Under the pieces are notes generated by a model. It ran no database searches, was not told the DNA's origin, and worked only from the letters and a program-made list of their open reading frames with translations. A program made the position numbers and the translations under genes. Positions 1-64,000 of a stretch of DNA of 64,000 nt are shown here, piece by piece. Position 1 is the first letter of the stretch. Each line of letters starts with the position of its first letter. The stretch covers positions 1 to 64,000 of the forward strand of contig NZ_CP031311.1 in NCBI RefSeq assembly GCF_004799685.1, in the 5' to 3' direction. The DNA comes from Halobellus limi (GTDB lineage: Archaea; Halobacteriota; Halobacteria; Halobacteriales; Haloferacaceae).

Positions 1-586
1 ATGGTCGAAATCAACCTCGTGGGGCTGGGTCTCGGGGTGACTCTGACGCTCCTCGCGGTGTCGCTGCACTACGCGCGTGGCACCGGGTGGTCCCCCACCG
101 GAGACATCTCCCAGGAGGTGCTCGAGAAGCGGGCGAGCGCCGTCCGGAGACCGACTTCCCCGAACCGATGAACCGCTCCATCGGCGGGCCGTGCCGCTCG
201 CGGGGGCGGTCGCCGGCGGCGAGGAGGGCGCCGAACTCGAAGAGGGCGGAGAGGCCGACGAGTCGGGACCCGCCGACATCCCCGAGGACGAGATCGAGTA
301 CTTCGAGGTCGAGTTCGCAAAGCAGGGCGAGACGATCGAACTCGCGAACAACGAGACCATCCTCGAACAGGGCGAAGAGGAGGGCTGGGACCTCCCGTAC
401 GCCTGCCGACAGGGGCAGTGCGTCTCCTGTGCCGGACAGATCACGTCCGGCGGCAACTCCGAAGATTACGTCGTCCACGACAACCAGCAGATGCTCGACG
501 ACGCCGAACTCGACGAGGGGTACACGCTCACCTGCGTCGCCTACCCCCGCGCGGACTTCACGATCGAGACGGGCGAAGCGCCCTGA
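1..586 (+). CDS. Membrane-anchored 2Fe-2S ferredoxin, reading frame broken twice
   Basis: The first frame starts with ATG at base 1 and encodes a hydrophobic N-terminal segment (about residues 4-25, one membrane helix), then runs to an early TGA near 170. The downstream frame carries a plant-type 2Fe-2S domain with CRQGQCVSC (C-x4-C-x2-C) and a distal Cys in LTCVAYP. The middle piece (ETDFPEPMNRSIGG) lies in the third frame. One extra C near 143-146 and one extra G near 184-188 would join all three into one protein of about 195 residues. Membrane-anchored ferredoxins of this layout are electron carriers. Both breaks sit in C or G runs, so sequence error is likelier than a true pseudogene. The window begins exactly at the ATG, so the promoter is not visible. 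Confidence 0.8.
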
Positions 587-657
587 AGCGGCCGGTTCTT
601 TCGAGATTCGTTCCCGTTCACAACGGTTATACGACCGGCAGGTCTACCTCGGTCTGA

Positions 658-730
658 GGGCCCGTAGCTCAGTGGACAGAGTACCTGGTTCCGGACCAGG
701 ATGTCGCGGGTTCAAATCCCGTCGGGTCCG
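658..730 (+). tRNA. tRNA-Arg (anticodon CCG)
   Basis: A complete 73-base cloverleaf can be folded. The acceptor GGGCCCG pairs with CGGGTCC (one G-U) plus discriminator G. The D arm is GCTC/GAGT, and the anticodon stem CCTGG/CCAGG encloses the loop TTCCGGA with anticodon CCG. The T arm is GCGGG-TTCAAAT-CCCGT. No CCA is encoded and there is no intron in the anticodon loop. The anticodon reads CGG, a common Arg codon in this GC-rich genome. Partial copies of the 3' end follow directly downstream. Confidence 0.96.
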
Positions 731-947
731 TTCGCTCCGCTCACTCCCCCGACGACCTCCCACTCGCTACCGCTCGTGGGAGTCCCGTCAGGTCCGTTTT
801 TTGTTTTGTCATTTTGGTCCAGCTTTTGCGAGCGACCGGAGGGAGCGAGTAAAAGGTGGGTTCCAAATCCCGTCGGGTCCGTTCGCTCCGCTCACTCCCC
901 GACGACCTCCCACTCGCTGCCGCTCGTGGGAGTCCCGTCGGCCCCGT
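711..947 (+). repeat. Repeated copies of the tRNA-Arg 3' end and its downstream hairpin
   Basis: Bases 711-797 (T-loop/3' end of tRNA-Arg plus about 65 bases downstream) recur almost exactly at 861-947, 150 bases further on. Each unit contains CTCCCAC...GTGGGAG, which can form a hairpin. Inside each unit the string TCCCGTC-GG-CCG of the tRNA 3' end appears a second time, at 783-796 and 933-946. This gives four related copies of the tRNA tail in all. No integrase gene lies within the window on either side. Confidence 0.85.
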
Positions 948-992
948 TTGCCCGTTTCACGTATTTATCACCTCTCGGACCGATGGGTCGGT

Positions 993-1451
993 ATGTCCCT
1001 CCGAGAGCGGACCGAGACGACCCTCTGGAGTCGCCACTCGAATCCGAAAAGCGGCTGGACGCGCGTCCCCACCGGTCCGGTCGTCGTCTACGCGCTTTAT
1101 CACCGTAAGTGGCGACTGCTGACCGCCGCACTCGTCTGGACAGTCCTCAATCCGGTCCTGTTCGATCCGCCGGAGACCGACGACGCGTGGATGACCCGCG
1201 CGGTCCTGGCGGAGCAGTGGTGGATCCGGGAGGAGGGGCGCGCGACCGTCGGTCTGGGGTACCCGAACGTCTGCAACGCCGTCGGCGCGCTCGGCTTCTG
1301 CTACGCGCTGTACGCCGCGTATCGACAGCGACCCGTCGGGGCGACCGTTGGGACCGTCGCCTCGCTCGGGTTGAAGCTCTGGTGGCTCCGTGTGCTGGTC
1401 AGGCGGTACGACGCGGCGACGGCAAGGGGCGAGAGCGACGGTCGGGACTGA
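993..1451 (+). CDS. Haloarchaeal membrane protein, probably DUF6653 family
   Basis: A 152-residue protein starting MSLRERTETTLWSRHSNP. It has a Trp/Arg-rich N-terminal part (RHSNPKSGWTRV), a hydrophobic segment around residues 46-56 (LTAALVWTVLNPVLF), then AVLAEQWW and a second hydrophobic stretch around 90-120. The RHSNP-x-SGWTR and LNPVLF-P signatures recall DUF6653 proteins of haloarchaea; this is recognition from memory, not a search. The role is unknown. The stop TGA (1449-1451) abuts the stop of the convergent histidine kinase gene. An in-frame extension far upstream exists but crosses the tRNA, so the ATG at 993 is used. Confidence 0.7.
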   Translation: MSLRERTETTLWSRHSNPKSGWTRVPTGPVVVYALYHRKWRLLTAALVWTVLNPVLFDPPETDDAWMTRAVLAEQWWIREEGRATVGLGYPNVCNAVGALGFCYALYAAYRQRPVGATVGTVASLGLKLWWLRVLVRRYDAATARGESDGRD

Positions 1452-4336
1452 TCACCGCTCGAATCCGACGCCCCGGATCTCGAATCGGGCCCCGCCCTCC
1501 GAACCCTCGGTGAGGCTGATCTCCCACCCGTGTTCCTCGACGACCCGCTCGACGATGTTCAGGCCGAACCCCGTCCCCCCATCGGCGGTCGAGTAGCCCA
1601 TCTCGAACGCCTCCGAGCGCCGCTCGGGCGGGATCCCCGGGCCGTCGTCTTCGACGTAGAAGCCGTCGTCGAGTTCGCCGACGGTGACCGTCACGTCCTC
1701 GCCGGCGTGTTCGACGGCGTTCCGGAACAGGTTCTCGAAGAGCTGCTGGAGCCGGCTGCGGTCCCCGCTGATGGGCCGGTCGATTCGAGAGCGGAGCGTC
1801 GCGTCCGCGGTCGCGACGTTCCGCCAGCAGGTGTCGAGGAACCGGCCCAACTCGACGGTTTCGGGCTCGATCACGCTGGTCCCGCTGCGCGCGAGCGTGA
1901 GCAGGTCGTTGATCAGGGAGTTCATTCGTTCGTGCATCCGTTCGACCGCCTCGAGGTGTTCGCTGTCGCACTCCTCGCGGGCGAGCTGGATCCGACCCTC
2001 CGCGACGTTGAGCGGGTTGCGGAGGTCGTGGCTGACGACGGACGCGAACTCGGCCAGTTGCTGCTCGCGCTGCTTGCGGTCGGAGATGTCGCGGGCGATG
2101 CTCAGCACCGCCGGCTCGCCCTGATAGGTGATCAGACTGGAGTTGATCTCGACGGGGATCCGCTCGCCGTCGGCCGTCTCGTGGGCGGTCTCGAAGACCT
2201 GCATCTCGTCCTCGGGCATCGCCTCGATGAGCGCCGTGATCTCGCCGTCTTCGAGGCCGACGTCGATGTCGTGGGGGCGCATCGAGAGCAGCTCCGAGCG
2301 CGAGTAGCCGAGCGTCTCCACCGCGGCGTCGTTGACCGCGCGGAACCGCTCGTCGAGGCCGATCACCCAGGCGGAGTCGTTCATCCCGTTGAACAGCTCC
2401 GACGCGTCCCGTTGCGCCCGCTGGAGTTGTCGTTCGCGTTCCCGCTGCTCGGTGACGTCCTGGACGGCGCCGCGGAGCGTCACGACGTCGCCGTTTTCGA
2501 CCGTCGGCACGCCCTGGACGCGGAGCCAGCGGGCCTCGTCGGTCGGCCCGCGGCATCGGGCCTCGACGTCGAAGGGGTCGCCGCTCTCGAGCGCCGTCTC
2601 GACGGCGTCGGCGACGATCCGACGGTCCGCCTCGTGATAGGCGTCGAGGGCGGTTTCCAGTGAGACCTCCGTGTCGCGGTCGACGCCGAACAGCTCGTAG
2701 AGCTGCGCCGTCCAGAACACCTCCATCGTGTCGGGATCGAGTTCCCAGCCGCCGACGTCGGCGATCCGTTCGGTCCGTTCGAGCAGCTCGCGCGTCCGCT
2801 CGAACTCGCGCTCGCGAGTGCGCTGGTCGGTGATGTCGCGAGTCACGCCGACGACGCCCTCGACGGAGCCCTCCGAGACGAGGGGCGTGAGCCGGTATTC
2901 GAGCACCGCGCGGCCGTACTCGCCGATCGGCTGTTCGATCTCGCCGCGGAGCTCCTCGCGGTCGCCGTCGAGGAGTTCGCGGTAGGGATCGCCGTCCGCG
3001 TCGTCCCTGATCGCCGCGATCAACGTGCTCTCGCGGCCTTCGAGCGCGTCGGGGGTCGTGCCGTAGAGTTCGGCCATCCGCTCGTTCACGAGGTCGAAGC
3101 GGCCCTCCTCGTCGTAGATGCAGGCGGCCTCTCGCATCGTGTTGACCATCTGCTCGTAGCGCCGGAGCGTCCGTTCGCGCGCCTTCCGTTCGCTGACGTC
3201 CCGGGAGATGACGATGAACCGTTCCTCCTCGTCGTCGGTCGGGAGCCGGGTGAGGTGGACCTTCACCGGGAAGCGCTCGCCGTCGGCGCGTTCGAACGTC
3301 GTTTCGACCTCGTGGCGCTCGCCGACGTCCATCCCGTCCCAGACGTCGCGGAGTTCCTCGGGGTCGCTCTCCAGGTCGAGATCCCAGACCTTCGTGCCGA
3401 GCAGTTCCTCCCGCGGCTGGTCGAACACCTCGCAGAACCGCTTGTTCACGTCGAGTATCGTCCCCTCGTCGGTGTGGACGTCGATCATGTCCGGGGAGTT
3501 CTCGAAGAGCGCTTCCAGCCTGGCCGTGGTGCGTTCGAGTCGCTCTTCGCGCTCCTTTCGCTCGGTGACGTCGGTGATGAACCCCTCGAGTGCGACCAGC
3601 GAATCGCCCTCGTAGACGCCGCGTCCGCGTTCCCACACCCACCTGATCGTCCCGTCGTCGGTGACGATCCGGTAGGTGGTCTCGAACGTGCCGTCGTCCG
3701 CGAGGGCGTCCTGCACGGTTTCCCACACCGGGTCGCGGTCGTCGGGGTGGACGACGTCCTCCCCCCACTGTACCTCGTTGCGTTCCAGGTCGTCGGCCGC
3801 GTGGCCGGTGAGCGATTCGACCTCCCCTCGACGGTCTCCATCGGCCACGCCGGCGCGTTCCGACAGCGGTAGACCATCCCCGGGAGGTTGTCGATGAGCG
3901 TCTCCAGCCGACGGGTCCGTTCGGTCAGGAGCCGGTGTGACTCGTGCGCCTCGACGGCGTTGCGGATCCGGTTCGCGAGCAGTTCGTACTGTTCGGACCC
4001 CGTCCCCTTCTGGAGGTAGTCGGTCACGCCGGCGGAGATGGCGTCGCTGGCGACCTCCTCGGACCCCTTCCCGGTGTAGAGAATAAACGGGAGTTCCGGG
4101 TGGTCCTCGCGGACGGCTTCGAGGAATTCGATACCGTCGGTCGCCGGCATATCGTAGTCCGAGACGATACAGTCGACGTCGTAGTCGGCGAGGGCGTCCA
4201 GCCCCGCCGCCGCGCCGCTCGCGGCTCGGACCTCGATTCGATCGTCGACGCGTTCGAGGAACGTCGCCGTCAGTTCCGTGAAATCCGGGTCGTCGTCGAC
4301 GTGGAGGACGTCGATCGTATCGGGCGTGTCGGTCAT
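1452..4336 (-). CDS. Receiver/five-PAS sensor histidine kinase, one frameshift
   Basis: Starting at 4336, the protein opens with a response-regulator receiver domain: acidic pair in HVDDDPD, phospho-acceptor Asp60 in VSDYDMP and Lys90 in LYTGKGS. Five PAS units follow, each ending in a DVTER-type junction. Then come HisKA (SVVSHDLRNPL) and HATPase (N box LFENLFRNAVEH, G1 VEDDGPGIP, G2 GTGFGLNIV). The frame changes inside PAS1: VEG continues as EVESLTGH only if the C run at 3824-3827 (plus strand) has one more C. Restored length is about 961 residues. No membrane helix is seen, so it is probably a soluble sensor. The N-terminal receiver suggests a hybrid that accepts phosphate as well as donating it. 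The signal is unknown. Confidence 0.85.
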
Positions 4337-4433
4337 ACGTGACTGCTCGTTGGGGCAGCCTCACACGGCGGGGACTTAAGCGGCCGTCATCGTGGAGAGA
4401 CAAACCGATCAGGTTTCACTTCCGAGCGGAGCC

Positions 4434-6050
4434 TCAGAGGCCGCGTCGTCGGACCAGCGCCAGCGCGACGCTCCCGAAAAAGGCCGCGCCGGCGAGCACC
4501 CGCAACTGGAACCGCACCGGACCCGTCGCGACCTGAGAAACGAGGACCGCCAGGACCGCGACTCCGAGAAAGAACCAGACGAGCGCGTAGCTGCGGCCCT
4601 CGACGTCCCGGTCCTCGTATCTGGACACGTACGGGAGAAGCGTCGGGAACGCGGTGATGAACCCAAGGACGAGCGGGAGGTTCGCGGACTCGAAGACCGC
4701 CCACACGGAGGTCGACTCGCTGCCGGTCGCGACGGTGAGCGTTCGGGCCAGAAACCAGACCGAGGCCGTCTCGACGTACAGCCCGACGGCGATCCAGACG
4801 TTCTCGTACCCGAGCGGCTGCGGCTCCCGCGAGCGGTTGGCGACCCACCAGCCGAGGCCGAGGACCAGCGGCCAAAAGAGCGCGAACGCGTACTCGACCG
4901 GCGGCGTCCCCGGCGCGGAGAGGGCGAAGACGTAGGCGGCCGACGCGAGGACCGCGAGAAGCGGCAGCGCCACGAACCCGGTGGGACGGTCGATCGGCGC
5001 GCCGTCGGTCGTCTCTCGGCCCTCCCAGGCGTCGAGGAAGTGCGGCAGTCGCTGGAGTTCGCGGACCCACAGCCAGAGGAAGAACGCCCCGGCGAACCCC
5101 AGCATCGCGACCAGTCCCGAGAGCCCCCAGATCCTCATCCATACGTCGAGGCCGACTTCCGGGAGCGGCCCGCCGAGGAGCGCGAGGGACGGCCCCGCCA
5201 GCTGCGACCCCAGCGTCACGGCGAGGAAGAGGAACCCCGCCGCGATGAACGCGCCGAGCACGACGAACGTCGTCAGAAAGAGCCCTTGAACGCTCCGAGA
5301 GACGTTCTCCAGCGAGTCCAGCAGATACCGTTCGAGGTCGAACTCGACGTCCAACACCTGTCCGCGACTCGGGCCGATCGTCAGCCGGGGCGAGACGGCC
5401 GCCACCACGGCCCAGCCGAGAAAGAGCAGGTCCGGGAGGGGGTACGCGTAGACGAACAGCTGCGAGATGACGCCCGCGAGAAACACCGGGAAGGTCAGCA
5501 GGATGCCGACGGCGGCGAGGTACGCCACGCGGCCGGCGACGCCGACGAGTCCCTCGCGGGCGAAGTCCGCCCGGAGTTCCTCGGAGACGTCCCGGTGCGG
5601 CGAGATGAGTTGGAGGACCTCGACGCCCCTCCCCTCGGGATCGAACAGCGACCACCCGCGGATCCGGCTCAGGTACCACAGCATCGCGGCCGCGCTCGCG
5701 ACCATCAGCACCGCGATGCCGGTCGTGAGCCGGACGCCGTCGACGTACTCGAAGAGGAGTCCGGCGCTCACCGCCGACGCGGTGAAGACGGCTCGGAACC
5801 CGCGCGCCTCCGACGGCAGCCCGTCGAGGTACGTGTACACGAGCGGCGTGAACGTGTAGAACACCGTCGCGAACAGCAGCCAGGTCGTCGCCGCGGCGAC
5901 GGACGCCGGACCGACGGTCCCCCCGACGAGCGAGACGAGCGGGACGAGGACGTCTTCGGGGAGTCGGGCCAACAGGTCAGAGACCGCGGCGCCGCCGATC
6001 CAGACTTTCGGCGAACGCAGGGGCGACGAACCGAACCCGGGAGCCATCAC
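4434..6050 (-). CDS. Polytopic membrane protein of unknown function
   Basis: A 538-residue, highly hydrophobic protein with roughly 10-13 predicted membrane segments along its whole length, separated by short polar loops. A longer polar stretch (about residues 150-185, with DPEGRGVEVLQLISPHRDVSEELRAD in two parts) lies between the first and second halves. No transporter signature, ATP-binding motif or catalytic motif was recognised. The start could be the first or second Met of MMAPGFG (6050 or 6047). It ends shortly downstream of the kinase start region and is transcribed in the same direction as the kinase, 97 bases apart, so co-transcription is possible. Confidence 0.75.
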   Translation of the reverse strand: MMAPGFGSSPLRSPKVWIGGAAVSDLLARLPEDVLVPLVSLVGGTVGPASVAAATTWLLFATVFYTFTPLVYTYLDGLPSEARGFRAVFTASAVSAGLLFEYVDGVRLTTGIAVLMVASAAAMLWYLSRIRGWSLFDPEGRGVEVLQLISPHRDVSEELRADFAREGLVGVAGRVAYLAAVGILLTFPVFLAGVISQLFVYAYPLPDLLFLGWAVVAAVSPRLTIGPSRGQVLDVEFDLERYLLDSLENVSRSVQGLFLTTFVVLGAFIAAGFLFLAVTLGSQLAGPSLALLGGPLPEVGLDVWMRIWGLSGLVAMLGFAGAFFLWLWVRELQRLPHFLDAWEGRETTDGAPIDRPTGFVALPLLAVLASAAYVFALSAPGTPPVEYAFALFWPLVLGLGWWVANRSREPQPLGYENVWIAVGLYVETASVWFLARTLTVATGSESTSVWAVFESANLPLVLGFITAFPTLLPYVSRYEDRDVEGRSYALVWFFLGVAVLAVLVSQVATGPVRFQLRVLAGAAFFGSVALALVRRRGL

Positions 6051-6112
6051 CCTGGCGTTGACCGGTCGGGGCCATCAATCTTGACTCGCCGACGGGGGAC
6101 GACGTCGGACCG

Positions 6113-6325
6113 CTATTCGAGGTAACCGAGCTCTTCGAGCCGGGCTTCGAGGTCCTCGTCGAGGTCGACCGCCGACAGCGTGTCGCTGAGCTGTTCGTTG
6201 CGAACGCGGACGACGTCGAGAAGCTGCATCGCCGTCCGGAGTTTGTAGTGGACCTCCTCGTCGTCCGTCCGTTCGATGGCGCCCTCGAGAAGCGATCTGA
6301 TCGTCTCCGACGTGTCGGAAGCCAT
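6113..6325 (-). CDS. Small haloarchaeal protein, 70 residues, unknown function
   Basis: Starts MASDTSETIRSLLEG and ends EELGYLE. It is acidic and helical, with heptad-like leucines (LRTAMQLLDVVRVRNEQLSD) that could form a short coiled coil. A longer in-frame opening exists upstream. The Met at 6325 is preferred because a TATA-like CTTTTAC (minus strand, about 6350-6356) lies about 27 bases upstream, giving a nearly leaderless transcript as is usual in haloarchaea. No function can be assigned. Confidence 0.7.
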   Translation of the reverse strand: MASDTSETIRSLLEGAIERTDDEEVHYKLRTAMQLLDVVRVRNEQLSDTLSAVDLDEDLEARLEELGYLE

Positions 6326-6433
6326 TGGTGTCGGTTCGGTACCGGTCGGTAAAAGTGACGCTAATCGACACAAAAATTCGTCCGAACCGCACGCCTCGAA
6401 CGGCGCTCGGCGGCGGGGAGCGAGCACACGGAC

Positions 6434-7261
6434 TCACCGAAACTCGTAGAACACGACGCCGCAGGTCTCACACGCCAGGACGTCCGACGGTCCCTCGGTG
6501 GTTCCCGAGAGCGTGTGCCCGCAGCAGTCCGCCGGCGTGGTCTCGACGACGTCGCCTTCACACACCGGACAGGTTTCGAGAAACGCACAGAGGGCGTGCG
6601 CGGCGGGAGCCCGGAGGTCGGGAGAGAGGGCGGTCTCGTCCAGTGCTCGGACCGCGGCGACCTCCGCGATCGCGACGGGTCGGCGAAGCCACGCCGTCGA
6701 CCCGTCGGCGCCGGTGACGACCAGGAACGTCTCCGAGCCGGTCCGCTCGATCCGCGCCGAGTCGACGTGCTCCAGCGTCTCGCGGAGGGCGTCGACGAGT
6801 CGCCCGTCGGCATCGGCGGGTCTGTCGTCCGAGTCCGCCGCGAGCGCGTCCATCTCGCTCCGCCACGCCGAGGCGAACGCCGGGGTCGGTTCGAGGTGTT
6901 CGCCCTCGGCGTCGACGACGCCGGCCGCGAGGAGTTCGCGAAGGAGGTCGTCCCCGTCGACGCCGTCGGCGTCACCGCCGCCGAGGTCGCCGAGCGTCTC
7001 CGTGGAGGCGGCGTGTTCGAGGTAGTCGCCCGGGAGCAGCGCTGCGAGCCGCGGGGCGAACCGGGGGGTGTACGGGACGAAGTAGCCGCGAAGCCAGATC
7101 GCGGCGGCGCCGCCGAGCGCGACGAGGGCGGCGACGGCGGGGGCGACCAGCGCGACGACGCCGGCGAGGGCGGCCAGGAGGACCACGTTGACGACCGTGC
7201 AGGGCCAACAGCGGCCGTCGCCGGTGTGTTCGGGTCGGCGGAGTCGGGAGAGTACAGTCAT
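6434..7261 (-). CDS. Zinc-ribbon membrane protein of unknown function
   Basis: A 275-residue protein. The N-terminus has CWPC followed by two adjacent hydrophobic segments (about residues 22-60), so it is probably membrane-attached. The middle is acidic. The C-terminus has CPVCEGDV, DCCGHT and CETCGVVFYEF, a likely zinc ribbon. The start at MTVLSRLRRPEHTG is chosen because it fits the gap after the phosphatase stop at 7284; the open frame extends further upstream into the phosphatase gene. It is probably co-transcribed with that gene. The family was not recognised. Confidence 0.75.
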   Translation of the reverse strand: MTVLSRLRRPEHTGDGRCWPCTVVNVVLLAALAGVVALVAPAVAALVALGGAAAIWLRGYFVPYTPRFAPRLAALLPGDYLEHAASTETLGDLGGGDADGVDGDDLLRELLAAGVVDAEGEHLEPTPAFASAWRSEMDALAADSDDRPADADGRLVDALRETLEHVDSARIERTGSETFLVVTGADGSTAWLRRPVAIAEVAAVRALDETALSPDLRAPAAHALCAFLETCPVCEGDVVETTPADCCGHTLSGTTEGPSDVLACETCGVVFYEFR

Positions 7262-7283
7262 CCGCCGACGGACGGGGTCGCGC

Positions 7284-7955
7284 TCATTCCGCCGCCACCT
7301 CGTCGAGCGCTTCCAGCACGCCGTCGGCGAAGGCGCCCTCGGTCCGGACGTCCGCCCGTGCAGCGGCGGTCTCGTCGGCGTTGGCGACGGCGTAGGCGCG
7401 GCCGACGGCGTCGAACAGCTCCGCGTCGTTCGCGGAGTCGCCGATCGCGACGAACGCGTCCGGGTCCCGGTCGAGCAGGTCACAGGCGCGGCGCAGGCCC
7501 GTCGCCTTGCTCACCGACGGCGACTTGACGTGGTAGGCGTAGCCGGAGTCGACGATGGTCTGTCCGTGCTCGCTCGCGAGGTCTTCGAGGAAGTCTCTGG
7601 GAACCGACCGCGTCACCGAGAGCTCCGTCTCCCGCCAGCGGTTGTGCATGTCCGGTTCGGGCCACCCCGGCGGGTACCCCGCCTCGCGAAGGCGTTCGGC
7701 GACCCGTCGCGCCGCCGTCGCGTCGCCCGCGACGGTGAGGTCGCCGTCGACGAGGACGACGCCGCCGTTCTCGGCGATCACCCGTTCGGGGACCCCGAGG
7801 AACGTACAGAGCGCGACGGGGTAGGCGAAGGACTTCCCGGTCGCCAACACGACCGGTTCCTCCCACTCCCGGAGCGGCCCGAACAGGCGCTCGTCGATCC
7901 CGCCGTCCGGCCTCGTCATCGTGCCGTCGATGTCGAGCGCGAGCGGTCGACTCAT
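7284..7955 (-). CDS. Archaeal-type phosphoglycolate phosphatase (HAD-IIB)
   Basis: A 223-residue HAD hydrolase. Motif I is DIDGTMT (nucleophile Asp8 and acid Asp10), motif II lies in VLATGKS, a Lys occurs in SVSKATG, and motif III is GDSANDAELF. The cap insert and length match the archaeal HAD-IIB phosphoglycolate phosphatase group (TA0175-like), which removes phosphate from 2-phosphoglycolate. Related members act on other small sugar phosphates, so the substrate is inferred from family. Downstream on the same strand is the zinc-ribbon protein. Confidence 0.85.
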   Translation of the reverse strand: MSRPLALDIDGTMTRPDGGIDERLFGPLREWEEPVVLATGKSFAYPVALCTFLGVPERVIAENGGVVLVDGDLTVAGDATAARRVAERLREAGYPPGWPEPDMHNRWRETELSVTRSVPRDFLEDLASEHGQTIVDSGYAYHVKSPSVSKATGLRRACDLLDRDPDAFVAIGDSANDAELFDAVGRAYAVANADETAAARADVRTEGAFADGVLEALDEVAAE

Positions 7956-8299
7956 CGGTCCACGAGAGTGCCTCGGCTGTTCGCCGATCGGTCGGTCCTC
8001 GGGCGCGTCTCAGGAGCGAATTCGCGTGCGTTCATTGGGTCGTTCGCGATGTACGTCACCCAGTGCCGATAAAGACGGCGGCGTTCGAGCCGAACACGGG
8101 GGCCGAAACGGACCGTGTCCGGCAGCAGCGGAGGAGAATCCGTCGCGTCCCCGCTACTGTCCCGCGCTCTCACACCGGCGAATGGACGGGGAGCGAGCGA
8201 AGCCGGACGGACAAATGGTTTTTAGTGACATATTTATTTCCACCTACAGGACGAGTAGTAACCAAAGAGTTAAGTTTTGTCACTATCGATTCACCCAGT
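7956..8299 (+). promoter_or_regulatory. Intergenic region with the phnD promoter
   Basis: No gene is seen in these 344 bases between divergent genes. Two TATA-like elements face phnD: ATATTTATTT at 8230-8239 and GTTAAGT at about 8269-8275. The latter would give a transcript starting near the ATG. An inverted repeat AGTGACA (8224-8230) / TGTCACT (8278-8284) brackets this promoter and could bind a regulator. The octamer GTGACATA at 8226-8233 also occurs just upstream of the ugpB start. Confidence 0.5.
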
Positions 8300-9520
8300 A
8301 TGCGTCGAGTCGACAGACGGAAATTCGTCAGTGGAATGGGCGCCGCCACGCTCGCGGGCGTGGCCGGCTGTATGGGCGGCGGTGGCGGCGGCGACGGTGA
8401 CGGCGACTCCGGGGGCGACTCCGGGGGCGACTCCGGCGGCGATTCGGGCGGCGACGGCGGCGGCGAAGAGACGACCTCCGGCGACGGCGGCGACGACGCC
8501 CCGGCGCACACGGACCCGTCGACGTATCCGGAGTTCGACGTGACGGACCCGGAGTTCCCCCAGCTCACGAGCACGCTCCTCGAAGCCGGCTTCGAGACCG
8601 GGGCGATGGCGGACCTCGAACGGATGCAGGAGAACCCGCGCGACGAACCGCGCTACGGCGATCCGGTGCCGGAGACCCCCGAGGACGAGAGCGAGTGGCT
8701 CGACCCCGACACGCTGCAGTTCTCGCTGGTCCCGACCGAGGACCCGACCGTGTACGAGAACACGCTGGAACCGCTCCTGAACAACATCGAAGAGGAGACG
8801 GGCAAGAGCGTCGAGTACGCCACGCTCGACTCCTACGCGGCGCAGGTCGAGTCGATGCGCTCCGAGCGGCTCCACCTCGCTGGCTTCTCGACGGGGACGG
8901 TCCCGTTCGCGGTCAACATCGCCGGCGCGGTTCCGTTCTCCGTCCAGATCGACGGGAGCGGCGACGGTTCCTTCGGGTACCGCCTCTGGCTCATCACGCA
9001 ACTGGACAACGCGGAGATCGGCGAACTCGAAGACCTCGAAGGAAAGAACGTCGCCCACGCCGACCCGTCCTCGAACTCCGGGAACCTCGCGCCGCGGGCG
9101 CTGTTCGCCAACCAGGGCGTCGTGCCCGGCGAGGACTACGAGGTCTCCTACTCCGGCGGTCACCAGCAGAGCTCCCTCGGCGTCGCCAACGACGACTACG
9201 ACGCCGCGCCGGTCTGCTCGACGTGTTACGCCCGGGTCGCCCGGGACGACCAGCTCGACCCCAGCCAGATCAAGTGCATCTGGGCGTCCGAGCCGTTCCC
9301 AACGACCGCGTTCTCGTACGTCCACACCCTGCACCCCGACATCCAGGAGGGCGTCCGCCGAGCGTTCCTCGATTACGACTACAGCGACACCTCGATCGCC
9401 GAGGAGTTCGAGGGTCGCGGCACGTGGGTCGAGATCGACTACGCGACGGTGTGGGACATCATCCTCCAGATTCAGGAGTCCCTGGAGGTCGAGTACGAGA
9501 CCGGTAACATCGGAGAGTAA
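8300..9520 (+). CDS. phnD: PhnD-type phosphonate/phosphate ABC substrate-binding lipoprotein
   Basis: A 406-residue protein with a twin-arginine-like start (MRRVDRRKF) and lipobox LAGVAGC, so it is probably a Tat-exported lipoprotein on the outer face of the membrane. A low-complexity linker of repeated GGDS/GGD units (about residues 30-65) tethers the domain. The folded part begins near TLQFSLVPTEDPTVYENTLEPLL and contains AHADPSSNSGNLAPR and YSGGHQQSSLGVANDDYDAA, typical of the PhnD family. It heads an operon with phnC and two phnE genes. The ligand may be phosphonate, phosphite or phosphate; the family does not decide this. Confidence 0.85.
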   Translation: MRRVDRRKFVSGMGAATLAGVAGCMGGGGGGDGDGDSGGDSGGDSGGDSGGDGGGEETTSGDGGDDAPAHTDPSTYPEFDVTDPEFPQLTSTLLEAGFETGAMADLERMQENPRDEPRYGDPVPETPEDESEWLDPDTLQFSLVPTEDPTVYENTLEPLLNNIEEETGKSVEYATLDSYAAQVESMRSERLHLAGFSTGTVPFAVNIAGAVPFSVQIDGSGDGSFGYRLWLITQLDNAEIGELEDLEGKNVAHADPSSNSGNLAPRALFANQGVVPGEDYEVSYSGGHQQSSLGVANDDYDAAPVCSTCYARVARDDQLDPSQIKCIWASEPFPTTAFSYVHTLHPDIQEGVRRAFLDYDYSDTSIAEEFEGRGTWVEIDYATVWDIILQIQESLEVEYETGNIGE

Positions 9521-9575
9521 TCTCCGGTTCTCCTTCAGTCGTTTTTTGAGAAACCGTAGCTAGGATACACCATAT

Positions 9576-10403
9576 ATGCTCTCAGTAACCGACTTACAGA
9601 AGACGTACCCCTCCGGCGACGAGGCGCTCAAAGGCGTCGATCTCGACGTGACCGGCAACGAGACCGTCGCCGTGATCGGGCCGAGCGGGGCGGGGAAGAG
9701 TACGTTCATCCGCTGTATCAACCGACTCACCGAACCGACCGGTGGGAGCGTGGAACTCGACGGGCTGGAGATAACGGGGCTGTCCGGGAAGGAACTCCGG
9801 AACGCCCGGCGGGACATGGGGATGATATTCCAGGAGTACAACCTCATCGAGCGGCTCACCGTGATGGAGAACGTCCTCTCGGGTCGTCTGGGGTACGTCA
9901 GCACCTGGGACGCCTTCCGACGGAAGTTCTCCGGCGAGGACATCGAGCGGGCCTACGAGGTCTTAGATCGCGTCGGTCTCGAAGGTCACGAGAACAACCG
10001 GGCGGACGAACTCTCCGGCGGACAGCGACAGCGCGTCGGGATCGCTCGGGCCATCCTCCAACGGCCGAAGATCCTGCTGGTCGACGAACCGACCAGCAGC
10101 CTCGACCCCGAGACGTCCCGTGCGGTGATGGACCTACTCACCGAGATCGCCGCCGAGGACGACATCCCGGTGTTGATCAACATCCACGAGGTCGACCTCG
10201 CCGAGGAGTACGCCGACCGCATCGTCGGCCTGCGCGACGGTGAGAAGGTCTTCGAGGGCACGCCGGCGGACCTCGATGAGACCGCCCGGGGCCAGATCTA
10301 CCGGGGCGAGGAGATTCCGGACGACACCGCGGTGAAGAGGCCGTCGGACGACGACGACCCGACCGAATCGACCACCCAAGAAGGCGCAATGCGCCGAGGA
10401 TAA
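9576..10403 (+). CDS. phnC: PhnC-type ABC transporter ATPase
   Basis: A 275-residue ATPase with Walker [11 protein letters not shown]-loop FQEYNL, signature [14 protein letters not shown], Walker B LLVDEP with TSSLDP, and the H-loop in NIHEVDLA. The subfamily fits PhnC ([14 protein letters not shown]-like region and LGYVSTW). It powers import by the adjacent PhnE permeases. The C-terminal 30 residues are acidic and polar, probably disordered. It starts 55 bases after phnD and ends 2 bases before the first phnE, so it is part of one operon. Confidence 0.9.
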
Positions 10404-10405
10404 CG

Positions 10406-11215
10406 ATGGCGACAGAGCAACCAGATCGCCGGACGTGGCAGCGACCGACGGCGTTCTACAACCACTACGTGAAGTGGGCGGTGTACGCGATCATCACGGT
10501 GTTCCTCCTCTGGAGCGTCTGGGACATGCGGATCTCGCCCGCGCGGGTCGTCCAGGGGTGGGGCTCCGCCGTCGGCCTGATCACGGGGATGTTCCCGCCG
10601 GAGTTCACGGCGTTCAAGATGGACCTCCTGATCGAGGGGATGATCGAGAGCGTCGCGATGTCGGTCGTCGCGACGATCATCGGCGTCATCATCTCGATCC
10701 CGGTCGCGTTCATGGCCGCCGAGAACATCGCTCCGGAACCGGTGTACTGGGTGGGGAGAGGAATCATCACCGTCTCGCGTGCGTTCCACGAGCTCATCAT
10801 CGCGATCATCGCCGTCAAGGCGGTCGGGATCGGCGCGCTGGCCGGCGTGATCGCCCTGTCGTACAAGACGATCGGCTTCTTCGCGAAACTGCTCGCCGAG
10901 GAGATCGAGGACATCGACAGCGGGCAGATGGAGGCCACCGAGGCCACGGGCGCGAACCGGATCCAGACGATGCTGTTCGGCGTCGTCCCGCAGGTGATGC
11001 CGCGGATCGTCGGCCTGACGATCTACCGCTGGGACATCAACATCCGTCACAGCACCATCGTCGGCATCGTCGGCGCCGGCGGGATCGGCGCGACGCTTCT
11101 GAACTCGTTCGACCAGTACGACTACGACTTCTTCCTGACGATCATCATCGCGATCATCGCCATCGTCATGATCGGTGAACTCATCAGCACCTACGTGCGG
11201 GGGCGGATACAATGA
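10406..11215 (+). CDS. phnE: PhnE-type ABC permease, first copy
   Basis: A 269-residue inner-membrane permease with about six hydrophobic segments. The EAA loop region reads LAEEIEDIDSGQMEATEATGANR, which contacts the ATPase. The C-terminal signature YRWDINIRHSTIVGIVGAGG is characteristic of phosphonate permeases. The stop overlaps the start of the next permease (ATGA at 11212-11215), indicating translational coupling. With the second copy it probably makes a heterodimeric channel. Confidence 0.9.
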   Translation: MATEQPDRRTWQRPTAFYNHYVKWAVYAIITVFLLWSVWDMRISPARVVQGWGSAVGLITGMFPPEFTAFKMDLLIEGMIESVAMSVVATIIGVIISIPVAFMAAENIAPEPVYWVGRGIITVSRAFHELIIAIIAVKAVGIGALAGVIALSYKTIGFFAKLLAEEIEDIDSGQMEATEATGANRIQTMLFGVVPQVMPRIVGLTIYRWDINIRHSTIVGIVGAGGIGATLLNSFDQYDYDFFLTIIIAIIAIVMIGELISTYVRGRIQ

Positions 11216-12003
11216 CCGACTACCGGACCTGGGAGCGGCGGACGCCGCGGCAGCGACTCGGCCGGTACGTGCTCATACTGCTGACGCTCGTCGCTGCCGC
11301 GATCTCCTGGCAACTGCTGCAGATCAACTACAACTACGTCGGGACCGCGCCGGAGGAGTTCATGGACCTGATGTACCGGATGTACCCGCCCAACGTCGGG
11401 TACACCGGGGAGATCCTCTCGCCGATGATCGAGACGGTCCACATCGCGATCCTCGGGACGGCCCTGGCGATCCTGATGGCGATTCCGGTCTCGCTGATCG
11501 GCGCGGAGAACACGACGCCGAACCGGTTCACCTTCCTGCTCGGGAAGTTCATCATCTCCGCCTCGCGGTCGGTGAACGTCATCATCTGGGCGCTGATCTT
11601 CGTCATCATCTTCGGATCGGGCGCGCTGGCGGGGACGCTCGCCATCGCGGTCCGCTCGATCGGCTTCTGTTCGAAGCTCATCGCGGAGGCCATCGAGGAG
11701 ATCGATCCGGGACAGGTGGAGGCGATCAAAGCGACCGGCGCGAACTCGGTCGAGGCGGCGATCTACGGCATCGTCCCGCAGATCAAGCCGGCGTTCATCG
11801 GCGTCTCCACCTACCGGTGGGACATCAACGTGCGCGCCTCGACGATCATCGGCTTCGTCGGCGCGGGCGGGATCGGCGTCGAGTTGAACACCTCGATCAA
11901 CTTCTTCGCGTGGCAGCAGGTGCTGACCATCCTGCTGGCGATCCTGGGAATCGTGATCTTCAGCGAGGTCACGTCGGCGTACCTGCGGCGCAAGGTGCGC
12001 TGA
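11212..12003 (+). CDS. phnE: PhnE-type ABC permease, second copy
   Basis: A 263-residue permease homologous to the first. It has about six membrane segments, the EAA-type loop IAEAIEEIDPGQVEAIKATGANS, and the matching C-terminal motif YRWDINVRASTIIGFVGAGG. It starts within the stop of the first permease. Two PhnE genes per operon is a common arrangement for this transporter family. It is the last gene of the operon; 770 bases of non-coding DNA follow. Confidence 0.9.
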   Translation: MTDYRTWERRTPRQRLGRYVLILLTLVAAAISWQLLQINYNYVGTAPEEFMDLMYRMYPPNVGYTGEILSPMIETVHIAILGTALAILMAIPVSLIGAENTTPNRFTFLLGKFIISASRSVNVIIWALIFVIIFGSGALAGTLAIAVRSIGFCSKLIAEAIEEIDPGQVEAIKATGANSVEAAIYGIVPQIKPAFIGVSTYRWDINVRASTIIGFVGAGGIGVELNTSINFFAWQQVLTILLAILGIVIFSEVTSAYLRRKVR

Positions 12004-12772
12004 GCGCTCTTCTCCGTTCGATTCGACGGGACGCGTATCGAAGAATCGTTTCGGTACCGTTTCTTCGTACTCCGGCGACTATCGCATACCGAGGGTGTAC
12101 GGTCCCGAGGCTACGGAACGCCTCGCTGACGGCCGCGAGAATCAGTCGGGAGACGTCCCGACGTCGTGTGACCGTTCGCGTACGCGGATCCAACGGCGAC
12201 GCGATCGGCTCTCGAATCGTTCCATATCTATTCAGATCGATGTCAGTATGTGGATCGGAGATCTCGGGCGGAGAGGCGGGACGGTCAGTGAGCCGCCTCG
12301 ACCCCTCCAGTCGTGTACGTTGACTCACGATATCGAGCACTGGACGACTATATAGAACAATATCCGGCCATCGTCGACCCGTATCCGCGTATTGTTCGGT
12401 ATATCGAAAATCAGGCGCGACCGCTGTCGGGTAGCTCGTCAGGGTAAATCGAACATTTCTATTTAAACTATTTAAAAGACTCTTACAGGGTATTCGGCTA
12501 CGAAAGCAGAATCGAAGGAGACGGGTTGAGTTTCGTGTGTCGAAATCTGTTCGATTTTCGAGTACTATTGTTTACTACTGTGAAATATATTTTCATAGTC
12601 GATTATGTCCGAGAAAGTTCCAAAGACTCCTAAAGGCGTCTGACGGTACGGTTTCCAGTCCGAATGCGAGCCGCAGATCGCGAATTCGAGAGTCGTTCGG
12701 TCGGGTATACACTGATATATATAGAAAATGCCAAGAATTATAAGGGTAAACCGTGACATAAGTCGAGTAGCA
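12004..12772 (+). other. AT-rich intergenic region with ugp promoter elements
   Basis: No convincing gene in 769 bases. The left part (to about 12350) has GC content like its neighbours. From about 12340 the sequence is distinctly AT-rich. It contains a perfect tandem CTATTTAAA (12459-12467 and 12468-12476) that looks like two TATA boxes, then about 300 bases without a start that fits ugpB. Nearer ugpB are TGATATATATAG (about 12711-12722) and AATTATAAG (12736-12744). The latter is placed for a transcript starting some 10 bases before the ATG. GTGACATA (12753-12760) is shared with the phnD promoter. A small RNA or a long leader is possible but unproven. Confidence 0.4.
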
Positions 12773-12775
12773 ATG

Positions 12776-14194
12776 ATGTCAGACAGAACCAGACGGACGT
12801 TCATCAAAGGTGCTGGCGCAGCGACCGTCGCGGGGCTCGCTGGGTGTTCGAGTCAGGACGGTAGCGGCGACTCCGGTGGCGATTCTGGCGGCGACTCCGG
12901 CGGCGATTCAGGGGACTCGAGCGGGACGACGATGGGATCGGGCCAGGGAGAGTCGGTCACGATTCAGTTCTGGCACGCGATGGGAGGCGACCTCGCGCAG
13001 CGCATCGACGACATCGTGGACAGTTTCGAAGAGCAGAGCGACGGCATCACCGTCGAGACGACGTCCCGGAACAGCTACCGGGACAACCTCAACGCGACGA
13101 CCCAGGCGGTGAGTTCCGGTAACCCGCCGGCGCTCTCGCAGATCTTCGAGATCGGGACGCAGTTGGCGCTCGACAGCCAGGCGTTCGTTCCCGTCGAGGA
13201 CATCATCCCGAGCGACCGCATCGACTTCGACAACTTCCTCGATCCGGTGCTTGACTTCTACCGCATCGACGGGAAGTTGAACTCGATGCCGTTCAACTCG
13301 AGCAACTCGATCATGATGTACAACCGTGACGCCTTCGAGGAGGCTGGGCTCGACCCCGACGACCCGCCGACGACGTACCAGGGCATCACGGACGCGGCGA
13401 ACACGCTCACGAGCGAGGGCGTCGTCGAGAAGGGGATCACGTTCCCGAATCACTCGTGGTTCGTCGAGGGCTGGTTCGCCCACCAGAACACCACGCTCGT
13501 GAACAACGACAACGGACGGGACGGGCGCGCGACGGAGTCGAACCTCGAGAGCGAGGCCGCACAGAACATCTTCGAGTGGTGGGTCGACCTCTACGAGCAG
13601 GACCAGTACCTGAACCCCGGGATCGAGGCGTGGGGCGAGGCGCAGCAGGCGTTCCTGACCCAGCAGACGGGGATGATCATCTACTCGACGTCGAGCATCG
13701 CGCCGATGAAGCAGGGCGCCGCCGACAACGGGTTCGAACTCGACACCGCGTACCTGCCCGCCCCCGGCGGCGAACGGACCGGACTCCCCATCGGCGGGGC
13801 GTCGCTGTGGGTCCCCCAGGGCCTCTCGGACGCACAGCAGCAGGCCGCCGCGGAGCTGCTGCTCTTCATGATTCAGCCGGAACAGCAGGCGCAGTGGCAC
13901 ACGGGGACCGGCTACTTCCCGGTGCGCGAGGAGTCGATCACGCAACTGGAAGAAGAGGGGTTCTACGAGGAGAACCCGTCGTTCCGGACGGCGATCGACC
14001 AGCTCAACGAGACCGAGGGCACGCCGGCGACGAGCGGGGCCCTGATGGGGCCGTTCCCGGAGGTCAGAACCATCATCGAGGAGGGCTACGTGAGCATGAT
14101 CCAAGAGGGCGGGCCGAGCGTCTCCGACGGCCTCTCGCAGATCAAGGGCGACGTCGACGAGGCGCTGCAGAGCTACAACGACCGGGTCTCGTAA
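12776..14194 (+). CDS. ugpB: UgpB-type glycerol-3-phosphate ABC substrate-binding lipoprotein
   Basis: A 472-residue protein starting MSDRTRRTFIKGAG (an extra Met codon lies at 12773). The Tat motif RRTFIK and lipobox VAGLAGC mark an exported lipoprotein. A GGDS-repeat linker follows. The mature part is a family 1 extracellular binding protein (IQFWHAMGGD, QIFEIGTQ, MPFNSSNSIMMYNRDAFEEAG, WVPQGLSD). WHAMGG and NSMPFNSS resemble UgpB. The following permease, ATPase and phosphodiesterase genes support glycerol-3-phosphate or glycerophosphodiesters as ligand. A sugar cannot be excluded from sequence alone. Confidence 0.85.
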   Translation: MSDRTRRTFIKGAGAATVAGLAGCSSQDGSGDSGGDSGGDSGGDSGDSSGTTMGSGQGESVTIQFWHAMGGDLAQRIDDIVDSFEEQSDGITVETTSRNSYRDNLNATTQAVSSGNPPALSQIFEIGTQLALDSQAFVPVEDIIPSDRIDFDNFLDPVLDFYRIDGKLNSMPFNSSNSIMMYNRDAFEEAGLDPDDPPTTYQGITDAANTLTSEGVVEKGITFPNHSWFVEGWFAHQNTTLVNNDNGRDGRATESNLESEAAQNIFEWWVDLYEQDQYLNPGIEAWGEAQQAFLTQQTGMIIYSTSSIAPMKQGAADNGFELDTAYLPAPGGERTGLPIGGASLWVPQGLSDAQQQAAAELLLFMIQPEQQAQWHTGTGYFPVREESITQLEEEGFYEENPSFRTAIDQLNETEGTPATSGALMGPFPEVRTIIEEGYVSMIQEGGPSVSDGLSQIKGDVDEALQSYNDRVS

Positions 14195-14215
14195 TCGGCC
14201 ACTCACTTCGAGAGC

Positions 14216-15106
14216 ATGCCGGAATTCACCAAACCGTACGAGTCGCGGTGGCAGGCGTTTCTGCTGCTGCTTCCGACGTTCGCCGTGTTGATCGCCTTCC
14301 TCTACTACCCGGGGGTCGAGACCTTCCGGTTGAGCCTCCAGCAGACGATTCTCCTGGGGACTCGAAAGACGTTCGTGGGGCTGGAGAACTACGTGACGCT
14401 CGCGACCTCCTCGACGTACCACTGGAGTTTCGCGATATCGATCGCCTTCGCGGCGGTCGTCGTCGTCGGAACGCTCGTCGCGTCGCTGTTCGTCGCGTAC
14501 CTCCTCTTCCAGGTCGACGTCGGATCGTCGACGTACCTGATCGCGGCGATCTGGCCGTACGCGCTGCCGACGGCCGTCGCCGCGTCGGTGCTCCTGTTCC
14601 TGCTGCATCCGTCCCTGGGGATCATCACCTTCGTGCTGGAGAGCCTCACCGGGACCTCGCTGGAGTGGTTCACGAACGGCCCGCAGGCGTTCGCGGTGGT
14701 CGCCGTCGTCGCCATCTGGAAGCAGTTGGGCTACAACATCATCTTCATGGTCGCCGCGCTGAACAACATCCCCGAGACGCTGACCGAGTCGGCCAAACTG
14801 GACGGCGTCGGTCATCTGAAGATGCTGTATCGGGTGTACGTCCCGCTGATGTCGCCGACGCTGGTCTTCCTCGTGGTTATGAACACCATCTACTCGTTCT
14901 TCCAGACGTTCCCGCTCGTGGACCTGATGACGAGCGGCGGACCGAACGAGGCCACGAACCTGCTGATCTTCAAACTGTACCGCGACGCGTTCGAGTTCAG
15001 CAACCTCGGACTCGCGTCCGCGGAGTCGGTCGTCCTGTTCGCCATCGTGGCGATACTGATGTACGTCCAGTTGCGGCTCTCGGAGAGTTACACCACCTAT
15101 GCGTGA
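14216..15106 (+). CDS. ugpA: UgpA-type ABC permease
   Basis: A 296-residue permease with six hydrophobic segments and the binding-protein-dependent transport signature (EAA loop: IPETLTESAKLDGVGHLKMLYRVYVPL). N-terminal WQAFLLLLPTFAVLIAFLYYPG is typical of the MalF/UgpA-type partner. It starts 21 bases after ugpB. It forms the translocation pore with UgpE. Confidence 0.88.
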   Translation: MPEFTKPYESRWQAFLLLLPTFAVLIAFLYYPGVETFRLSLQQTILLGTRKTFVGLENYVTLATSSTYHWSFAISIAFAAVVVVGTLVASLFVAYLLFQVDVGSSTYLIAAIWPYALPTAVAASVLLFLLHPSLGIITFVLESLTGTSLEWFTNGPQAFAVVAVVAIWKQLGYNIIFMVAALNNIPETLTESAKLDGVGHLKMLYRVYVPLMSPTLVFLVVMNTIYSFFQTFPLVDLMTSGGPNEATNLLIFKLYRDAFEFSNLGLASAESVVLFAIVAILMYVQLRLSESYTTYA

Positions 15107-15205
15107 TACGATGTGCGAAACCCAACGGTCGATCCGACGACGCGAGCGCCCGCCGACGCGGAGAACCGACTCGTCACCGAGCGTCGCTCCCGTGGGGTGT
15201 GACTG

Positions 15206-16075
15206 ATGACGACGCGATCGACCTCCGATTCGGCGCTCGCGGGGCTTTTCCCCGGCGACGTCGACGCCGAGCAGGCGCTCATCCACGGCGGGCTCGTGGT
15301 GTCGATCTTCCTGATGGGACTCCCGCTGTTACTGGCGCTGATCATGAGCACCCAGAGCACCACCGAGGTGTATCAGATCACCAACGTCGGGATCGGGAGC
15401 CAGGGGCTCTCGAACTACGGGACGGTGCTCGGCGAGTACAACTTCACGCAGTATATGATCAACTCGGTCGTGATGTCGGTGATCATCGTCGTCGGGAAGG
15501 TGACGCTGTCGCTCTTCGCGGCGCTGGCGCTCGTCTACTACCGGTTCCCCTACGAGCGCGCCGTGTTCATGTTCATCCTGCTCACGCTCCTGTTGCCCGT
15601 CCCGGTCCGGATCGTGCCGCTTTTCGATCTGATGGCGCGACTCGGTTGGGGGAACACGCTGATGGCGATCACCGGGCCGTACATCGCGAGCGCGACGGCG
15701 GTGTTCCTGTTCCGACAGCACTTCATGTCGATTCCCGCCTCGCTGGTCGAGAACGCCCACCTCGACGGCGTCGGGCCGTTGACGTTCCTCTGGAAGGTGC
15801 TGATCCCGATGTCGAAGGGGATGATCGCCGGCGTGTCGGTGATCACCTTCATCTACGCGTGGAACCAGTACCTCTGGCCGCTCATCATTATGACCGATCA
15901 GAGCAAGCAGGTGGTGCAGGTCGGACTCCGGTTCCTTCAGGCGGCCTCGCAGTCGGGGCTCACCCGGTGGGGGATCATCATGGCCGGCGCGGTGATCGCG
16001 CTCTTGCCGCCGCTTGCCGTGCTCATCGTGATGCACCGACCGCTTCTCGAAACGCTCGCGATCCAACAGAAGTGA
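15206..16075 (+). CDS. ugpE: UgpE-type ABC permease
   Basis: A 289-residue permease of the MalG/UgpE type with six membrane segments and EAA loop IPASLVENAHLDGVGPLTFLWKVLIPM. It is separated from ugpA by 99 bases, unusually long for this operon. That gap holds a 35-codon frame starting inside the ugpA stop and ending in TGATG at the ugpE start. An in-frame stop (15200-15202) precedes the ATG, so the start at 15206 is the first available. Confidence 0.88.
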   Translation: MTTRSTSDSALAGLFPGDVDAEQALIHGGLVVSIFLMGLPLLLALIMSTQSTTEVYQITNVGIGSQGLSNYGTVLGEYNFTQYMINSVVMSVIIVVGKVTLSLFAALALVYYRFPYERAVFMFILLTLLLPVPVRIVPLFDLMARLGWGNTLMAITGPYIASATAVFLFRQHFMSIPASLVENAHLDGVGPLTFLWKVLIPMSKGMIAGVSVITFIYAWNQYLWPLIIMTDQSKQVVQVGLRFLQAASQSGLTRWGIIMAGAVIALLPPLAVLIVMHRPLLETLAIQQK

Positions 16076-16081
16076 CACGCT

Positions 16082-17224
16082 ATGTCTGACATTCACATCG
16101 ACGGTCTCACGAAAGAGTTCGACGACGTAACGGCGGTCGACGACATCTCCTTCGACGTCGAGAGCGGGGAGTTCCTCGTGCTCGTCGGTCCGTCCGGGTG
16201 CGGCAAGTCGACCACGCTCCGGATGATCGCCGGACTCGAAAGCATCACCAACGGTGAACTCCGCATCGGCGAGCGCCGCGTGAACGAACTGGCACCGAAA
16301 GAGCGCAACATCGCGATGGTGTTCCAGAACTACGCGCTCTATCCGCACATGACGAGCGCGGAGAACATGAAGTTCGGGATGAAGTCCGTCAGCGACTACA
16401 CGAGCGAGGAGATCGACGAACGCGTCAGGAAAGCCGCCGACATCCTCGACATCCCGGAGCTACTCGACCGCAAGCCCAGCGAGCTGTCCGGCGGCGAGCG
16501 ACAGCGGGTCGCGATCGGGCGGGCGATCGTCCGCGAACCCGACGTGTTCCTCCTGGACGAGCCGCTGAGCAACCTCGACGCGAAGCTGCGGGTACAGATG
16601 CGCGCGGAGCTCTTGCAACTCCACCGAGAGCTCGACGCCACGACGCTGTACGTGACCCACGATCAGACCGAAGCGATGACGCTCGGCGATCGAGTGGCAG
16701 TCCTGAACGACGGGCAGATCGAGCAGGTGGATCCGCCGCAGATGCTCTATGACTTCCCCGATACGCGGTTCGTCGCGGAGTTCATCGGCAGTCCCGCGAT
16801 GAACATCGTGCCGGTCGACCTCACGTTCGGAGACGACGCCGCCGCACACCACGAGCACTTCGAGCTACCGCTGCCGAATCCGGAGCTCTTCACCAAGCGG
16901 CCGGACTCGGCGTACTTCGGCGTCCGTCCCGAAGACATCTCGCTCGCGGAAAACGTCGCGGGCGGCGCCGAGACGTTCGAGGCCGAGGTGAGCGTCACCG
17001 AACCGCTCGGCGAGTCGCTTTTGATCCACTGTTACATCGGCGACGACGAACTCCACGTGAAAGCGGAAGCGCGGACCGAACTCGCCGCCGGCGACACCGT
17101 CGAACTCTGCGTCGACGACGAGCGACTGCACGTGTTCGACGACGCCGGCGACGCGATCTATCACTCCTCGCCGCGTGGAGAGACGACGGTGTCAGACGCC
17201 GCCGAGACGCAGGTCGGTAAATGA
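16082..17224 (+). CDS. ugpC: UgpC-type ABC transporter ATPase
   Basis: A 380-residue ATPase: Walker A GPSGCGKST, Q-loop VFQNYALYPHMT, signature LSGGERQRVAIGRA, Walker B FLLDEPLSNLD, H-loop VTHDQTEAM. The C-terminal third (from about residue 240, FIGSPAMNIVPV) is the TOBE/MOI-like regulatory domain of the MalK/UgpC group (FGVRPEDI). It energises UgpAE. It starts 6 bases after ugpE, and its stop overlaps an ATG (17221) of a short downstream frame. Confidence 0.9.
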   Translation: MSDIHIDGLTKEFDDVTAVDDISFDVESGEFLVLVGPSGCGKSTTLRMIAGLESITNGELRIGERRVNELAPKERNIAMVFQNYALYPHMTSAENMKFGMKSVSDYTSEEIDERVRKAADILDIPELLDRKPSELSGGERQRVAIGRAIVREPDVFLLDEPLSNLDAKLRVQMRAELLQLHRELDATTLYVTHDQTEAMTLGDRVAVLNDGQIEQVDPPQMLYDFPDTRFVAEFIGSPAMNIVPVDLTFGDDAAAHHEHFELPLPNPELFTKRPDSAYFGVRPEDISLAENVAGGAETFEAEVSVTEPLGESLLIHCYIGDDELHVKAEARTELAAGDTVELCVDDERLHVFDDAGDAIYHSSPRGETTVSDAAETQVGK

Positions 17225-17320
17225 GCGGTGCGACGGAAGTCGCGGGCGTCGACGACGCGTCCGGCGGTGACGGCCCGCCCGCGGACGCGCCGGTGCGGAA
17301 TTCGCCGCGGGGGGCCTGAA

Positions 17321-18019
17321 GTGCGACCGATCGCCCACCGCGGCTGTCTCGCGCAGTACCCGGAGAACACTCTCGAAGCGTTCCGGCGCTCCGCGGCGGC
17401 CGTGGAGATGATCGAGACCGACGTCCAGCGCTGTGGCTCGGGCGAACTGGTCGTCTTCCACGACGAGACGCTCGACCGCGTGACCGACGTCACCGGCGAG
17501 GTGGCGTCGACGCCGCTTTCGACGCTCAAGGAGGCCTCCGTCCTCGGCACCGACGAGTCGATCCCGCTCCTGACGGAGGCCTTCGAGGCCGTGCCGTCGA
17601 GCGTCGGGCTGAACCTCGAACTGAAGGGAGCGGACGTCGCGGCCGACGCCGTCGAGATCGCCGGTCGGTACGACCACGAGGTGATCGTCTCCTCGTTCCG
17701 GCCGGACCAGGTCGCCGACGCGCGCGAGGCCGGGGCGGCGGCGGTCGCGTACCTGCTGTACGCCGACGCCGACGCGACCGACGAGTTCGACACGAGCGGG
17801 GCCCTCGACGTCGCCGACGACCTGGACTGCTCGTACGTCCACCCGCACGTACACCTCTGTCTGGACACCGACATCGTCGAGCGGGCTCACGCCAGGGGGT
17901 TCGGCGTCAACGCCTGGACCGCCGAGGGGAGAGAGACGATCGCGGAGCTACGCGATCTGGAGGTCGACGGCGCCGTGATCGACGACTGCGGACTCGCGGA
18001 CGAGTGCCGGGACGGGTAG
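17321..18019 (+). CDS. ugpQ: Glycerophosphodiester phosphodiesterase (GDPD family)
   Basis: A 232-residue GDPD enzyme: catalytic HRGCLAQYPENT (His then Glu-Asn) near the N-terminus, ETDVQRC (metal ligands E and D), FHDETLDR, NLELKG and a late NAWTAEG. It cleaves glycerophosphodiesters to glycerol-3-phosphate and an alcohol, feeding or following the Ugp transporter. No signal peptide is seen, so it is probably cytoplasmic. The start used is the GTG just before PIAHRG. A 32-codon frame from the ATG at 17221 would join it if one G were removed from the G run at 17310-17315, so the real N-terminus may be longer. Confidence 0.88.
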   Translation: MRPIAHRGCLAQYPENTLEAFRRSAAAVEMIETDVQRCGSGELVVFHDETLDRVTDVTGEVASTPLSTLKEASVLGTDESIPLLTEAFEAVPSSVGLNLELKGADVAADAVEIAGRYDHEVIVSSFRPDQVADAREAGAAAVAYLLYADADATDEFDTSGALDVADDLDCSYVHPHVHLCLDTDIVERAHARGFGVNAWTAEGRETIAELRDLEVDGAVIDDCGLADECRDG

Positions 18020-18049
18020 CGCGATCGACGGCCCTCCTCTCCGGTCGCC

Positions 18050-19315
18050 TCACAGGATCTGGACGGCGGCGACGCCGACGAGACCGAGCAGCGCGAGGTA
18101 CGCCGAGCGGGCGGTGACGGGGACGAGCAGGTTCCGGTTGATGCCGACCGCGAGCCAGACTTTGACGAAGATGCTCGCGAGCGTGCCGGCCAGGACGCCC
18201 TGGGCGGCGACCGCCGGCGTGACTTGGCCGGTGCTCGCGAGCGAGACCGCCGTCGTCGTGGTCGTGCCGCTGGAGAGGAGTCCGCTGAGGAAGCTGGTGA
18301 GAAGGAAGCCGGCGGTACCGAACATCTGCTGGGCCCCCGCCGTGACCACGAGCACGAGGAGGAACAGCCCGCCGAACGTCAGCGCGTTCGTGCTGCTGAA
18401 CGGGGAGTCGAGATCGAGCTCCATATCGCCGGTCCAGTTGCGCTCGTAGCCGGTCAGCGCGACGCCGCCGACGGCGATCAGCCCGAGCGGGAGGCCGACG
18501 CTGAACGCGGACTGCGGGACGAAGGCGACGACGATGATGAGGTTCCGAACGGCCATCGCGGCGTCGGCGACGAGGATGGTCGCCACCGCGAGATCGAGGA
18601 TGCCGACGTTGGTCTTCGCCCGGTTCGCGATCTCGCCGATGACGGCCGTCGAGTTGACGAGACCGCCGAAGAAGCCCGTGATGAGCATCCCGCGGCTCCC
18701 GTACCGCTGCATGATCGCGTAGTTCACGAACCCGATGGCGCTGACTGCGATCACCAGGAGCCAGATGAGCTGCGGGTCGATGGCGTCCCAGGGGCCGTAA
18801 GTGCCGGTGGGCAAGAGCGGGTAGACGACGAAGGCGATGATCGCGAACTCGGCGGCCCCGCGCACCTCCTGGTGTGAGAGCTGGTTCGCGAACTGGTGGA
18901 GCTCCCGGCGCAGCACCAACAGGAACGACGACGTGATCGCGATGACGACGCCGACCAGGAGGTAGTCCATCCCGACGAGCACGCCGACGACGTAGGCGAC
19001 GAGCAACGAGGTCGACGTCGTCAGCGCGAGCCCGCCGCCGTCCACGTCGAGGTCGCGAGCGTCGATGAGGAGCCCGCGAGCGCCGAGCAGGATGCCCTGG
19101 ACGAGCACTAACAGTCCACCGAGGGCCAGCAGGACCGTCTGTCCGAGCGTCGCGGCCGCGACGCCGACCAGACTGGTGAGCGTGAACGTCCGAATCCCCG
19201 CGGACTTGTTCGACCACTCCCGCTCGAGTCCGAGCAGCATCCCCAGCGCTCCCGCGACGAAGAGGTTGAGGACGTCCGCGTTGATCGGGACGGTCTCCGG
19301 GCCGAACTGCAGCAT
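18050..19315 (-). CDS. MgtC/SapB-DUF4010 membrane protein
   Basis: A 421-residue polytopic protein. The N-terminal part has the MgtC/SapB pattern (GALGMLLGLEREW and GIRTFTLTSLVG). The C-terminal part matches DUF4010 (GGLVNSTAVIGEIA, FLSGLLSSGTTTTTAVSLA). About 11-13 membrane segments. The family is widespread and of unsettled function; links to magnesium homeostasis come from distant MgtC relatives only. A Shine-Dalgarno-like GGAGG lies about 12 bases before the start (plus strand 19328-19333). Convergent with the phosphodiesterase. Confidence 0.85.
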   Translation of the reverse strand: MLQFGPETVPINADVLNLFVAGALGMLLGLEREWSNKSAGIRTFTLTSLVGVAAATLGQTVLLALGGLLVLVQGILLGARGLLIDARDLDVDGGGLALTTSTSLLVAYVVGVLVGMDYLLVGVVIAITSSFLLVLRRELHQFANQLSHQEVRGAAEFAIIAFVVYPLLPTGTYGPWDAIDPQLIWLLVIAVSAIGFVNYAIMQRYGSRGMLITGFFGGLVNSTAVIGEIANRAKTNVGILDLAVATILVADAAMAVRNLIIVVAFVPQSAFSVGLPLGLIAVGGVALTGYERNWTGDMELDLDSPFSSTNALTFGGLFLLVLVVTAGAQQMFGTAGFLLTSFLSGLLSSGTTTTTAVSLASTGQVTPAVAAQGVLAGTLASIFVKVWLAVGINRNLLVPVTARSAYLALLGLVGVAAVQIL

Positions 19316-19539
19316 CGTCAGCTCCCCTCCGGGACCGTTCGCTGAGGCGAAGAGAACATATGAGTATATACCAGTATTTTCTCTATTTATCCTATATAGT
19401 CGCGGCGCTTAGTTCTTTCGCAGCGGGACGTGAAACCCGAGGGAGATCCCGGGTGAGCGGTCAGACGAGCCATCGAGACGCGGCCCCGAACCCCCGCGAA
19501 CCGCGCTGTTAAGTGTGTTCCGGCGCGTACACCCGACCG

Positions 19540-19809
19540 ATGGGCGAGAAACGTGCGACCGTGGCCTGCCCCGAGTGCGGACAGCAGGAGACGTTCGACA
19601 GGCTCGCGCGGGCGCGGACGTTCATCGAGACGCACCGCTCGGAGACGGGCCACGAGGCGACGTGGGAGTTACACCGGCTCTCGCCGGGCGTCGAACGCGC
19701 CGGGGACGACGCCGGCGTCTGCGGTCGCCCGGCGTGTACGACCGAGAGTTCGCCGCTGTATCTCGGCGACGGGACGGATCTCGGCGACGATACGGACACC
19801 GACGACTGA
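19540..19809 (+). CDS. Small haloarchaeal zinc-ribbon-like protein
   Basis: An 89-residue protein starting MGEKRATVACPECGQQETF. It has one CPEC pair near the N-terminus and a second pair of cysteines, wider apart, in AGVCGRPAC. The acidic tail ends DTDTDD. The start is supported by TTAAGT (about 19509-19514), a TATA-like element about 27 bases upstream, giving a nearly leaderless message. Function unknown; it may bind zinc. Confidence 0.7.
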   Translation: MGEKRATVACPECGQQETFDRLARARTFIETHRSETGHEATWELHRLSPGVERAGDDAGVCGRPACTTESSPLYLGDGTDLGDDTDTDD

Positions 19810-19876
19810 CGGTGTGAGAAGGCGTGTCGTCCCGACGAACCGGGGCAGATGCTCCCCCGGAGGACGAGGGCTACTC

Positions 19877-20692
19877 CTACTCCGACTCCTCGGCGAGCGC
19901 CGCGTCGAGAACGTCGCGCCGCCGCCGACACTCGCGGACGGTCCGGGCGAGTCCGTCGAGCGCGGGGTAGGTCGTCTCGCGGTCGCCGAAGAGGTACTCG
20001 ACGACCGCGTCGTGACCGATGCCCGCCTTCACGTCCGAGGCCGTCACGGTGTCGAGAGTCGACTGTCGCTCCTGGATCGCCTCGTCCAGATCGGCCTCCA
20101 GCGCGGTCGTCCGACGGCGACGCGCCCACAGTTCCGCGTCCGCACACAGCAGGCGGTCGGACTTGTCGACCGACGGGAGCGAGGCCGCGACCCGTTTTAC
20201 CACCTCGATCGCGTCGTCGAGCGACGACAGCTCTCGTTCCAGCACGCGGAGCATCACCCGGCTCTCGGCGAGACGCTGGTCGACGCAGTCGAGGACCGCC
20301 CGCCGGAGGGGGTCGGTGAATCGGTTGCCCCCGCCCTCGGCGGCGAGCGCGACGGCGACCTCCCCGCTCAACTCCGCGGCGATGGCGGCGTGCACGCCGC
20401 CGGAAGCGTCGTCGACGTGCGGCAACACCGACTCCTCGAAGGCCGCGCGAACCCGGCGGCACCCGTCGGTGGCCGTCGACGCGCTCGCCGTCCACCCGAC
20501 GGAGGAGGGCCCGGTCGTCGAGGAGGCCCCGGTCGCCACGCCGACACCACCGATATCGACCGTCTCCGTCTCGGCCACCGTGCGACGGAATCTCTCGAAG
20601 CCGCGCCGTTGGCGCTCGGTTCGCCGGCGCTCGTCGCGAGCGATTCGACGAGCCGAGGTCAGTTCCGAAACGGCCGCGTCGACGTCCGGCAC
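19877..20692 (-). CDS. Haloarchaeal coiled-coil protein, probably DUF7260 family
   Basis: A 271-residue, Arg/Glu-rich helical protein without membrane segments. The N-terminal stretch ARRIARDERRRTERQRRGF and the C-terminal LARTVRECRRRRDVL recall DUF7260 haloarchaeal proteins (recognised from memory). Helical regions around residues 130-175 could form a coiled coil. No catalytic motif is seen and no function can be given. The gene is convergent with the upstream small zinc-ribbon gene and divergent from the alcohol dehydrogenase. Confidence 0.7.
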   Translation of the reverse strand: MPDVDAAVSELTSARRIARDERRRTERQRRGFERFRRTVAETETVDIGGVGVATGASSTTGPSSVGWTASASTATDGCRRVRAAFEESVLPHVDDASGGVHAAIAAELSGEVAVALAAEGGGNRFTDPLRRAVLDCVDQRLAESRVMLRVLERELSSLDDAIEVVKRVAASLPSVDKSDRLLCADAELWARRRRTTALEADLDEAIQERQSTLDTVTASDVKAGIGHDAVVEYLFGDRETTYPALDGLARTVRECRRRRDVLDAALAEESE

Positions 20693-20894
20693 GATCGTTC
20701 ACCCCCGCATCGATTCGAATACGGGCCGACGATCTCACCCGATCGGTCCGACCGACGGCGGGATGGAGAGTCGTTTCTGGGCACACGTTTTTGGTTGGCC
20801 TAAAACACAATAACGGTTGCGCTCGGAGCGGCGGCGGGCGACCGCCGACCGAGCGGATCCGCGGACTTTTCCTCGCGCCGGACCCAGGGCCGGT

Positions 20895-21932
20895 ATGCGC
20901 GCAGCAGTCTATCACGGCCCTCGAGACGTTCGCGTCGAAGACGTCCCCGAACCCGAACTCGACGCCTCCACGGACGCCGTCGTCCGCGTGACCCACACCG
21001 CGGTCTGCGGGTCAGACCTGTGGTTCTACCGCGGCGACAGCGACCGCGAACCGGGCTCGACGGTCGGTCACGAGCCGATGGGCATCGTCGAGGCCGTCGG
21101 CGACGACGTCCGCTCCGTGGAACCGGGCGACCGCGTGCTCGCGCCGTTCAAGATCAGCTGCGGCTCCTGTGAGTTCTGTCGGAAGGGCCTGCACACCTCC
21201 TGCGTCGACGGCGACGGGTGGGGCGGCGACAACGGGGGCGCACAGGGCGAGAAGGTCCGCTGTCCGCACGCCGACGGGACGCTCGTCCGCGTCCCCGATC
21301 GGTACGCCGACGACGAGGACGCCCTCCGTTCGCTTCTGCCCCTCACCGACGTGATGGGGACGGGCCACCACGCGGCGGTGAGCGCCGGCGTCGAGGAAGG
21401 GGCCGACTGCGTCGTCGTCGGCGACGGGGCGGTCGGGCTCTGTGGCGTGCTCGCCGCGCGCCGCCTCGGCGCGGAACGCATCGTCGCCGTCGGCCACCAC
21501 GAGGACCGACTCGAACTGGCCGCGGAGTTCGGCGCGACCGACGTCGTCGCCGCCCGCGGCGAGGAGGCTGTCGAGCGGGTCCGTCAGGTGACGAACGGGG
21601 GCGCGAATCACGTCTTAGAGTGCGTCGGCGCGTCGTCGTCGATGGAGACCGCCGTCGAGGTGTGCCGGCCCGGCGGCACCGTCGGCTACGTCGGCGTTCC
21701 CCACGGCCTCGACGGCGGTCTGGACCTCTTCTCCTTCTTCGGCGACAACGTGACGCTCCGCGGCGGGGTCGCACCCGTGCGCGCCTACGCGGAGGAGTTG
21801 ATGGCGGACGTCCTGCAGGGGACGCTCGACCCCGCGCCGGTCTTCACGAAGACCGTGGATCTAGAGAACGTCGCCGAGGGCTACCGCGCGATGGACGAGC
21901 GCGAGGCGATCAAGGTGCTCGTCGAGGTCTGA
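20895..21932 (+). CDS. Zinc-dependent alcohol dehydrogenase family protein
   Basis: A 345-residue medium-chain dehydrogenase. Catalytic zinc ligands are Cys38 (AVCGSD) and His59-Glu60 (VGHEPMG). The structural zinc site is Cys89, Cys92, Cys95 and Cys103 (CGSCEFCRKGLHTSC). The NAD-binding motif is VVGDGAVGLCG. It oxidises or reduces an alcohol/aldehyde pair with NAD(P); the substrate cannot be told from sequence. The start is the ATG at MRAAVYHGPRDV, the usual family N-terminus. A hairpin terminator follows the stop. Confidence 0.88.
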   Translation: MRAAVYHGPRDVRVEDVPEPELDASTDAVVRVTHTAVCGSDLWFYRGDSDREPGSTVGHEPMGIVEAVGDDVRSVEPGDRVLAPFKISCGSCEFCRKGLHTSCVDGDGWGGDNGGAQGEKVRCPHADGTLVRVPDRYADDEDALRSLLPLTDVMGTGHHAAVSAGVEEGADCVVVGDGAVGLCGVLAARRLGAERIVAVGHHEDRLELAAEFGATDVVAARGEEAVERVRQVTNGGANHVLECVGASSSMETAVEVCRPGGTVGYVGVPHGLDGGLDLFSFFGDNVTLRGGVAPVRAYAEELMADVLQGTLDPAPVFTKTVDLENVAEGYRAMDEREAIKVLVEV

Positions 21933-21935
21933 TAC

Positions 21936-22006
21936 TGATTACTCTCGTCTCTTCCCGCCGAGCGCCGTCGACGGGGGTTGCGCTCGGTAAAAAGTGAGAG
22001 TAATCA
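21936..22006. terminator. Nested hairpin between two convergent genes
   Basis: TGATTACTCTC (21936-21946) pairs with GAGAGTAATCA (21996-22006), and inside it CCGAGCGC (21958-21965) pairs with GCGCTCGG (21980-21987). The structure fills the 87-base gap between the alcohol dehydrogenase stop and the VOC gene stop. A T-rich or A-rich run (TAAAAAG) lies between the right arms. This is best read as a bidirectional terminator; a protein-binding site is an alternative. Confidence 0.6.
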
Positions 22007-22019
22007 TTATGATTGCCCG

Positions 22020-22634
22020 CTACTCCACGCCGCCGACGCCCGAGGCCGCGTCGGGGAGGTCGTAGGGGTCGGCGTCGAGGCCGAGCGCTTCGAGCGCGGC
22101 CGCGAGGTGTTCGTCTTTCGCGTACTCCGCGCCGTCCTCGACGCGCAGTTCCTGGGCCTTCGCGAGCACCTCGCCGCGGCGGTCGTCGGGGATGTCGTAC
22201 TTATCGGTCGACAGTTCGATCACGAGGCCGTTGTTGTCCTGCGTGTAGAGCGAAAAGAAGATGCCGCGGTCGAAGACGTTGTAGTTGCGGCCGTCGTCGT
22301 CGAGCGCCGCGGCGACGTCCTCGAAGTCCTCGGGGGCGATGCTGAAACAGAGGTGGTGGACGGACCCGGTACCGCCGCGCTGTGGACCGCGGTTCGAGGC
22401 CCGATCGCCGACGAACACCGTCAGGATGCGGCCGTCGCCGGTGTCGAAGAACAGGTGCGTCTGGGAGGGGTCGTCGAGGTTCGGTTGCCTGAGCACCAGG
22501 GGCATTCCGAGCAGATCGCGGTAGAACGCGAGAGTGTCCTCCTCGTTACTCCCCCAGATGGTGATGTGGTCGGTTCCGGTCGTCTGAAACGGACTGTCCG
22601 GTCGCTCCGCGGTGACTGGTGTGTCGTCGCTCAT
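22020..22634 (-). CDS. VOC family (glyoxalase/dioxygenase-like) protein
   Basis: A 204-residue protein with one clear VOC unit: metal-ligand candidates His in TDHITIWG, His in VHHLCFS and Glu in GLVIELS. The residues between (FYRDLLGMPLVLRQ) match the family fold. The remaining 60 C-terminal residues are polar. VOC proteins include ring-cleaving dioxygenases and glyoxalases; the substrate is not inferable here. One unit only, so it would dimerise. Confidence 0.8.
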   Translation of the reverse strand: MSDDTPVTAERPDSPFQTTGTDHITIWGSNEEDTLAFYRDLLGMPLVLRQPNLDDPSQTHLFFDTGDGRILTVFVGDRASNRGPQRGGTGSVHHLCFSIAPEDFEDVAAALDDDGRNYNVFDRGIFFSLYTQDNNGLVIELSTDKYDIPDDRRGEVLAKAQELRVEDGAEYAKDEHLAAALEALGLDADPYDLPDAASGVGGVE

Positions 22635-22744
22635 ACCCGCCGTAGCACGGCCACCGGCATAAGTGCCGGAGTGACACCGATGTCACTTGCGGTGACTCGC
22701 GGTGGCATCGAACCGTTCGACTCCCGGCAGCGACACCTCTCGGA

Positions 22745-22894
22745 CTACTGGCCGACGAAGGTGTCCCGCCGGTACCGACACTGCTCACAGAAGAACTGCG
22801 CGTAGCCGGCCGGCTGGACGCCGGTGAACGACATCTGTTCCCCGCAGTCGGGACACCACTTCTCGTCGACGCTCGACGGCCGCTGGATCGACAT
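22745..22894 (-). CDS. 49-residue zinc-ribbon protein
   Basis: Reading back from the ATG at 22894 gives a short protein starting MSIQRPSSVDEKWCPDCG and ending TFVGQ. It has two paired-cysteine knuckles, CPDCG and CEQC (about 24 residues apart), the pattern of a single zinc ribbon. Small zinc-finger proteins of this size are common in haloarchaea and some affect swarming or biofilm, but no function can be assigned here. It lies 110 bases upstream of the VOC gene on the same strand and may be co-transcribed. Confidence 0.75.
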   Translation of the reverse strand: MSIQRPSSVDEKWCPDCGEQMSFTGVQPAGYAQFFCEQCRYRRDTFVGQ

Positions 22895-23136
22895 ACTCCC
22901 ACGGAGCGTGTGATCGTATATCAACCTGCCGGATCTGTAATGATCGATGAATGTTGAATGGATGAGAAGACTGCGCCGCTGTCGTTTCCGAGCGGTGTTG
23001 TCGGCTCACACCGACGAGCGTCGATGCAGCGTCGCGGTCCGGCACGCGATCACGCGGCGCTCGTGCGTTTTGTCCGCTCCGGATCGCGTTGGAGAACGAG
23101 CGCCGAGTTGCGAACGCGACGATACCGCGGACCGTC

Positions 23137-23943
23137 TCAGTACCGCGAGGGGAGGTACGCGAAGCCGATCATAAACACCGCCGTGAGGAACGAGACGATG
23201 CTGATTCCCCACAGGCCGTTGGTGTGCGTCTGGAAGCGGTCGATTTCGTCTACCTGGCGGTTGTAGCTCTCGAAGTTCTGCGTCAGCTGCATCGTCGAGT
23301 CGTCGGGGAAGTGCGCGAGGTACGTCTGGTCACCCAGCGTGACGTTGGCCTCGTCGCCGACGCTGATCGCGTTCGTCCGCGGCGCGGTCCAGGACGACTG
23401 GACGGCGTCTGTCGTCACCGAATCGACGGTGGTCGCGTTGCCCTCGTACTGGAACGTGTCTCCCTCGGCGTACGACCGCGTCTCGGGGTCGGGGAAGTAC
23501 TCCGCGGCCGGAACGAGTTCCGAGTTGTTGAGCACGACGTACCGGGTGCCGTTCTGCTCGACCGTTTCCTCGCTCGCGTCCGGGTCGTCCTGCAGGATCG
23601 CCGTCTCGTTGATCTCTTCGCGGAGCGTGAACTCGGTGGGGTCGTCGCCGTCGCCGACGAGCACTCGCCACTCCTCGCCGTCGACCGTCTGTGTGGAGTC
23701 GTTCTCCCAGGTGACGGTGTACTCTGCGGACTCCTCCGTGTACTGCAGTTCACCGCTGCCCTCGGAGACGCTCGAAACCGTGTAGGTCTGATCTCCGACC
23801 TGGAACTGGTCGCCCTGTGCGAGTTCGTACTCGGGGTTGTCGAACTCGACGGTCGGCGTCTGCGCGGTCGCGATGAGCGAGTACGAAGCCGCACCGATAA
23901 CGATGAAGAGTGCGACGTAGATCGCCGCGGCGCGTCGTTGCAT
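23137..23943 (-). CDS. Haloarchaeal membrane-anchored extracellular protein, unknown function
   Basis: A 268-residue protein starting MQRRAAAIYVALFIVIGAASYS, with an N-terminal membrane helix (about 6-26) and a second one near the C-terminus (about 240-262). The region between is acidic, rich in Thr/Gln/Glu and beta-like (GDQFQVGDQTYTVSSV), and is probably outside the cell. N-glycosylation-type sequons (NDST, NETA, NGTR, NATT, NVTL) are frequent in that part. No family was recognised. The start is the Met directly before the first helix; the open frame extends upstream. Confidence 0.7.
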   Translation of the reverse strand: MQRRAAAIYVALFIVIGAASYSLIATAQTPTVEFDNPEYELAQGDQFQVGDQTYTVSSVSEGSGELQYTEESAEYTVTWENDSTQTVDGEEWRVLVGDGDDPTEFTLREEINETAILQDDPDASEETVEQNGTRYVVLNNSELVPAAEYFPDPETRSYAEGDTFQYEGNATTVDSVTTDAVQSSWTAPRTNAISVGDEANVTLGDQTYLAHFPDDSTMQLTQNFESYNRQVDEIDRFQTHTNGLWGISIVSFLTAVFMIGFAYLPSRY

Positions 23944-24149
23944 ATCTCCGGATTTGATCACGTGGCGTATAACGGTTACCGTTTTCTCGAACGCACGGCC
24001 GGCGTGCCCTCCCAAGATCCACGTCGGTCGGCGAAGCCGCGTCGACCCACCCGGAGTCGTCTCCGGTCTGCACCTCGGATCGCCACCCGTACCGGCGTTC
24101 GTTCCCCCAACGGTTTATTTTCCGAGCCCCTAGTGGGTACGATGCGGCT

Positions 24150-25211
24150 ATGAACTCGCATTCGCTCCCGGCGGGCTCCGAGGAGTTCTACCGGACGCTC
24201 GTCGAGAGCGCCGCGGAGGGAATGCTCACGATCGACGCCGAGAGCACGATCGTCTACGCGAACCCCGCAGTCGAGGACATCCTCGGATACGCGCCCGAAG
24301 AGCTGGTCGGCAGCTCGAAGATGAAGATCATCCCCGAGCGCCTCCGGCCGGTCCACGCCGCAGCGCTCGACACCTACGTCCGGACCGGCGAGCGGAGCAT
24401 CGATTGGGAGGGCATCGAACTGCCCGCGCTGCACAAGGACGGTCACGAGGTCCCGACGCTCATCAGCCTCCGCGAACACACGCACGACGGCGACCGGTAC
24501 TTCACGGGGATCATCAGAGACGTCACGGAGCGTCGGCGGCGCGAGGACGAACTCCGTGACCAGAAGGAACGGCTCGACGAGTTCGCCGACATCCTCGCTC
24601 ACGACATCCGAAACCCCCTTTCGGTGGCGCGGGGGTACACTGAACTCGCCAGAGAACGCGAACAGAGCCCGGAGCTGGCCCAGGTCGAGGAGGCGCTCGA
24701 TCGGATCGATCGCCTCGTCGACGACGTGCTGGCGCTCTCCAGGGAGGGACGGTTCATCGGCGAGACCGGGCCGGTCGACCTCGAAACGAGCCTCAGAGCG
24801 GCGTGGGGGAACGTCGAAACCGGTCGGGCGACCCTCGAAGTCGAACCGGGGCTCGGCGTGGTCGTCGCCGACGGGAGCCGACTCGCAGAACTGTTCGAGA
24901 ACCTCTTTCGGAACGCCGTCGAACACGGAACCGCCGATCCGGAAGGAGTCGGGTCCCACTCACTCACTGTGAACGCCGGCCGACTGCCGGAGGGCGAGGG
25001 GTTCTACGTCGCAGACGACGGCGACGGGATCCCCGAAGCCGAACGGGAAGCGATCTTCGAACGCGGGTACTCGACTCGGGAGTCCGGAACCGGCTACGGG
25101 CTCTCGATCGTCAGGCAACTCGCCGAAGCCCACGGCTGGACGATCGGAGCGGCCGAAAGCGACGGCAGCGGCGCCAGATTCGAGATCCGAGACGTCGCTT
25201 TCGAGGGGTGA
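24150..25211 (+). CDS. PAS sensor histidine kinase
   Basis: A 353-residue soluble kinase with one PAS domain (about residues 10-125, ending GIIRDVTERRRRE). It then has HisKA with the phospho-acceptor His in DILAHDIRNPL, and HATPase with N box LFENLFRNAVEH, G1 VADDGDGIP and G2 GTGYGLSIV. No membrane helix and no receiver domain. The promoter element TTTATTTT (about 24113-24120) lies about 30 bases upstream of the start. Its partner regulator is not adjacent. The N box is identical to that of the large kinase at 1.4-4.3 kb. Confidence 0.9.
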   Translation: MNSHSLPAGSEEFYRTLVESAAEGMLTIDAESTIVYANPAVEDILGYAPEELVGSSKMKIIPERLRPVHAAALDTYVRTGERSIDWEGIELPALHKDGHEVPTLISLREHTHDGDRYFTGIIRDVTERRRREDELRDQKERLDEFADILAHDIRNPLSVARGYTELAREREQSPELAQVEEALDRIDRLVDDVLALSREGRFIGETGPVDLETSLRAAWGNVETGRATLEVEPGLGVVVADGSRLAELFENLFRNAVEHGTADPEGVGSHSLTVNAGRLPEGEGFYVADDGDGIPEAEREAIFERGYSTRESGTGYGLSIVRQLAEAHGWTIGAAESDGSGARFEIRDVAFEG

Positions 25212-25274
25212 AATTGGCTGTTGCGGTCCAACGCGTCGTTTGAATCGGTCACCGGCAGGCTTTTCTGGATGTTT

Positions 25275-25301
25275 CCTAATAGGAATCGTATGCCTAATAG
25301 G
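25275..25301 (+). promoter_or_regulatory. Two CCTAATAGG palindromes at the start of the toxin-antitoxin gene pair
   Basis: The 9-base palindrome CCTAATAGG occurs at 25275-25283 and again at 25293-25301, 18 bases apart, with GGAATCGTATG between. The second copy overlaps codons 2-4 of the nucleotidyltransferase gene and the first sits where the promoter would be. The gene product has a helix-turn-helix, so these are good candidates for its autoregulatory operators. Confidence 0.6.
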
Positions 25302-25955
25302 AAAGAATCGATCTCGATAGCGTTGCAGTATCCGTTTCCGGAGGACCGGGTATTCCGATACCAGGCGATGCAGGACGTCCTCGACGTTCTCATCGACCAA
25401 CCGTACGCGACGTATTCGATGAGCGAGCTCGCAACCCTCACGGGAGCGAACAAAGGAACGATCTCGAAGGCGGTCAGACTACTTTCCGAACTTGATGCCG
25501 TCGAGACTGCACAGGAGGGACGGGCCCGGCAGGTCCGGATCAACCGCGAACGGCTCACGAAACCGGACCCGGTTCTCTCGATCCCACAGGTCGAGTTTCA
25601 CCAACCAGTCCAGGCGTTTCTTCAACGACTTCAAGACGAGTTGGATGAGTTAGTCGGGGTCGTCCTGTTCGGAAGCGTCGCTCGGGGGGAGGCGGATCGG
25701 ACCAGTGACATCGACCTATTGGTGATCGTCGACGGAAACAAAACGGCAGCTCGTCGGACTGTCCAGTCAGTCGTCAGTGATCTCGAAGACCAACGGTTCG
25801 AAGGGGACCGATACACGTTCCAGCCGATCGTCGAATCGACGGATAGCGTCCAACGAATTGGTGACCGGCTCCGCCCCCAGTTCGACGATGGGATCACGTT
25901 GGTCGGCTCCGACCGGCTCTCCGGGCTCCGGACCGAGGTGTACACCGATGAATGA
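25290..25955 (+). CDS. HTH-nucleotidyltransferase protein (MntA-like antitoxin)
   Basis: A 221-residue two-domain protein. Residues about 25-90 form a winged helix-turn-helix (SMSELATLTGANKGTISKAVRLL). Residues 120-220 form a minimal nucleotidyltransferase with GSVARGEADRTSDIDLLV (GS motif, Asp140 and Asp142). In HEPN-MNT toxin-antitoxin systems the MNT protein neutralises the HEPN RNase, in studied cases by AMP-ylating it. The HEPN gene overlaps its end by 8 bases, as expected. The N-terminal HTH is an addition to the minimal antitoxin and suggests self-repression through the palindromes at its start. Confidence 0.85.
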   Translation: MPNRKESISIALQYPFPEDRVFRYQAMQDVLDVLIDQPYATYSMSELATLTGANKGTISKAVRLLSELDAVETAQEGRARQVRINRERLTKPDPVLSIPQVEFHQPVQAFLQRLQDELDELVGVVLFGSVARGEADRTSDIDLLVIVDGNKTAARRTVQSVVSDLEDQRFEGDRYTFQPIVESTDSVQRIGDRLRPQFDDGITLVGSDRLSGLRTEVYTDE

Positions 25956-26436
25956 CGATATCCGGGACCGATTGGTGAAGGCCGAGCGGACCTTCGAGGG
26001 CAGCCCCGGAACGATCGAGGAAGGATTGGACGTCGACGATGCAGAGTTGGTCCAGCTTCGCCGTGCGTGCCGGCTATTGGAGGTCGGATCGAACCTCCTC
26101 GAACAGGGGTACTACACAGTTGTGATCGAATCGGCCTTCGTCGCCATCGAGCGCACTATCCAGTTCCGGTTGATCCACGACGGAGCGATGTCCTCCGAGG
26201 AGGTCATCAGCAGCCACCGGCGGTTGTACCAACGTGGTGCCGAGGTCGGCCTCTACGACGACGCGTTCGGGGACGACCTCGCCGAGTTGTGGACCCGGAA
26301 TCGAACGAAGACCGATTACAGGCTTGGTATCGCAACGAAGGAACAGGCCGAGGCAATGTACCGGCTGGCCGACGACATCCACCGGCACCTCGTCGATGTG
26401 ACTCGGGTGTCACACGAGTGTCTCTGTCGAGATTGA
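25948..26436 (+). CDS. HEPN-domain protein (putative toxin partner of MntA-like protein)
   Basis: A 162-residue, all-helical protein starting MNDDIRDRLVKAE. The helix ACRLLEVGSNLLEQGYYTVVIESAFVAIERTIQ (given here by its ends, residues 40-72) is typical of HEPN proteins. The motif region reads WTRNRTKTDYRLG (Arg117-Asn118 ... Asp123-Tyr124). The usual R-x4-6-H catalytic His is replaced by Thr122. It overlaps the nucleotidyltransferase gene by 8 bases, so the two are translated together. It is either a divergent RNase or one that has lost activity. Confidence 0.8.
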   Translation: MNDDIRDRLVKAERTFEGSPGTIEEGLDVDDAELVQLRRACRLLEVGSNLLEQGYYTVVIESAFVAIERTIQFRLIHDGAMSSEEVISSHRRLYQRGAEVGLYDDAFGDDLAELWTRNRTKTDYRLGIATKEQAEAMYRLADDIHRHLVDVTRVSHECLCRD

Positions 26437-26937
26437 TCGGTAGATACTCGAATGGATAGCGATCGGTCAGAGGCCGAGAGAGTTGATTGGAAAAAGAGGT
26501 TGGCGGTGAGGAAGGTTTCTCGGCAGGAGTAAATCCAGTCTGTCCGTAGAACTGAAAGCACCCTCGGCCAGGATATCGGAATTTGAATTTGGGAATGCGA
26601 ATATAACGGTTGAGAACTCAGAGCGGACCTTGCCGGGCCATCGGGACGAGTTGATCAGCCGGTAGCCGGGAACTGGCGGGCTCCAATGAGCGACATATGA
26701 ACGGGCCGGTGAATAACCCCGCTCTATCGGTAGACCTCCTTCGCCGTGACGAAATGGCTGTATTCTAGTTTCGAGGGAATTGGACTCATCTCCTATTGGC
26801 CGGTCGAAAATGGTCGGGATCGGCCCCTGATGATCGGCCGAGATTCCTCGAATTCGGGCAGAGATCGTCTTCTGTGGTCATCCTCCTCGTATCGGAGAAG
26901 GGATTCGATCAACCGTTGAACTGTGAGAAAACCGGTA
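26437..26937. other. Non-coding stretch between the HEPN gene and tRNA-Cys
   Basis: Five hundred bases with no recognisable gene, RNA or repeat on either strand. GC content is somewhat lower than in the neighbouring genes and short frames are interrupted frequently. It lies directly downstream of tRNA-Cys on the minus strand, so part of it may be the 3' trailer of the rRNA operon transcript. Confidence 0.4.
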
Positions 26938-27013
26938 AGCCAAGGGCCGGATTTGAACCGGCGATGGGCGGCTCTGCAGGCCGCTGCGTTAGGCCGAACT
27001 CTGCCACCTTGGC
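26938..27013 (-). tRNA. tRNA-Cys (anticodon GCA)
   Basis: The minus strand folds as a full tRNA. The acceptor GCCAAGG pairs with CCTTGGC with discriminator T (U73, the usual Cys identity base). The anticodon stem GCGGC/GCCGC encloses CTGCAGA with anticodon GCA, and the T arm is GCCGG-TTCAAAT-CCGGC. It is the distal gene of the rRNA operon, 140 bases after 5S rRNA, a position common for tRNA-Cys in haloarchaea. No CCA is encoded. Confidence 0.96.
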
Positions 27014-27153
27014 GCATCTCACACTATTGCGTTTCAGCGTTTAAGCCTAGCGGTACGGTGTGAAAGACGAAGCGGGCTATCGATCCCCGTTCGAAATGCA
27101 GAGCGCCCACGAGACGCGCTGTCTCGTGGGCGCTCGAGTATCTGAATATGAGT

Positions 27154-27276
27154 GGGAGGCGGCGAGCCAGTGTTCCCAGAGGATCGCTCACTCCAGTACT
27201 TGCTGACACGCTGGCAGGCTTAACTTCCGTGTTCGGGATGGGTACGGGTGTCGCCCTGCCGCTCTGGCCGCCTTAA
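27154..27276 (-). rRNA. rrf: 5S rRNA
   Basis: The minus strand begins TTAAGGCGGCCAGAGCGG and contains CCCGTACCCATCCCGAACAC and AAGTACTGGAGTG, then ends in CGCCGCCTCCC, which pairs with the 5' end. The length is about 122-123 bases, as in other haloarchaea. Exact ends are uncertain by a base or two. It follows 23S rRNA by about 250 bases. Confidence 0.95.
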
Positions 27277-27374
27277 CGCCGACTCGTGGACTCGAACCAC
27301 GTGCTCTCTTCGGTCTTCCGTGAACCGAAGACAGTGACCGTCGTCGGTCATCAGCCATCGCGTAGCGTACGGTA

Positions 27375-27419
27375 ACCATTGTATCGCGCGCAATCCAGCT
27401 TCCGCCTGAACCCGTCCAC
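27375..27419 (-). promoter_or_regulatory. 3' arm of the 23S rRNA processing stem
   Basis: Bases 27375-27398 are complementary to 30598-30620 (one unpaired T in the left arm), and 27406-27419 (CTGAACCCGTCCAC) are exactly complementary to 30577-30590. The two helices are separated by 7 bases on each side. The nested order encloses 23S rRNA, as in archaeal pre-23S processing stems cut by the splicing endonuclease. A strict bulge-helix-bulge could not be drawn here. Confidence 0.75.
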
Positions 27420-27523
27420 GGAGTGGACTTCAGTGTGATAGTCTCGGACCACCACCCACGTCCAACAGTTTCGTAACCGTGTGTTCTATGCAGAACACTA
27501 CTACGACACTGTATTCTCGTGGT

Positions 27524-30442
<2,919 letters not shown>

Positions 30443-30768
30443 TGTCGTGTGGTTACGACTCGCCTGTAGGTGTCACGCGTAGTGCGGGACAACTACAGAC
30501 GACTGTTTGCTGTTGGTTGCAAGTTGAATTGCAGTTGAGTTGGTGATCTGAGACGTCCACAATGTGTCCGTCCTCGGTGGACGGGTTCAGTGGGCGTCTG
30601 GATTGCGCGCGTACAATGGTCGTCATTGAACGTCCGGTGGCTGCCGGAGCGTCCGTCGAACCCTTCCTATCCGCGTTTTCACGGGATAGTGCATCAGTTC
30701 GTGTCCACTCCAGTCGAGTAGACTGTCCCACTTAAGGGACTCGTTCTGTGTTCGAGTGGAGTGGGTGA
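30443..30768 (-). other. Spacer between tRNA-Ala and 23S rRNA
   Basis: About 325 bases of transcribed spacer. It contains the 5' arms of the 23S processing stem (30577-30590 and 30598-30620), complementary to 27406-27419 and 27375-27398. No other gene is seen. The A/T-rich part near 30500-30550 has no promoter that can be named with confidence, although haloarchaea often have an internal promoter here. Confidence 0.6.
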
Positions 30769-30840
30769 TGGACCCGCTGGGATTTGAACCCAGGGCGTCC
30801 TCCTTGCAAAGGAGGTGCTCTACCGCTGAGCTACGGGCCC
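30769..30840 (-). tRNA. tRNA-Ala (anticodon TGC) in the 16S-23S spacer
   Basis: The minus strand gives GGGCCCG paired with CGGGTCC and discriminator A. The D arm is GCTC/GAGC. The anticodon stem CCTCC/GGAGG encloses TTTGCAA with anticodon TGC, and the T arm is CTGGG-TTCAAAT-CCCAG. Its place between the 16S and 23S genes is the standard haloarchaeal arrangement. Confidence 0.97.
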
Positions 30841-30842
30841 GT

Positions 30843-30875
30843 GTTAGCCTTGGTGGTTCTTAGGTGCCTGTCTGG
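30843..30875 (-). promoter_or_regulatory. 3' arm of the 16S rRNA bulge-helix-bulge processing stem
   Basis: Bases 30843-30859 are exactly complementary to 32540-32556 (17 bp), and 30867-30875 to 32524-32532 (9 bp). Between them TTA is unpaired on one side, GGTG pairs with CACC, and TGT is unpaired on the other. This is a canonical 3-nt bulge, 4-bp helix, 3-nt bulge, the substrate of the archaeal splicing endonuclease, whose gene (endA) lies in this same window at 44.8-45.9 kb. Confidence 0.88.
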
Positions 30876-30948
30876 CGTCTGTTGAATCGTGAACGGGATC
30901 ACGCGATGAGTGAAAGTGGGCTAGGCGCGGCGGCCTAGTCCCGGTCTG

Positions 30949-32421
<1,473 letters not shown>

Positions 32422-33431
32422 GGGTCTCCCCCGTAAGGGGGAGGGGTGTGGCGGGATTTTCCCCTCGGAGAGGGGAGAATCACCAATCGTCATTGCGTGG
32501 TCCGTTCAGTGGTTCGGTTGACACCAGACAGGTGTCACCGAACCACCAAGGCTAACATCAGATCCCATCTGTACGGCGGACCGCAGGGGTGGAATCCTCA
32601 TCTCTTGCGGACGTAAGCGTACGTCGGATGGAGCCATAAAGGCACCGATCCGGTTCGCTTGTCGACCGAAGTCGACTCGTCCGAGCGGGCGCGGGATCGA
32701 ACCGCACCCAGTCGCGGTGTGTCTTTCGCATTCATCCGAACTGGACTTGAACACTTAAGCCCATCGTATCGTTCCCGGCTCGCGTTCGAGCCGAGACGGC
32801 GAGGGCGTGCTCGGAGTCCAGGTCGTCGAAGGTCCCGTCCGGGCCGTCCCGGCCGGGCTTCCGCGTATCTCTACGAATGCCGGGGTGACATAAAAGGTCG
32901 TCGAACCGTCCCCGCCTCGTTATGCGATTTCACACCGCGAGAGTGTGAGAAGCGTAGCCCCGGAGAGGCGAGTCGAGAGCGCCAGTTGGAGCCGCGTGCT
33001 CGCGGGGACGGACGCCAGCGACCCACCTCGGGAGGACGAGCGCAATAATAGTCAATTGTCAGATAACTACGGGTCGACCGTGCTGCTCTCGATCGGGGCG
33101 ACGATCCGATCGAACGCGACAGGGGGACAGTCGGCGGTCGACCGAGAGGCCGGCAGCTACCGGCGGTTTCCCGGCGAGTAACACGAGTCACTTCGGCGAA
33201 AGCGTATCGCGCGGTCGGAGGCCGACACGTCATCCCACGCGTTCGGCGTGCGGTCGAGTCGGGTGGTAACCGCGCACCGAACAGTCGAGACGGGATCGGG
33301 AAAGCGGTGTCGAATGTGGGCGACGCTGACGGCCGAGAGCGTTCGGCTGCCGACGGACGCGAGAGAACAGGGAGAGCGAAGCCAGGCCCTAACGGGAAGC
33401 GCAGGCCGGCGTCGCGTGGGCGCGCCGAGAG
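32422..33431 (-). promoter_or_regulatory. rRNA operon leader and promoter region
   Basis: This 1-kb stretch has no protein gene. Read on the minus strand, three TATA-type elements are spaced upstream of 16S: CCTTTTATGT (32889-32898), CTTAAG (32755-32760) and CCTTTATGGC (32633-32642). The first and third closely resemble known haloarchaeal rRNA promoters (CCTTTTATG/TTTATG followed by C-rich sequence). A fourth AT-rich spot (TTGACTATTATTG, about 33039-33051) may be another. The 5' arm of the 16S processing stem lies at 32524-32556. From about 33070 to 33430 nothing is recognised. Confidence 0.7.
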
Positions 33432-33764
33432 TTACTTTTCGATGTGCTCGATCCCCTGCTTCGAGACGTTTCCTCTCGTGACCGTCGAGACCTCGTTCTG
33501 CTGCATCCACCCCGGCTTGTCGTTGGGCGCCGTATCCCGCCACGCCCACGCGTCGTAGACGTGTACCCGGTCCGTCCCGCGTTCGAGCAGGCGGATCTCG
33601 GTCGCGTCCGCCTTCGCCTCGTCCTCGGACTCGTAGGAGTCGTAGCCTTCGAGGCGGCGGGCCGCTTTGAGCGCGGCCTGTCGCGGCATCCGGCCGGTGA
33701 ACTGCTTGGTCTTCTCCCCGTTCTCGAGCATCACGAAGTTCCGTTTACCGTCCTCTCGTACCAT
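33432..33764 (-). CDS. MC1-family archaeal chromosomal protein
   Basis: A 110-residue protein matching archaeal MC1: KRNFVMLENGEKTKQFTG, then MPRQAALKAARRL, LERGTDRVHVYDAWAW and a DKPGWM motif. MC1 is a small DNA-bending nucleoid protein. This copy has an acidic insertion (YESEDEAKADAT) and is longer than the roughly 93-residue Methanosarcina form, as is usual in haloarchaea. A TATA box (ATATATTTATG, minus strand, 33803-33813) lies upstream and GAGGT is found about 9 bases before the ATG. It is transcribed toward the rRNA operon. Confidence 0.9.
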   Translation of the reverse strand: MVREDGKRNFVMLENGEKTKQFTGRMPRQAALKAARRLEGYDSYESEDEAKADATEIRLLERGTDRVHVYDAWAWRDTAPNDKPGWMQQNEVSTVTRGNVSKQGIEHIEK

Positions 33765-34087
33765 CGGTGTGAACCTCTATGTCAAGGATGCACATAGTTC
33801 GGCATAAATATATCGGCAAAATCGACTGCGGCGTCGGGGTCGGCGCCGGCGAACCCGGCGACATACGGGTGACACGGAGCGCGTTTCGGCGCCGGAGCGA
33901 TCGGGCGGGGAGAGACACCGAGCCGTTCGACCCGATCGGCGCTCCGACCGGAACCGTCGAACGCGGCGAAACGGGCGAGCTGGAGCGGGACGGGTGGAGT
34001 CGGGTGGTTCGGTCCGGGATCGACCGAGAAGGCACGTAAACAACACTTATGTATGTGCTGTGGCGAATCTTGGCCTAGACAGCTCCG
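33765..34087. promoter_or_regulatory. Divergent promoter region between MC1 and an AbrB-like gene
   Basis: In these 323 bases, the MC1 promoter is ATATATTTATG on the minus strand (33803-33813). The rightward gene has ACTTAT (34045-34050) about 38 bases before its ATG. The middle part is GC-rich and has no recognisable element. Confidence 0.5.
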
Positions 34088-34285
34088 ATGGTCCGGAAAA
34101 AGAAGCTCAGCCCGAGTGGCGCGAAAGACGACGACGGCGAGTACCACAACGTCCACGTGAACCTCCACGAGGACGAACTCGCCGTGGCCGGAATGGAGAT
34201 CGGCGACGAGGTGTTCGTTCGGGTCCGGGATGGAAAGATCATCATCCAGAAGGCGGATCCCGATTCCGTCGAGCACGACCTCTGA
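34088..34285 (+). CDS. Small AbrB/SpoVT-like protein
   Basis: A 65-residue protein starting MVRKKKLSPSGAKDDDGEYHN. The core VNLHEDELAVAGMEIGDEVFVRVRDGKIIIQKAD has the swapped-hairpin AbrB pattern (short strand, turn, GDEV, hydrophobic strand, KIIIQK). Such proteins bind DNA as dimers. No toxin gene follows, so it is probably a free-standing regulator rather than an antitoxin. Next downstream is pyrD, 75 bases away. Confidence 0.7.
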   Translation: MVRKKKLSPSGAKDDDGEYHNVHVNLHEDELAVAGMEIGDEVFVRVRDGKIIIQKADPDSVEHDL

Positions 34286-34360
34286 AGGCCCGATGAACCC
34301 AGGTATCGACCGTCCGGGACGGACGCCTCCGACGGACCGAACGCGACGGGCGGGAAAACA

Positions 34361-35422
34361 GTGATCCGCGCTGCGTACCGCGCCCTCAGGCCCGCGCTCT
34401 TTTCGCTGCCCGCGGAGACTGCGCACGGAGCGGTACACGACGGCCTCCGAGCGATCCAGCACACGCCCGTAGAGGACGTCCTTCGGGACCGCCTCGCCGT
34501 CGACGACGAGCGACTCGCGGTCGACGCGTTCGGTACCTCGTTCGCGAATCCGGTCGGCGTCGCCGCCGGGTTCGACAAGAACGCCGAACTGCCCGCCGTC
34601 CTCGGCGCGCTCGGCTTCGGCCACGTCGAGGTCGGGGGCGTCACCGCGCACGCGCAACCCGGCAACCCCCGCCCGCGGATGTTCCGACTCGTCGAGGACC
34701 GCGCCATCGTCAACCGGATGGGGCTCAACAACGAGGGCGCCGACGCCGTCGGCGAGCGGCTCCGGACGAGCCCCGACCCCGGGATCCCCGTCGGCGTCAA
34801 CGTCGCGCTCTCGGAGGCGACCGACGCCGCCGACGCGCCCGCGGACTACCGCTACACCTACGAGCGGGTCGCCGACGTCGCCGACTACCTCGCGGTCAAC
34901 GTCTCCTGTCCCAACAGCGAGGGGATGCGCGAACTGCAGAACCGCGACTCCCTGGAGGCGATCCTCGGCGAACTCGTCGACGCCGGCGCGGAACCGCTGC
35001 TCGTGAAGCTCTCGCCGGACCTCCCCGAACCGGCGATCGAGGACGCGCTGGCCGTCGTCGACGACTTCGGTCTGGACGGCGTCATCGCCACCAACACGAC
35101 CACCGACCGGCCGTCGGCGCTGAAGAGCCCCAAGCGAGCCGAGAAGGGCGGCCTCTCCGGCAAGCCGATCGAGAGCGAGGCGACCGAGATGGTCCGCTTC
35201 GTCGCCGAGCGGACCGACGTTCCCGTGATCGGCGTCGGCGGCGTCTCCGACGCCGCGGGCGCGTACGCGAAGATCCGCGCGGGGGCGAGCCTCGTCCAAC
35301 TGTACACCGGACTGATCTACGAGGGGCCGACGCTCGCGCGCGACATCAACGAGGGACTCCTCGAACTGCTCGACCGGGACGGCTTCGAGAGCGTCGAGGA
35401 CGCGGTCGGCGCGGATCTGTAG
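34361..35422 (+). CDS. pyrD: Dihydroorotate dehydrogenase (quinone), class 2
   Basis: A 353-residue FMN enzyme of pyrimidine synthesis that oxidises dihydroorotate to orotate, passing electrons to quinone. The N-terminal helix region (AYRALRPALFSLPAETAHGAVH) is the membrane-associated part of class 2 enzymes. Motifs: NPVGVAAGFDKNAEL, NRMGLNNEGAD, VNVSCPNSEG (catalytic Ser), LVKLSPDL, TNTT, GLSGKP, GVGGVSDAAGAYAKIRAGASLVQLYTGL (phosphate site). The start is GTG at 34361. Confidence 0.93.
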   Translation: MIRAAYRALRPALFSLPAETAHGAVHDGLRAIQHTPVEDVLRDRLAVDDERLAVDAFGTSFANPVGVAAGFDKNAELPAVLGALGFGHVEVGGVTAHAQPGNPRPRMFRLVEDRAIVNRMGLNNEGADAVGERLRTSPDPGIPVGVNVALSEATDAADAPADYRYTYERVADVADYLAVNVSCPNSEGMRELQNRDSLEAILGELVDAGAEPLLVKLSPDLPEPAIEDALAVVDDFGLDGVIATNTTTDRPSALKSPKRAEKGGLSGKPIESEATEMVRFVAERTDVPVIGVGGVSDAAGAYAKIRAGASLVQLYTGLIYEGPTLARDINEGLLELLDRDGFESVEDAVGADL

Positions 35423-35491
35423 TCCGGTCGCGGACGACGCGGAAGATCAGGTCCGGTGCGAACGAGACCTCATCCGCGCCGTGGACGAGAC

Positions 35492-38146
35492 TCAGTCCTC
35501 GCGGTGGACGATGACGATCGCGTCGCCGGCCTCGACCATCTCGCCGTCGCCGAGGTACTGTCTCTCCTCTTCGATCTCGAACATCTCCGGGTCCAGTTCG
35601 ACGCCGGCGACCTGAAGTGCGCCATCCGCGGTCTCGTAGTCGCCGTCCGCGAGCGCGGCTTCGATCTCCGAGACCTGACTGCCGAACTCGGGGCCGACCA
35701 GCGAGTAATCGAGGTCGACGCCGGTGACGACCGACTCGACCGCGGGGCGCTCCTCGAGCGTTTCCAACTCGTCGACGTGCATCACGCCGGAGATGTCCGT
35801 CTCGAATCCGGAGACGTCGCCCCAGACCTCGACGCGGTCGAGTTCGGCGTTCATCGAGAGCTGCTGGTCGCTCTTGTACTTCCGGAGCGCGCCGACGACG
35901 GCCATCGCCGTCTCGCCGGCCTCGAAGTCGGCGTCGACGCCGAGCGGTTCGGGCCAGCCGCTGTTGTGGACGCTCTCCGGAGCGTCGTACATATCGTGCC
36001 ACAGCTCCTCGGTCGCGTGCGCGAGGATCGGCGAGAACAGTTTGAGGAAGCGCCGGTGGGCGACGTCGAGCGTGTACGCCGCGGAGGCACTCTCCTCGCC
36101 CTCGCGGACGCGCTGTTTCGCGATCTCGAGGTAGTCGTCACAGAACGTGTGCCAGAAGAAGCCGCGGAGGCCGTCGCGGGCCTTCGAGAACTCCCGGCTC
36201 TCGAAGCGCTCTGTGACCCGCTCGATCTCCCGGTCTAAGGAGGCGAGCAGCCAGCGGTCGAGTTCGGTGAGGTCGTCGTGGTCGAACTCGGCGGGGGCCT
36301 CGTCGGTCAGGCTCTCGACGAGTTTCGAGGCGTTCCAGAGCTTCCGCAGGAGCTTCTCGCCCGCGCGGAGGCCCTTCTCCGAGTAGGGCAGGTCGTCGCC
36401 GACGGCCGACCCCGCGGCCCAGTAGCGCGCGGCGTCGACGGGGTACTTCGAGACGACCTCGTCGGGCGCGACGATGTTCCCCTTCGACTTCGACATCTTC
36501 TCTCTGTTCTCGTCGAGCACCATCCCGTTGATCATCACGCTGTCGAACGGCACCTCGCCGGTGTGCTCGTAGCACTTCACGACCGTGTGGAACAGCCAGA
36601 AGGAGATGATGTCGTGGCCCTGCGGGCGGAGGTCGAACTGGTAGAGTTCGGGTTTCTCGAAGGTGTACTCCCCTTCCTCTTCGTCCCAGTCCCACCCGGC
36701 GTTGATCAGCGGCGTCAGCGACGAGGTCGCCCAGGTGTCGAGGACGTCGTCCTCGGGCTCGAACTCGTCGTGGCCGCACTCGGGGCAGGTCTCGACCGGC
36801 GGGTCGTCGCTCAGCGGATCGACCGGGAGGGACTCCTTCTCCGCGAGGACGACGTGCTCGCAGTCGGCGCAGTACCACACCGGGAACGGGATCCCCGAGG
36901 AGCGCTGCCGGGAGATGGCCCAGTCCCACTGGAGCCCCTCGATCCAGTTTTTGTACCTGGTGAACATCTTCTCGGGGTACCAGTCCATCTCTCTTCCCGC
37001 TTCGAGGTACTCGTCGGTCTTATCGAGCAGTTCGACGTACCACTGGTCCTTCACGAGGAACTCGACGCTCGTCCCGCAGCGCTCGTGGACGTTCACCGTG
37101 TGGGTGATCGAACGGCGATCTAAGAGCGCGCCGTCGTCGTCGAGGTCGGAGACGATGGCCTCGCGGGCCTCGTCGGAGGAGAGCCCCTCGTAGTCGCCGG
37201 CGACGTCGGTCAGCGTCCCCGACTCGTCGATGGCGATCCGGAGGTCGAGGTCGTGCGCCTGGTACCACTCGATGTCGGTCTGGTCGCCGAACGTACAGCA
37301 CATCACGACGCCCGAGCCGGTCTCCATATCGACCCGCTCGTCCTCGATGATCGGGACCTCCTGATCGAAGAGGGGAACCCGCGCCTCCCGGCCGACGAGG
37401 TACTGGTTCTCGTCGTCGTCCGGGTGGACGAACACCGCGACGCAGGCGGGCAGGAGCTCCGGCCGGGTCGTCGAGATGGTGAACGTCTCGTTCTCGTCGC
37501 CCGCGTCGCTCTCGGCGTCCCCGTCGCCGCTCCCGACAACCTCGAAGGCGATGTCGTGGAAGTGACTCGGCTGCACGTCGTCCTCGGTCTCGACCTGCGA
37601 GATCGCGGTCTCACACTCGGGACACCAGATCGCCGGCGCGCGCTGGCGGTACTCGCGGCCCTGCTCGTGCAGGTCGATGAACGAGAGCTGCGAGATCCGG
37701 CGGACCTCGGGCGAGATCGTCTGGTACGTCTGGTTCCAGTCGATCGAGATGCCGAGGCTCTGCATCTTCTCGGTGAACTCCGCCTCGTACTCCGCACAGA
37801 CCTCCTGGGTCATCCGCTGGAACTCCCGGCGCTCGTAGTCCTGGTGGCGGACGTCGAGTTCCTCCTCGGCGAGGCGCTCGGAGGCGATGCCGTTGTCGTC
37901 GTAGCCGAACGGGAAGTAGACGTCCTCGCCTCTCATCCGGTTGAACCGAGCGACGAAGTCCTGCAGCGTGAAGCCGTAGACGTGGCCCCAGTGCAGGCTC
38001 CCGGATACCGTCGGCGGCGGCGAGTCGATCGAGAAGGCGGTGTCGGGGTTCTCCGCACCGCCCTCGTACGCGTAGGTCTCGTCGTCGACCCACCTGTCTT
38101 GCCACTTCTGCTCGACGGTTTCGGGGTCGTATTCTCCGCTCGGCAT
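35492..38146 (-). CDS. valS: Valyl-tRNA synthetase
   Basis: An 884-residue class I synthetase that attaches Val to tRNA-Val. It has PPPTVSGSLHWGHV with the HIGH-type motif HWGH at 52-55, and KMSKSKGN at about 549. The CP1 editing domain (TTRPELLPACVAV, TGSGVVMCCTFGD) and an anticodon-binding domain lie in between and after. Two zinc-type clusters (WCPECE, WYCADCE and CPECGHDE) are visible. The C-terminal coiled-coil tail typical of bacterial ValS is reduced, as in archaea. No other gene shares its operon on the minus strand. Confidence 0.95.
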   Translation of the reverse strand: MPSGEYDPETVEQKWQDRWVDDETYAYEGGAENPDTAFSIDSPPPTVSGSLHWGHVYGFTLQDFVARFNRMRGEDVYFPFGYDDNGIASERLAEEELDVRHQDYERREFQRMTQEVCAEYEAEFTEKMQSLGISIDWNQTYQTISPEVRRISQLSFIDLHEQGREYRQRAPAIWCPECETAISQVETEDDVQPSHFHDIAFEVVGSGDGDAESDAGDENETFTISTTRPELLPACVAVFVHPDDDENQYLVGREARVPLFDQEVPIIEDERVDMETGSGVVMCCTFGDQTDIEWYQAHDLDLRIAIDESGTLTDVAGDYEGLSSDEAREAIVSDLDDDGALLDRRSITHTVNVHERCGTSVEFLVKDQWYVELLDKTDEYLEAGREMDWYPEKMFTRYKNWIEGLQWDWAISRQRSSGIPFPVWYCADCEHVVLAEKESLPVDPLSDDPPVETCPECGHDEFEPEDDVLDTWATSSLTPLINAGWDWDEEEGEYTFEKPELYQFDLRPQGHDIISFWLFHTVVKCYEHTGEVPFDSVMINGMVLDENREKMSKSKGNIVAPDEVVSKYPVDAARYWAAGSAVGDDLPYSEKGLRAGEKLLRKLWNASKLVESLTDEAPAEFDHDDLTELDRWLLASLDREIERVTERFESREFSKARDGLRGFFWHTFCDDYLEIAKQRVREGEESASAAYTLDVAHRRFLKLFSPILAHATEELWHDMYDAPESVHNSGWPEPLGVDADFEAGETAMAVVGALRKYKSDQQLSMNAELDRVEVWGDVSGFETDISGVMHVDELETLEERPAVESVVTGVDLDYSLVGPEFGSQVSEIEAALADGDYETADGALQVAGVELDPEMFEIEEERQYLGDGEMVEAGDAIVIVHRED

Positions 38147-38308
38147 TCTCGGGAGGAAATACCGGCGGGCGGCGTGTTAAGTCACTCGATTGGTCGTCTG
38201 AAGGGTACGTCGCGGCCGCCTCAGCGACGACAGCAAACGGTCTCTGTGGATCGGCGTTGGTGTAAGAGGGGTTTTTAATAGTAAGGAGAGTTGAATAGCA
38301 GTAAGGGA

Positions 38309-38578
38309 ATGGCCGTGTCAGAAGACGCGACAGTCACGAGCAAAGGGCAGGTGACGATTCCGAAACGGATCCGCGAGAAGCTCGGACTCGACGCGGGGAC
38401 GGAGGTCGAGTTCGTCCTCGAAGAGGACGGGACGATACGCGTCCGGCAGAAGGAGCCCGCGATGGACCGGCTCCGCGCGGTCAAAGAGCGGTTGGCGGAG
38501 CGCGACGTCGACGTCGAGAGGATGCGCCGCGAGTCGAAGGCCGAGTGGGAGTCGCACTACGACGGGGACGCGGTGTGA
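38309..38578 (+). CDS. vapB: AbrB-family antitoxin (VapB type)
   Basis: An 89-residue protein. The N-terminal AbrB domain reads ATVTSKGQVTIPKRIREKLGL with GTEVEFVLEEDGTIRVR. The C-terminal half (MDRLRAVKERLAERDVDVERMRRE) is the helical toxin-binding tail. The ATG at 38309 is chosen; a TATA-like TTTTTAATAG at 38271-38280 sits about 30 bases upstream. The stop overlaps the toxin start (GTGTGA). It neutralises the PIN RNase and probably represses its own promoter. Confidence 0.88.
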   Translation: MAVSEDATVTSKGQVTIPKRIREKLGLDAGTEVEFVLEEDGTIRVRQKEPAMDRLRAVKERLAERDVDVERMRRESKAEWESHYDGDAV

Positions 38579-38991
38579 TCTTTCTCGACTCGTGGGTGTG
38601 GCTGGAATACCTCTTCAGCGGCGAGAAGGACGACGAGGCCGGGGCGCTCATCCAGCGAGCGAATACCCCGGAGGAGGGGGGACTCATCACGCCGACGGTG
38701 CTCGCGGAGATCTCTTACCGACTCCGCGTCGTCGAAGACGCTGAGGCGGCCCAAGAGGCGGTCCGTGCCGTTCACGACTACGAATACATCGACAGCGTCC
38801 CCCTGATCGACGAGATCGCGGAATACGCCGCCGAACTCCGATACGAGTACTACGAACCGGGAGAGCGCGAGCTGTCCTACGCCGACGCGGTCCACCTCGC
38901 CACGGCGGTCGTTCACGACGACTGTGACGCGCTCTACTCGGGCGATCCCGGCTTCGCCGATCTCGACGAGATCGAGACGGTCGTACTGTAG
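38575..38991 (+). CDS. vapC: PIN-domain RNase toxin (VapC type)
   Basis: A 138-residue PIN-domain protein. Acidic active-site residues are Asp5 (FLDSWVW), Glu43 region (TVLAEISYRL), and the Asp residues in SYADAVHLATAVVHDDCDALYSGDPGF. VapC toxins are ribonucleases that often cut initiator tRNA or rRNA; the target here is unknown. Translation starts with GTG, overlapping the antitoxin stop, so the two are coupled. It lies between valS and pheT. Confidence 0.88.
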   Translation: MIFLDSWVWLEYLFSGEKDDEAGALIQRANTPEEGGLITPTVLAEISYRLRVVEDAEAAQEAVRAVHDYEYIDSVPLIDEIAEYAAELRYEYYEPGERELSYADAVHLATAVVHDDCDALYSGDPGFADLDEIETVVL

Positions 38992-38997
38992 CGACCG

Positions 38998-40752
38998 CTA
39001 CTCCCCGCCGAGCGCTTCGAGGTCGAACTCGAAGGCCGCGACCGGGAGTTCGAGGTCGTGCTCGACCAGGACTTCCGGATGCAGTTCGCCGACGATCCCG
39101 ACGGTCTCACCGTCGATCACGACGGAGGCGACGCGCCCGTCGATGAACGAGGGGTGCGTCGTCGGCGGCGTCTCCAACGCCACGTCGAAGTCGCGGCAGA
39201 CCGCCTGCAGACGCGCTTTCGCGTCCTCGTAGGTAGCGTCGTTGCGCGCGAGCACGCCCGCGACGTGCCGGCGCTCCCGCACGCGGGTGTTGACGTCGTC
39301 GTCGCGCTCGGCCACGAGGCCGACCTCCGCGAGGTCCTGCGGGTACGCGCGGTGGGTGTTGTTCTCCAAGACCATCACGAGCGAGGGCAGCGCCCACGGT
39401 CGCAGGATCGTGTAGTCCTCGCTGTAGGGTTCGGTGATCCGGACCGGGTCGCCGCCGCCGAGGTGGTCGCCGCCGGCGTCGACGTTCATCCGGTCGTAGG
39501 CCTCTTCCTCGCTCGTCATGTGGAAGTTCAGCAGGTCCTCGAAGCCGAGGCCGGTCAGGACGTTTCGGGTCGCGGCCTCCAGTCTGGAGCGCTCGTGGCG
39601 GCCGCCGACAGTCCCCACGTCGGGGTAGCGCGGTTCGAGTTCGTCGAAGCCGTACGCGCGCCCCACGTCGTCGACGAGGTCCAGGGGGTGAAGCACGTCG
39701 GTCCGGTACGGCGGGATCGACACCTCGTAGGCGGTTCCGCTGGCTTCCGTCTCCGCTCCGTCGTCCTCGACGGCCGCGCCGAGACCGGAGCGCTCGAAGA
39801 GGTCGACGACCTCTTCGACGTCGAGGTCGACGCCGAGCATCGTCTCGATGCGGTCGTGGGAGACCGACTTCGTCTCGACCTCGAAGTCGGGCCGCACGAG
39901 CGTCCGCTCGCCCTCCGGCGACGACTCGCCGTACTCGACTTCGACCTCCTCGATCGTCGCCCCGCGCGCGGAGAGCGCGTAGCAGATGATGTTGCACATC
40001 CGGTCGATCGTCCACTGGTCCGTCCCGGTGAGTTCGACGAGCAGTTCGCGGGACTCCGTCGACACCTCGGTCCGGCGGCCGTTGATGACCGGCGGGAACG
40101 AGAACAGGCCGAGTTCGTCGTAGATCGCCGGGTAGCGGTCGTACTCGGAGACGATGTCGGCGTACGTCTCGCCCGTCGGGTGTTCTTCGAGCACCTCGGC
40201 GGGCGTCATCTCGCGGTCGCTGTCCAGCGGGACGAACGTGTCGCCCTCGGGGTCGATCCCCGTGTAGGTGATCGAGTTGCCGTCCCCCTCCTCGGTGAGG
40301 GCATCGCCCTTGATCGCGACGAGGTCGTGGATTCCGATCGCGCCCTTCGCGCGCTTGCGGCCCATCGTCGCGTGGAGTTTCTCCTGCAACTGGATCAGCG
40401 AGTCCAGCGCGGACTCGTCGAGGTCGACGCCGCGGACGATCGCGCCCGTGACGTACGGCCGCTCGTCGGGCACGTCGCCGTCGACGACGTACGTGAAGTC
40501 GGGGTCGTTCGTGCTCGGCACGTCGACGCCGCGGTCGTCGCCGTAGTGATAGCGGAGGGAACGGGCGACGCCCTCGACGGAGAGCCGATCCAGGCGGTCG
40601 GGGCCGAACTCGAACTGCAGCAGTCCCTCCTCGGTCTCGCCCTCGAACTCCAGTCCGAGGCCGAACAGGTCCGATTTCAGTTCCTCGTCGCCCTTCTCCT
40701 CGTGGCCGGTCAGTTCCCGAAGCTCGTCGGGATCGATGTCGACGACAGGCAT
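38998..40752 (-). CDS. pheT: Phenylalanyl-tRNA synthetase beta subunit
   Basis: A 584-residue archaeal-type PheT: starts MPVVDIDPDELRELTGHEE, then the B3/B4 editing domain (KRAKGAIGIHDL, PLDSDREMTPAEVL), B5 (SIPPYRTDVLHPLDLVDD) and the synthetase-like domain. With PheS it forms the alpha2-beta2 enzyme charging tRNA-Phe. Its start overlaps the pheS stop by one base (TGATG). The stop is 6 bases from the convergent vapC stop. Confidence 0.95.
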   Translation of the reverse strand: MPVVDIDPDELRELTGHEEKGDEELKSDLFGLGLEFEGETEEGLLQFEFGPDRLDRLSVEGVARSLRYHYGDDRGVDVPSTNDPDFTYVVDGDVPDERPYVTGAIVRGVDLDESALDSLIQLQEKLHATMGRKRAKGAIGIHDLVAIKGDALTEEGDGNSITYTGIDPEGDTFVPLDSDREMTPAEVLEEHPTGETYADIVSEYDRYPAIYDELGLFSFPPVINGRRTEVSTESRELLVELTGTDQWTIDRMCNIICYALSARGATIEEVEVEYGESSPEGERTLVRPDFEVETKSVSHDRIETMLGVDLDVEEVVDLFERSGLGAAVEDDGAETEASGTAYEVSIPPYRTDVLHPLDLVDDVGRAYGFDELEPRYPDVGTVGGRHERSRLEAATRNVLTGLGFEDLLNFHMTSEEEAYDRMNVDAGGDHLGGGDPVRITEPYSEDYTILRPWALPSLVMVLENNTHRAYPQDLAEVGLVAERDDDVNTRVRERRHVAGVLARNDATYEDAKARLQAVCRDFDVALETPPTTHPSFIDGRVASVVIDGETVGIVGELHPEVLVEHDLELPVAAFEFDLEALGGE

Positions 40753-42365
40753 CAGTAGGTCGCCTCCGCGCCGCGGAGGAAGTCGAGATCGGCTAACGTG
40801 CCGTGCAGGTCGCGGATGTCCTCGGCGCCCGTGGTGAGCATCGCGAGCCGTTCCAGCGCCAGCCCCCACGCCATCACGTCGTGCTCGACGCCGAGCGGTT
40901 CCAGCACCTCGTCGCGGAACATTCCCGAATTTCCTATCTCGATCAGTTCGCCCGTCGTGGGGTGGCGGCCGAACAGCTCGAACGAGGGCTCGGTGTAGGG
41001 GTTGTAGTGCGGCTTGAACTGGACGTCCGTAATTCCGAACTGTTCGTAGAACTCGACGAACGTGCCCATCAGGTCCCTGACGGAGAGGTCCTCGGCCATC
41101 ACCCACCCCTCGATCTGGAAGAACTCCAGGAGGTGGGTCGCGTCGAGGGTGTCGTTTCGGTACACCTTCTCGACGGAGAAGTACCGCTGCGGGGGTTCGA
41201 GGTCGCCGATCTGGGTACCGGAGAGGTAGCGCATCGACAGCGACGTGGTGTGACCGCGCAGCGCGATGGCGCGCGCGAAGTCCTCCGACCAGGGAGAATG
41301 ATACCCGTCGCCGTCCTCGCCGACGCCCTCGCGGTGGGCGCGCTCGACGTTGTCGACGAGGTCCTCGGGGAGGTCCTCGATCGGCGGGACGTCGAGCGCG
41401 AAGCGGTCCCAGTGGGTCCGCGCCGGGTGGTCCTGCGGCATGAACAGGCAGTCGTTGATCCAGAAGTCCGCGTCGGCGTGGGGGCCGTCCATCTCCTGGA
41501 AGCCCATCCCGACGAGGACGTCCTTCACGCGCTCGGCGGTCTGACGGAGGACGTGCGTCTTGCCGCCGCGGACCTCGGGGGCGTCGGCCTCGACGTTGTA
41601 CTCCGTGAACTCGACGTCTCGCCACTCGCCCGAGGTGAGCATCTCGGGAGTCAAACGGTCGACCGTCTCCGCGGCCTCGACGCCCTCCATCAGCGCCGTG
41701 ACGCCCGCGTCGGTGAGCGTGACCGTCCGGACGGTCCGCTCGTGACGGTCGAGGAGGTTCCGGGAGACGAGTTGATCGAGGACATCGTCGTCGACGTCGG
41801 CGAGCGGGTCCTCGTCGGATCCGACGCCCGCACTGCCGGCGTCGCCTGCATCGGAGCCGTCGGTATCGGCTGCATCCGATCCGTCGGCGTCACCTGCACC
41901 CGCGCCGTCTGCGGCGTTCGCGAGAGCGACGAGCGCGACCGCCTCGGGGTCGGATCCGGCGTCGGCGTCGCCGTCGGCGGAGAGTTCGCCGCTGTCGATG
42001 TTCCCGTATCCCTTCCGCCCGAAGTTCGCCAGCGCGATGTCGACCTCCGGACCGTCGAGGTCGGCGGCGCCGATCACCTGACCCATCTGCACCGGCTCCT
42101 CGTCGGCCCCGGCGTCGACCGCGGCGCGGTAGAGTCGCACCTCGGGGAGGCCGGCGTCGACGTACGCGCGGCCCTCCTCAGTCAGTTCGTACTCGGTCGA
42201 CGCGGTCTCCGCGACGTCGAGCAGCCCGTCGTCACGGAGTTCGAAGACGGCCTGCGTCGCCGTCTCCGGCTTCAGGCCCGCCGCCTGGGCGAGTCGATCG
42301 ATCGGCTGTTCCTCCGTCGCGCTCGCGGCGTTCAGCACCGCGACCTGTGGTTCTGGAAGTTTCAT
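40752..42365 (-). CDS. pheS: Phenylalanyl-tRNA synthetase alpha subunit
   Basis: A 537-residue archaeal-type PheS. The N-terminal winged-helix region (residues 1-130) is followed by the class II core: motif 1 near GGKTHVLRQTAERV, motif 2 in FSVEKVYRNDTLDATHLLEFFQIEG, motif 3 in GLALERLAML. An extra acidic Ala/Gly/Asp/Ser-rich insert (about 145-195, GDADGSDAADTDGSDAGDAG) is unusual and probably disordered. It comes first in the pheS-pheT pair. Confidence 0.95.
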   Translation of the reverse strand: MKLPEPQVAVLNAASATEEQPIDRLAQAAGLKPETATQAVFELRDDGLLDVAETASTEYELTEEGRAYVDAGLPEVRLYRAAVDAGADEEPVQMGQVIGAADLDGPEVDIALANFGRKGYGNIDSGELSADGDADAGSDPEAVALVALANAADGAGAGDADGSDAADTDGSDAGDAGSAGVGSDEDPLADVDDDVLDQLVSRNLLDRHERTVRTVTLTDAGVTALMEGVEAAETVDRLTPEMLTSGEWRDVEFTEYNVEADAPEVRGGKTHVLRQTAERVKDVLVGMGFQEMDGPHADADFWINDCLFMPQDHPARTHWDRFALDVPPIEDLPEDLVDNVERAHREGVGEDGDGYHSPWSEDFARAIALRGHTTSLSMRYLSGTQIGDLEPPQRYFSVEKVYRNDTLDATHLLEFFQIEGWVMAEDLSVRDLMGTFVEFYEQFGITDVQFKPHYNPYTEPSFELFGRHPTTGELIEIGNSGMFRDEVLEPLGVEHDVMAWGLALERLAMLTTGAEDIRDLHGTLADLDFLRGAEATY

Positions 42366-42820
42366 TTATCTCGTGTCGTGGATCTCGCTGCAGCGTCGGT
42401 CGTTGTCGCGTCTACCGAACGGCCGCCAGTTAGCAGTTCCGAAGACGGTGGACGGTCGCGTGCCCGGAAACGGGGCCGACCGGGCGTCCGAAGGCCGGCG
42501 ACGCGTCCGCGATCCGGCCGAACCGAGTCGAGCGGTTTCCCCGCCGACCGCGACGCGCCGTCGGAGAACGGCACGTCCGGTCGACGGCTCCGCCGCCCTC
42601 ACTCGCTCCGGGAAAAGAACTCGGACCCGTCGCCGTCGGTCGGTCGCGGATCGACGCCGCGCGCGGTGGATTCGGGTCCAGAGCGCATATATGGGAGAGG
42701 CTTCCTGGCGAACAAAACAGTTGCGAATGCGTGCAGTGTGCTCCCACAGGACAGCCACGGCGGAGTCCGTGTCGGTCGGTCCGGCGCGCATTTATCAACC
42801 GAGCCGTCGTAGAGGGGCGT
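42366..42820 (-). promoter_or_regulatory. Divergent region with a possible long pheS leader
   Basis: No gene in 455 bases. On the minus strand a TATA-like CATATATG (about 42686-42693) lies some 320 bases upstream of pheS; no nearer TATA box is clear, so pheS may carry a leader of about 290 bases. It is GC-rich and has short hairpin-capable sequences (GGCGGC-GGA-GCCGTC about 42578-42592). Rightward, CATTTATC (about 42789-42796) fits the promoter of the amphi-Trp gene, close to its ATG. Confidence 0.45.
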
Positions 42821-43108
42821 ATGCCCGAAGAGGTCCTGTTCAAATCCGAGAGTCCTCAGAGCCGAGAAGAGATCGCGGCGTACCTGCGATCGGTCGCCGA
42901 CAAACTCGAATCCGGGGAAGCCATCACCCTCAGCGCCGGCGGCGAGTCGGTGACGATGGAGCCCCCGGCGCGGCCGACGTTCGAGGTGAAAGCCGAGCGC
43001 GAGGGGCCGACGGGAGGATCGGGAGAGCTGAGCGTCGAGTTCGAACTGGAGTGGGACGAGGGCGGAGAAGGCGGCGACGCCGCCGACAGCGGCCTGTCGA
43101 TCGAGTAG
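42821..43108 (+). CDS. Amphi-Trp domain protein
   Basis: A 95-residue protein starting MPEEVLFKSESPQSREEIAAYLRSVADKL, then ITLSAGGESVTM, a hydrophobic strand in TFEVKAERE and SVEFELEWDE. This matches the amphi-Trp domain family, small proteins named for alternating hydrophobic residues near a Trp. Their role is unknown. A TATA box about 25 bases upstream gives a nearly leaderless message. It is convergent with trpS. Confidence 0.8.
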   Translation: MPEEVLFKSESPQSREEIAAYLRSVADKLESGEAITLSAGGESVTMEPPARPTFEVKAEREGPTGGSGELSVEFELEWDEGGEGGDAADSGLSIE

Positions 43109-43129
43109 CGAACGGACGCGAAACGTGGC

Positions 43130-44833
43130 TCAGTCGTCGCCGGGCGCGACGCCCCGCCGCGGCGACTCGAGCGTGATGTCGAGGTCGTCGAGGAGGTCCT
43201 CGACCTCCGCGCGCTTCTCCTGGTGCTCTTCGAGGAACTCGCGCATCAGCTCGGCGGCCTGCTCCTTGCAGCCGCCGCAGAGGCGCTCGCCGCCGACGCA
43301 CTCGTCGTAGACCTCCTTCGCGAACTCGTCGTCGTCGCCCGCGAGCAGGTAGGCGTACAGTTCGTAGACCGGACACTCGTCGGCTTCGCCGCCCAGTTCT
43401 CGCTGTTCCTCGGCGGTGTCGCGGCCGCCGGTGGTCGCCGCCTTCACCTTGTCGTAGCCCTCCTCGGGGTCGTCGAGCAGCGAGATGTGCGAGGCCGGGA
43501 TCGACGAGGACATCTTCCCGCCCGTCAGGCCGGTCATAAAGCGGTGGTAGATCGACGACGGCGGGACGAACCCGTAGCCGCCGTGATCGAGTTCGACCTC
43601 CCGCGCGAGTTCCTCGGCCTCGCTCGCGTCGAGGTCGAAGGCGTCGACGTGCGCGTCGTAGCGCCGCTTCTCACCGTCGATCGTCTCGACGAGCGCCTCG
43701 AAAGCGTCGTCGGTGGCGTTGAGATCGAGGAAACGAACGCGGGGACGGAGCGGCTCCATCCCGGCGTTCTCGAGTTTCTCGATCGCGGAGTCTCGGACCG
43801 CGTCGTCGACGACGACGCCGAGTGCGTCGAGGGCGTCGTCGCCGCCGGCTTCGTCGTCGGGATCGGCCCGTTCGGCGAGCCACGCGCCCGCCTCCTCACA
43901 CCGGGGGCGTTCGGGCTCCTCGGCGTACGCCTCGCGTTCCTCGTAGACGGCCGCGACGAGCGCCCGTTCGGCGTCGTCGAGTTCGAAGCTCGCGTACGCC
44001 TCGGTCACCCCGAAGAATCGCATCCGCGCCGCGAGGTCGCGGGCGAACCGGACGTGGGGGTCCTGGTCCGGGCCGACGGGGATGACCGTCGGCTTCGGCT
44101 CCTCCAACTGCGGATAGAGGATGTCGGCCATCTGCGTGACCACCGACTGCATGTGCGAGACGTTGGTCTCGCCGTCGAAGCCGTAGATGCCCTGGAACTC
44201 CGAGAAGTTCGCCTTCGAGCCGAGTTCGAAGGCGAGGTCCTGGAGTTCGCGGTTGTCGGACTGCCGGTAGAGTTCGCCCTCCTCGGGGTCGAAGCCGAGC
44301 GCGAGCAGGCTCAGGAGGTAATCGCGGGCGTGCTCGTCGATCTCTTCCCAGGTCATCCCGCGCGCGGAGTGCGCCTCAAGGTCGGCGATCAGGCCGTAGG
44401 CGTCGGCGCCCTGCTCCTGGTGCCAGATGATCTCGTCGAAGACGAGTTTGTGGCCGATGTGGGGGTCGCCGGTGGGCATGAAGCCCGAGAGGACCGCCGC
44501 CGGGTCGTCGTTCCGAAGGGCCTCGGCGACGGGAGAGTAGTCGCGGTGGCCGAAGATGACGCCGCGGCGCATCAGGTAGTGGGGGTTCGGGACCTCGGGG
44601 AGGACGTCGTCGAACTCGCCGATGCCGAACTCCTCGAAGAGCTTTCGGTAGTCGGAGACGGTCGAGGACCCCCACGGGTCGAGCGCGACGTCGTCCGCAC
44701 CGGCGGCCGAATCGCTCTCGGCGCCGCCGTCCGTCCGCGCTCGGACGGTCTCCGGCGCTGTCGCTGCGTCGGCGCGCGCAGCGTCGGTTGCGTCGCCGTC
44801 CTCCGTCTCGCGGGCGTCGTGGTCTCGTGTCAT
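43130..44833 (-). CDS. trpS: Tryptophanyl-tRNA synthetase
   Basis: A 567-residue class I synthetase charging tRNA-Trp. The HIGH motif is GDPHIGHK, the KMSKS motif is GKMSSS, and the pocket sequence is FMPTGDPHIG. An N-terminal extension of about 50 residues is acidic and low in complexity. An insertion near residues 300-350 (PDDEAGGDDAL) is also halophile-like. CVGGERLCGGCKEQ may bind zinc. Its start overlaps the endA stop (ATGA). Confidence 0.95.
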   Translation of the reverse strand: MTRDHDARETEDGDATDAARADAATAPETVRARTDGGAESDSAAGADDVALDPWGSSTVSDYRKLFEEFGIGEFDDVLPEVPNPHYLMRRGVIFGHRDYSPVAEALRNDDPAAVLSGFMPTGDPHIGHKLVFDEIIWHQEQGADAYGLIADLEAHSARGMTWEEIDEHARDYLLSLLALGFDPEEGELYRQSDNRELQDLAFELGSKANFSEFQGIYGFDGETNVSHMQSVVTQMADILYPQLEEPKPTVIPVGPDQDPHVRFARDLAARMRFFGVTEAYASFELDDAERALVAAVYEEREAYAEEPERPRCEEAGAWLAERADPDDEAGGDDALDALGVVVDDAVRDSAIEKLENAGMEPLRPRVRFLDLNATDDAFEALVETIDGEKRRYDAHVDAFDLDASEAEELAREVELDHGGYGFVPPSSIYHRFMTGLTGGKMSSSIPASHISLLDDPEEGYDKVKAATTGGRDTAEEQRELGGEADECPVYELYAYLLAGDDDEFAKEVYDECVGGERLCGGCKEQAAELMREFLEEHQEKRAEVEDLLDDLDITLESPRRGVAPGDD

Positions 44834-45942
44834 GGGGTAACGCGGGCTACCGAGAGCCAGTCTATCTCGCCGTTCGCCGCGGTGAGCGCAAAAACCATTC
44901 GCTTCCGGACCCCGCCGGCGAGGCGGACGTCGAGCGAGAGGTCCCGCGGATAGAACGCGTGATTCGGCGCGCCCACGCGCACGAGGTCCGTCGAGTGACT
45001 CAGCGAGTCGACGTCGGTGAACTCCTCGTAGACGCGGAAGTCCGAACCGAACTTGAAGCCGCTCTTCGGAACGACGCCGCGGTCCCTGAGCGCCGCGTAG
45101 GTCCGGAGGCGTCTGTCGAACCGCTCGCCCTCGACGTCGCGGCCGAGCGCCACGACGGCGTCGGGATCGACGTCGACGACGCCGCGCTGGGCGAGGTACG
45201 CGCCCTCGACGAGCGAGAGCTGAAGCGGCCCCGACTCGGCGTTGCGACCGAACAGCCGCTGGCCGTAGAAGTGGTCCTCGTAGAGCTCCTCGGCGGCCTC
45301 ATAGCAGACCACGCGGTCGTCGAGCAGGTCGGCCTCGACCGAACTCGGCAGATCGGCCTCGACCCTCGACGGGAGGGTTCCTGGTTCGCGTCCATCCTCG
45401 CCGCTTCCCTCCTCACCGATCGCCGGATCGCCGTCGGTCTCGAAGTAGGTCAGGTCACCGTCCTCGTCGACGATCGCGAGGACGACGTCACCGAGCGACG
45501 CCGCCGAGATCCGCTCGCGCTCGCCCGCGACGCGGATCCGGTAGGCGACCTCGTCGTCCCAAGGGCCCTTGCCGCGTGGGTAGACGACGAAGTCGATTCC
45601 GGTGTCTCCCGCGACCGCGTCGTCGACGCCGGGCCAGTCCTCGCGCGCTGGCGAGAGATAGAACCCGCGGTCGCGGAGGTCCTTGTAGACCGCGAACCGG
45701 AGAGTCGCCCCCGTTGTCACGAGGAACTCGCGGAAGCCCAGGCGGGGCGCGTCGCCGTCGGGAGCAGCCGACTCGTCGACGACGGCGTCGAGGTCGCCGC
45801 GCGAGAGGAGGTGGGCGGCCTCGACGGGGGCCAGTTCGATGCGGTTGCGGTCGAGCGGGCGGCCGTAGCCCCGGGCGTCGTAGAACCGCTGTCTGGCGTC
45901 GCCGCCGACGCGGACCACGCCGTCGGCCAGTGTCCCGTCCAT
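44830..45942 (-). CDS. endA: tRNA-splicing endonuclease EndA
   Basis: A 370-residue protein made of two EndA repeats fused in one chain, the alpha2-type arrangement of haloarchaea. The C-terminal repeat keeps the catalytic triad: Tyr in FGSDFRVYEEF, His in LSHSTDLVR and Lys in GVRKRMVF. The N-terminal repeat (FREFLVTTGATLRFAVYKDL) is degenerate. It cuts bulge-helix-bulge introns and rRNA stems. It is translationally coupled to trpS, and haloarchaeal tRNA-Trp carries an intron that this enzyme removes. The linker contains a short duplication (SRVEADL/SSVEADL). Confidence 0.93.
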   Translation of the reverse strand: MDGTLADGVVRVGGDARQRFYDARGYGRPLDRNRIELAPVEAAHLLSRGDLDAVVDESAAPDGDAPRLGFREFLVTTGATLRFAVYKDLRDRGFYLSPAREDWPGVDDAVAGDTGIDFVVYPRGKGPWDDEVAYRIRVAGERERISAASLGDVVLAIVDEDGDLTYFETDGDPAIGEEGSGEDGREPGTLPSRVEADLPSSVEADLLDDRVVCYEAAEELYEDHFYGQRLFGRNAESGPLQLSLVEGAYLAQRGVVDVDPDAVVALGRDVEGERFDRRLRTYAALRDRGVVPKSGFKFGSDFRVYEEFTDVDSLSHSTDLVRVGAPNHAFYPRDLSLDVRLAGGVRKRMVFALTAANGEIDWLSVARVTP

Positions 45943-46216
45943 ACTTCCTCTGGCGGCCGGCGGCGACATAGGGGCTGCGATTATCGGGATACGGTGGGTG
46001 CTGTCGTGGCGTGCCTGGTATCGGAGAGCGGTCGATAGCGATGCCTCTGCAAGCCCCTTGCGATCCCACCCGACAGCACCGCTCCTCGCCCTCCCCAGCC
46101 GACTCCTCGCTCACGGCGTTCGCTCGTCGCCCCTCGCGCGGCGTGACCGCGCGACGGAGCGCGCGGCAGCACGCGCCAGAGAGTTGTGCGGGTGGTCGAA
46201 TAGGCGGTTTCCGCAG

Positions 46217-46957
46217 CTACCCCTCGAACCGTTCACAGGTCGCGTCCAGACACCGCCGTCCGCGCGCGGTCTCGAAGACCGGCAGTCCGCAGGCGCAGTC
46301 GTCGACGACGACGCCGGCGGGGATCGCGAAGGCCGTCTCGCAGTCGGGGTAGGCGTCGCAACCGGCGAGCAGGCGGCCGCCGCGGCGGATGATTCGCAGC
46401 GGCGATCCACAGTCCGGACAGGTCCACTCGCCGTCGAACCGTTCGCGGACGGCGTCGTCGAGCGACTCACACGAGCGGTCGAGACAGATCTCGAAGGCGT
46501 CGCCCGCCTCCGCGCGGATCTTCGGGAGGCCGCAGGACTCGCAGGTTTCGTCGAGGACGGTCGCACCCGCGGGAAGCGAATACCGGACGTCGGAGTCGAG
46601 CCCGCGGACGTCGCCCCCCGCGCGGACGAGCGGTTCGCCCGTATCGGGGTGTGAGCCGACCGGGACGCCGGCCTCCGTGACGGGATACTCGACCCAGCCG
46701 GAGCTCTCGTGGGAAACCACCCTGAGGACCTGCTCGCCGGCCCTGGCGACGAGGCCGAAGCCCCCCTCGTCGGTCTCGACCGTGAGGGAGTCGGGACGGG
46801 TCAGCCACGCCACGGGCTGGTAGCCGTCGGCGTCGTGGACGAGGGTGGTCCGATCGGGTTTGACCACGACCGCGACGCGTCCGCGCTGGGTTCGGGCGCG
46901 GGCGCCCTCGAAGGTCGTCGTGCAGTCGCCGGCGAAGACGCGGATCGTCTCTGACAT
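46217..46957 (-). CDS. NucS-like N-terminal domain with three topoisomerase-type zinc fingers
   Basis: A 246-residue protein starting MSETIRVFAGDCTTTFEG. Residues 20-95 (VVVKPDRTTLVHDADGYQPVAWL) resemble the N-terminal DNA-binding domain of the mismatch endonuclease NucS. From 139 on there are three C4 zinc clusters (Cys139-142/158-163, 180-183/200-206, 221-223/236-241) like topoisomerase DNA-binding fingers. The nuclease domain of NucS is absent. It is therefore probably a DNA-binding repair accessory rather than an endonuclease; this is inference. Confidence 0.72.
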   Translation of the reverse strand: MSETIRVFAGDCTTTFEGARARTQRGRVAVVVKPDRTTLVHDADGYQPVAWLTRPDSLTVETDEGGFGLVARAGEQVLRVVSHESSGWVEYPVTEAGVPVGSHPDTGEPLVRAGGDVRGLDSDVRYSLPAGATVLDETCESCGLPKIRAEAGDAFEICLDRSCESLDDAVRERFDGEWTCPDCGSPLRIIRRGGRLLAGCDAYPDCETAFAIPAGVVVDDCACGLPVFETARGRRCLDATCERFEG

Positions 46958-47032
46958 ACGGGGGGCCTGGCCCCGTCTTCGGTGATAAACACTCTCACGA
47001 AGGCATTTGCGGGAGGGCGTTCGACCCCCTGT

Positions 47033-47686
47033 ATGGACGTACCCGACGGCACGGTGTTGTTCGACATGGACGGCGTGTTGGTGGATTCGGAGACCTACTG
47101 GCACCGCTTCGAGGACGAGTGGGTGTTCGCGGCGGCGATCGAGAGCGGGTCGCCCGCACACGAGGAGGTCACCGGGATGCCGTACTACGAGATCTACGAC
47201 TACCTCGACGCGGAGTACGGGACCGCCGTGAGCAGAGACGAGTTCACGTCGAAGTACGAGGAGCGCGCGGAGTCGCTGTACGGCGAGCAGGTCGCGTTGA
47301 CCGACGGGGTTCCGGAACTGTTCGACGGGATCCGGGCCGACGAGCCGGCTCTCGGCATCGTCTCCTCGGCGCGCCGGTCCTGGATCGACATCGTCCGCGA
47401 ACGCTTCGGCCTCGACCCGCTCGATCTGGTGTTGAGCGCCGAGGAGATTGACGAGCCCGGAAAGCCGGAACCGCACGTCTACGAGCACGCGGCGTCGGAA
47501 CTCGGCTTCGACCCGGCCGAGTGCGTCGTCGTCGAGGACTCGATCAACGGCATCGAGTCCGCCGTGCGTGCGGGCGCGTTCACGATCGCCTTCCGATCGA
47601 CGCACAACGCCGATCTGGACCTCTCCCGCGCCGACGTCGTCGCCGGCAGTTTCGACGAGTTGCGGGAGGTCCTGTTCGAGAGCTAA
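47033..47686 (+). CDS. HAD-family phosphatase (beta-phosphoglucomutase/CbbY-like)
   Basis: A 217-residue HAD hydrolase. Motif I is LFDMDGVLVDSE, the motif II region is GIVSSARRSW, the Lys lies in KPEPHVYEHA, and motif III is VVVEDSINGIESAVRAG. This last motif is typical of the beta-phosphoglucomutase-like group. The substrate is unknown; likely a sugar phosphate. The start ATG at 47033 is the first Met. The stop is followed by the tandem repeat array. Confidence 0.85.
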   Translation: MDVPDGTVLFDMDGVLVDSETYWHRFEDEWVFAAAIESGSPAHEEVTGMPYYEIYDYLDAEYGTAVSRDEFTSKYEERAESLYGEQVALTDGVPELFDGIRADEPALGIVSSARRSWIDIVRERFGLDPLDLVLSAEEIDEPGKPEPHVYEHAASELGFDPAECVVVEDSINGIESAVRAGAFTIAFRSTHNADLDLSRADVVAGSFDELREVLFES

Positions 47687-47743
47687 GTACCGAATCGACC
47701 GGCGACGTGTCTTGCACCTCGACCGCAGCGCCTTCTACCCCAG

Positions 47744-47853
47744 GACCGCGACACCTCCGCACCCCGACCGCGACACCTCCGCACCCCGACCGCGACACCT
47801 CCGCACCCCGACCGCGACACCTCCGCACCCCGACCGCGACACCTCCGCACCCC
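47744..47853 (+). repeat. 22-bp tandem repeat, five exact copies
   Basis: A unit beginning GACCGCGACACC and ending TCCGCACCCC (22 bases) is repeated five times without change. A partial sixth (GACCG) runs into the end of the helicase gene's convergent stop region. The period is not a multiple of three and there are no spacers, so it is neither coding nor CRISPR. It lies between the convergent HAD and helicase genes. Confidence 0.95.
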
Positions 47854-47866
47854 GACCGGCGACGGC

Positions 47867-50206
47867 CTACTCCACGTCGACCGTTCTGGTCGCGCGAACG
47901 GGATGCAACGGCTCGCCCGGGAACGTCACCTCGACGACGAACTCCAGTTCTTCGGCGTTCGCGCCGAAGACGCCCACCGGGACCGAGAGCGAATCGGAGA
48001 GGTACGCCTCCTTCGTCGTCATCTCGACGTCGTTGACGGTCACGCGGACTCCCACGGCGGCGCCACCGCCCGCGTTGCGAACGGTGACCTCGCACATCTC
48101 GTTCTCGCCGGGCGCGATGTCGTCGGGGAACGAACCCCACGACACCTCGATGGCGGGGAAGTTCTCGGCGTTCTTCGCGATCCGCTCGGCGACGCCCGTC
48201 GAGAGCCCGGCGCGTTCGAGTTCGTCGGCCCCGGCGTCGACGACGTCGGCGGGGCTGTGGAGTCCGCCCGTCGCGAGCGACCGCGCCCGGTTCGGGCCGA
48301 TGCCGTCGACGGCGGTGAGGCCGACCGCCTCGCGCGGGACGCCGTGCTCGACGCGGGCCTCCACCCGGCGGGCGAGGTTCGCCGCCCGCGGTCCGGCGAA
48401 CTCTCCGAGGAACTCACGGAGCGCCGAGAGGAGTCGCAGGGCGTTCTGCCGGATGATCCAGGCGTCCGAGCGCAGGTCCGCGGGCGTGCTGTTGGCCATC
48501 CCGGCGTGGAGGATCGCGAGCACCTTCCGCGGGCCGTCCTCCAGCGTCGTCGACACGTCCGAGAGGACCGCGTCGACGGCGTCGGTCTCGGACTGCCGCG
48601 CGGAGACCGAGTGAAACTCCTCGGCACCGGCGACGGCCTCTAAGATACCGTCTGCGGAGATCTGCTCTCGCTCACAGAGGTCGTGGAAGCGCTCTGCGGT
48701 CTCCAGTCGGAGGTAGTACTTCGAGGCGAGGCGACCGAGCGCGGTGCCCCGAACCGAGAGGTCCTCGCCCATCTCGACGAAGCCGCGCGCGACGAGCGAT
48801 TCGAGCGTCTCCCGCACGCGCCCGCGGAGGTTCTCGAAGTCGTACGCCGCCGGCTTCGACTTCGCGCGCTGGTAGTAGAACGTCGTCTCCAGCCACGACA
48901 TCACGTCGTCGAGGTCACGGATCGTGCCCATCGCGATCTCGGCGTTGAGGTGGGAGTCCAGATCCTCGGCCAGCCGCGACTCGATCTCCTTGCCCTCCCG
49001 CAGGAGCTTCCGGTACTTGTCGGCGTCCGCGCGGTCGCAGACGACCCACCCGTAGCCGACGTCGTCGTAGCCGGGCCGGCCCGCGCGTCCGAGCATCTGG
49101 AGGATGTCCAGCGGCGAGATGTCGACTTCCCCCTCCAGGGGGTCGTGGTACTTCGTGTCGCGGATGACGACGCAGCGCGCCGGGAGGTTCACGCCCCACG
49201 CGAGCGTCGACGTCGAGAAGAGCAGCTGGATCTTCCCCTGCTTGAACCACTCCTCGACGCGGTCGCGGTCGTCCTTCGAGAGGCCGGCGTGGTGGAACGC
49301 GACGCCGTCGGGCGCGGCCTTGGCGAGTTCGTCGTCGTCGAGTTCCTTCGCGTCGGTGTGGAAGTCGTAGTCGCCGCGGGCGCCCATCGGGACGTCGCGC
49401 TTGGCGATCTCGTCTCGCGACTTGCCGGCGGCCCGCACCGCGTCCTGCCGCGAGGAGACGAACACGAGCGCCTGGCCGTCCTCGCGGATGTGCTCCTCCG
49501 CGAGGTCGAGCGCGCTGTAGAGCCGGCGGTACTTGTCGGCGAAGGCGTTGTCGCCGTGCGTGTACGTCTCCACGCCCGCGTGGAGGTCGACCGGGCGGTA
49601 CTCCTCGCCGAACTCGAAGGTCGTCTCCGGAACCGCGTCCAGCCACGCGGCGACGTCCTCGATGTTGGGCATCGTCGCCGAGAGCGCGACGACGCGCGGG
49701 TCGCAGATGCGGCGGAGCCGCGAGACGGTCACCTCGAGGACGCCGCCGCGGGTGTCCGAATCGAGGAGGTGGACCTCGTCGATGACGCAGCAGTCGACGT
49801 CGGCGACGAACGAGTAGCGCGCGGAGTCGTGCTTCCGCGTCGCCGAGTCGGTCTTCTCGGGCGTCATCACGAGGATGTCCGCGCGCTCGGCGCGTCGCGG
49901 GTTCAGGTCCCGCTCGCCGGTGACGACGTAGACCGAGTAGCCGAGGTCCTCGAAGCGCTCCCACTCCGATTCCTTCTCGTTGGTGAGCGCGCGCAGCGGG
50001 GCGATGAAGAGCGCCGTGCCGCCGCGGTCGAGCGTCCGGCAGATCGCGAGTTCCGCGAGCGCGGTCTTGCCCGACGCCGTCGGTGCGGCGGCGACGACGT
50101 TCTCGTCGCGTTCGAGGATCGCCGGCGCGGCCTCGCGCTGCATCCGGTTGAACTCCTCGAACCCGAAGGCGTCGGCGAACTCGGGGACGACCTCTGTGAC
50201 TTTCAC
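47867..50206 (-). CDS. Ski2-like (Hel308-related) DEAD/DEAH helicase
   Basis: A 779-residue superfamily 2 helicase. Motif I is APTASGKTA (Lys47), motif II is DEVH, motif III is SATMPN, motif IV-VI include HHAGLSKDDR and QMLGRAGRPGYD. A winged-helix domain and a helix-hairpin-helix (LTAVDGIGPNRARSLATGG) follow. A C-terminal beta-rich domain (CEVTVRNAGGGAAVGVRV) is extra. The enzyme unwinds nucleic acid, perhaps at stalled forks. The start is GTG at 50206. True Hel308 assignment is not certain. Confidence 0.85.
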   Translation of the reverse strand: MKVTEVVPEFADAFGFEEFNRMQREAAPAILERDENVVAAAPTASGKTALAELAICRTLDRGGTALFIAPLRALTNEKESEWERFEDLGYSVYVVTGERDLNPRRAERADILVMTPEKTDSATRKHDSARYSFVADVDCCVIDEVHLLDSDTRGGVLEVTVSRLRRICDPRVVALSATMPNIEDVAAWLDAVPETTFEFGEEYRPVDLHAGVETYTHGDNAFADKYRRLYSALDLAEEHIREDGQALVFVSSRQDAVRAAGKSRDEIAKRDVPMGARGDYDFHTDAKELDDDELAKAAPDGVAFHHAGLSKDDRDRVEEWFKQGKIQLLFSTSTLAWGVNLPARCVVIRDTKYHDPLEGEVDISPLDILQMLGRAGRPGYDDVGYGWVVCDRADADKYRKLLREGKEIESRLAEDLDSHLNAEIAMGTIRDLDDVMSWLETTFYYQRAKSKPAAYDFENLRGRVRETLESLVARGFVEMGEDLSVRGTALGRLASKYYLRLETAERFHDLCEREQISADGILEAVAGAEEFHSVSARQSETDAVDAVLSDVSTTLEDGPRKVLAILHAGMANSTPADLRSDAWIIRQNALRLLSALREFLGEFAGPRAANLARRVEARVEHGVPREAVGLTAVDGIGPNRARSLATGGLHSPADVVDAGADELERAGLSTGVAERIAKNAENFPAIEVSWGSFPDDIAPGENEMCEVTVRNAGGGAAVGVRVTVNDVEMTTKEAYLSDSLSVPVGVFGANAEELEFVVEVTFPGEPLHPVRATRTVDVE

Positions 50207-50375
50207 GCCTCGCACCCCCGATCGGGCGGCGAGAGAGCGACGCCCGTCGGAACGGGGCGGATCGGAGTCGGAGAGACCGGAGCGAAACGGGTCATACAGG
50301 AGGGGAGACCTCCGGCGGCAAAGTCGTTTCTCCATCGTCGCTCCCGTCGTGGTCCACCGCCTTCTTCGCCGGACG

Positions 50376-50717
50376 CTATTCCGAGGAACGCCGGCGCGGG
50401 AGGAGCTGCCCCCAGACGCGCTTGTCGAGCAACCGGACCGTCGTCGGCTCCTCGACCCTGACCTGACAGGAGAGCCGCGGGTAGCCGAACCGGCGCGCGG
50501 CCGCGTCGTGCCAGTGTGTCGGCTCCGGCGCGGGGTCGACCTCGACGGTGCAGGTCGCACACAGGCCGCGGCCGCCGCAGTTGGCGTGTCGCGAGACGGT
50601 CCCGTAGACGGGGAACCCCCGATCGACCAGCGCGTCGCGGAGGACCACGCCGCGTTCGACTTCGAGGACCGTCTCGTCGTCGCCGTCGAGGACCGTCAGC
50701 GGGACGAGATCGCCCAT
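50376..50717 (-). CDS. 2Fe-2S ferredoxin-like protein
   Basis: A 113-residue protein with cysteines at 47, 53, 56 and 84 (CGGRGLCATC, then LSCQV), the C-x5-C-x2-C...C spacing of adrenodoxin-type 2Fe-2S ferredoxins. The N-terminal beta region (VLDGDDETVLEVERG) fits. It is soluble and carries electrons; the partner enzyme is unknown. The next gene, divergent, is lipA (lipoyl synthase), which needs an electron donor; a link is speculative. Confidence 0.85.
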   Translation of the reverse strand: MGDLVPLTVLDGDDETVLEVERGVVLRDALVDRGFPVYGTVSRHANCGGRGLCATCTVEVDPAPEPTHWHDAAARRFGYPRLSCQVRVEEPTTVRLLDKRVWGQLLPRRRSSE

Positions 50718-51154
50718 ACGACCGCGTCGGTCGCCCGGGTTCTCAGTCTACTGGCCGCCGGGCGGTCGTCGACGCTTGGACTGCCGGAATTCGACTCACG
50801 GACGCGCGGCGAGAGTTTATTACAGAGGGCGGGACCAGCACCCCCGTGATCTGACAGCCACCCCGCGTCGGGCAGCGGTCGTTCGGCACGTCGGCGCGGG
50901 GTGACGGTGTGAGGGGTCATCGTCGTGCGGGTGCCGACTGTTCGCCAAAATCGCGAGTCCGACCGTCGGCGTTAGATGCGCATCGCCCGGCTCCCGCGAG
51001 CGACTGCTACCCGGATCCGGCGCGGGCGGGAGTCCCGCGAAACGAGCGGGGGCTTCCGAAGTCATCTCTGTCACGCTCATCCGTTCACCGACAGCATCGA
51101 CTCGATGCTGCTAGTAACCCGCAGGCTTTTGCTCGCCCGCTCGAAGGGGAAAAC
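50718..51154. other. Divergent intergenic region before lipA
   Basis: These 437 bases between the ferredoxin gene and lipA contain no gene that I can support. GC content is close to the genome average, and no clear TATA box could be assigned to lipA. The stretch immediately before the ATG (GAAGGGGAAAAC) is purine-rich and could help translation. Confidence 0.35.
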
Positions 51155-52087
51155 ATGAGCGGGAGGCAGAAGCCGGACTGGCTGAAGATGCGTCCGCCGT
51201 CGGGACGGCAGTTCACCGACATCAAGGAGACGCTCCGCGACCGCGACCTCCACACGGTCTGTGAGGAGGCGAACTGCCCGAACATGGGCGAGTGCTGGAG
51301 CGGCCGCAACGGCCCGGGAACGGCGACGTTTATGTTGATGGGCGATCGCTGCTCGCGAGGCTGTAACTTCTGCGACGTCGAGACCGGCGGGATGGAGGCG
51401 CTCGATCCCGAGGAACCGTCGAACGTCGCCGACGCCGTCGCGGAGATCGGGCTGGACTACGTCGTCTTGACCTCCGTCGACCGCGACGACCTCCCGGACC
51501 AGGGCGCGGGACACTTCGCGCGGACGATCCGCGAGATCAAAGAGCGCGATCCGGGGATCCTCGTGGAGGTGCTCATCCCCGACTTCCAGGGCGAGCCCGA
51601 GCTGGTTGGGAAGATCATCGACGCCGGACCGGACGTGATCGCGCACAACATCGAGACCGTCGAACGCCTGCAGTGGCCCGTGCGCGACCGCCGCGCCGAC
51701 TACGAGCAGTCGCTGTCGGTGCTCGAACAGGTGTCCGAGGAGTCCGAGGTCTACACGAAGACCTCCATCATGCTCGGCCTCGGCGAGTACGACCACGAGA
51801 TCTACCAGACGCTCTCGGACCTGCGGGAGGCCGACGTCGACGTCGTCACGCTGGGGCAGTACCTCCAGCCCTCGCGGTCGCACCTGGACGTCTTCGAGTA
51901 CGTCCACCCCGACGCCTTCGAGACGTGGCGGCGGGTGGCCGAGGAGGAACTCGGCTTCCTCTACTGCGCGTCGGGACCGATGGTCCGCTCGTCGTACAAG
52001 GCCGGCGAGCTGTTCGTCGACGCCGTGCTCCGGGAGGGCAAGAGCGTCGCGGACGCGCGGCAGCGAGCGCGGACGGCGGGCGACTGA
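51155..52087 (+). CDS. lipA: Lipoyl synthase
   Basis: A 310-residue radical SAM enzyme inserting two sulfurs into octanoyl groups to form lipoyl cofactor. The auxiliary cluster is CEEANCPNMGEC (Cys36, 41, 47). The SAM cluster is CSRGCNFC (Cys66, 70, 73). LTSVDRDDLPDQGA and the late VRSSYKAGELF (RSSY, Ser ligand) are present. Length is normal. The starting ATG is at MSGRQKPDWLK. Confidence 0.95.
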   Translation: MSGRQKPDWLKMRPPSGRQFTDIKETLRDRDLHTVCEEANCPNMGECWSGRNGPGTATFMLMGDRCSRGCNFCDVETGGMEALDPEEPSNVADAVAEIGLDYVVLTSVDRDDLPDQGAGHFARTIREIKERDPGILVEVLIPDFQGEPELVGKIIDAGPDVIAHNIETVERLQWPVRDRRADYEQSLSVLEQVSEESEVYTKTSIMLGLGEYDHEIYQTLSDLREADVDVVTLGQYLQPSRSHLDVFEYVHPDAFETWRRVAEEELGFLYCASGPMVRSSYKAGELFVDAVLREGKSVADARQRARTAGD

Positions 52088-52129
52088 CCGCGCAAAAGCT
52101 ATCACGCCGCGGGAGCCTATCCCCCGGAA

Positions 52130-52771
52130 ATGGGATTCATCGCGGAGTACACCATCGATTCGCCGGTGATGGAGGAGACCCACGACCGCGTCCCCGAGGC
52201 GGTCCTAGAGATGGAGGACCTCCAGATCCTCCAAGACGGGCAGGCGAAGTACGTCTTCTGGGTCAGTAACGTCGATCCGGAGACGTTCGAGGCGGCCTTG
52301 TCCGACGATCCCTCCGTCGCGGAGTTCGCGGTTCTCACGAGCATCGGAGATCGGTCGCTGTACCGCGTGAACTTCACGTCCGAGGCGAGACGGAAGATGA
52401 CCTACCCGGAGGCCTCGAACTTCGATATCGTCTTTCTGGGCGCTCACTCGACCAACGAAGGCGTTCACTTCCGCTCACAGGTCCCGACGCGGGACGCGCT
52501 CTACTCGTTTCGCGAGCGCTGTCGAGAGCTGGGTATCCCGTTCAAACTCGACAGCATCTACCAGGAGGGCAACAGCGATGCGCTCGACCAGTACGGACTC
52601 ACCGACGCACAGCGTGAGGCGTTGGTGTTGGCGCACGAACGCGGATACTTCGAACCAACTCGGAAGGCCTCTCTGGAGGAGATCGCCTCGGATCTCTCGA
52701 TCTCTCGGCAGGCGCTCGCCGGACGGCTCCGCCGGGGACACGCCCAACTCATCGAGAGCACGCTGTTGTGA
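52130..52771 (+). CDS. Bat/HTH-10-type regulator
   Basis: A 213-residue protein with an N-terminal sensory-type region (EYTIDSPVMEETHDRVPEAVLEME in two parts) and a C-terminal HTH-10 domain (LTDAQREALVLAHERGYFEPTRKASLEEIASDLSIS, given by ends 157-192). This domain is typical of bacterio-opsin activator proteins and many haloarchaeal transcription factors. The target genes are unknown. It starts 43 bases after lipA on the same strand and might share its transcript. Confidence 0.88.
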   Translation: MGFIAEYTIDSPVMEETHDRVPEAVLEMEDLQILQDGQAKYVFWVSNVDPETFEAALSDDPSVAEFAVLTSIGDRSLYRVNFTSEARRKMTYPEASNFDIVFLGAHSTNEGVHFRSQVPTRDALYSFRERCRELGIPFKLDSIYQEGNSDALDQYGLTDAQREALVLAHERGYFEPTRKASLEEIASDLSISRQALAGRLRRGHAQLIESTLL

Positions 52772-52911
52772 GCGGTCGGACCTCGGAGTTCGCGACGGGG
52801 TCGAAACGAGGTAATAAAACATTACATAGTAAAGAGGTAGTGTAAGGTGTGCGTCACTCCTTCGGATAGACAGCCAGAGTGTGTGATACGATCGCACTCG
52901 AACGCACCAAA

Positions 52912-53742
52912 ATGAGCAACTCACCGCTGACACAGATTCGCGACGACAAGAGCGCTCGATCGCCGATTCCGAAGGCGATGATTCACAAACGGATCCTCAG
53001 CGTGGCCGAGAGAGACCCGAACGCGACTGTCGGGGAGTTGTCGAGGTCGGTGAGCGGCGCTCGACCCGATCTCGTAGAGCGGGTTCTCGAGGAGTACGGC
53101 GATCCGGGCGACCGAGGAACCGAGACGGAGCGCGGAGGCGTTGCCGTCGACGCGGCAGGGGAGACCGACGGGATCGAGACGCTGGACTCCCCGGTCGTGG
53201 ACGCGGAGCGAGCCGACTCTCGAACGGACGCGGAGCGAGCCGACCCCGAGGCCGACGCGGCCGCGACGACCGCGACCGCGGAAGTGGAAGACGAACAGGA
53301 GCGGGAGCTGAGCGCCGAACAGTACGAGATCCTCGCGGCGATCCGAGAGCACCCGAACGCGACGCAGCGGGACCTCGCAGACCTCGTGGGCGTGAGCTGT
53401 GCGACGATCAACCGGCGGGTCAACTCCATCGAGGGATTCGAGTGGGACGAGCGAGCGGCGTTCGCGACGTCGGCACTCGACGGGGAGGAGCGACGACGCT
53501 CGGACGGGACGCAGGACGGAGCAGGGTCGCCGTTACCCGGGACGGGCGACCAGTCCGAGGCGGGGTCGGTCGAGAGACAGGAGAGAGACGGGTTCCAGAC
53601 GGCGGGTACCGGGGAGATCGGGGAAAGCCTCTTCGGCGACGTCGAACTGACGCACAAAGTCGTTCACGCGTGTATGGCCTCGGACCGGATCACGGAGGCC
53701 GAAGAGATGAAGATTCTGCGTGCGGTCCTCGAGTGCCGATAG
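52912..53742 (+). CDS. Winged-HTH protein with long acidic linker
   Basis: A 276-residue protein with two ordered parts separated by Glu/Asp/Ala-rich low-complexity sequence. The first, residues 12-55, is PKAMIHKRILSVAERDPNATVGELSRS, a helix-turn-helix-like fold. The second, residues 138-190, is a typical winged HTH (EILAAIREHPNATQRDLADLVGVSCATINRRV). The C-terminal segment (ELTHKVVHACMASDRITEAEEMKIL) is helical. It may be a two-HTH regulator. An inverted repeat GTAAT-AAAAC-ATTAC lies at 52811-52825, in the promoter region. The start is the Met at MSNSPLTQIRDD. Confidence 0.75.
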   Translation: MSNSPLTQIRDDKSARSPIPKAMIHKRILSVAERDPNATVGELSRSVSGARPDLVERVLEEYGDPGDRGTETERGGVAVDAAGETDGIETLDSPVVDAERADSRTDAERADPEADAAATTATAEVEDEQERELSAEQYEILAAIREHPNATQRDLADLVGVSCATINRRVNSIEGFEWDERAAFATSALDGEERRRSDGTQDGAGSPLPGTGDQSEAGSVERQERDGFQTAGTGEIGESLFGDVELTHKVVHACMASDRITEAEEMKILRAVLECR

Positions 53743-53885
53743 GCACGGGTGGGGAAACGCCGAAATAGACGTTGTCGGCCCCGGCTATATCGAAGGGAGT
53801 GGCCGCCGAGTGAGGTCGCGGTCGAATCTGAGGGAGTGAATCGATCGCACGGGCGTTTTTGTATCCCAAACCGGGACGTGCAGCC

Positions 53886-54299
53886 ATGATCTCGACGGGC
53901 ATCGCGCTGGCGCTCGGAGCGTTGCTACTGTTCGGCGGCTGGGCGGTGACCGCGGGGCTCGCGACGCGGTCCGTGTCGGCCGTCAACGCCGTCTTTCTCT
54001 CCTACGTGGCGAGCATCGGAATAGCCGGCGCGTACGTCCTCCTCGCGAGGCGGCCGATCACCGGGACGCGGACGGACGTGGGCTTCGCCCTCGCTTCGGG
54101 CGTGTTTCTCACGGCGGGGAGCATCAGCTTCTACGCGGCGCTCACGCGGGGCAATATGGCGATCGTCTCCGCCGTCGCCGCGCTGTACTTCGTCGTGCCG
54201 GCGTTCGTCGGCGTCGTCTATCTTGACGTCGCGCTCAGCGCCGCGAACGCGGTCGGACTGGCGCTCGCCGTCGTCGCCGTCGTGCTGATCGCGCTGTGA
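53886..54299 (+). CDS. EamA-like half transporter
   Basis: A 137-residue protein with four or five hydrophobic segments: GIALALGALLLFGGWAV, AVFLSYVASIG, GFALASGVFLTAGS, and YFVVPAFVGVVYLDVALSAANAVGLALAVVAVVLIAL (given by ends). Size and pattern fit single EamA/EmrE-type repeats that form dimeric transporters. Substrate unknown. It lies 143 bases after the HTH gene. Confidence 0.8.
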   Translation: MISTGIALALGALLLFGGWAVTAGLATRSVSAVNAVFLSYVASIGIAGAYVLLARRPITGTRTDVGFALASGVFLTAGSISFYAALTRGNMAIVSAVAALYFVVPAFVGVVYLDVALSAANAVGLALAVVAVVLIAL

Positions 54300-54362
54300 T
54301 CGGCGGTCGGAAGCCGCCGCAGTCCCCACACGGCTTTGACCCCGGAGACCGGAGTCCGCCAT

Positions 54363-55256
54363 ATGCCCGGAATGGACGAGGAGACGGCCGAACTGATCCA
54401 GTCGGTGCGGCGCGACCCGCAGCGGAAGGCGCTCGTCTCTCACCTCGCGGACGGCCCGAAGGCCGTGAAGAGCGGTTCCGACACCGCCGCGAACGCGGAC
54501 ACCGAGGCCCTTCTCGCGGAGTTGGTCGATGAGGGGATCGTCGAGCGCGACGGGGAGGCGTACGCCCTCACCGACTTCGGCGAGCGGGTCCACGAGTACG
54601 CCACGCGCGAGTGGAACCCCTCGAACGAGGGGACGAAGCGCGCGGCGACGTTCGATACCCTCGCCGACTGCGAGTGGCACTGTTCGGCGTGTGAACTCCC
54701 CAGTTCCCAGCCCGCGAAGGACATCCAGATGCTCCGCAAGGAGGGCTTCGAGTTCGTCCAGAACACCGGGCAGGGCCAGGGCGATTACCGTCACTGCGAG
54801 AACTGCGAGGACACGACCTTTCACAGAAAGCTCAAGTACCCGTTCCCGACCCAGAAGTCGATCACGCGGCAGGAGATGCCCGCCTCGTTCAAGCGCCGCG
54901 TTCGCGACCTCTACGGCGGCCGCGACGCGTTCGACGGCTCCTCGCCGAGCACGACCCTGGAGGTCGACCACCGCGTGCCCGAGGTCCGGTGGGAGGAGTC
55001 TGAGAACTACGACTACGAGTCGATGAGCGACGAGGAGGTCCGCGAACACTTCCAGATCCTCACGCGGACGCACAACCTCCTGAAGAGCCGGAAGTGCGAG
55101 GCGTGCGTCGAGAGCGGGGAGCGACCGCCGTTTATGCAGATCGAATACTACTACGAGGGAGGCCAGAAGTACGAGGAGGAGGTCGGCTGCGTGGGGTGCG
55201 GCTGGTACAACCCCCACGAGTGGCGGGCGTCGTTGCAGGCGGAACTGGACGGGTAG
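54363..55256 (+). CDS. HNH nuclease-like protein with N-terminal HTH
   Basis: A 297-residue protein. Residues 15-80 form a winged HTH (PQRKALVSHLADGPKAVK and ALTDFGERVHEYA). Several zinc pairs follow (Cys107/110, 145/148, 245/248, 276/279). Between them is the HNH-type region LEVDHRVPEVRW (His203) with THNLLKSRKCEAC (Asn238). Such proteins are often restriction enzymes; the DNA-binding plus HNH layout fits. The C5-cytosine methyltransferase at 58.3 kb could be its partner, but the two are separated by the codBA pair. The function is inferred, not shown. Confidence 0.7.
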   Translation: MPGMDEETAELIQSVRRDPQRKALVSHLADGPKAVKSGSDTAANADTEALLAELVDEGIVERDGEAYALTDFGERVHEYATREWNPSNEGTKRAATFDTLADCEWHCSACELPSSQPAKDIQMLRKEGFEFVQNTGQGQGDYRHCENCEDTTFHRKLKYPFPTQKSITRQEMPASFKRRVRDLYGGRDAFDGSSPSTTLEVDHRVPEVRWEESENYDYESMSDEEVREHFQILTRTHNLLKSRKCEACVESGERPPFMQIEYYYEGGQKYEEEVGCVGCGWYNPHEWRASLQAELDG

Positions 55257-55273
55257 CTATCGGAACCGACAGC

Positions 55274-56668
55274 TCAGAGCCGCTCCGCGTCGGGGTCGAC
55301 GTCGTGGCCGTCGACGATCCCGTTCGCTTCGAGGAGGTAGTAGAGCGCGACGTGCGCGAGGAACGCGGCGACGAGTCCGTTCAGCGCCGCCCCGACGGGG
55401 CCCGGAATCACCTGCGGGGCCGCGAGGCCCGGAACGACCTGTCCGGCCGTGAGCACGGCGACGACCGCCCCGACGGCGTAGGCGAGAACGCCGGTCCAGC
55501 GGACGCTCGCGAAGCGGACGTCCTCCATCTTCGGGACGCGCATCCGCCAGCACAGCAGGAAGTCGGCGATGACGACCCCGCCGAGCGGTGGCACGTACTG
55601 ACCGAGCGTCGACAGCCACGGGATGAGGAGGCTGTCGGCGCCGACCAGTGCGAGGACGATCCCGATCGCCCCGCCGGCCAGGATGAACGGGCGCTTGCGG
55701 TCGAACTCGAAGGCCTCGCTGCCGGCGACGCCGAAGGCGTAGGCGGCGTTGTCGTTCGTCGTCCAGATGTTGAGGATCAACGCGAGGAGGCCGACCGCCG
55801 CGAGCCCCTGCGCCGCGAGCACCTCGTAGAGGTCGCCGGCGGGCGTGACGTCGTAGACCGACCCGCCGACGGCACCGGAGAGGAAGAGGAAGCCGTTCCC
55901 GACGAGGAACGCGATGAGGCCGGCCCAGAACCCGACGCGGGTGCTGCTCGCGAAGCGCGCCCAGTTCGGGGCCTGCGTGCCGCCGCTGATGAACGTCCCC
56001 ACGACGATGGTGACGGCGGCGGCGAAGCCCATCTCGCTGCCGCTCGCGCCGCCGAAGAGCCCCGAGAGGCCGCCGACGTCCCCCACGGCGATGAAGATCG
56101 AGAGGAGGCCAACGACGACCAGGATCGGCACGGCCACGAGCGAGAGCCGCTCCATCCCCTCGTAGCCGAAGTACGCGGTCGCGAGGTGCAGGATCCCCCA
56201 GATCAGGATGAGCGCCGCGGTGAACGTCGGGGTGTTCAGATCGAAAAACGTCGCTGTCGGGATCGCGACCATCGGAATCGTGACGCCGAACCAGCCGACC
56301 TGCGTGCCGCCGAGGATGAGGTCTGCGAACTTCGCGCCCCAACTGCCGAAACTGTACCGCGCGAGGAGGACGGTCGTCAGCCCGGCCTTCGCGGCGATGC
56401 CGCACAGCGTCGCGACGTAGACGCCGAGGATCGCGTAGCCGGCGGCCATCGCCGTCAGCATCGGACCGAAGCCCATCGCCGCGCCGACCTCGGCACCGGC
56501 CCAGAGCGTGCCGGCGAAGAACACGAACCCGAGGAGGACGGCAGAGATGCTCACCAGGCCCTTCCGCTCGTCGCCGGGAACGTGATCGAGCGGGTAGTCG
56601 GGATCGGGAAGTTCCTCGTCGCCGAACACGAACCGTCGCCACGCGGGCGTGTCGTCTTCTGTTGCCAT
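55274..56668 (-). CDS. codB: Cytosine permease (nucleobase:cation symporter-1)
   Basis: A 464-residue membrane protein with about 12 membrane segments, starting MATEDDTPAWRRF. The NCS1 pattern LLARYSFGSWGAKF and ISGGTQAPNWARFASS is present, together with WTTNDNAAYAFG. It imports cytosine with a cation. It is divergently transcribed from codA, with about 250 bases between. An upstream in-frame extension is ignored because the polar N-terminus at MATEDD fits the family. Confidence 0.88.
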   Translation of the reverse strand: MATEDDTPAWRRFVFGDEELPDPDYPLDHVPGDERKGLVSISAVLLGFVFFAGTLWAGAEVGAAMGFGPMLTAMAAGYAILGVYVATLCGIAAKAGLTTVLLARYSFGSWGAKFADLILGGTQVGWFGVTIPMVAIPTATFFDLNTPTFTAALILIWGILHLATAYFGYEGMERLSLVAVPILVVVGLLSIFIAVGDVGGLSGLFGGASGSEMGFAAAVTIVVGTFISGGTQAPNWARFASSTRVGFWAGLIAFLVGNGFLFLSGAVGGSVYDVTPAGDLYEVLAAQGLAAVGLLALILNIWTTNDNAAYAFGVAGSEAFEFDRKRPFILAGGAIGIVLALVGADSLLIPWLSTLGQYVPPLGGVVIADFLLCWRMRVPKMEDVRFASVRWTGVLAYAVGAVVAVLTAGQVVPGLAAPQVIPGPVGAALNGLVAAFLAHVALYYLLEANGIVDGHDVDPDAERL

Positions 56669-56922
56669 CGATTTCGGCTCACCGTCCGATTGTATAGTAA
56701 TTGTGGATCCTGCCCACATTTGTGACGAACGGGATCGATGCGTCCGTCTTTCCGGGCAGTTCGATTGACATCTACGGGGGATGAATAGATCCCATTCGAA
56801 TCTTTGCACGTCCGGGATCGATCAGACCATCACCCGGTCCGAGCCGGCGTTCGGGGACCGAGAGCGAACGCGTGGTTCCGGTTACCCAAAGCTGAAGCGT
56901 CGTTGCGGCCTCTGCTCGCGAT

Positions 56923-58206
56923 ATGGCCGAATACATCGTCACGAACGGCCGGACCGTGGCCGGCGACTCCGTCGACGTCGAGGTCCGTGCGGGAGCGATC
57001 GACCGCCTGGTTCCCGCGGGCGACGGCGACCCGGACGCGTTCCCCGCCGACCGTCGGTACGACGCCGACGGCCGGCTGGTGACGCCACCGCTCGTCGAAC
57101 CCCACGTCCACCTCGACGCGACCGGAACGGCCGGCGATCCCTCCTGGAACGACAGCGGCACGCTCGCGGAGGGCATCGAGGTCTGGGCGGAGTACAAAGG
57201 CGACATCACCGTCGAGGACATCCTCGAACGAGCGACGCGGACGGTGGAGTGGTACGCCTCTCACGGCGTGACGCGCATCCGGACGCACGCCGACACGACC
57301 GAGCCGTCGCTGACCACCGTCGAGGCGCTGGTGGAGCTGAAGTCGCGGGTTTCCGATCTCGTGGACCTCCAGGTCGTCGCGTTCCCGCAGGACGGGATCC
57401 TCACCGACGAGTCGCACGAGGACCTGCTCGAAGACGCCGTCGAGATGGGCGTGGACCTGGTGGGCGGGATCCCGCACAACGAGTACACCCGCGAAGACGG
57501 CGTGCAGAGCGTCGGGATCGCGTGCGACCTGGCGGAGCGACACGGCCTCCCGCTGGATCTCCACATCGACGAGACGGACGACCCGAACTCGCGGTTCACG
57601 GAGGTGCTCGCCAGCGAGGCGATAAAGCGCGGGATCGGCGACCGCGTCACGGCGAGTCACACGACGGCGACGCACTCGTACAACAACGCCTACGCCGACA
57701 AACTGATCTCGATGCTCGCCGAGAGCGGCGTCTCCGTGGTGACGAACCCGCCAGATAACTCCGTCCTGCAGGGCGCGTACGACGACTACCCACGGCGGCG
57801 CGGTCACACCCGCATCGACGAACTGCGCGAGGCCGGCGTCACGGTCGGGATCGGCCACGACTCCGTGCTCGACCCGTGGTACCACTACGGCGTCGCCGAC
57901 CCGCTGGACGCGGCGTTCATCCTCGCGCACTACGCCCACATGGCCGGTCGCGCCGACGTCGAGGTGCTCTGGGAGATGCTGACCGACGCCAACGCCGAGG
58001 TCTTCGACGCGGACGGATACGGTCTCAGCGAGGGCGACGAAGGCTCGCTCGTCGTCTACGACGCACCCGACGGCTTCAACGCCCTGCGGACGCAGGCCCC
58101 GCGGACGCTGGTGCTTCGAGAGGGCGACCCGATCGCGCGGACGGAGCCGAGCACGACGACGGTGCACCGGTCGGACGGGGCGGTCGACGTCGACTACAAG
58201 CGGTAG
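56923..58206 (+). CDS. codA: Cytosine deaminase
   Basis: A 427-residue amidohydrolase. Metal-binding motifs are EPHVHLDATG, RTHADTTEP, LHIDETDD (catalytic Glu) and ASHTTATHSY. The C-terminal part includes IGHDSVLDPW. It converts cytosine to uracil and ammonia, salvaging pyrimidine taken up by CodB. The length is close to bacterial CodA. No adenosine-specific motif is seen. The promoter may be in the codB-codA gap. Confidence 0.88.
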   Translation: MAEYIVTNGRTVAGDSVDVEVRAGAIDRLVPAGDGDPDAFPADRRYDADGRLVTPPLVEPHVHLDATGTAGDPSWNDSGTLAEGIEVWAEYKGDITVEDILERATRTVEWYASHGVTRIRTHADTTEPSLTTVEALVELKSRVSDLVDLQVVAFPQDGILTDESHEDLLEDAVEMGVDLVGGIPHNEYTREDGVQSVGIACDLAERHGLPLDLHIDETDDPNSRFTEVLASEAIKRGIGDRVTASHTTATHSYNNAYADKLISMLAESGVSVVTNPPDNSVLQGAYDDYPRRRGHTRIDELREAGVTVGIGHDSVLDPWYHYGVADPLDAAFILAHYAHMAGRADVEVLWEMLTDANAEVFDADGYGLSEGDEGSLVVYDAPDGFNALRTQAPRTLVLREGDPIARTEPSTTTVHRSDGAVDVDYKR

Positions 58207-58306
58207 CGCCGACCGTCAGTCGCGGCCCGCGAGGGCGCGACCCGTCGACCGCGGGATCCCCGCGGTGTTTAAATACGATCGCGAACGAGATGCGGGCAGA
58301 TTCCGA

Positions 58307-59371
58307 ATGCCGGGTTCCGACTTCGATGGCTCCTCGATCAGGGTGCTCGATCTGTTCTGCGGCGGCGGCGGCCTCTCGGAGGGCTTCCTGCAGGCCGGTT
58401 ACGACGTCGTCGCCGGCGTCGACGTCGACGAGGACTTCCTCGCGACCTACGAGCACAACCACGAGGACGCGCTCGCGATCCAGGCGGACCTCTCCGAAAT
58501 CGGCCCCGAGGAGTTCTTCGCGGAGCACCCGGTCGACGCGGGAGAAATCGACGTCGTGATCGGCGGCCCGCCCTGCAAGGGGTTCAGCATCGCGGGCCAC
58601 CGCGACCCCGACGACGAGCGGAACTACCTCGTCGGGAACTTCATCGACTTCGTCGAGTTCGTCGAGCCCGCGGCGTTCGTGATGGAGAACGTCCCGGGGA
58701 TCAAGTCGATGGAGGGCGGGGACACCCTCCGGGCGATCCTGGAGGGGTTCGAGCGCGCCGGCTACGAGAAGCCGGCGTACGAGACGCTGAACGCCGCCGA
58801 CTACGGGGTGCCGCAGAACCGCCGCCGGGTGATCTTCCAGGGGCGGCGCGACGGGTCGATCCCGACGTACCCCGAGCGGACCCACGGCCCCTCGAAACAG
58901 GCGACGCTCACGGGGAAACAGCTAGAGCCGTACGTGACCGTCGAGGAGGCCCTCCTGGAGCGGGGCGCGGACGGGGACGAGCGGCCCCCCATCGAGGCGT
59001 TACCGAACCACGAGAAGACGGATCACTCCGCGGAGATGGTCGAGCGGATTTCGGAGGTCGAACCCGGCGAGAGCCTCTACGAGAGTTACGGCGACAGCTG
59101 GCGGCGACTCCCCCGCGACGAGCCGTCGATCACGATCAAGGAGAACCACAACGCGCCGTTCGTCCACCCCGTCGAGGACCGCGTCGGGACCGTCCGGGAG
59201 TGTGCGATCCTCCAGTCGTTCCCCGACGACTACGTGTTCCAGGGGGCCAAGAGCACGCAGTTGAAAGTCGTCGGCAACGCCGTCCCGCCGGGGCTCTCGA
59301 AGGCCATCGCGGAGGCGCTGGCCGGGGACCTAGCAGAGATGGAGCGGAGTCCCGCCGCCAGCGCGGAGTGA
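58307..59371 (+). CDS. DNA cytosine-5 methyltransferase
   Basis: A 354-residue enzyme with all main C5 motifs. I is DLFCGGGGLSEGF, IV is GGPPCKGFS (catalytic Cys90), VI is ENVPG, VIII is QNRRRVIF, and IX is near LQSFPDD with X as VGNAVPP. The target-recognition region (about 185-285) is short. The ATG at 58307 is chosen because TTTAAATA (58268-58275) lies about 25-30 bases upstream of the expected transcript start. Usually part of a restriction-modification system or an orphan; no restriction gene is directly next to it. Confidence 0.92.
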   Translation: MPGSDFDGSSIRVLDLFCGGGGLSEGFLQAGYDVVAGVDVDEDFLATYEHNHEDALAIQADLSEIGPEEFFAEHPVDAGEIDVVIGGPPCKGFSIAGHRDPDDERNYLVGNFIDFVEFVEPAAFVMENVPGIKSMEGGDTLRAILEGFERAGYEKPAYETLNAADYGVPQNRRRVIFQGRRDGSIPTYPERTHGPSKQATLTGKQLEPYVTVEEALLERGADGDERPPIEALPNHEKTDHSAEMVERISEVEPGESLYESYGDSWRRLPRDEPSITIKENHNAPFVHPVEDRVGTVRECAILQSFPDDYVFQGAKSTQLKVVGNAVPPGLSKAIAEALAGDLAEMERSPAASAE

Positions 59372-59437
59372 CAATGGGTCGGATGAGTCGTCGCCGTCGC
59401 GGTCGTCGTCGGGCCGTGTGAGCCGACTCGGACTTCG

Positions 59438-60088
59438 CTACTCCTCTTCTCGCCGCAGCACGTTGTAGCCCTCCAGCACCTTTCCGAGTCGGTGCATCGA
59501 GGCGACGACGACGTCGCAGGACGGCCGCACGGCGTCCTTCGGGACGTAGCCCACGGACAGTCCGGCGACCTCCAGCATCGGCAGGTCGTTCGCGCCGTCG
59601 CCGACGGCGATGGTGCGAGAGATCGGCACGTCGAGGTCGGCGGCGAGTGACTCCAGGGCGTCGTCCTTCGTCCCGGTGATGAGCGGCCCCTCGACCTCGC
59701 CCGTGAGACGGCCGCCCGCCATCGGGAGGCGGTTGGCGACGATGGTGTCGACCGCGACGCCCTCGCGTTCGAGGGCGCGCTCGACCCCACGCTCGAACCC
59801 GCCGGTCAGGATCGCGACGTGGTGCCCGGCCTCGCGGAGGCGGTCGATGAGTTCCGCCGCGCCCGGACGGAGTCGGACCTCGCCGAAGGCCTCTTCGGCG
59901 TCTTCCTCGGAGAGGCCGTCGAGCAGCGACGCGCGCTCTCTCAGACTCTCCGCGTAGGAGAGTTCGTCGTTCATCGCTCGGTCGGTGATGTCCTGCATCC
60001 GCTCGGCGACGCCCTCGCGCTCGCCGAGCAGCACGGTCATCTCCGAGTCCGAGAGCGTTCCGTCGAAATCGAAAGCCACGAGTCGCAT
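59438..60088 (-). CDS. serB: Phosphoserine phosphatase
   Basis: A 216-residue HAD enzyme: motif I AFDFDGTLSDSE, motif II ILTGGF, Lys in TGTKDDALE and motif III GDGANDLPML. Phosphoserine phosphatases share these features (GGF and GDGAND), and the gene is divergent from serA, which makes the serine precursor. It catalyses the last step of serine synthesis. The start at MRLVAFDFDGT is the natural one; the frame is open further upstream. Confidence 0.9.
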   Translation of the reverse strand: MRLVAFDFDGTLSDSEMTVLLGEREGVAERMQDITDRAMNDELSYAESLRERASLLDGLSEEDAEEAFGEVRLRPGAAELIDRLREAGHHVAILTGGFERGVERALEREGVAVDTIVANRLPMAGGRLTGEVEGPLITGTKDDALESLAADLDVPISRTIAVGDGANDLPMLEVAGLSVGYVPKDAVRPSCDVVVASMHRLGKVLEGYNVLRREEE

Positions 60089-60261
60089 ACGCGGGGAATC
60101 GGCGTCGGCGCTTTTCAAATCACCTATCGAGCGGCCGCCTCCGGCGGTCATCGAGCGGTGGCCTCCGACTGTCGAGACCCACGAGAAACGGTAACAGGCC
60201 ACAGAGACCCTGTGAGACCGATGAAGAAACGTTTAACCGGGAACCAGAGATGGGTTAGTAT

Positions 60262-61863
60262 ATGAAGGTCCTTATTACGGACCCGATCGACGACGCCGGC
60301 CTGGAACGCCTCCGAGAGGCGGGCCACGACGTCGAGACGGCTTACGACGTAGACGGTGAGGCGCTTCTGGAAGCAGTCGCGGACGCCAACGCGCTCGTCG
60401 TCCGGTCCGGAACGGAGGTGACCGAGGCGGTCTTCGAGGCCGCCTCGGACCTCGTCATCGTCGGTCGCGCCGGGATCGGCGTCGACAACATCGACATCGA
60501 CGCCGCGACCGAACACGGCGTCATCGTCGCGAACGCGCCGGAGGGGAACGTCCGCGCGGCCGCCGAGCACACCGTCGCGATGTCGTTCGCCGCCGCGCGC
60601 TCGATCCCGCAGGCCCACGCTCGTCTGAAGACGGGCGAGTGGGCGAAAAGCGACTACCTCGGCACGGAACTCAACGGCAAGACGCTCGGGATCGTCGGCC
60701 TCGGTCGGGTCGGCCAGGAGGTCGCAAAGCGACTCGACGGTCTCGGAATGAACCTCGTCGCCTACGACCCCTACATCAGCGAGGAGCGCGCCGACCGACT
60801 CGGCGCCGAACTCGTCGAGTTCGAGACGTGTCTGGAACGGGCGGACTTCCTCACCGTCCACACGCCGCTGACGCCCGAAACGGAGGGGATGATTTCGACT
60901 GGAGAACTGGAACTGATGGGCGGCGGCTACCTCGTCAACTGCGCCCGCGGCGGCGTCGTCGACGAGGACGCGCTCGCCGCGGCGGTCGACGACGGGGTCC
61001 TCGACGGCGCGGCGATCGACGTGTTCGCCGAGGAGCCCGTCTCGCCGGACAGCCCGCTGCTCGACGTCGACGACATCATCGTCACCCCGCACCTCGGGGC
61101 GTCGACCGAGGCCGCCCAGGAGAACGTCGCGACGTCGATCGCCGATCAGATCGACGCGGCGTTCGCGGGCGAACCGGTGATGAACGCGCTGAACGCCCCC
61201 TCGGTGGACGAGAGCGTCTTCCCGCGCATCCGCCCGTACATCGGCCTCGCCGAGACCGCCGGGAAGGTCGCCGCACAACTGCTCGACGGCCGGATCTCCT
61301 CGGTCGAGGTCGCCTACGAGGGCGACATCGCCGAGGAGGACATCGAACTCGTCACGGCGTCGGCGCTGAAGGGCGTCTTCGAACCGCTTGAGTGGCAGGT
61401 CAACGCGGTCAACGCGCCGCAGATCGCCGAGGAACGCGGCATCGACGTGAAGGAGTCGAAGCGGCTCCAGTCGGAGGACTTCCAGAGCCTCGTGACCGTC
61501 ACCGTCGGCAACGAGGACGATTCCCTCAGCGTCTGCGGGACCCTCTTCGCCGGGGACGACCCGCGGATCGTCCGTATCGACGGCTACCGCGTCGACGCCA
61601 TCCCGCACGGCAAGATGCTCGTCGCACGCAACGCCGACAAACCGGGCGTCATCGGTTTCATCGGCTCGGTGCTCGGCGAACACGACATCAACATCGCGGG
61701 GATGTTCAACGCCCGCCGCGACGAGGAAGGCGGCGAGGCGCTCACCGTCTACAACCTCGACGATCCCGTTCCGACGGACGTCGTCGAGACGATCCTCGCC
61801 GACGACCGGATGATCGACGTGAAGTACCTCACCCTCAACGGCGCGGACGACGACGAAGAGTAA
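60262..61863 (+). CDS. serA: D-3-phosphoglycerate dehydrogenase
   Basis: A 533-residue enzyme starting MKVLITDPIDDAGL. The NAD site is GIVGLGRVGQEVA. Catalytic residues lie in NCARGGVVDE (Arg), DVFAEEP (Glu) and PHLGAST (His). The C-terminal ACT domain (GVIGFIGSVLGEHDINIAGMFN) senses serine or holds the tetramer. It catalyses the first step of serine synthesis. The last codons and the sequence beyond the TAA stop are part of a tandem repeat. Confidence 0.95.
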   Translation: MKVLITDPIDDAGLERLREAGHDVETAYDVDGEALLEAVADANALVVRSGTEVTEAVFEAASDLVIVGRAGIGVDNIDIDAATEHGVIVANAPEGNVRAAAEHTVAMSFAAARSIPQAHARLKTGEWAKSDYLGTELNGKTLGIVGLGRVGQEVAKRLDGLGMNLVAYDPYISEERADRLGAELVEFETCLERADFLTVHTPLTPETEGMISTGELELMGGGYLVNCARGGVVDEDALAAAVDDGVLDGAAIDVFAEEPVSPDSPLLDVDDIIVTPHLGASTEAAQENVATSIADQIDAAFAGEPVMNALNAPSVDESVFPRIRPYIGLAETAGKVAAQLLDGRISSVEVAYEGDIAEEDIELVTASALKGVFEPLEWQVNAVNAPQIAEERGIDVKESKRLQSEDFQSLVTVTVGNEDDSLSVCGTLFAGDDPRIVRIDGYRVDAIPHGKMLVARNADKPGVIGFIGSVLGEHDINIAGMFNARRDEEGGEALTVYNLDDPVPTDVVETILADDRMIDVKYLTLNGADDDEE

Positions 61864-61953
61864 TTCGGCGGCGCAGACGGCGAAGGGGAGTTCGACGACG
61901 AAGAGTAGTTCGACGACGCGGACGGCGAAGGGGAGTTCGACGACGAAGAGTGA
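61849..61953 (+). repeat. 45-bp tandem repeat across the serA stop codon
   Basis: GACGACGAAGAG at 61849-61860 (the end of serA) recurs at 61894-61905 and 61939-61950, exactly 45 bases apart. The intervening sequence is largely shared (GACGGCGAAGGGGAGTTC). Each copy is followed by a different stop in the serA frame: TAA, TAG, TGA. The period is 15 codons, so the frame is kept. Confidence 0.92.
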
Positions 61954-61981
61954 TCGATCGGAGGGGGCGGGCGCGCAGAAA

Positions 61982-62545
61982 CTATCGTCGGAGGAATTCC
62001 GGGCGTTCGTCAGGCGTGGCCCGGGAGACGAGCGCGTCGACGAGGCGGCCGGGTCGCGTCTCCGCTCCCGAACGTTCCCGCTCCGCTTCGAGTTCCTGAT
62101 TGGCCTCTTTGAGACGGTGCTCGTACTGATCGAGCACGTACTGCTGCTCTCGACCACGGCGGTCGAGTTGCCGTGCCAACCGCGTGTTCTCGCGTTCGAG
62201 CCGTTTCGCCTTCTCGCGCATCCGTTCGTTCTCACGCTGGAGTTCGACGACCAGATCCAGCAGCGTCGACGCCTGGAGGGTGACGTCGACGCTATCGAGG
62301 GGCGCCCGGTGACTCGCGGTCGATCCGCAGTCGTCGCGGTCGGTCGGTCGTCGTCTGTGTATCGCACTCGCCCGCCGATCGTCCGTTATGTCCGCCCGTC
62401 GAACGTCCGTGGCTGCCTGTCGAACGTCCGTCGCGCCCGCCCCTCGGCGGGGCTCATCTCGATACGCGGAGGCGACGTCACCGCAGCGGATATCGAGGCC
62501 TGCTCTGGTACCGCTCATCGGTCCCTCGGAGAACTCTGCGGACAT
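61982..62545 (-). CDS. Coiled-coil protein of unknown function
   Basis: A 187-residue protein with a polar, low-complexity N-terminal half. Its C-terminal half is strongly helical (ELQRENERMREKAKRLERENTRLARQLD), with leucine/isoleucine heptads typical of a long coiled coil. The start could be the first Met or MSGTRAG nine codons later. TTAATTGTC (plus strand 62551-62559) may be a promoter. Codon pattern is consistent with a real gene but no family was recognised. Confidence 0.55.
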   Translation of the reverse strand: MSAEFSEGPMSGTRAGLDIRCGDVASAYRDEPRRGAGATDVRQAATDVRRADITDDRRASAIHRRRPTDRDDCGSTASHRAPLDSVDVTLQASTLLDLVVELQRENERMREKAKRLERENTRLARQLDRRGREQQYVLDQYEHRLKEANQELEAERERSGAETRPGRLVDALVSRATPDERPEFLRR

Positions 62546-62705
62546 GCGTGTTAATTGTCACCGAGTGACTAAGAAGACCCGTCAGACACGGGACGAACGG
62601 ACGTCAGCCAGGGTCGAGGAACGGGTCGGAGAGCCGCAGCCCGAACAGTCGTATCGGCCGAAAATACGACAGTTCGACCCGCGAGAGGAGAAAACGCGTC
62701 AGCGG

Positions 62706-63971
62706 TCAGTTCGCGCCGATGTGATCGAGGATCGCCCCGAGGTCGTTCGGAACGGGTTCGGGCTTCCCGCCCGCCTCGAACGCGGCGTCGGGGTCCTTCA
62801 GCAGGTGGCCGGTCGTGAGGCAGACGACGTCCTCGTCGGCGTCGACGACGCCCCGATCGCGGAGCTTCTTGAGCCCGGCCACCGAGGCCGCCGAGGCGGG
62901 TTCGACGCCGATTCCCTCGCGGGCCAGGTCGCGCTGGGCCTCGGTGATCGACTCGTCGGAGACGGCGACCGCGGTACCGCCGGTCTCGCGGATCCCCGGG
63001 AGCGCCTTCGGCGCGTTGACCGGGTTGCCGATGCGGATCGCCGTCGCGCGCGTCTCGACCTCCTCCCAACGCTGGGTGTCGTCCCAGCCGTTCTCGATCG
63101 CCTCGACCATCGGGGCGGCCCCCTCGGCCTGGACGCCGGTGAGTTTCGGTACCTCCGCGGGATCGAGCGCGCCCGACTGGACGAGTTCGCGGAACGCTTT
63201 GTACAACGCAGAGGTGTTGCCCGCGTTGCCGACGGGCAGGACGATGCGGTCCGGGAAGCGGCCGTAGTCGTCGCGGAACTCCTCTAAGATTTCGAGGCCG
63301 ATCGTCTTCTGTCCCTCCAGCCGGAAGGGGTTCAGCGAGTTGAGCAGGTACACCTCGCCCCGCTGGGCGAGTTCCTGGACGATGTCGAGACAGGCGTCGA
63401 AGTTGCCGTCGACTTCGAGGATGCGCGCGTCGTGGAGCGCGGCCTGGGCGATCTTGCCGGCCGCGACCTTGCCGGAGGGGAGGAGCACGAGCGTCTCCAT
63501 CCCGCCGCGAGCGCCGTAGGCGGCGAGGGCCGCGGAGGTGTTTCCGGTCGACGCGCACGCGAGTCGGCCGACGCCGAGTTCCTTCGCGACGCGGACGCCG
63601 ACGGTCATCCCGCGGTCCTTGAACGAGCCGGTGGGGTTCATTCCCTCGTGCTTGATCCGGAGCGTCTCGACGCCGACGTCGTCACGGAGCCGCGGGGCCT
63701 CGTGCAGCGGCGTGTCGCCCTCGGGGAGCGTGACGCCCTCCTCGAACGGGAGCGCGGCGCGGTAGCGCCAGACGCCCCGTCCCTGCCCCTGGAAGTCTTC
63801 GAACGTCGGCGGCTCCGCGTAGCGCACTTCGAGCAGGTTGCCGTCCTCGCCGGTGTATCGGATCTCGTCGAACGGGGCGTACGTTTCGCCCGTCTCGATG
63901 TCCGCGAGCCAGACGCCGTCGTCGGCGACGTCGGGGGCGTCCGGCGCGGGAGCGGTGAGTTCGAGGCTCAT
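62706..63971 (-). CDS. thrC: Threonine synthase
   Basis: A 421-residue PLP enzyme converting O-phosphohomoserine to threonine. The PLP lysine is in NPTGSFKDRG. The phosphate-binding glycine region is LPVGNAGN. STGNTSAALAAYGARG and CLTTGHLLKDP are typical of this fold. The N-terminal 60 residues (YAPFDEIRYTGEDGN) are the usual haloarchaeal extension. The start ATG at 63971 is near the window end; the promoter is not fully visible. Confidence 0.92.
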   Translation of the reverse strand: MSLELTAPAPDAPDVADDGVWLADIETGETYAPFDEIRYTGEDGNLLEVRYAEPPTFEDFQGQGRGVWRYRAALPFEEGVTLPEGDTPLHEAPRLRDDVGVETLRIKHEGMNPTGSFKDRGMTVGVRVAKELGVGRLACASTGNTSAALAAYGARGGMETLVLLPSGKVAAGKIAQAALHDARILEVDGNFDACLDIVQELAQRGEVYLLNSLNPFRLEGQKTIGLEILEEFRDDYGRFPDRIVLPVGNAGNTSALYKAFRELVQSGALDPAEVPKLTGVQAEGAAPMVEAIENGWDDTQRWEEVETRATAIRIGNPVNAPKALPGIRETGGTAVAVSDESITEAQRDLAREGIGVEPASAASVAGLKKLRDRGVVDADEDVVCLTTGHLLKDPDAAFEAGGKPEPVPNDLGAILDHIGAN

Positions 63972-64000
63972 TGTCGAATCCCTCGCGTTCGGGCGTGAAA

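Follow-up and report, generated by a model that had tools for sequence, protein, structure and literature searches.

A candidate CATG-specific restriction–modification pair separated by cytosine-salvage genes in Halobellus limi

Introduction

In the window studied here, a 64,000-nucleotide stretch of the Halobellus limi genome (G000), genes for an HNH nuclease-like protein and a C5-cytosine DNA methyltransferase (MTase) are found on either side of the cytosine permease and deaminase genes codB and codA. This raises the question of whether the outer genes are the two halves of a restriction–modification (R-M) system split by codBA, or whether all four genes form a module linking cytosine handling to DNA cytosine modification. 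Both possibilities had been put forward in a sequence-only reading of the locus. The comparative analysis reported here favors the former, and we hold it to be highly probable that the locus encodes a type II R-M system whose nuclease would cut CATG and whose MTase would protect this site by m5C, with codBA as an unrelated cassette in between.

Gene content of the locus

Open reading frames and family matches located all four genes where the sequence-only reading had placed them (Table 1). The HNH and MTase genes do face the same way, as it had claimed, both being on the + strand and separated by 3.05 kb. The codB and codA genes are divergent and hence do not form one operon. The dN/dS values of the HNH, MTase and codA genes were well below 1. 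Upstream of the nuclease gene, an ORF at 53859-54299 of the window has a match to just one EamA domain and is roughly half as long as EamA transporters usually are.

Table 1 Features of the locus, in window coordinates
Feature	Position	Strand	Details
NlaIII/IceA-like HNH restriction endonuclease with N-terminal winged helix (predicted)	54363-55256	+	297 aa
codB, cytosine permease	55274-56668	-	NCBIfam equivalog PRK11017, 400 bits
codA, cytosine deaminase subfamily	56923-58206	+	NCBIfam PRK07572, 447 bits
TATA-like box TTTAAATAC	58268-58276	+	31-39 bp upstream of MTase start; intergenic sequence comparison
DNA (cytosine-5) methyltransferase	58307-59371	+	354 aa; PF00145, E 6.5e-62

Residues 176-290 of the HNH protein matched the Pfam family ICEA (PF05315; IceA1/NlaIII family) at 34.8 bits, above the cut-off of 24, and residues 95-295 matched the PADLOC type II model REase_II (PDLC03537, E 2.5e-27), so that the protein does group with restriction enzymes. 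An alignment of 10 sequences, two of them bacterial, showed that D202-H203 and N238 were invariant, as were eight paired cysteines (CxxC at 107/110, 145/148, 245/248 and 276/279). A winged helix that evolves fast makes up residues 1-84, with 52-81% identity in the clade versus 84-91% for the remainder of the protein. The earlier label of a winged-HTH/HNH protein was borne out by weak Pfam wHTH matches and by Foldseek, in which the predicted model, poor past residue 242, was matched only at the N-terminal winged helix, by the MarR/ArsR-type regulator fold. A PDB sequence search with the nuclease gave no meaningful match, and no homologs were found in plasmid, phage and viral-contig collections.

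The MTase is a complete C5 enzyme that matched the PADLOC type II model MTase_II (E 4.1e-96). It is the only PF00145 protein, and so the only m5C MTase, encoded in this genome. Its target-recognition signature, SxYxxYxDxW...T(I/V)KENH, is common to mollicute MTases whose genes adjoin those of UpaP162-family enzymes. The TTAAATA core of the TATA-like box was also present upstream of the MTase gene in G126, G276, G095, G344 and G048 in the intergenic comparison, and the box may represent a separate promoter for the MTase.

Gene order in related genomes

Among 341 Halobacteria genomes, the nuclease was identified in 12 and a close MTase in 12, with 11 in common, all within one family; 11 of the 13 carriers held both genes. 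The gene-order comparison also took in further congeners beyond this set. The order nuclease-codB-codA-MTase, with nuclease and MTase 3 kb apart, was found in seven genomes (G000, G217, G341, G342, G289, G219 and G030), and its recurrence in six others of the clade indicates that the arrangement in H. limi is not due to chance. The nuclease gene directly adjoins the MTase gene in five genomes that lack codBA at the pair, in the same order and on the same strand, with a gap of about 190-500 bp. Four of these (G126, G276, G095 and G344) are congeners, and the fifth (G109) belongs to another genus, g9, with the pair at another chromosomal place. The sequence-only reading had named proximity in relatives among the checks on its proposal that the two genes are R-M halves split by codBA; that proposal is well supported by these direct neighbors, one pair of which is from another genus, and by the placement of the HNH protein in restriction families. 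In G014, G314, G317, G343 and G345, serB adjoins hel308 and both nuclease and MTase are missing there. The trees of the nuclease, MTase and cod proteins broadly matched the species tree.

The codBA genes occur in a clade of six genomes and in G030 and G048, which form the basal pair, but are missing from two lineages between, a pattern that fits two separate gains or a single gain followed by loss. No convincing codBA remnant was found in the pair-bearing genomes without codBA. A winged-helix-like ORF of ~75-90 aa lies between nuclease and MTase in the four codBA-less congeners (L039, L041, L035 and L040), and this small ORF at the place of codBA could be a controller gene.

A single module in which the uptake and deamination of cytosine are tied to its methylation in DNA would agree with the contiguity of the four genes in seven genomes. 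Gene order led us to reject it, and we now give it almost no chance of being correct: five genomes have the pair but no codBA beside it, G048 has lost most of codB yet retains intact R and M genes, and plasmids of Haloarcula and Halostagnicola carry stand-alone divergent codB/codA pairs that have no such R-M genes in their vicinity. No known step joins free cytosine to m5C in DNA, which also counts against such a module. The stand-alone occurrence on these plasmids identifies codBA as an ordinary cytosine-salvage cassette, and codB and codA are interposed cargo outside the R-M mechanism.

Depletion of CATG in pair-bearing genomes

The depletion of CATG tracked the nuclease-MTase pair. Markov observed/expected (O/E) ratios were obtained from 400-kb samples of four pair-bearing genomes, two low-GC congeners without the pair, and plasmid stretches from other haloarchaea. 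CATG was the most avoided of the tested palindromes in pair genomes, with O/E of 0.16-0.37 versus 0.63-0.99 in 11 control sets, and the two ranges did not overlap. At matched GC content, O/E was 0.16 in G219 (63.9% GC) versus 0.76 in Haloarcula GH36 (63.9%). Nearly all NCATGN contexts were depleted in the pair genomes, most strongly beside G or C. Because of their composition (47-48% GC), G014 and G317 are poor as the only negative controls, and the plasmids from other haloarchaea and whole-genome counts were therefore added.

SSCATGSS was counted over the whole genomes of 119 members of the family. It occurred 30-102 times in the 12 genomes with both genes, with a median of 399 elsewhere, 108 occurrences in the MTase-only genome and 84 in the nuclease-only genome. 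The ratio of SSCATGSS to the control pattern differed between genomes with and without the pair (Mann-Whitney p 1e-8, 119 genomes, with phylogeny uncorrected), and the reference patterns TGCA and CTCGAG did not track the pair in the family genome counts. Genus g9 provides the best control, with 44 occurrences of SSCATGSS in pair-bearing G109 versus 317-507 in ten congeners without the pair. Counts were low (106-168) in four pair-less g17 genomes as well, indicating that CATG avoidance has other causes too. Low-GC segments of pair-bearing genomes, which were probably acquired, contained 6 CATG versus 87 expected in G000 and 3 versus 78 in G126. Furthermore, TATG, into which CATG turns when its m5C is deaminated, was raised in three of the four sampled pair genomes, which lends weak support to C5 methylation of CATG followed by deamination.

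The possibility that the pair is a real R-M system acting on another palindrome (TTCGAA or CTCGAG), the depletion of CATG being otherwise caused, appears improbable. CTCGAG was depleted too (O/E 0.12-0.33), but its counts overlapped (941 in G109 versus 604-2072 in its congeners) and the 119-genome count ruled it out as the site. TTCGAA had O/E of 0.31-0.43 in the Halobellus clade and is a reported methylation motif in Halobellus limi (PMC7230728), yet its O/E showed just a mild reduction in G109 (0.74), which has the pair, and fell to 0.30 in one control. CATG was chosen over both because it separates all sets and fits the known site of both protein families. GGCC, a site suggested by similarity to M.HaeIII, was discarded, its O/E of 0.84-0.92 showing no avoidance in pair genomes. 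With CATG as the preferred site, the HNH protein is predicted to be a type II restriction nuclease cutting unmethylated CATG, and the MTase is predicted to methylate CATG, presumably to m5C.

Other palindromes gave patterns of their own. In genus g2, SSTGCASS occurred 70-131 times in G006, G008, G009, G011, G015, G027 and G038 versus 607-843 in other g2 genomes, which looks like an unrelated R-M signature. GGCGCC was nearly absent from the G219 sample (L097-L116; O/E 0.02, 6 versus 363 expected) but not from G126, probably owing to another R-M system in G219. CTCGAG occurred 5551 times in G367 of genus g11 versus about 230-550 in three other g11 genomes.

Genomes with separated or single genes

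The two genes are not always together. In G048, the nuclease gene, a codB remnant and codA sit 75 kb from the MTase gene, and in G061 nuclease and MTase are on different contigs. G017, from a different genus, carries the MTase without the nuclease, and G098 (Halopenitus group) carries an intact-looking nuclease gene with zero PF00145 proteins in an assembly that is 99% complete in 40 contigs. These four cases, and the existence of conserved orphans among haloarchaeal MTases (PMC6471742), would suit an MTase that has become an orphan with a regulatory or epigenetic role, the HNH nuclease having decayed or been repurposed and restriction being no longer live. We give this reading little credence, since the motifs of the nuclease do not vary between genera or even in the bacterial relatives, the nuclease dN/dS is ~0.16-0.25, and the low-GC segments are nearly free of CATG. 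Every Halobellus-clade genome with the MTase also encodes an ICEA nuclease; G017, in another genus, is an exception to co-presence.

A nuclease that actively cuts CATG should kill a cell that has no matching MTase, and the nuclease-only G098, the chief difficulty for our reading, counts against an active CATG system. It may be that the MTase gene was lost from the assembly, that the nuclease is inactive, or that a different MTase provides the protection. A dispersed R-M system in which the fused winged helix controls nuclease expression, permitting both R/M separation (by unrelated genes, over 75 kb or across contigs) and a nuclease-only genome while restriction remains active, is conceivable but on balance unlikely.

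In the R-M mechanism that we favor, unmethylated CATG would be cut by the nuclease, and the MTase would methylate the C of this site at position 5 in both strands; host DNA would thus be spared and incoming DNA cut. The codBA genes would be an unrelated cytosine-salvage cassette sitting between R and M in part of the clade, and their separation would be tolerable, since the MTase seems to be served by a promoter of its own. The comparisons establish the gene identities, the recurring adjacency and co-occurrence of the two genes, and a CATG depletion that tracks them, whereas catalytic activity, the exact site, the cut position, the base that is modified and what the winged helix does are what we infer here. 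Systems of the m5C type are largely missed by SMRT methylome surveys, and a haloarchaeal one here gains a specific predicted site, CATG. G109 and its ten relatives also provide a within-genus natural comparison of the effect of R-M on genome composition.

Comparison with known systems

The m5C MTase of halovirus HGTV-1 (gene 236) is 47% identical to the Halobellus MTase and has the same target-recognition signature, but the viral gene occurs without an ICEA nuclease. CATG, CTAG and GATC are all absent from the ~59 kb of HGTV-1 DNA examined (L182, L208), where 187, 86 and 258 were expected. A milder under-representation of CATG has been published for HF1-group haloviruses (PMC7230728), and the text of a survey of halobacterial R-M genes does not mention CATG (PMC6471742).

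Two bacterial relatives, from a Patescibacteria MAG (L055) and an Anaerolineaceae MAG (L056), are 42% identical over the nuclease domain, and type II MTases adjoin them or lie nearby. They differ from the haloarchaeal proteins in missing the winged helix and in having MTase partners of N6/N4 type, with a D12-type enzyme in L055 as well.

The UpaP162 system (UPV229/UPV230) of Ureaplasma and other mollicutes resembles the Halobellus pair through its MTase. In the plasmid search, the closest MTases from mollicutes were encoded directly before genes of UpaP162-family enzymes; these C5-family MTases are 38% identical to ours, with the same signature and CATG as the site. CATG is the site cut by UpaP162, and the MTase of this system, a C5 homolog, protects against NlaIII; the authors argued that UPV229, although homologous to C5 enzymes, produces m6A (PMC6191088). 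In contrast, the UpaP162-family nuclease does not resemble the HNH protein and matches no Pfam domain.

On the nuclease side, the closest counterparts are NlaIII and HpyI (IceA1 with M.HpyI), which belong to the same ICEA HNH family. IceA1 is a CATG-recognizing isoschizomer of NlaIII (PMC2816704; PMC3261200, citing Xu 2002). The Halobellus pair shares the CATG site, here predicted, and the adjacency of nuclease and MTase, here in several genomes; it differs in the extra N-terminal winged helix of the nuclease and in being split by codBA in the Halobellus clade. The partner MTase of NlaIII and HpyI is of the N6-adenine type, whereas the partner here is a PF00145 C5-cytosine MTase, so that an NlaIII-like nuclease is paired with a C5 instead of an adenine MTase.
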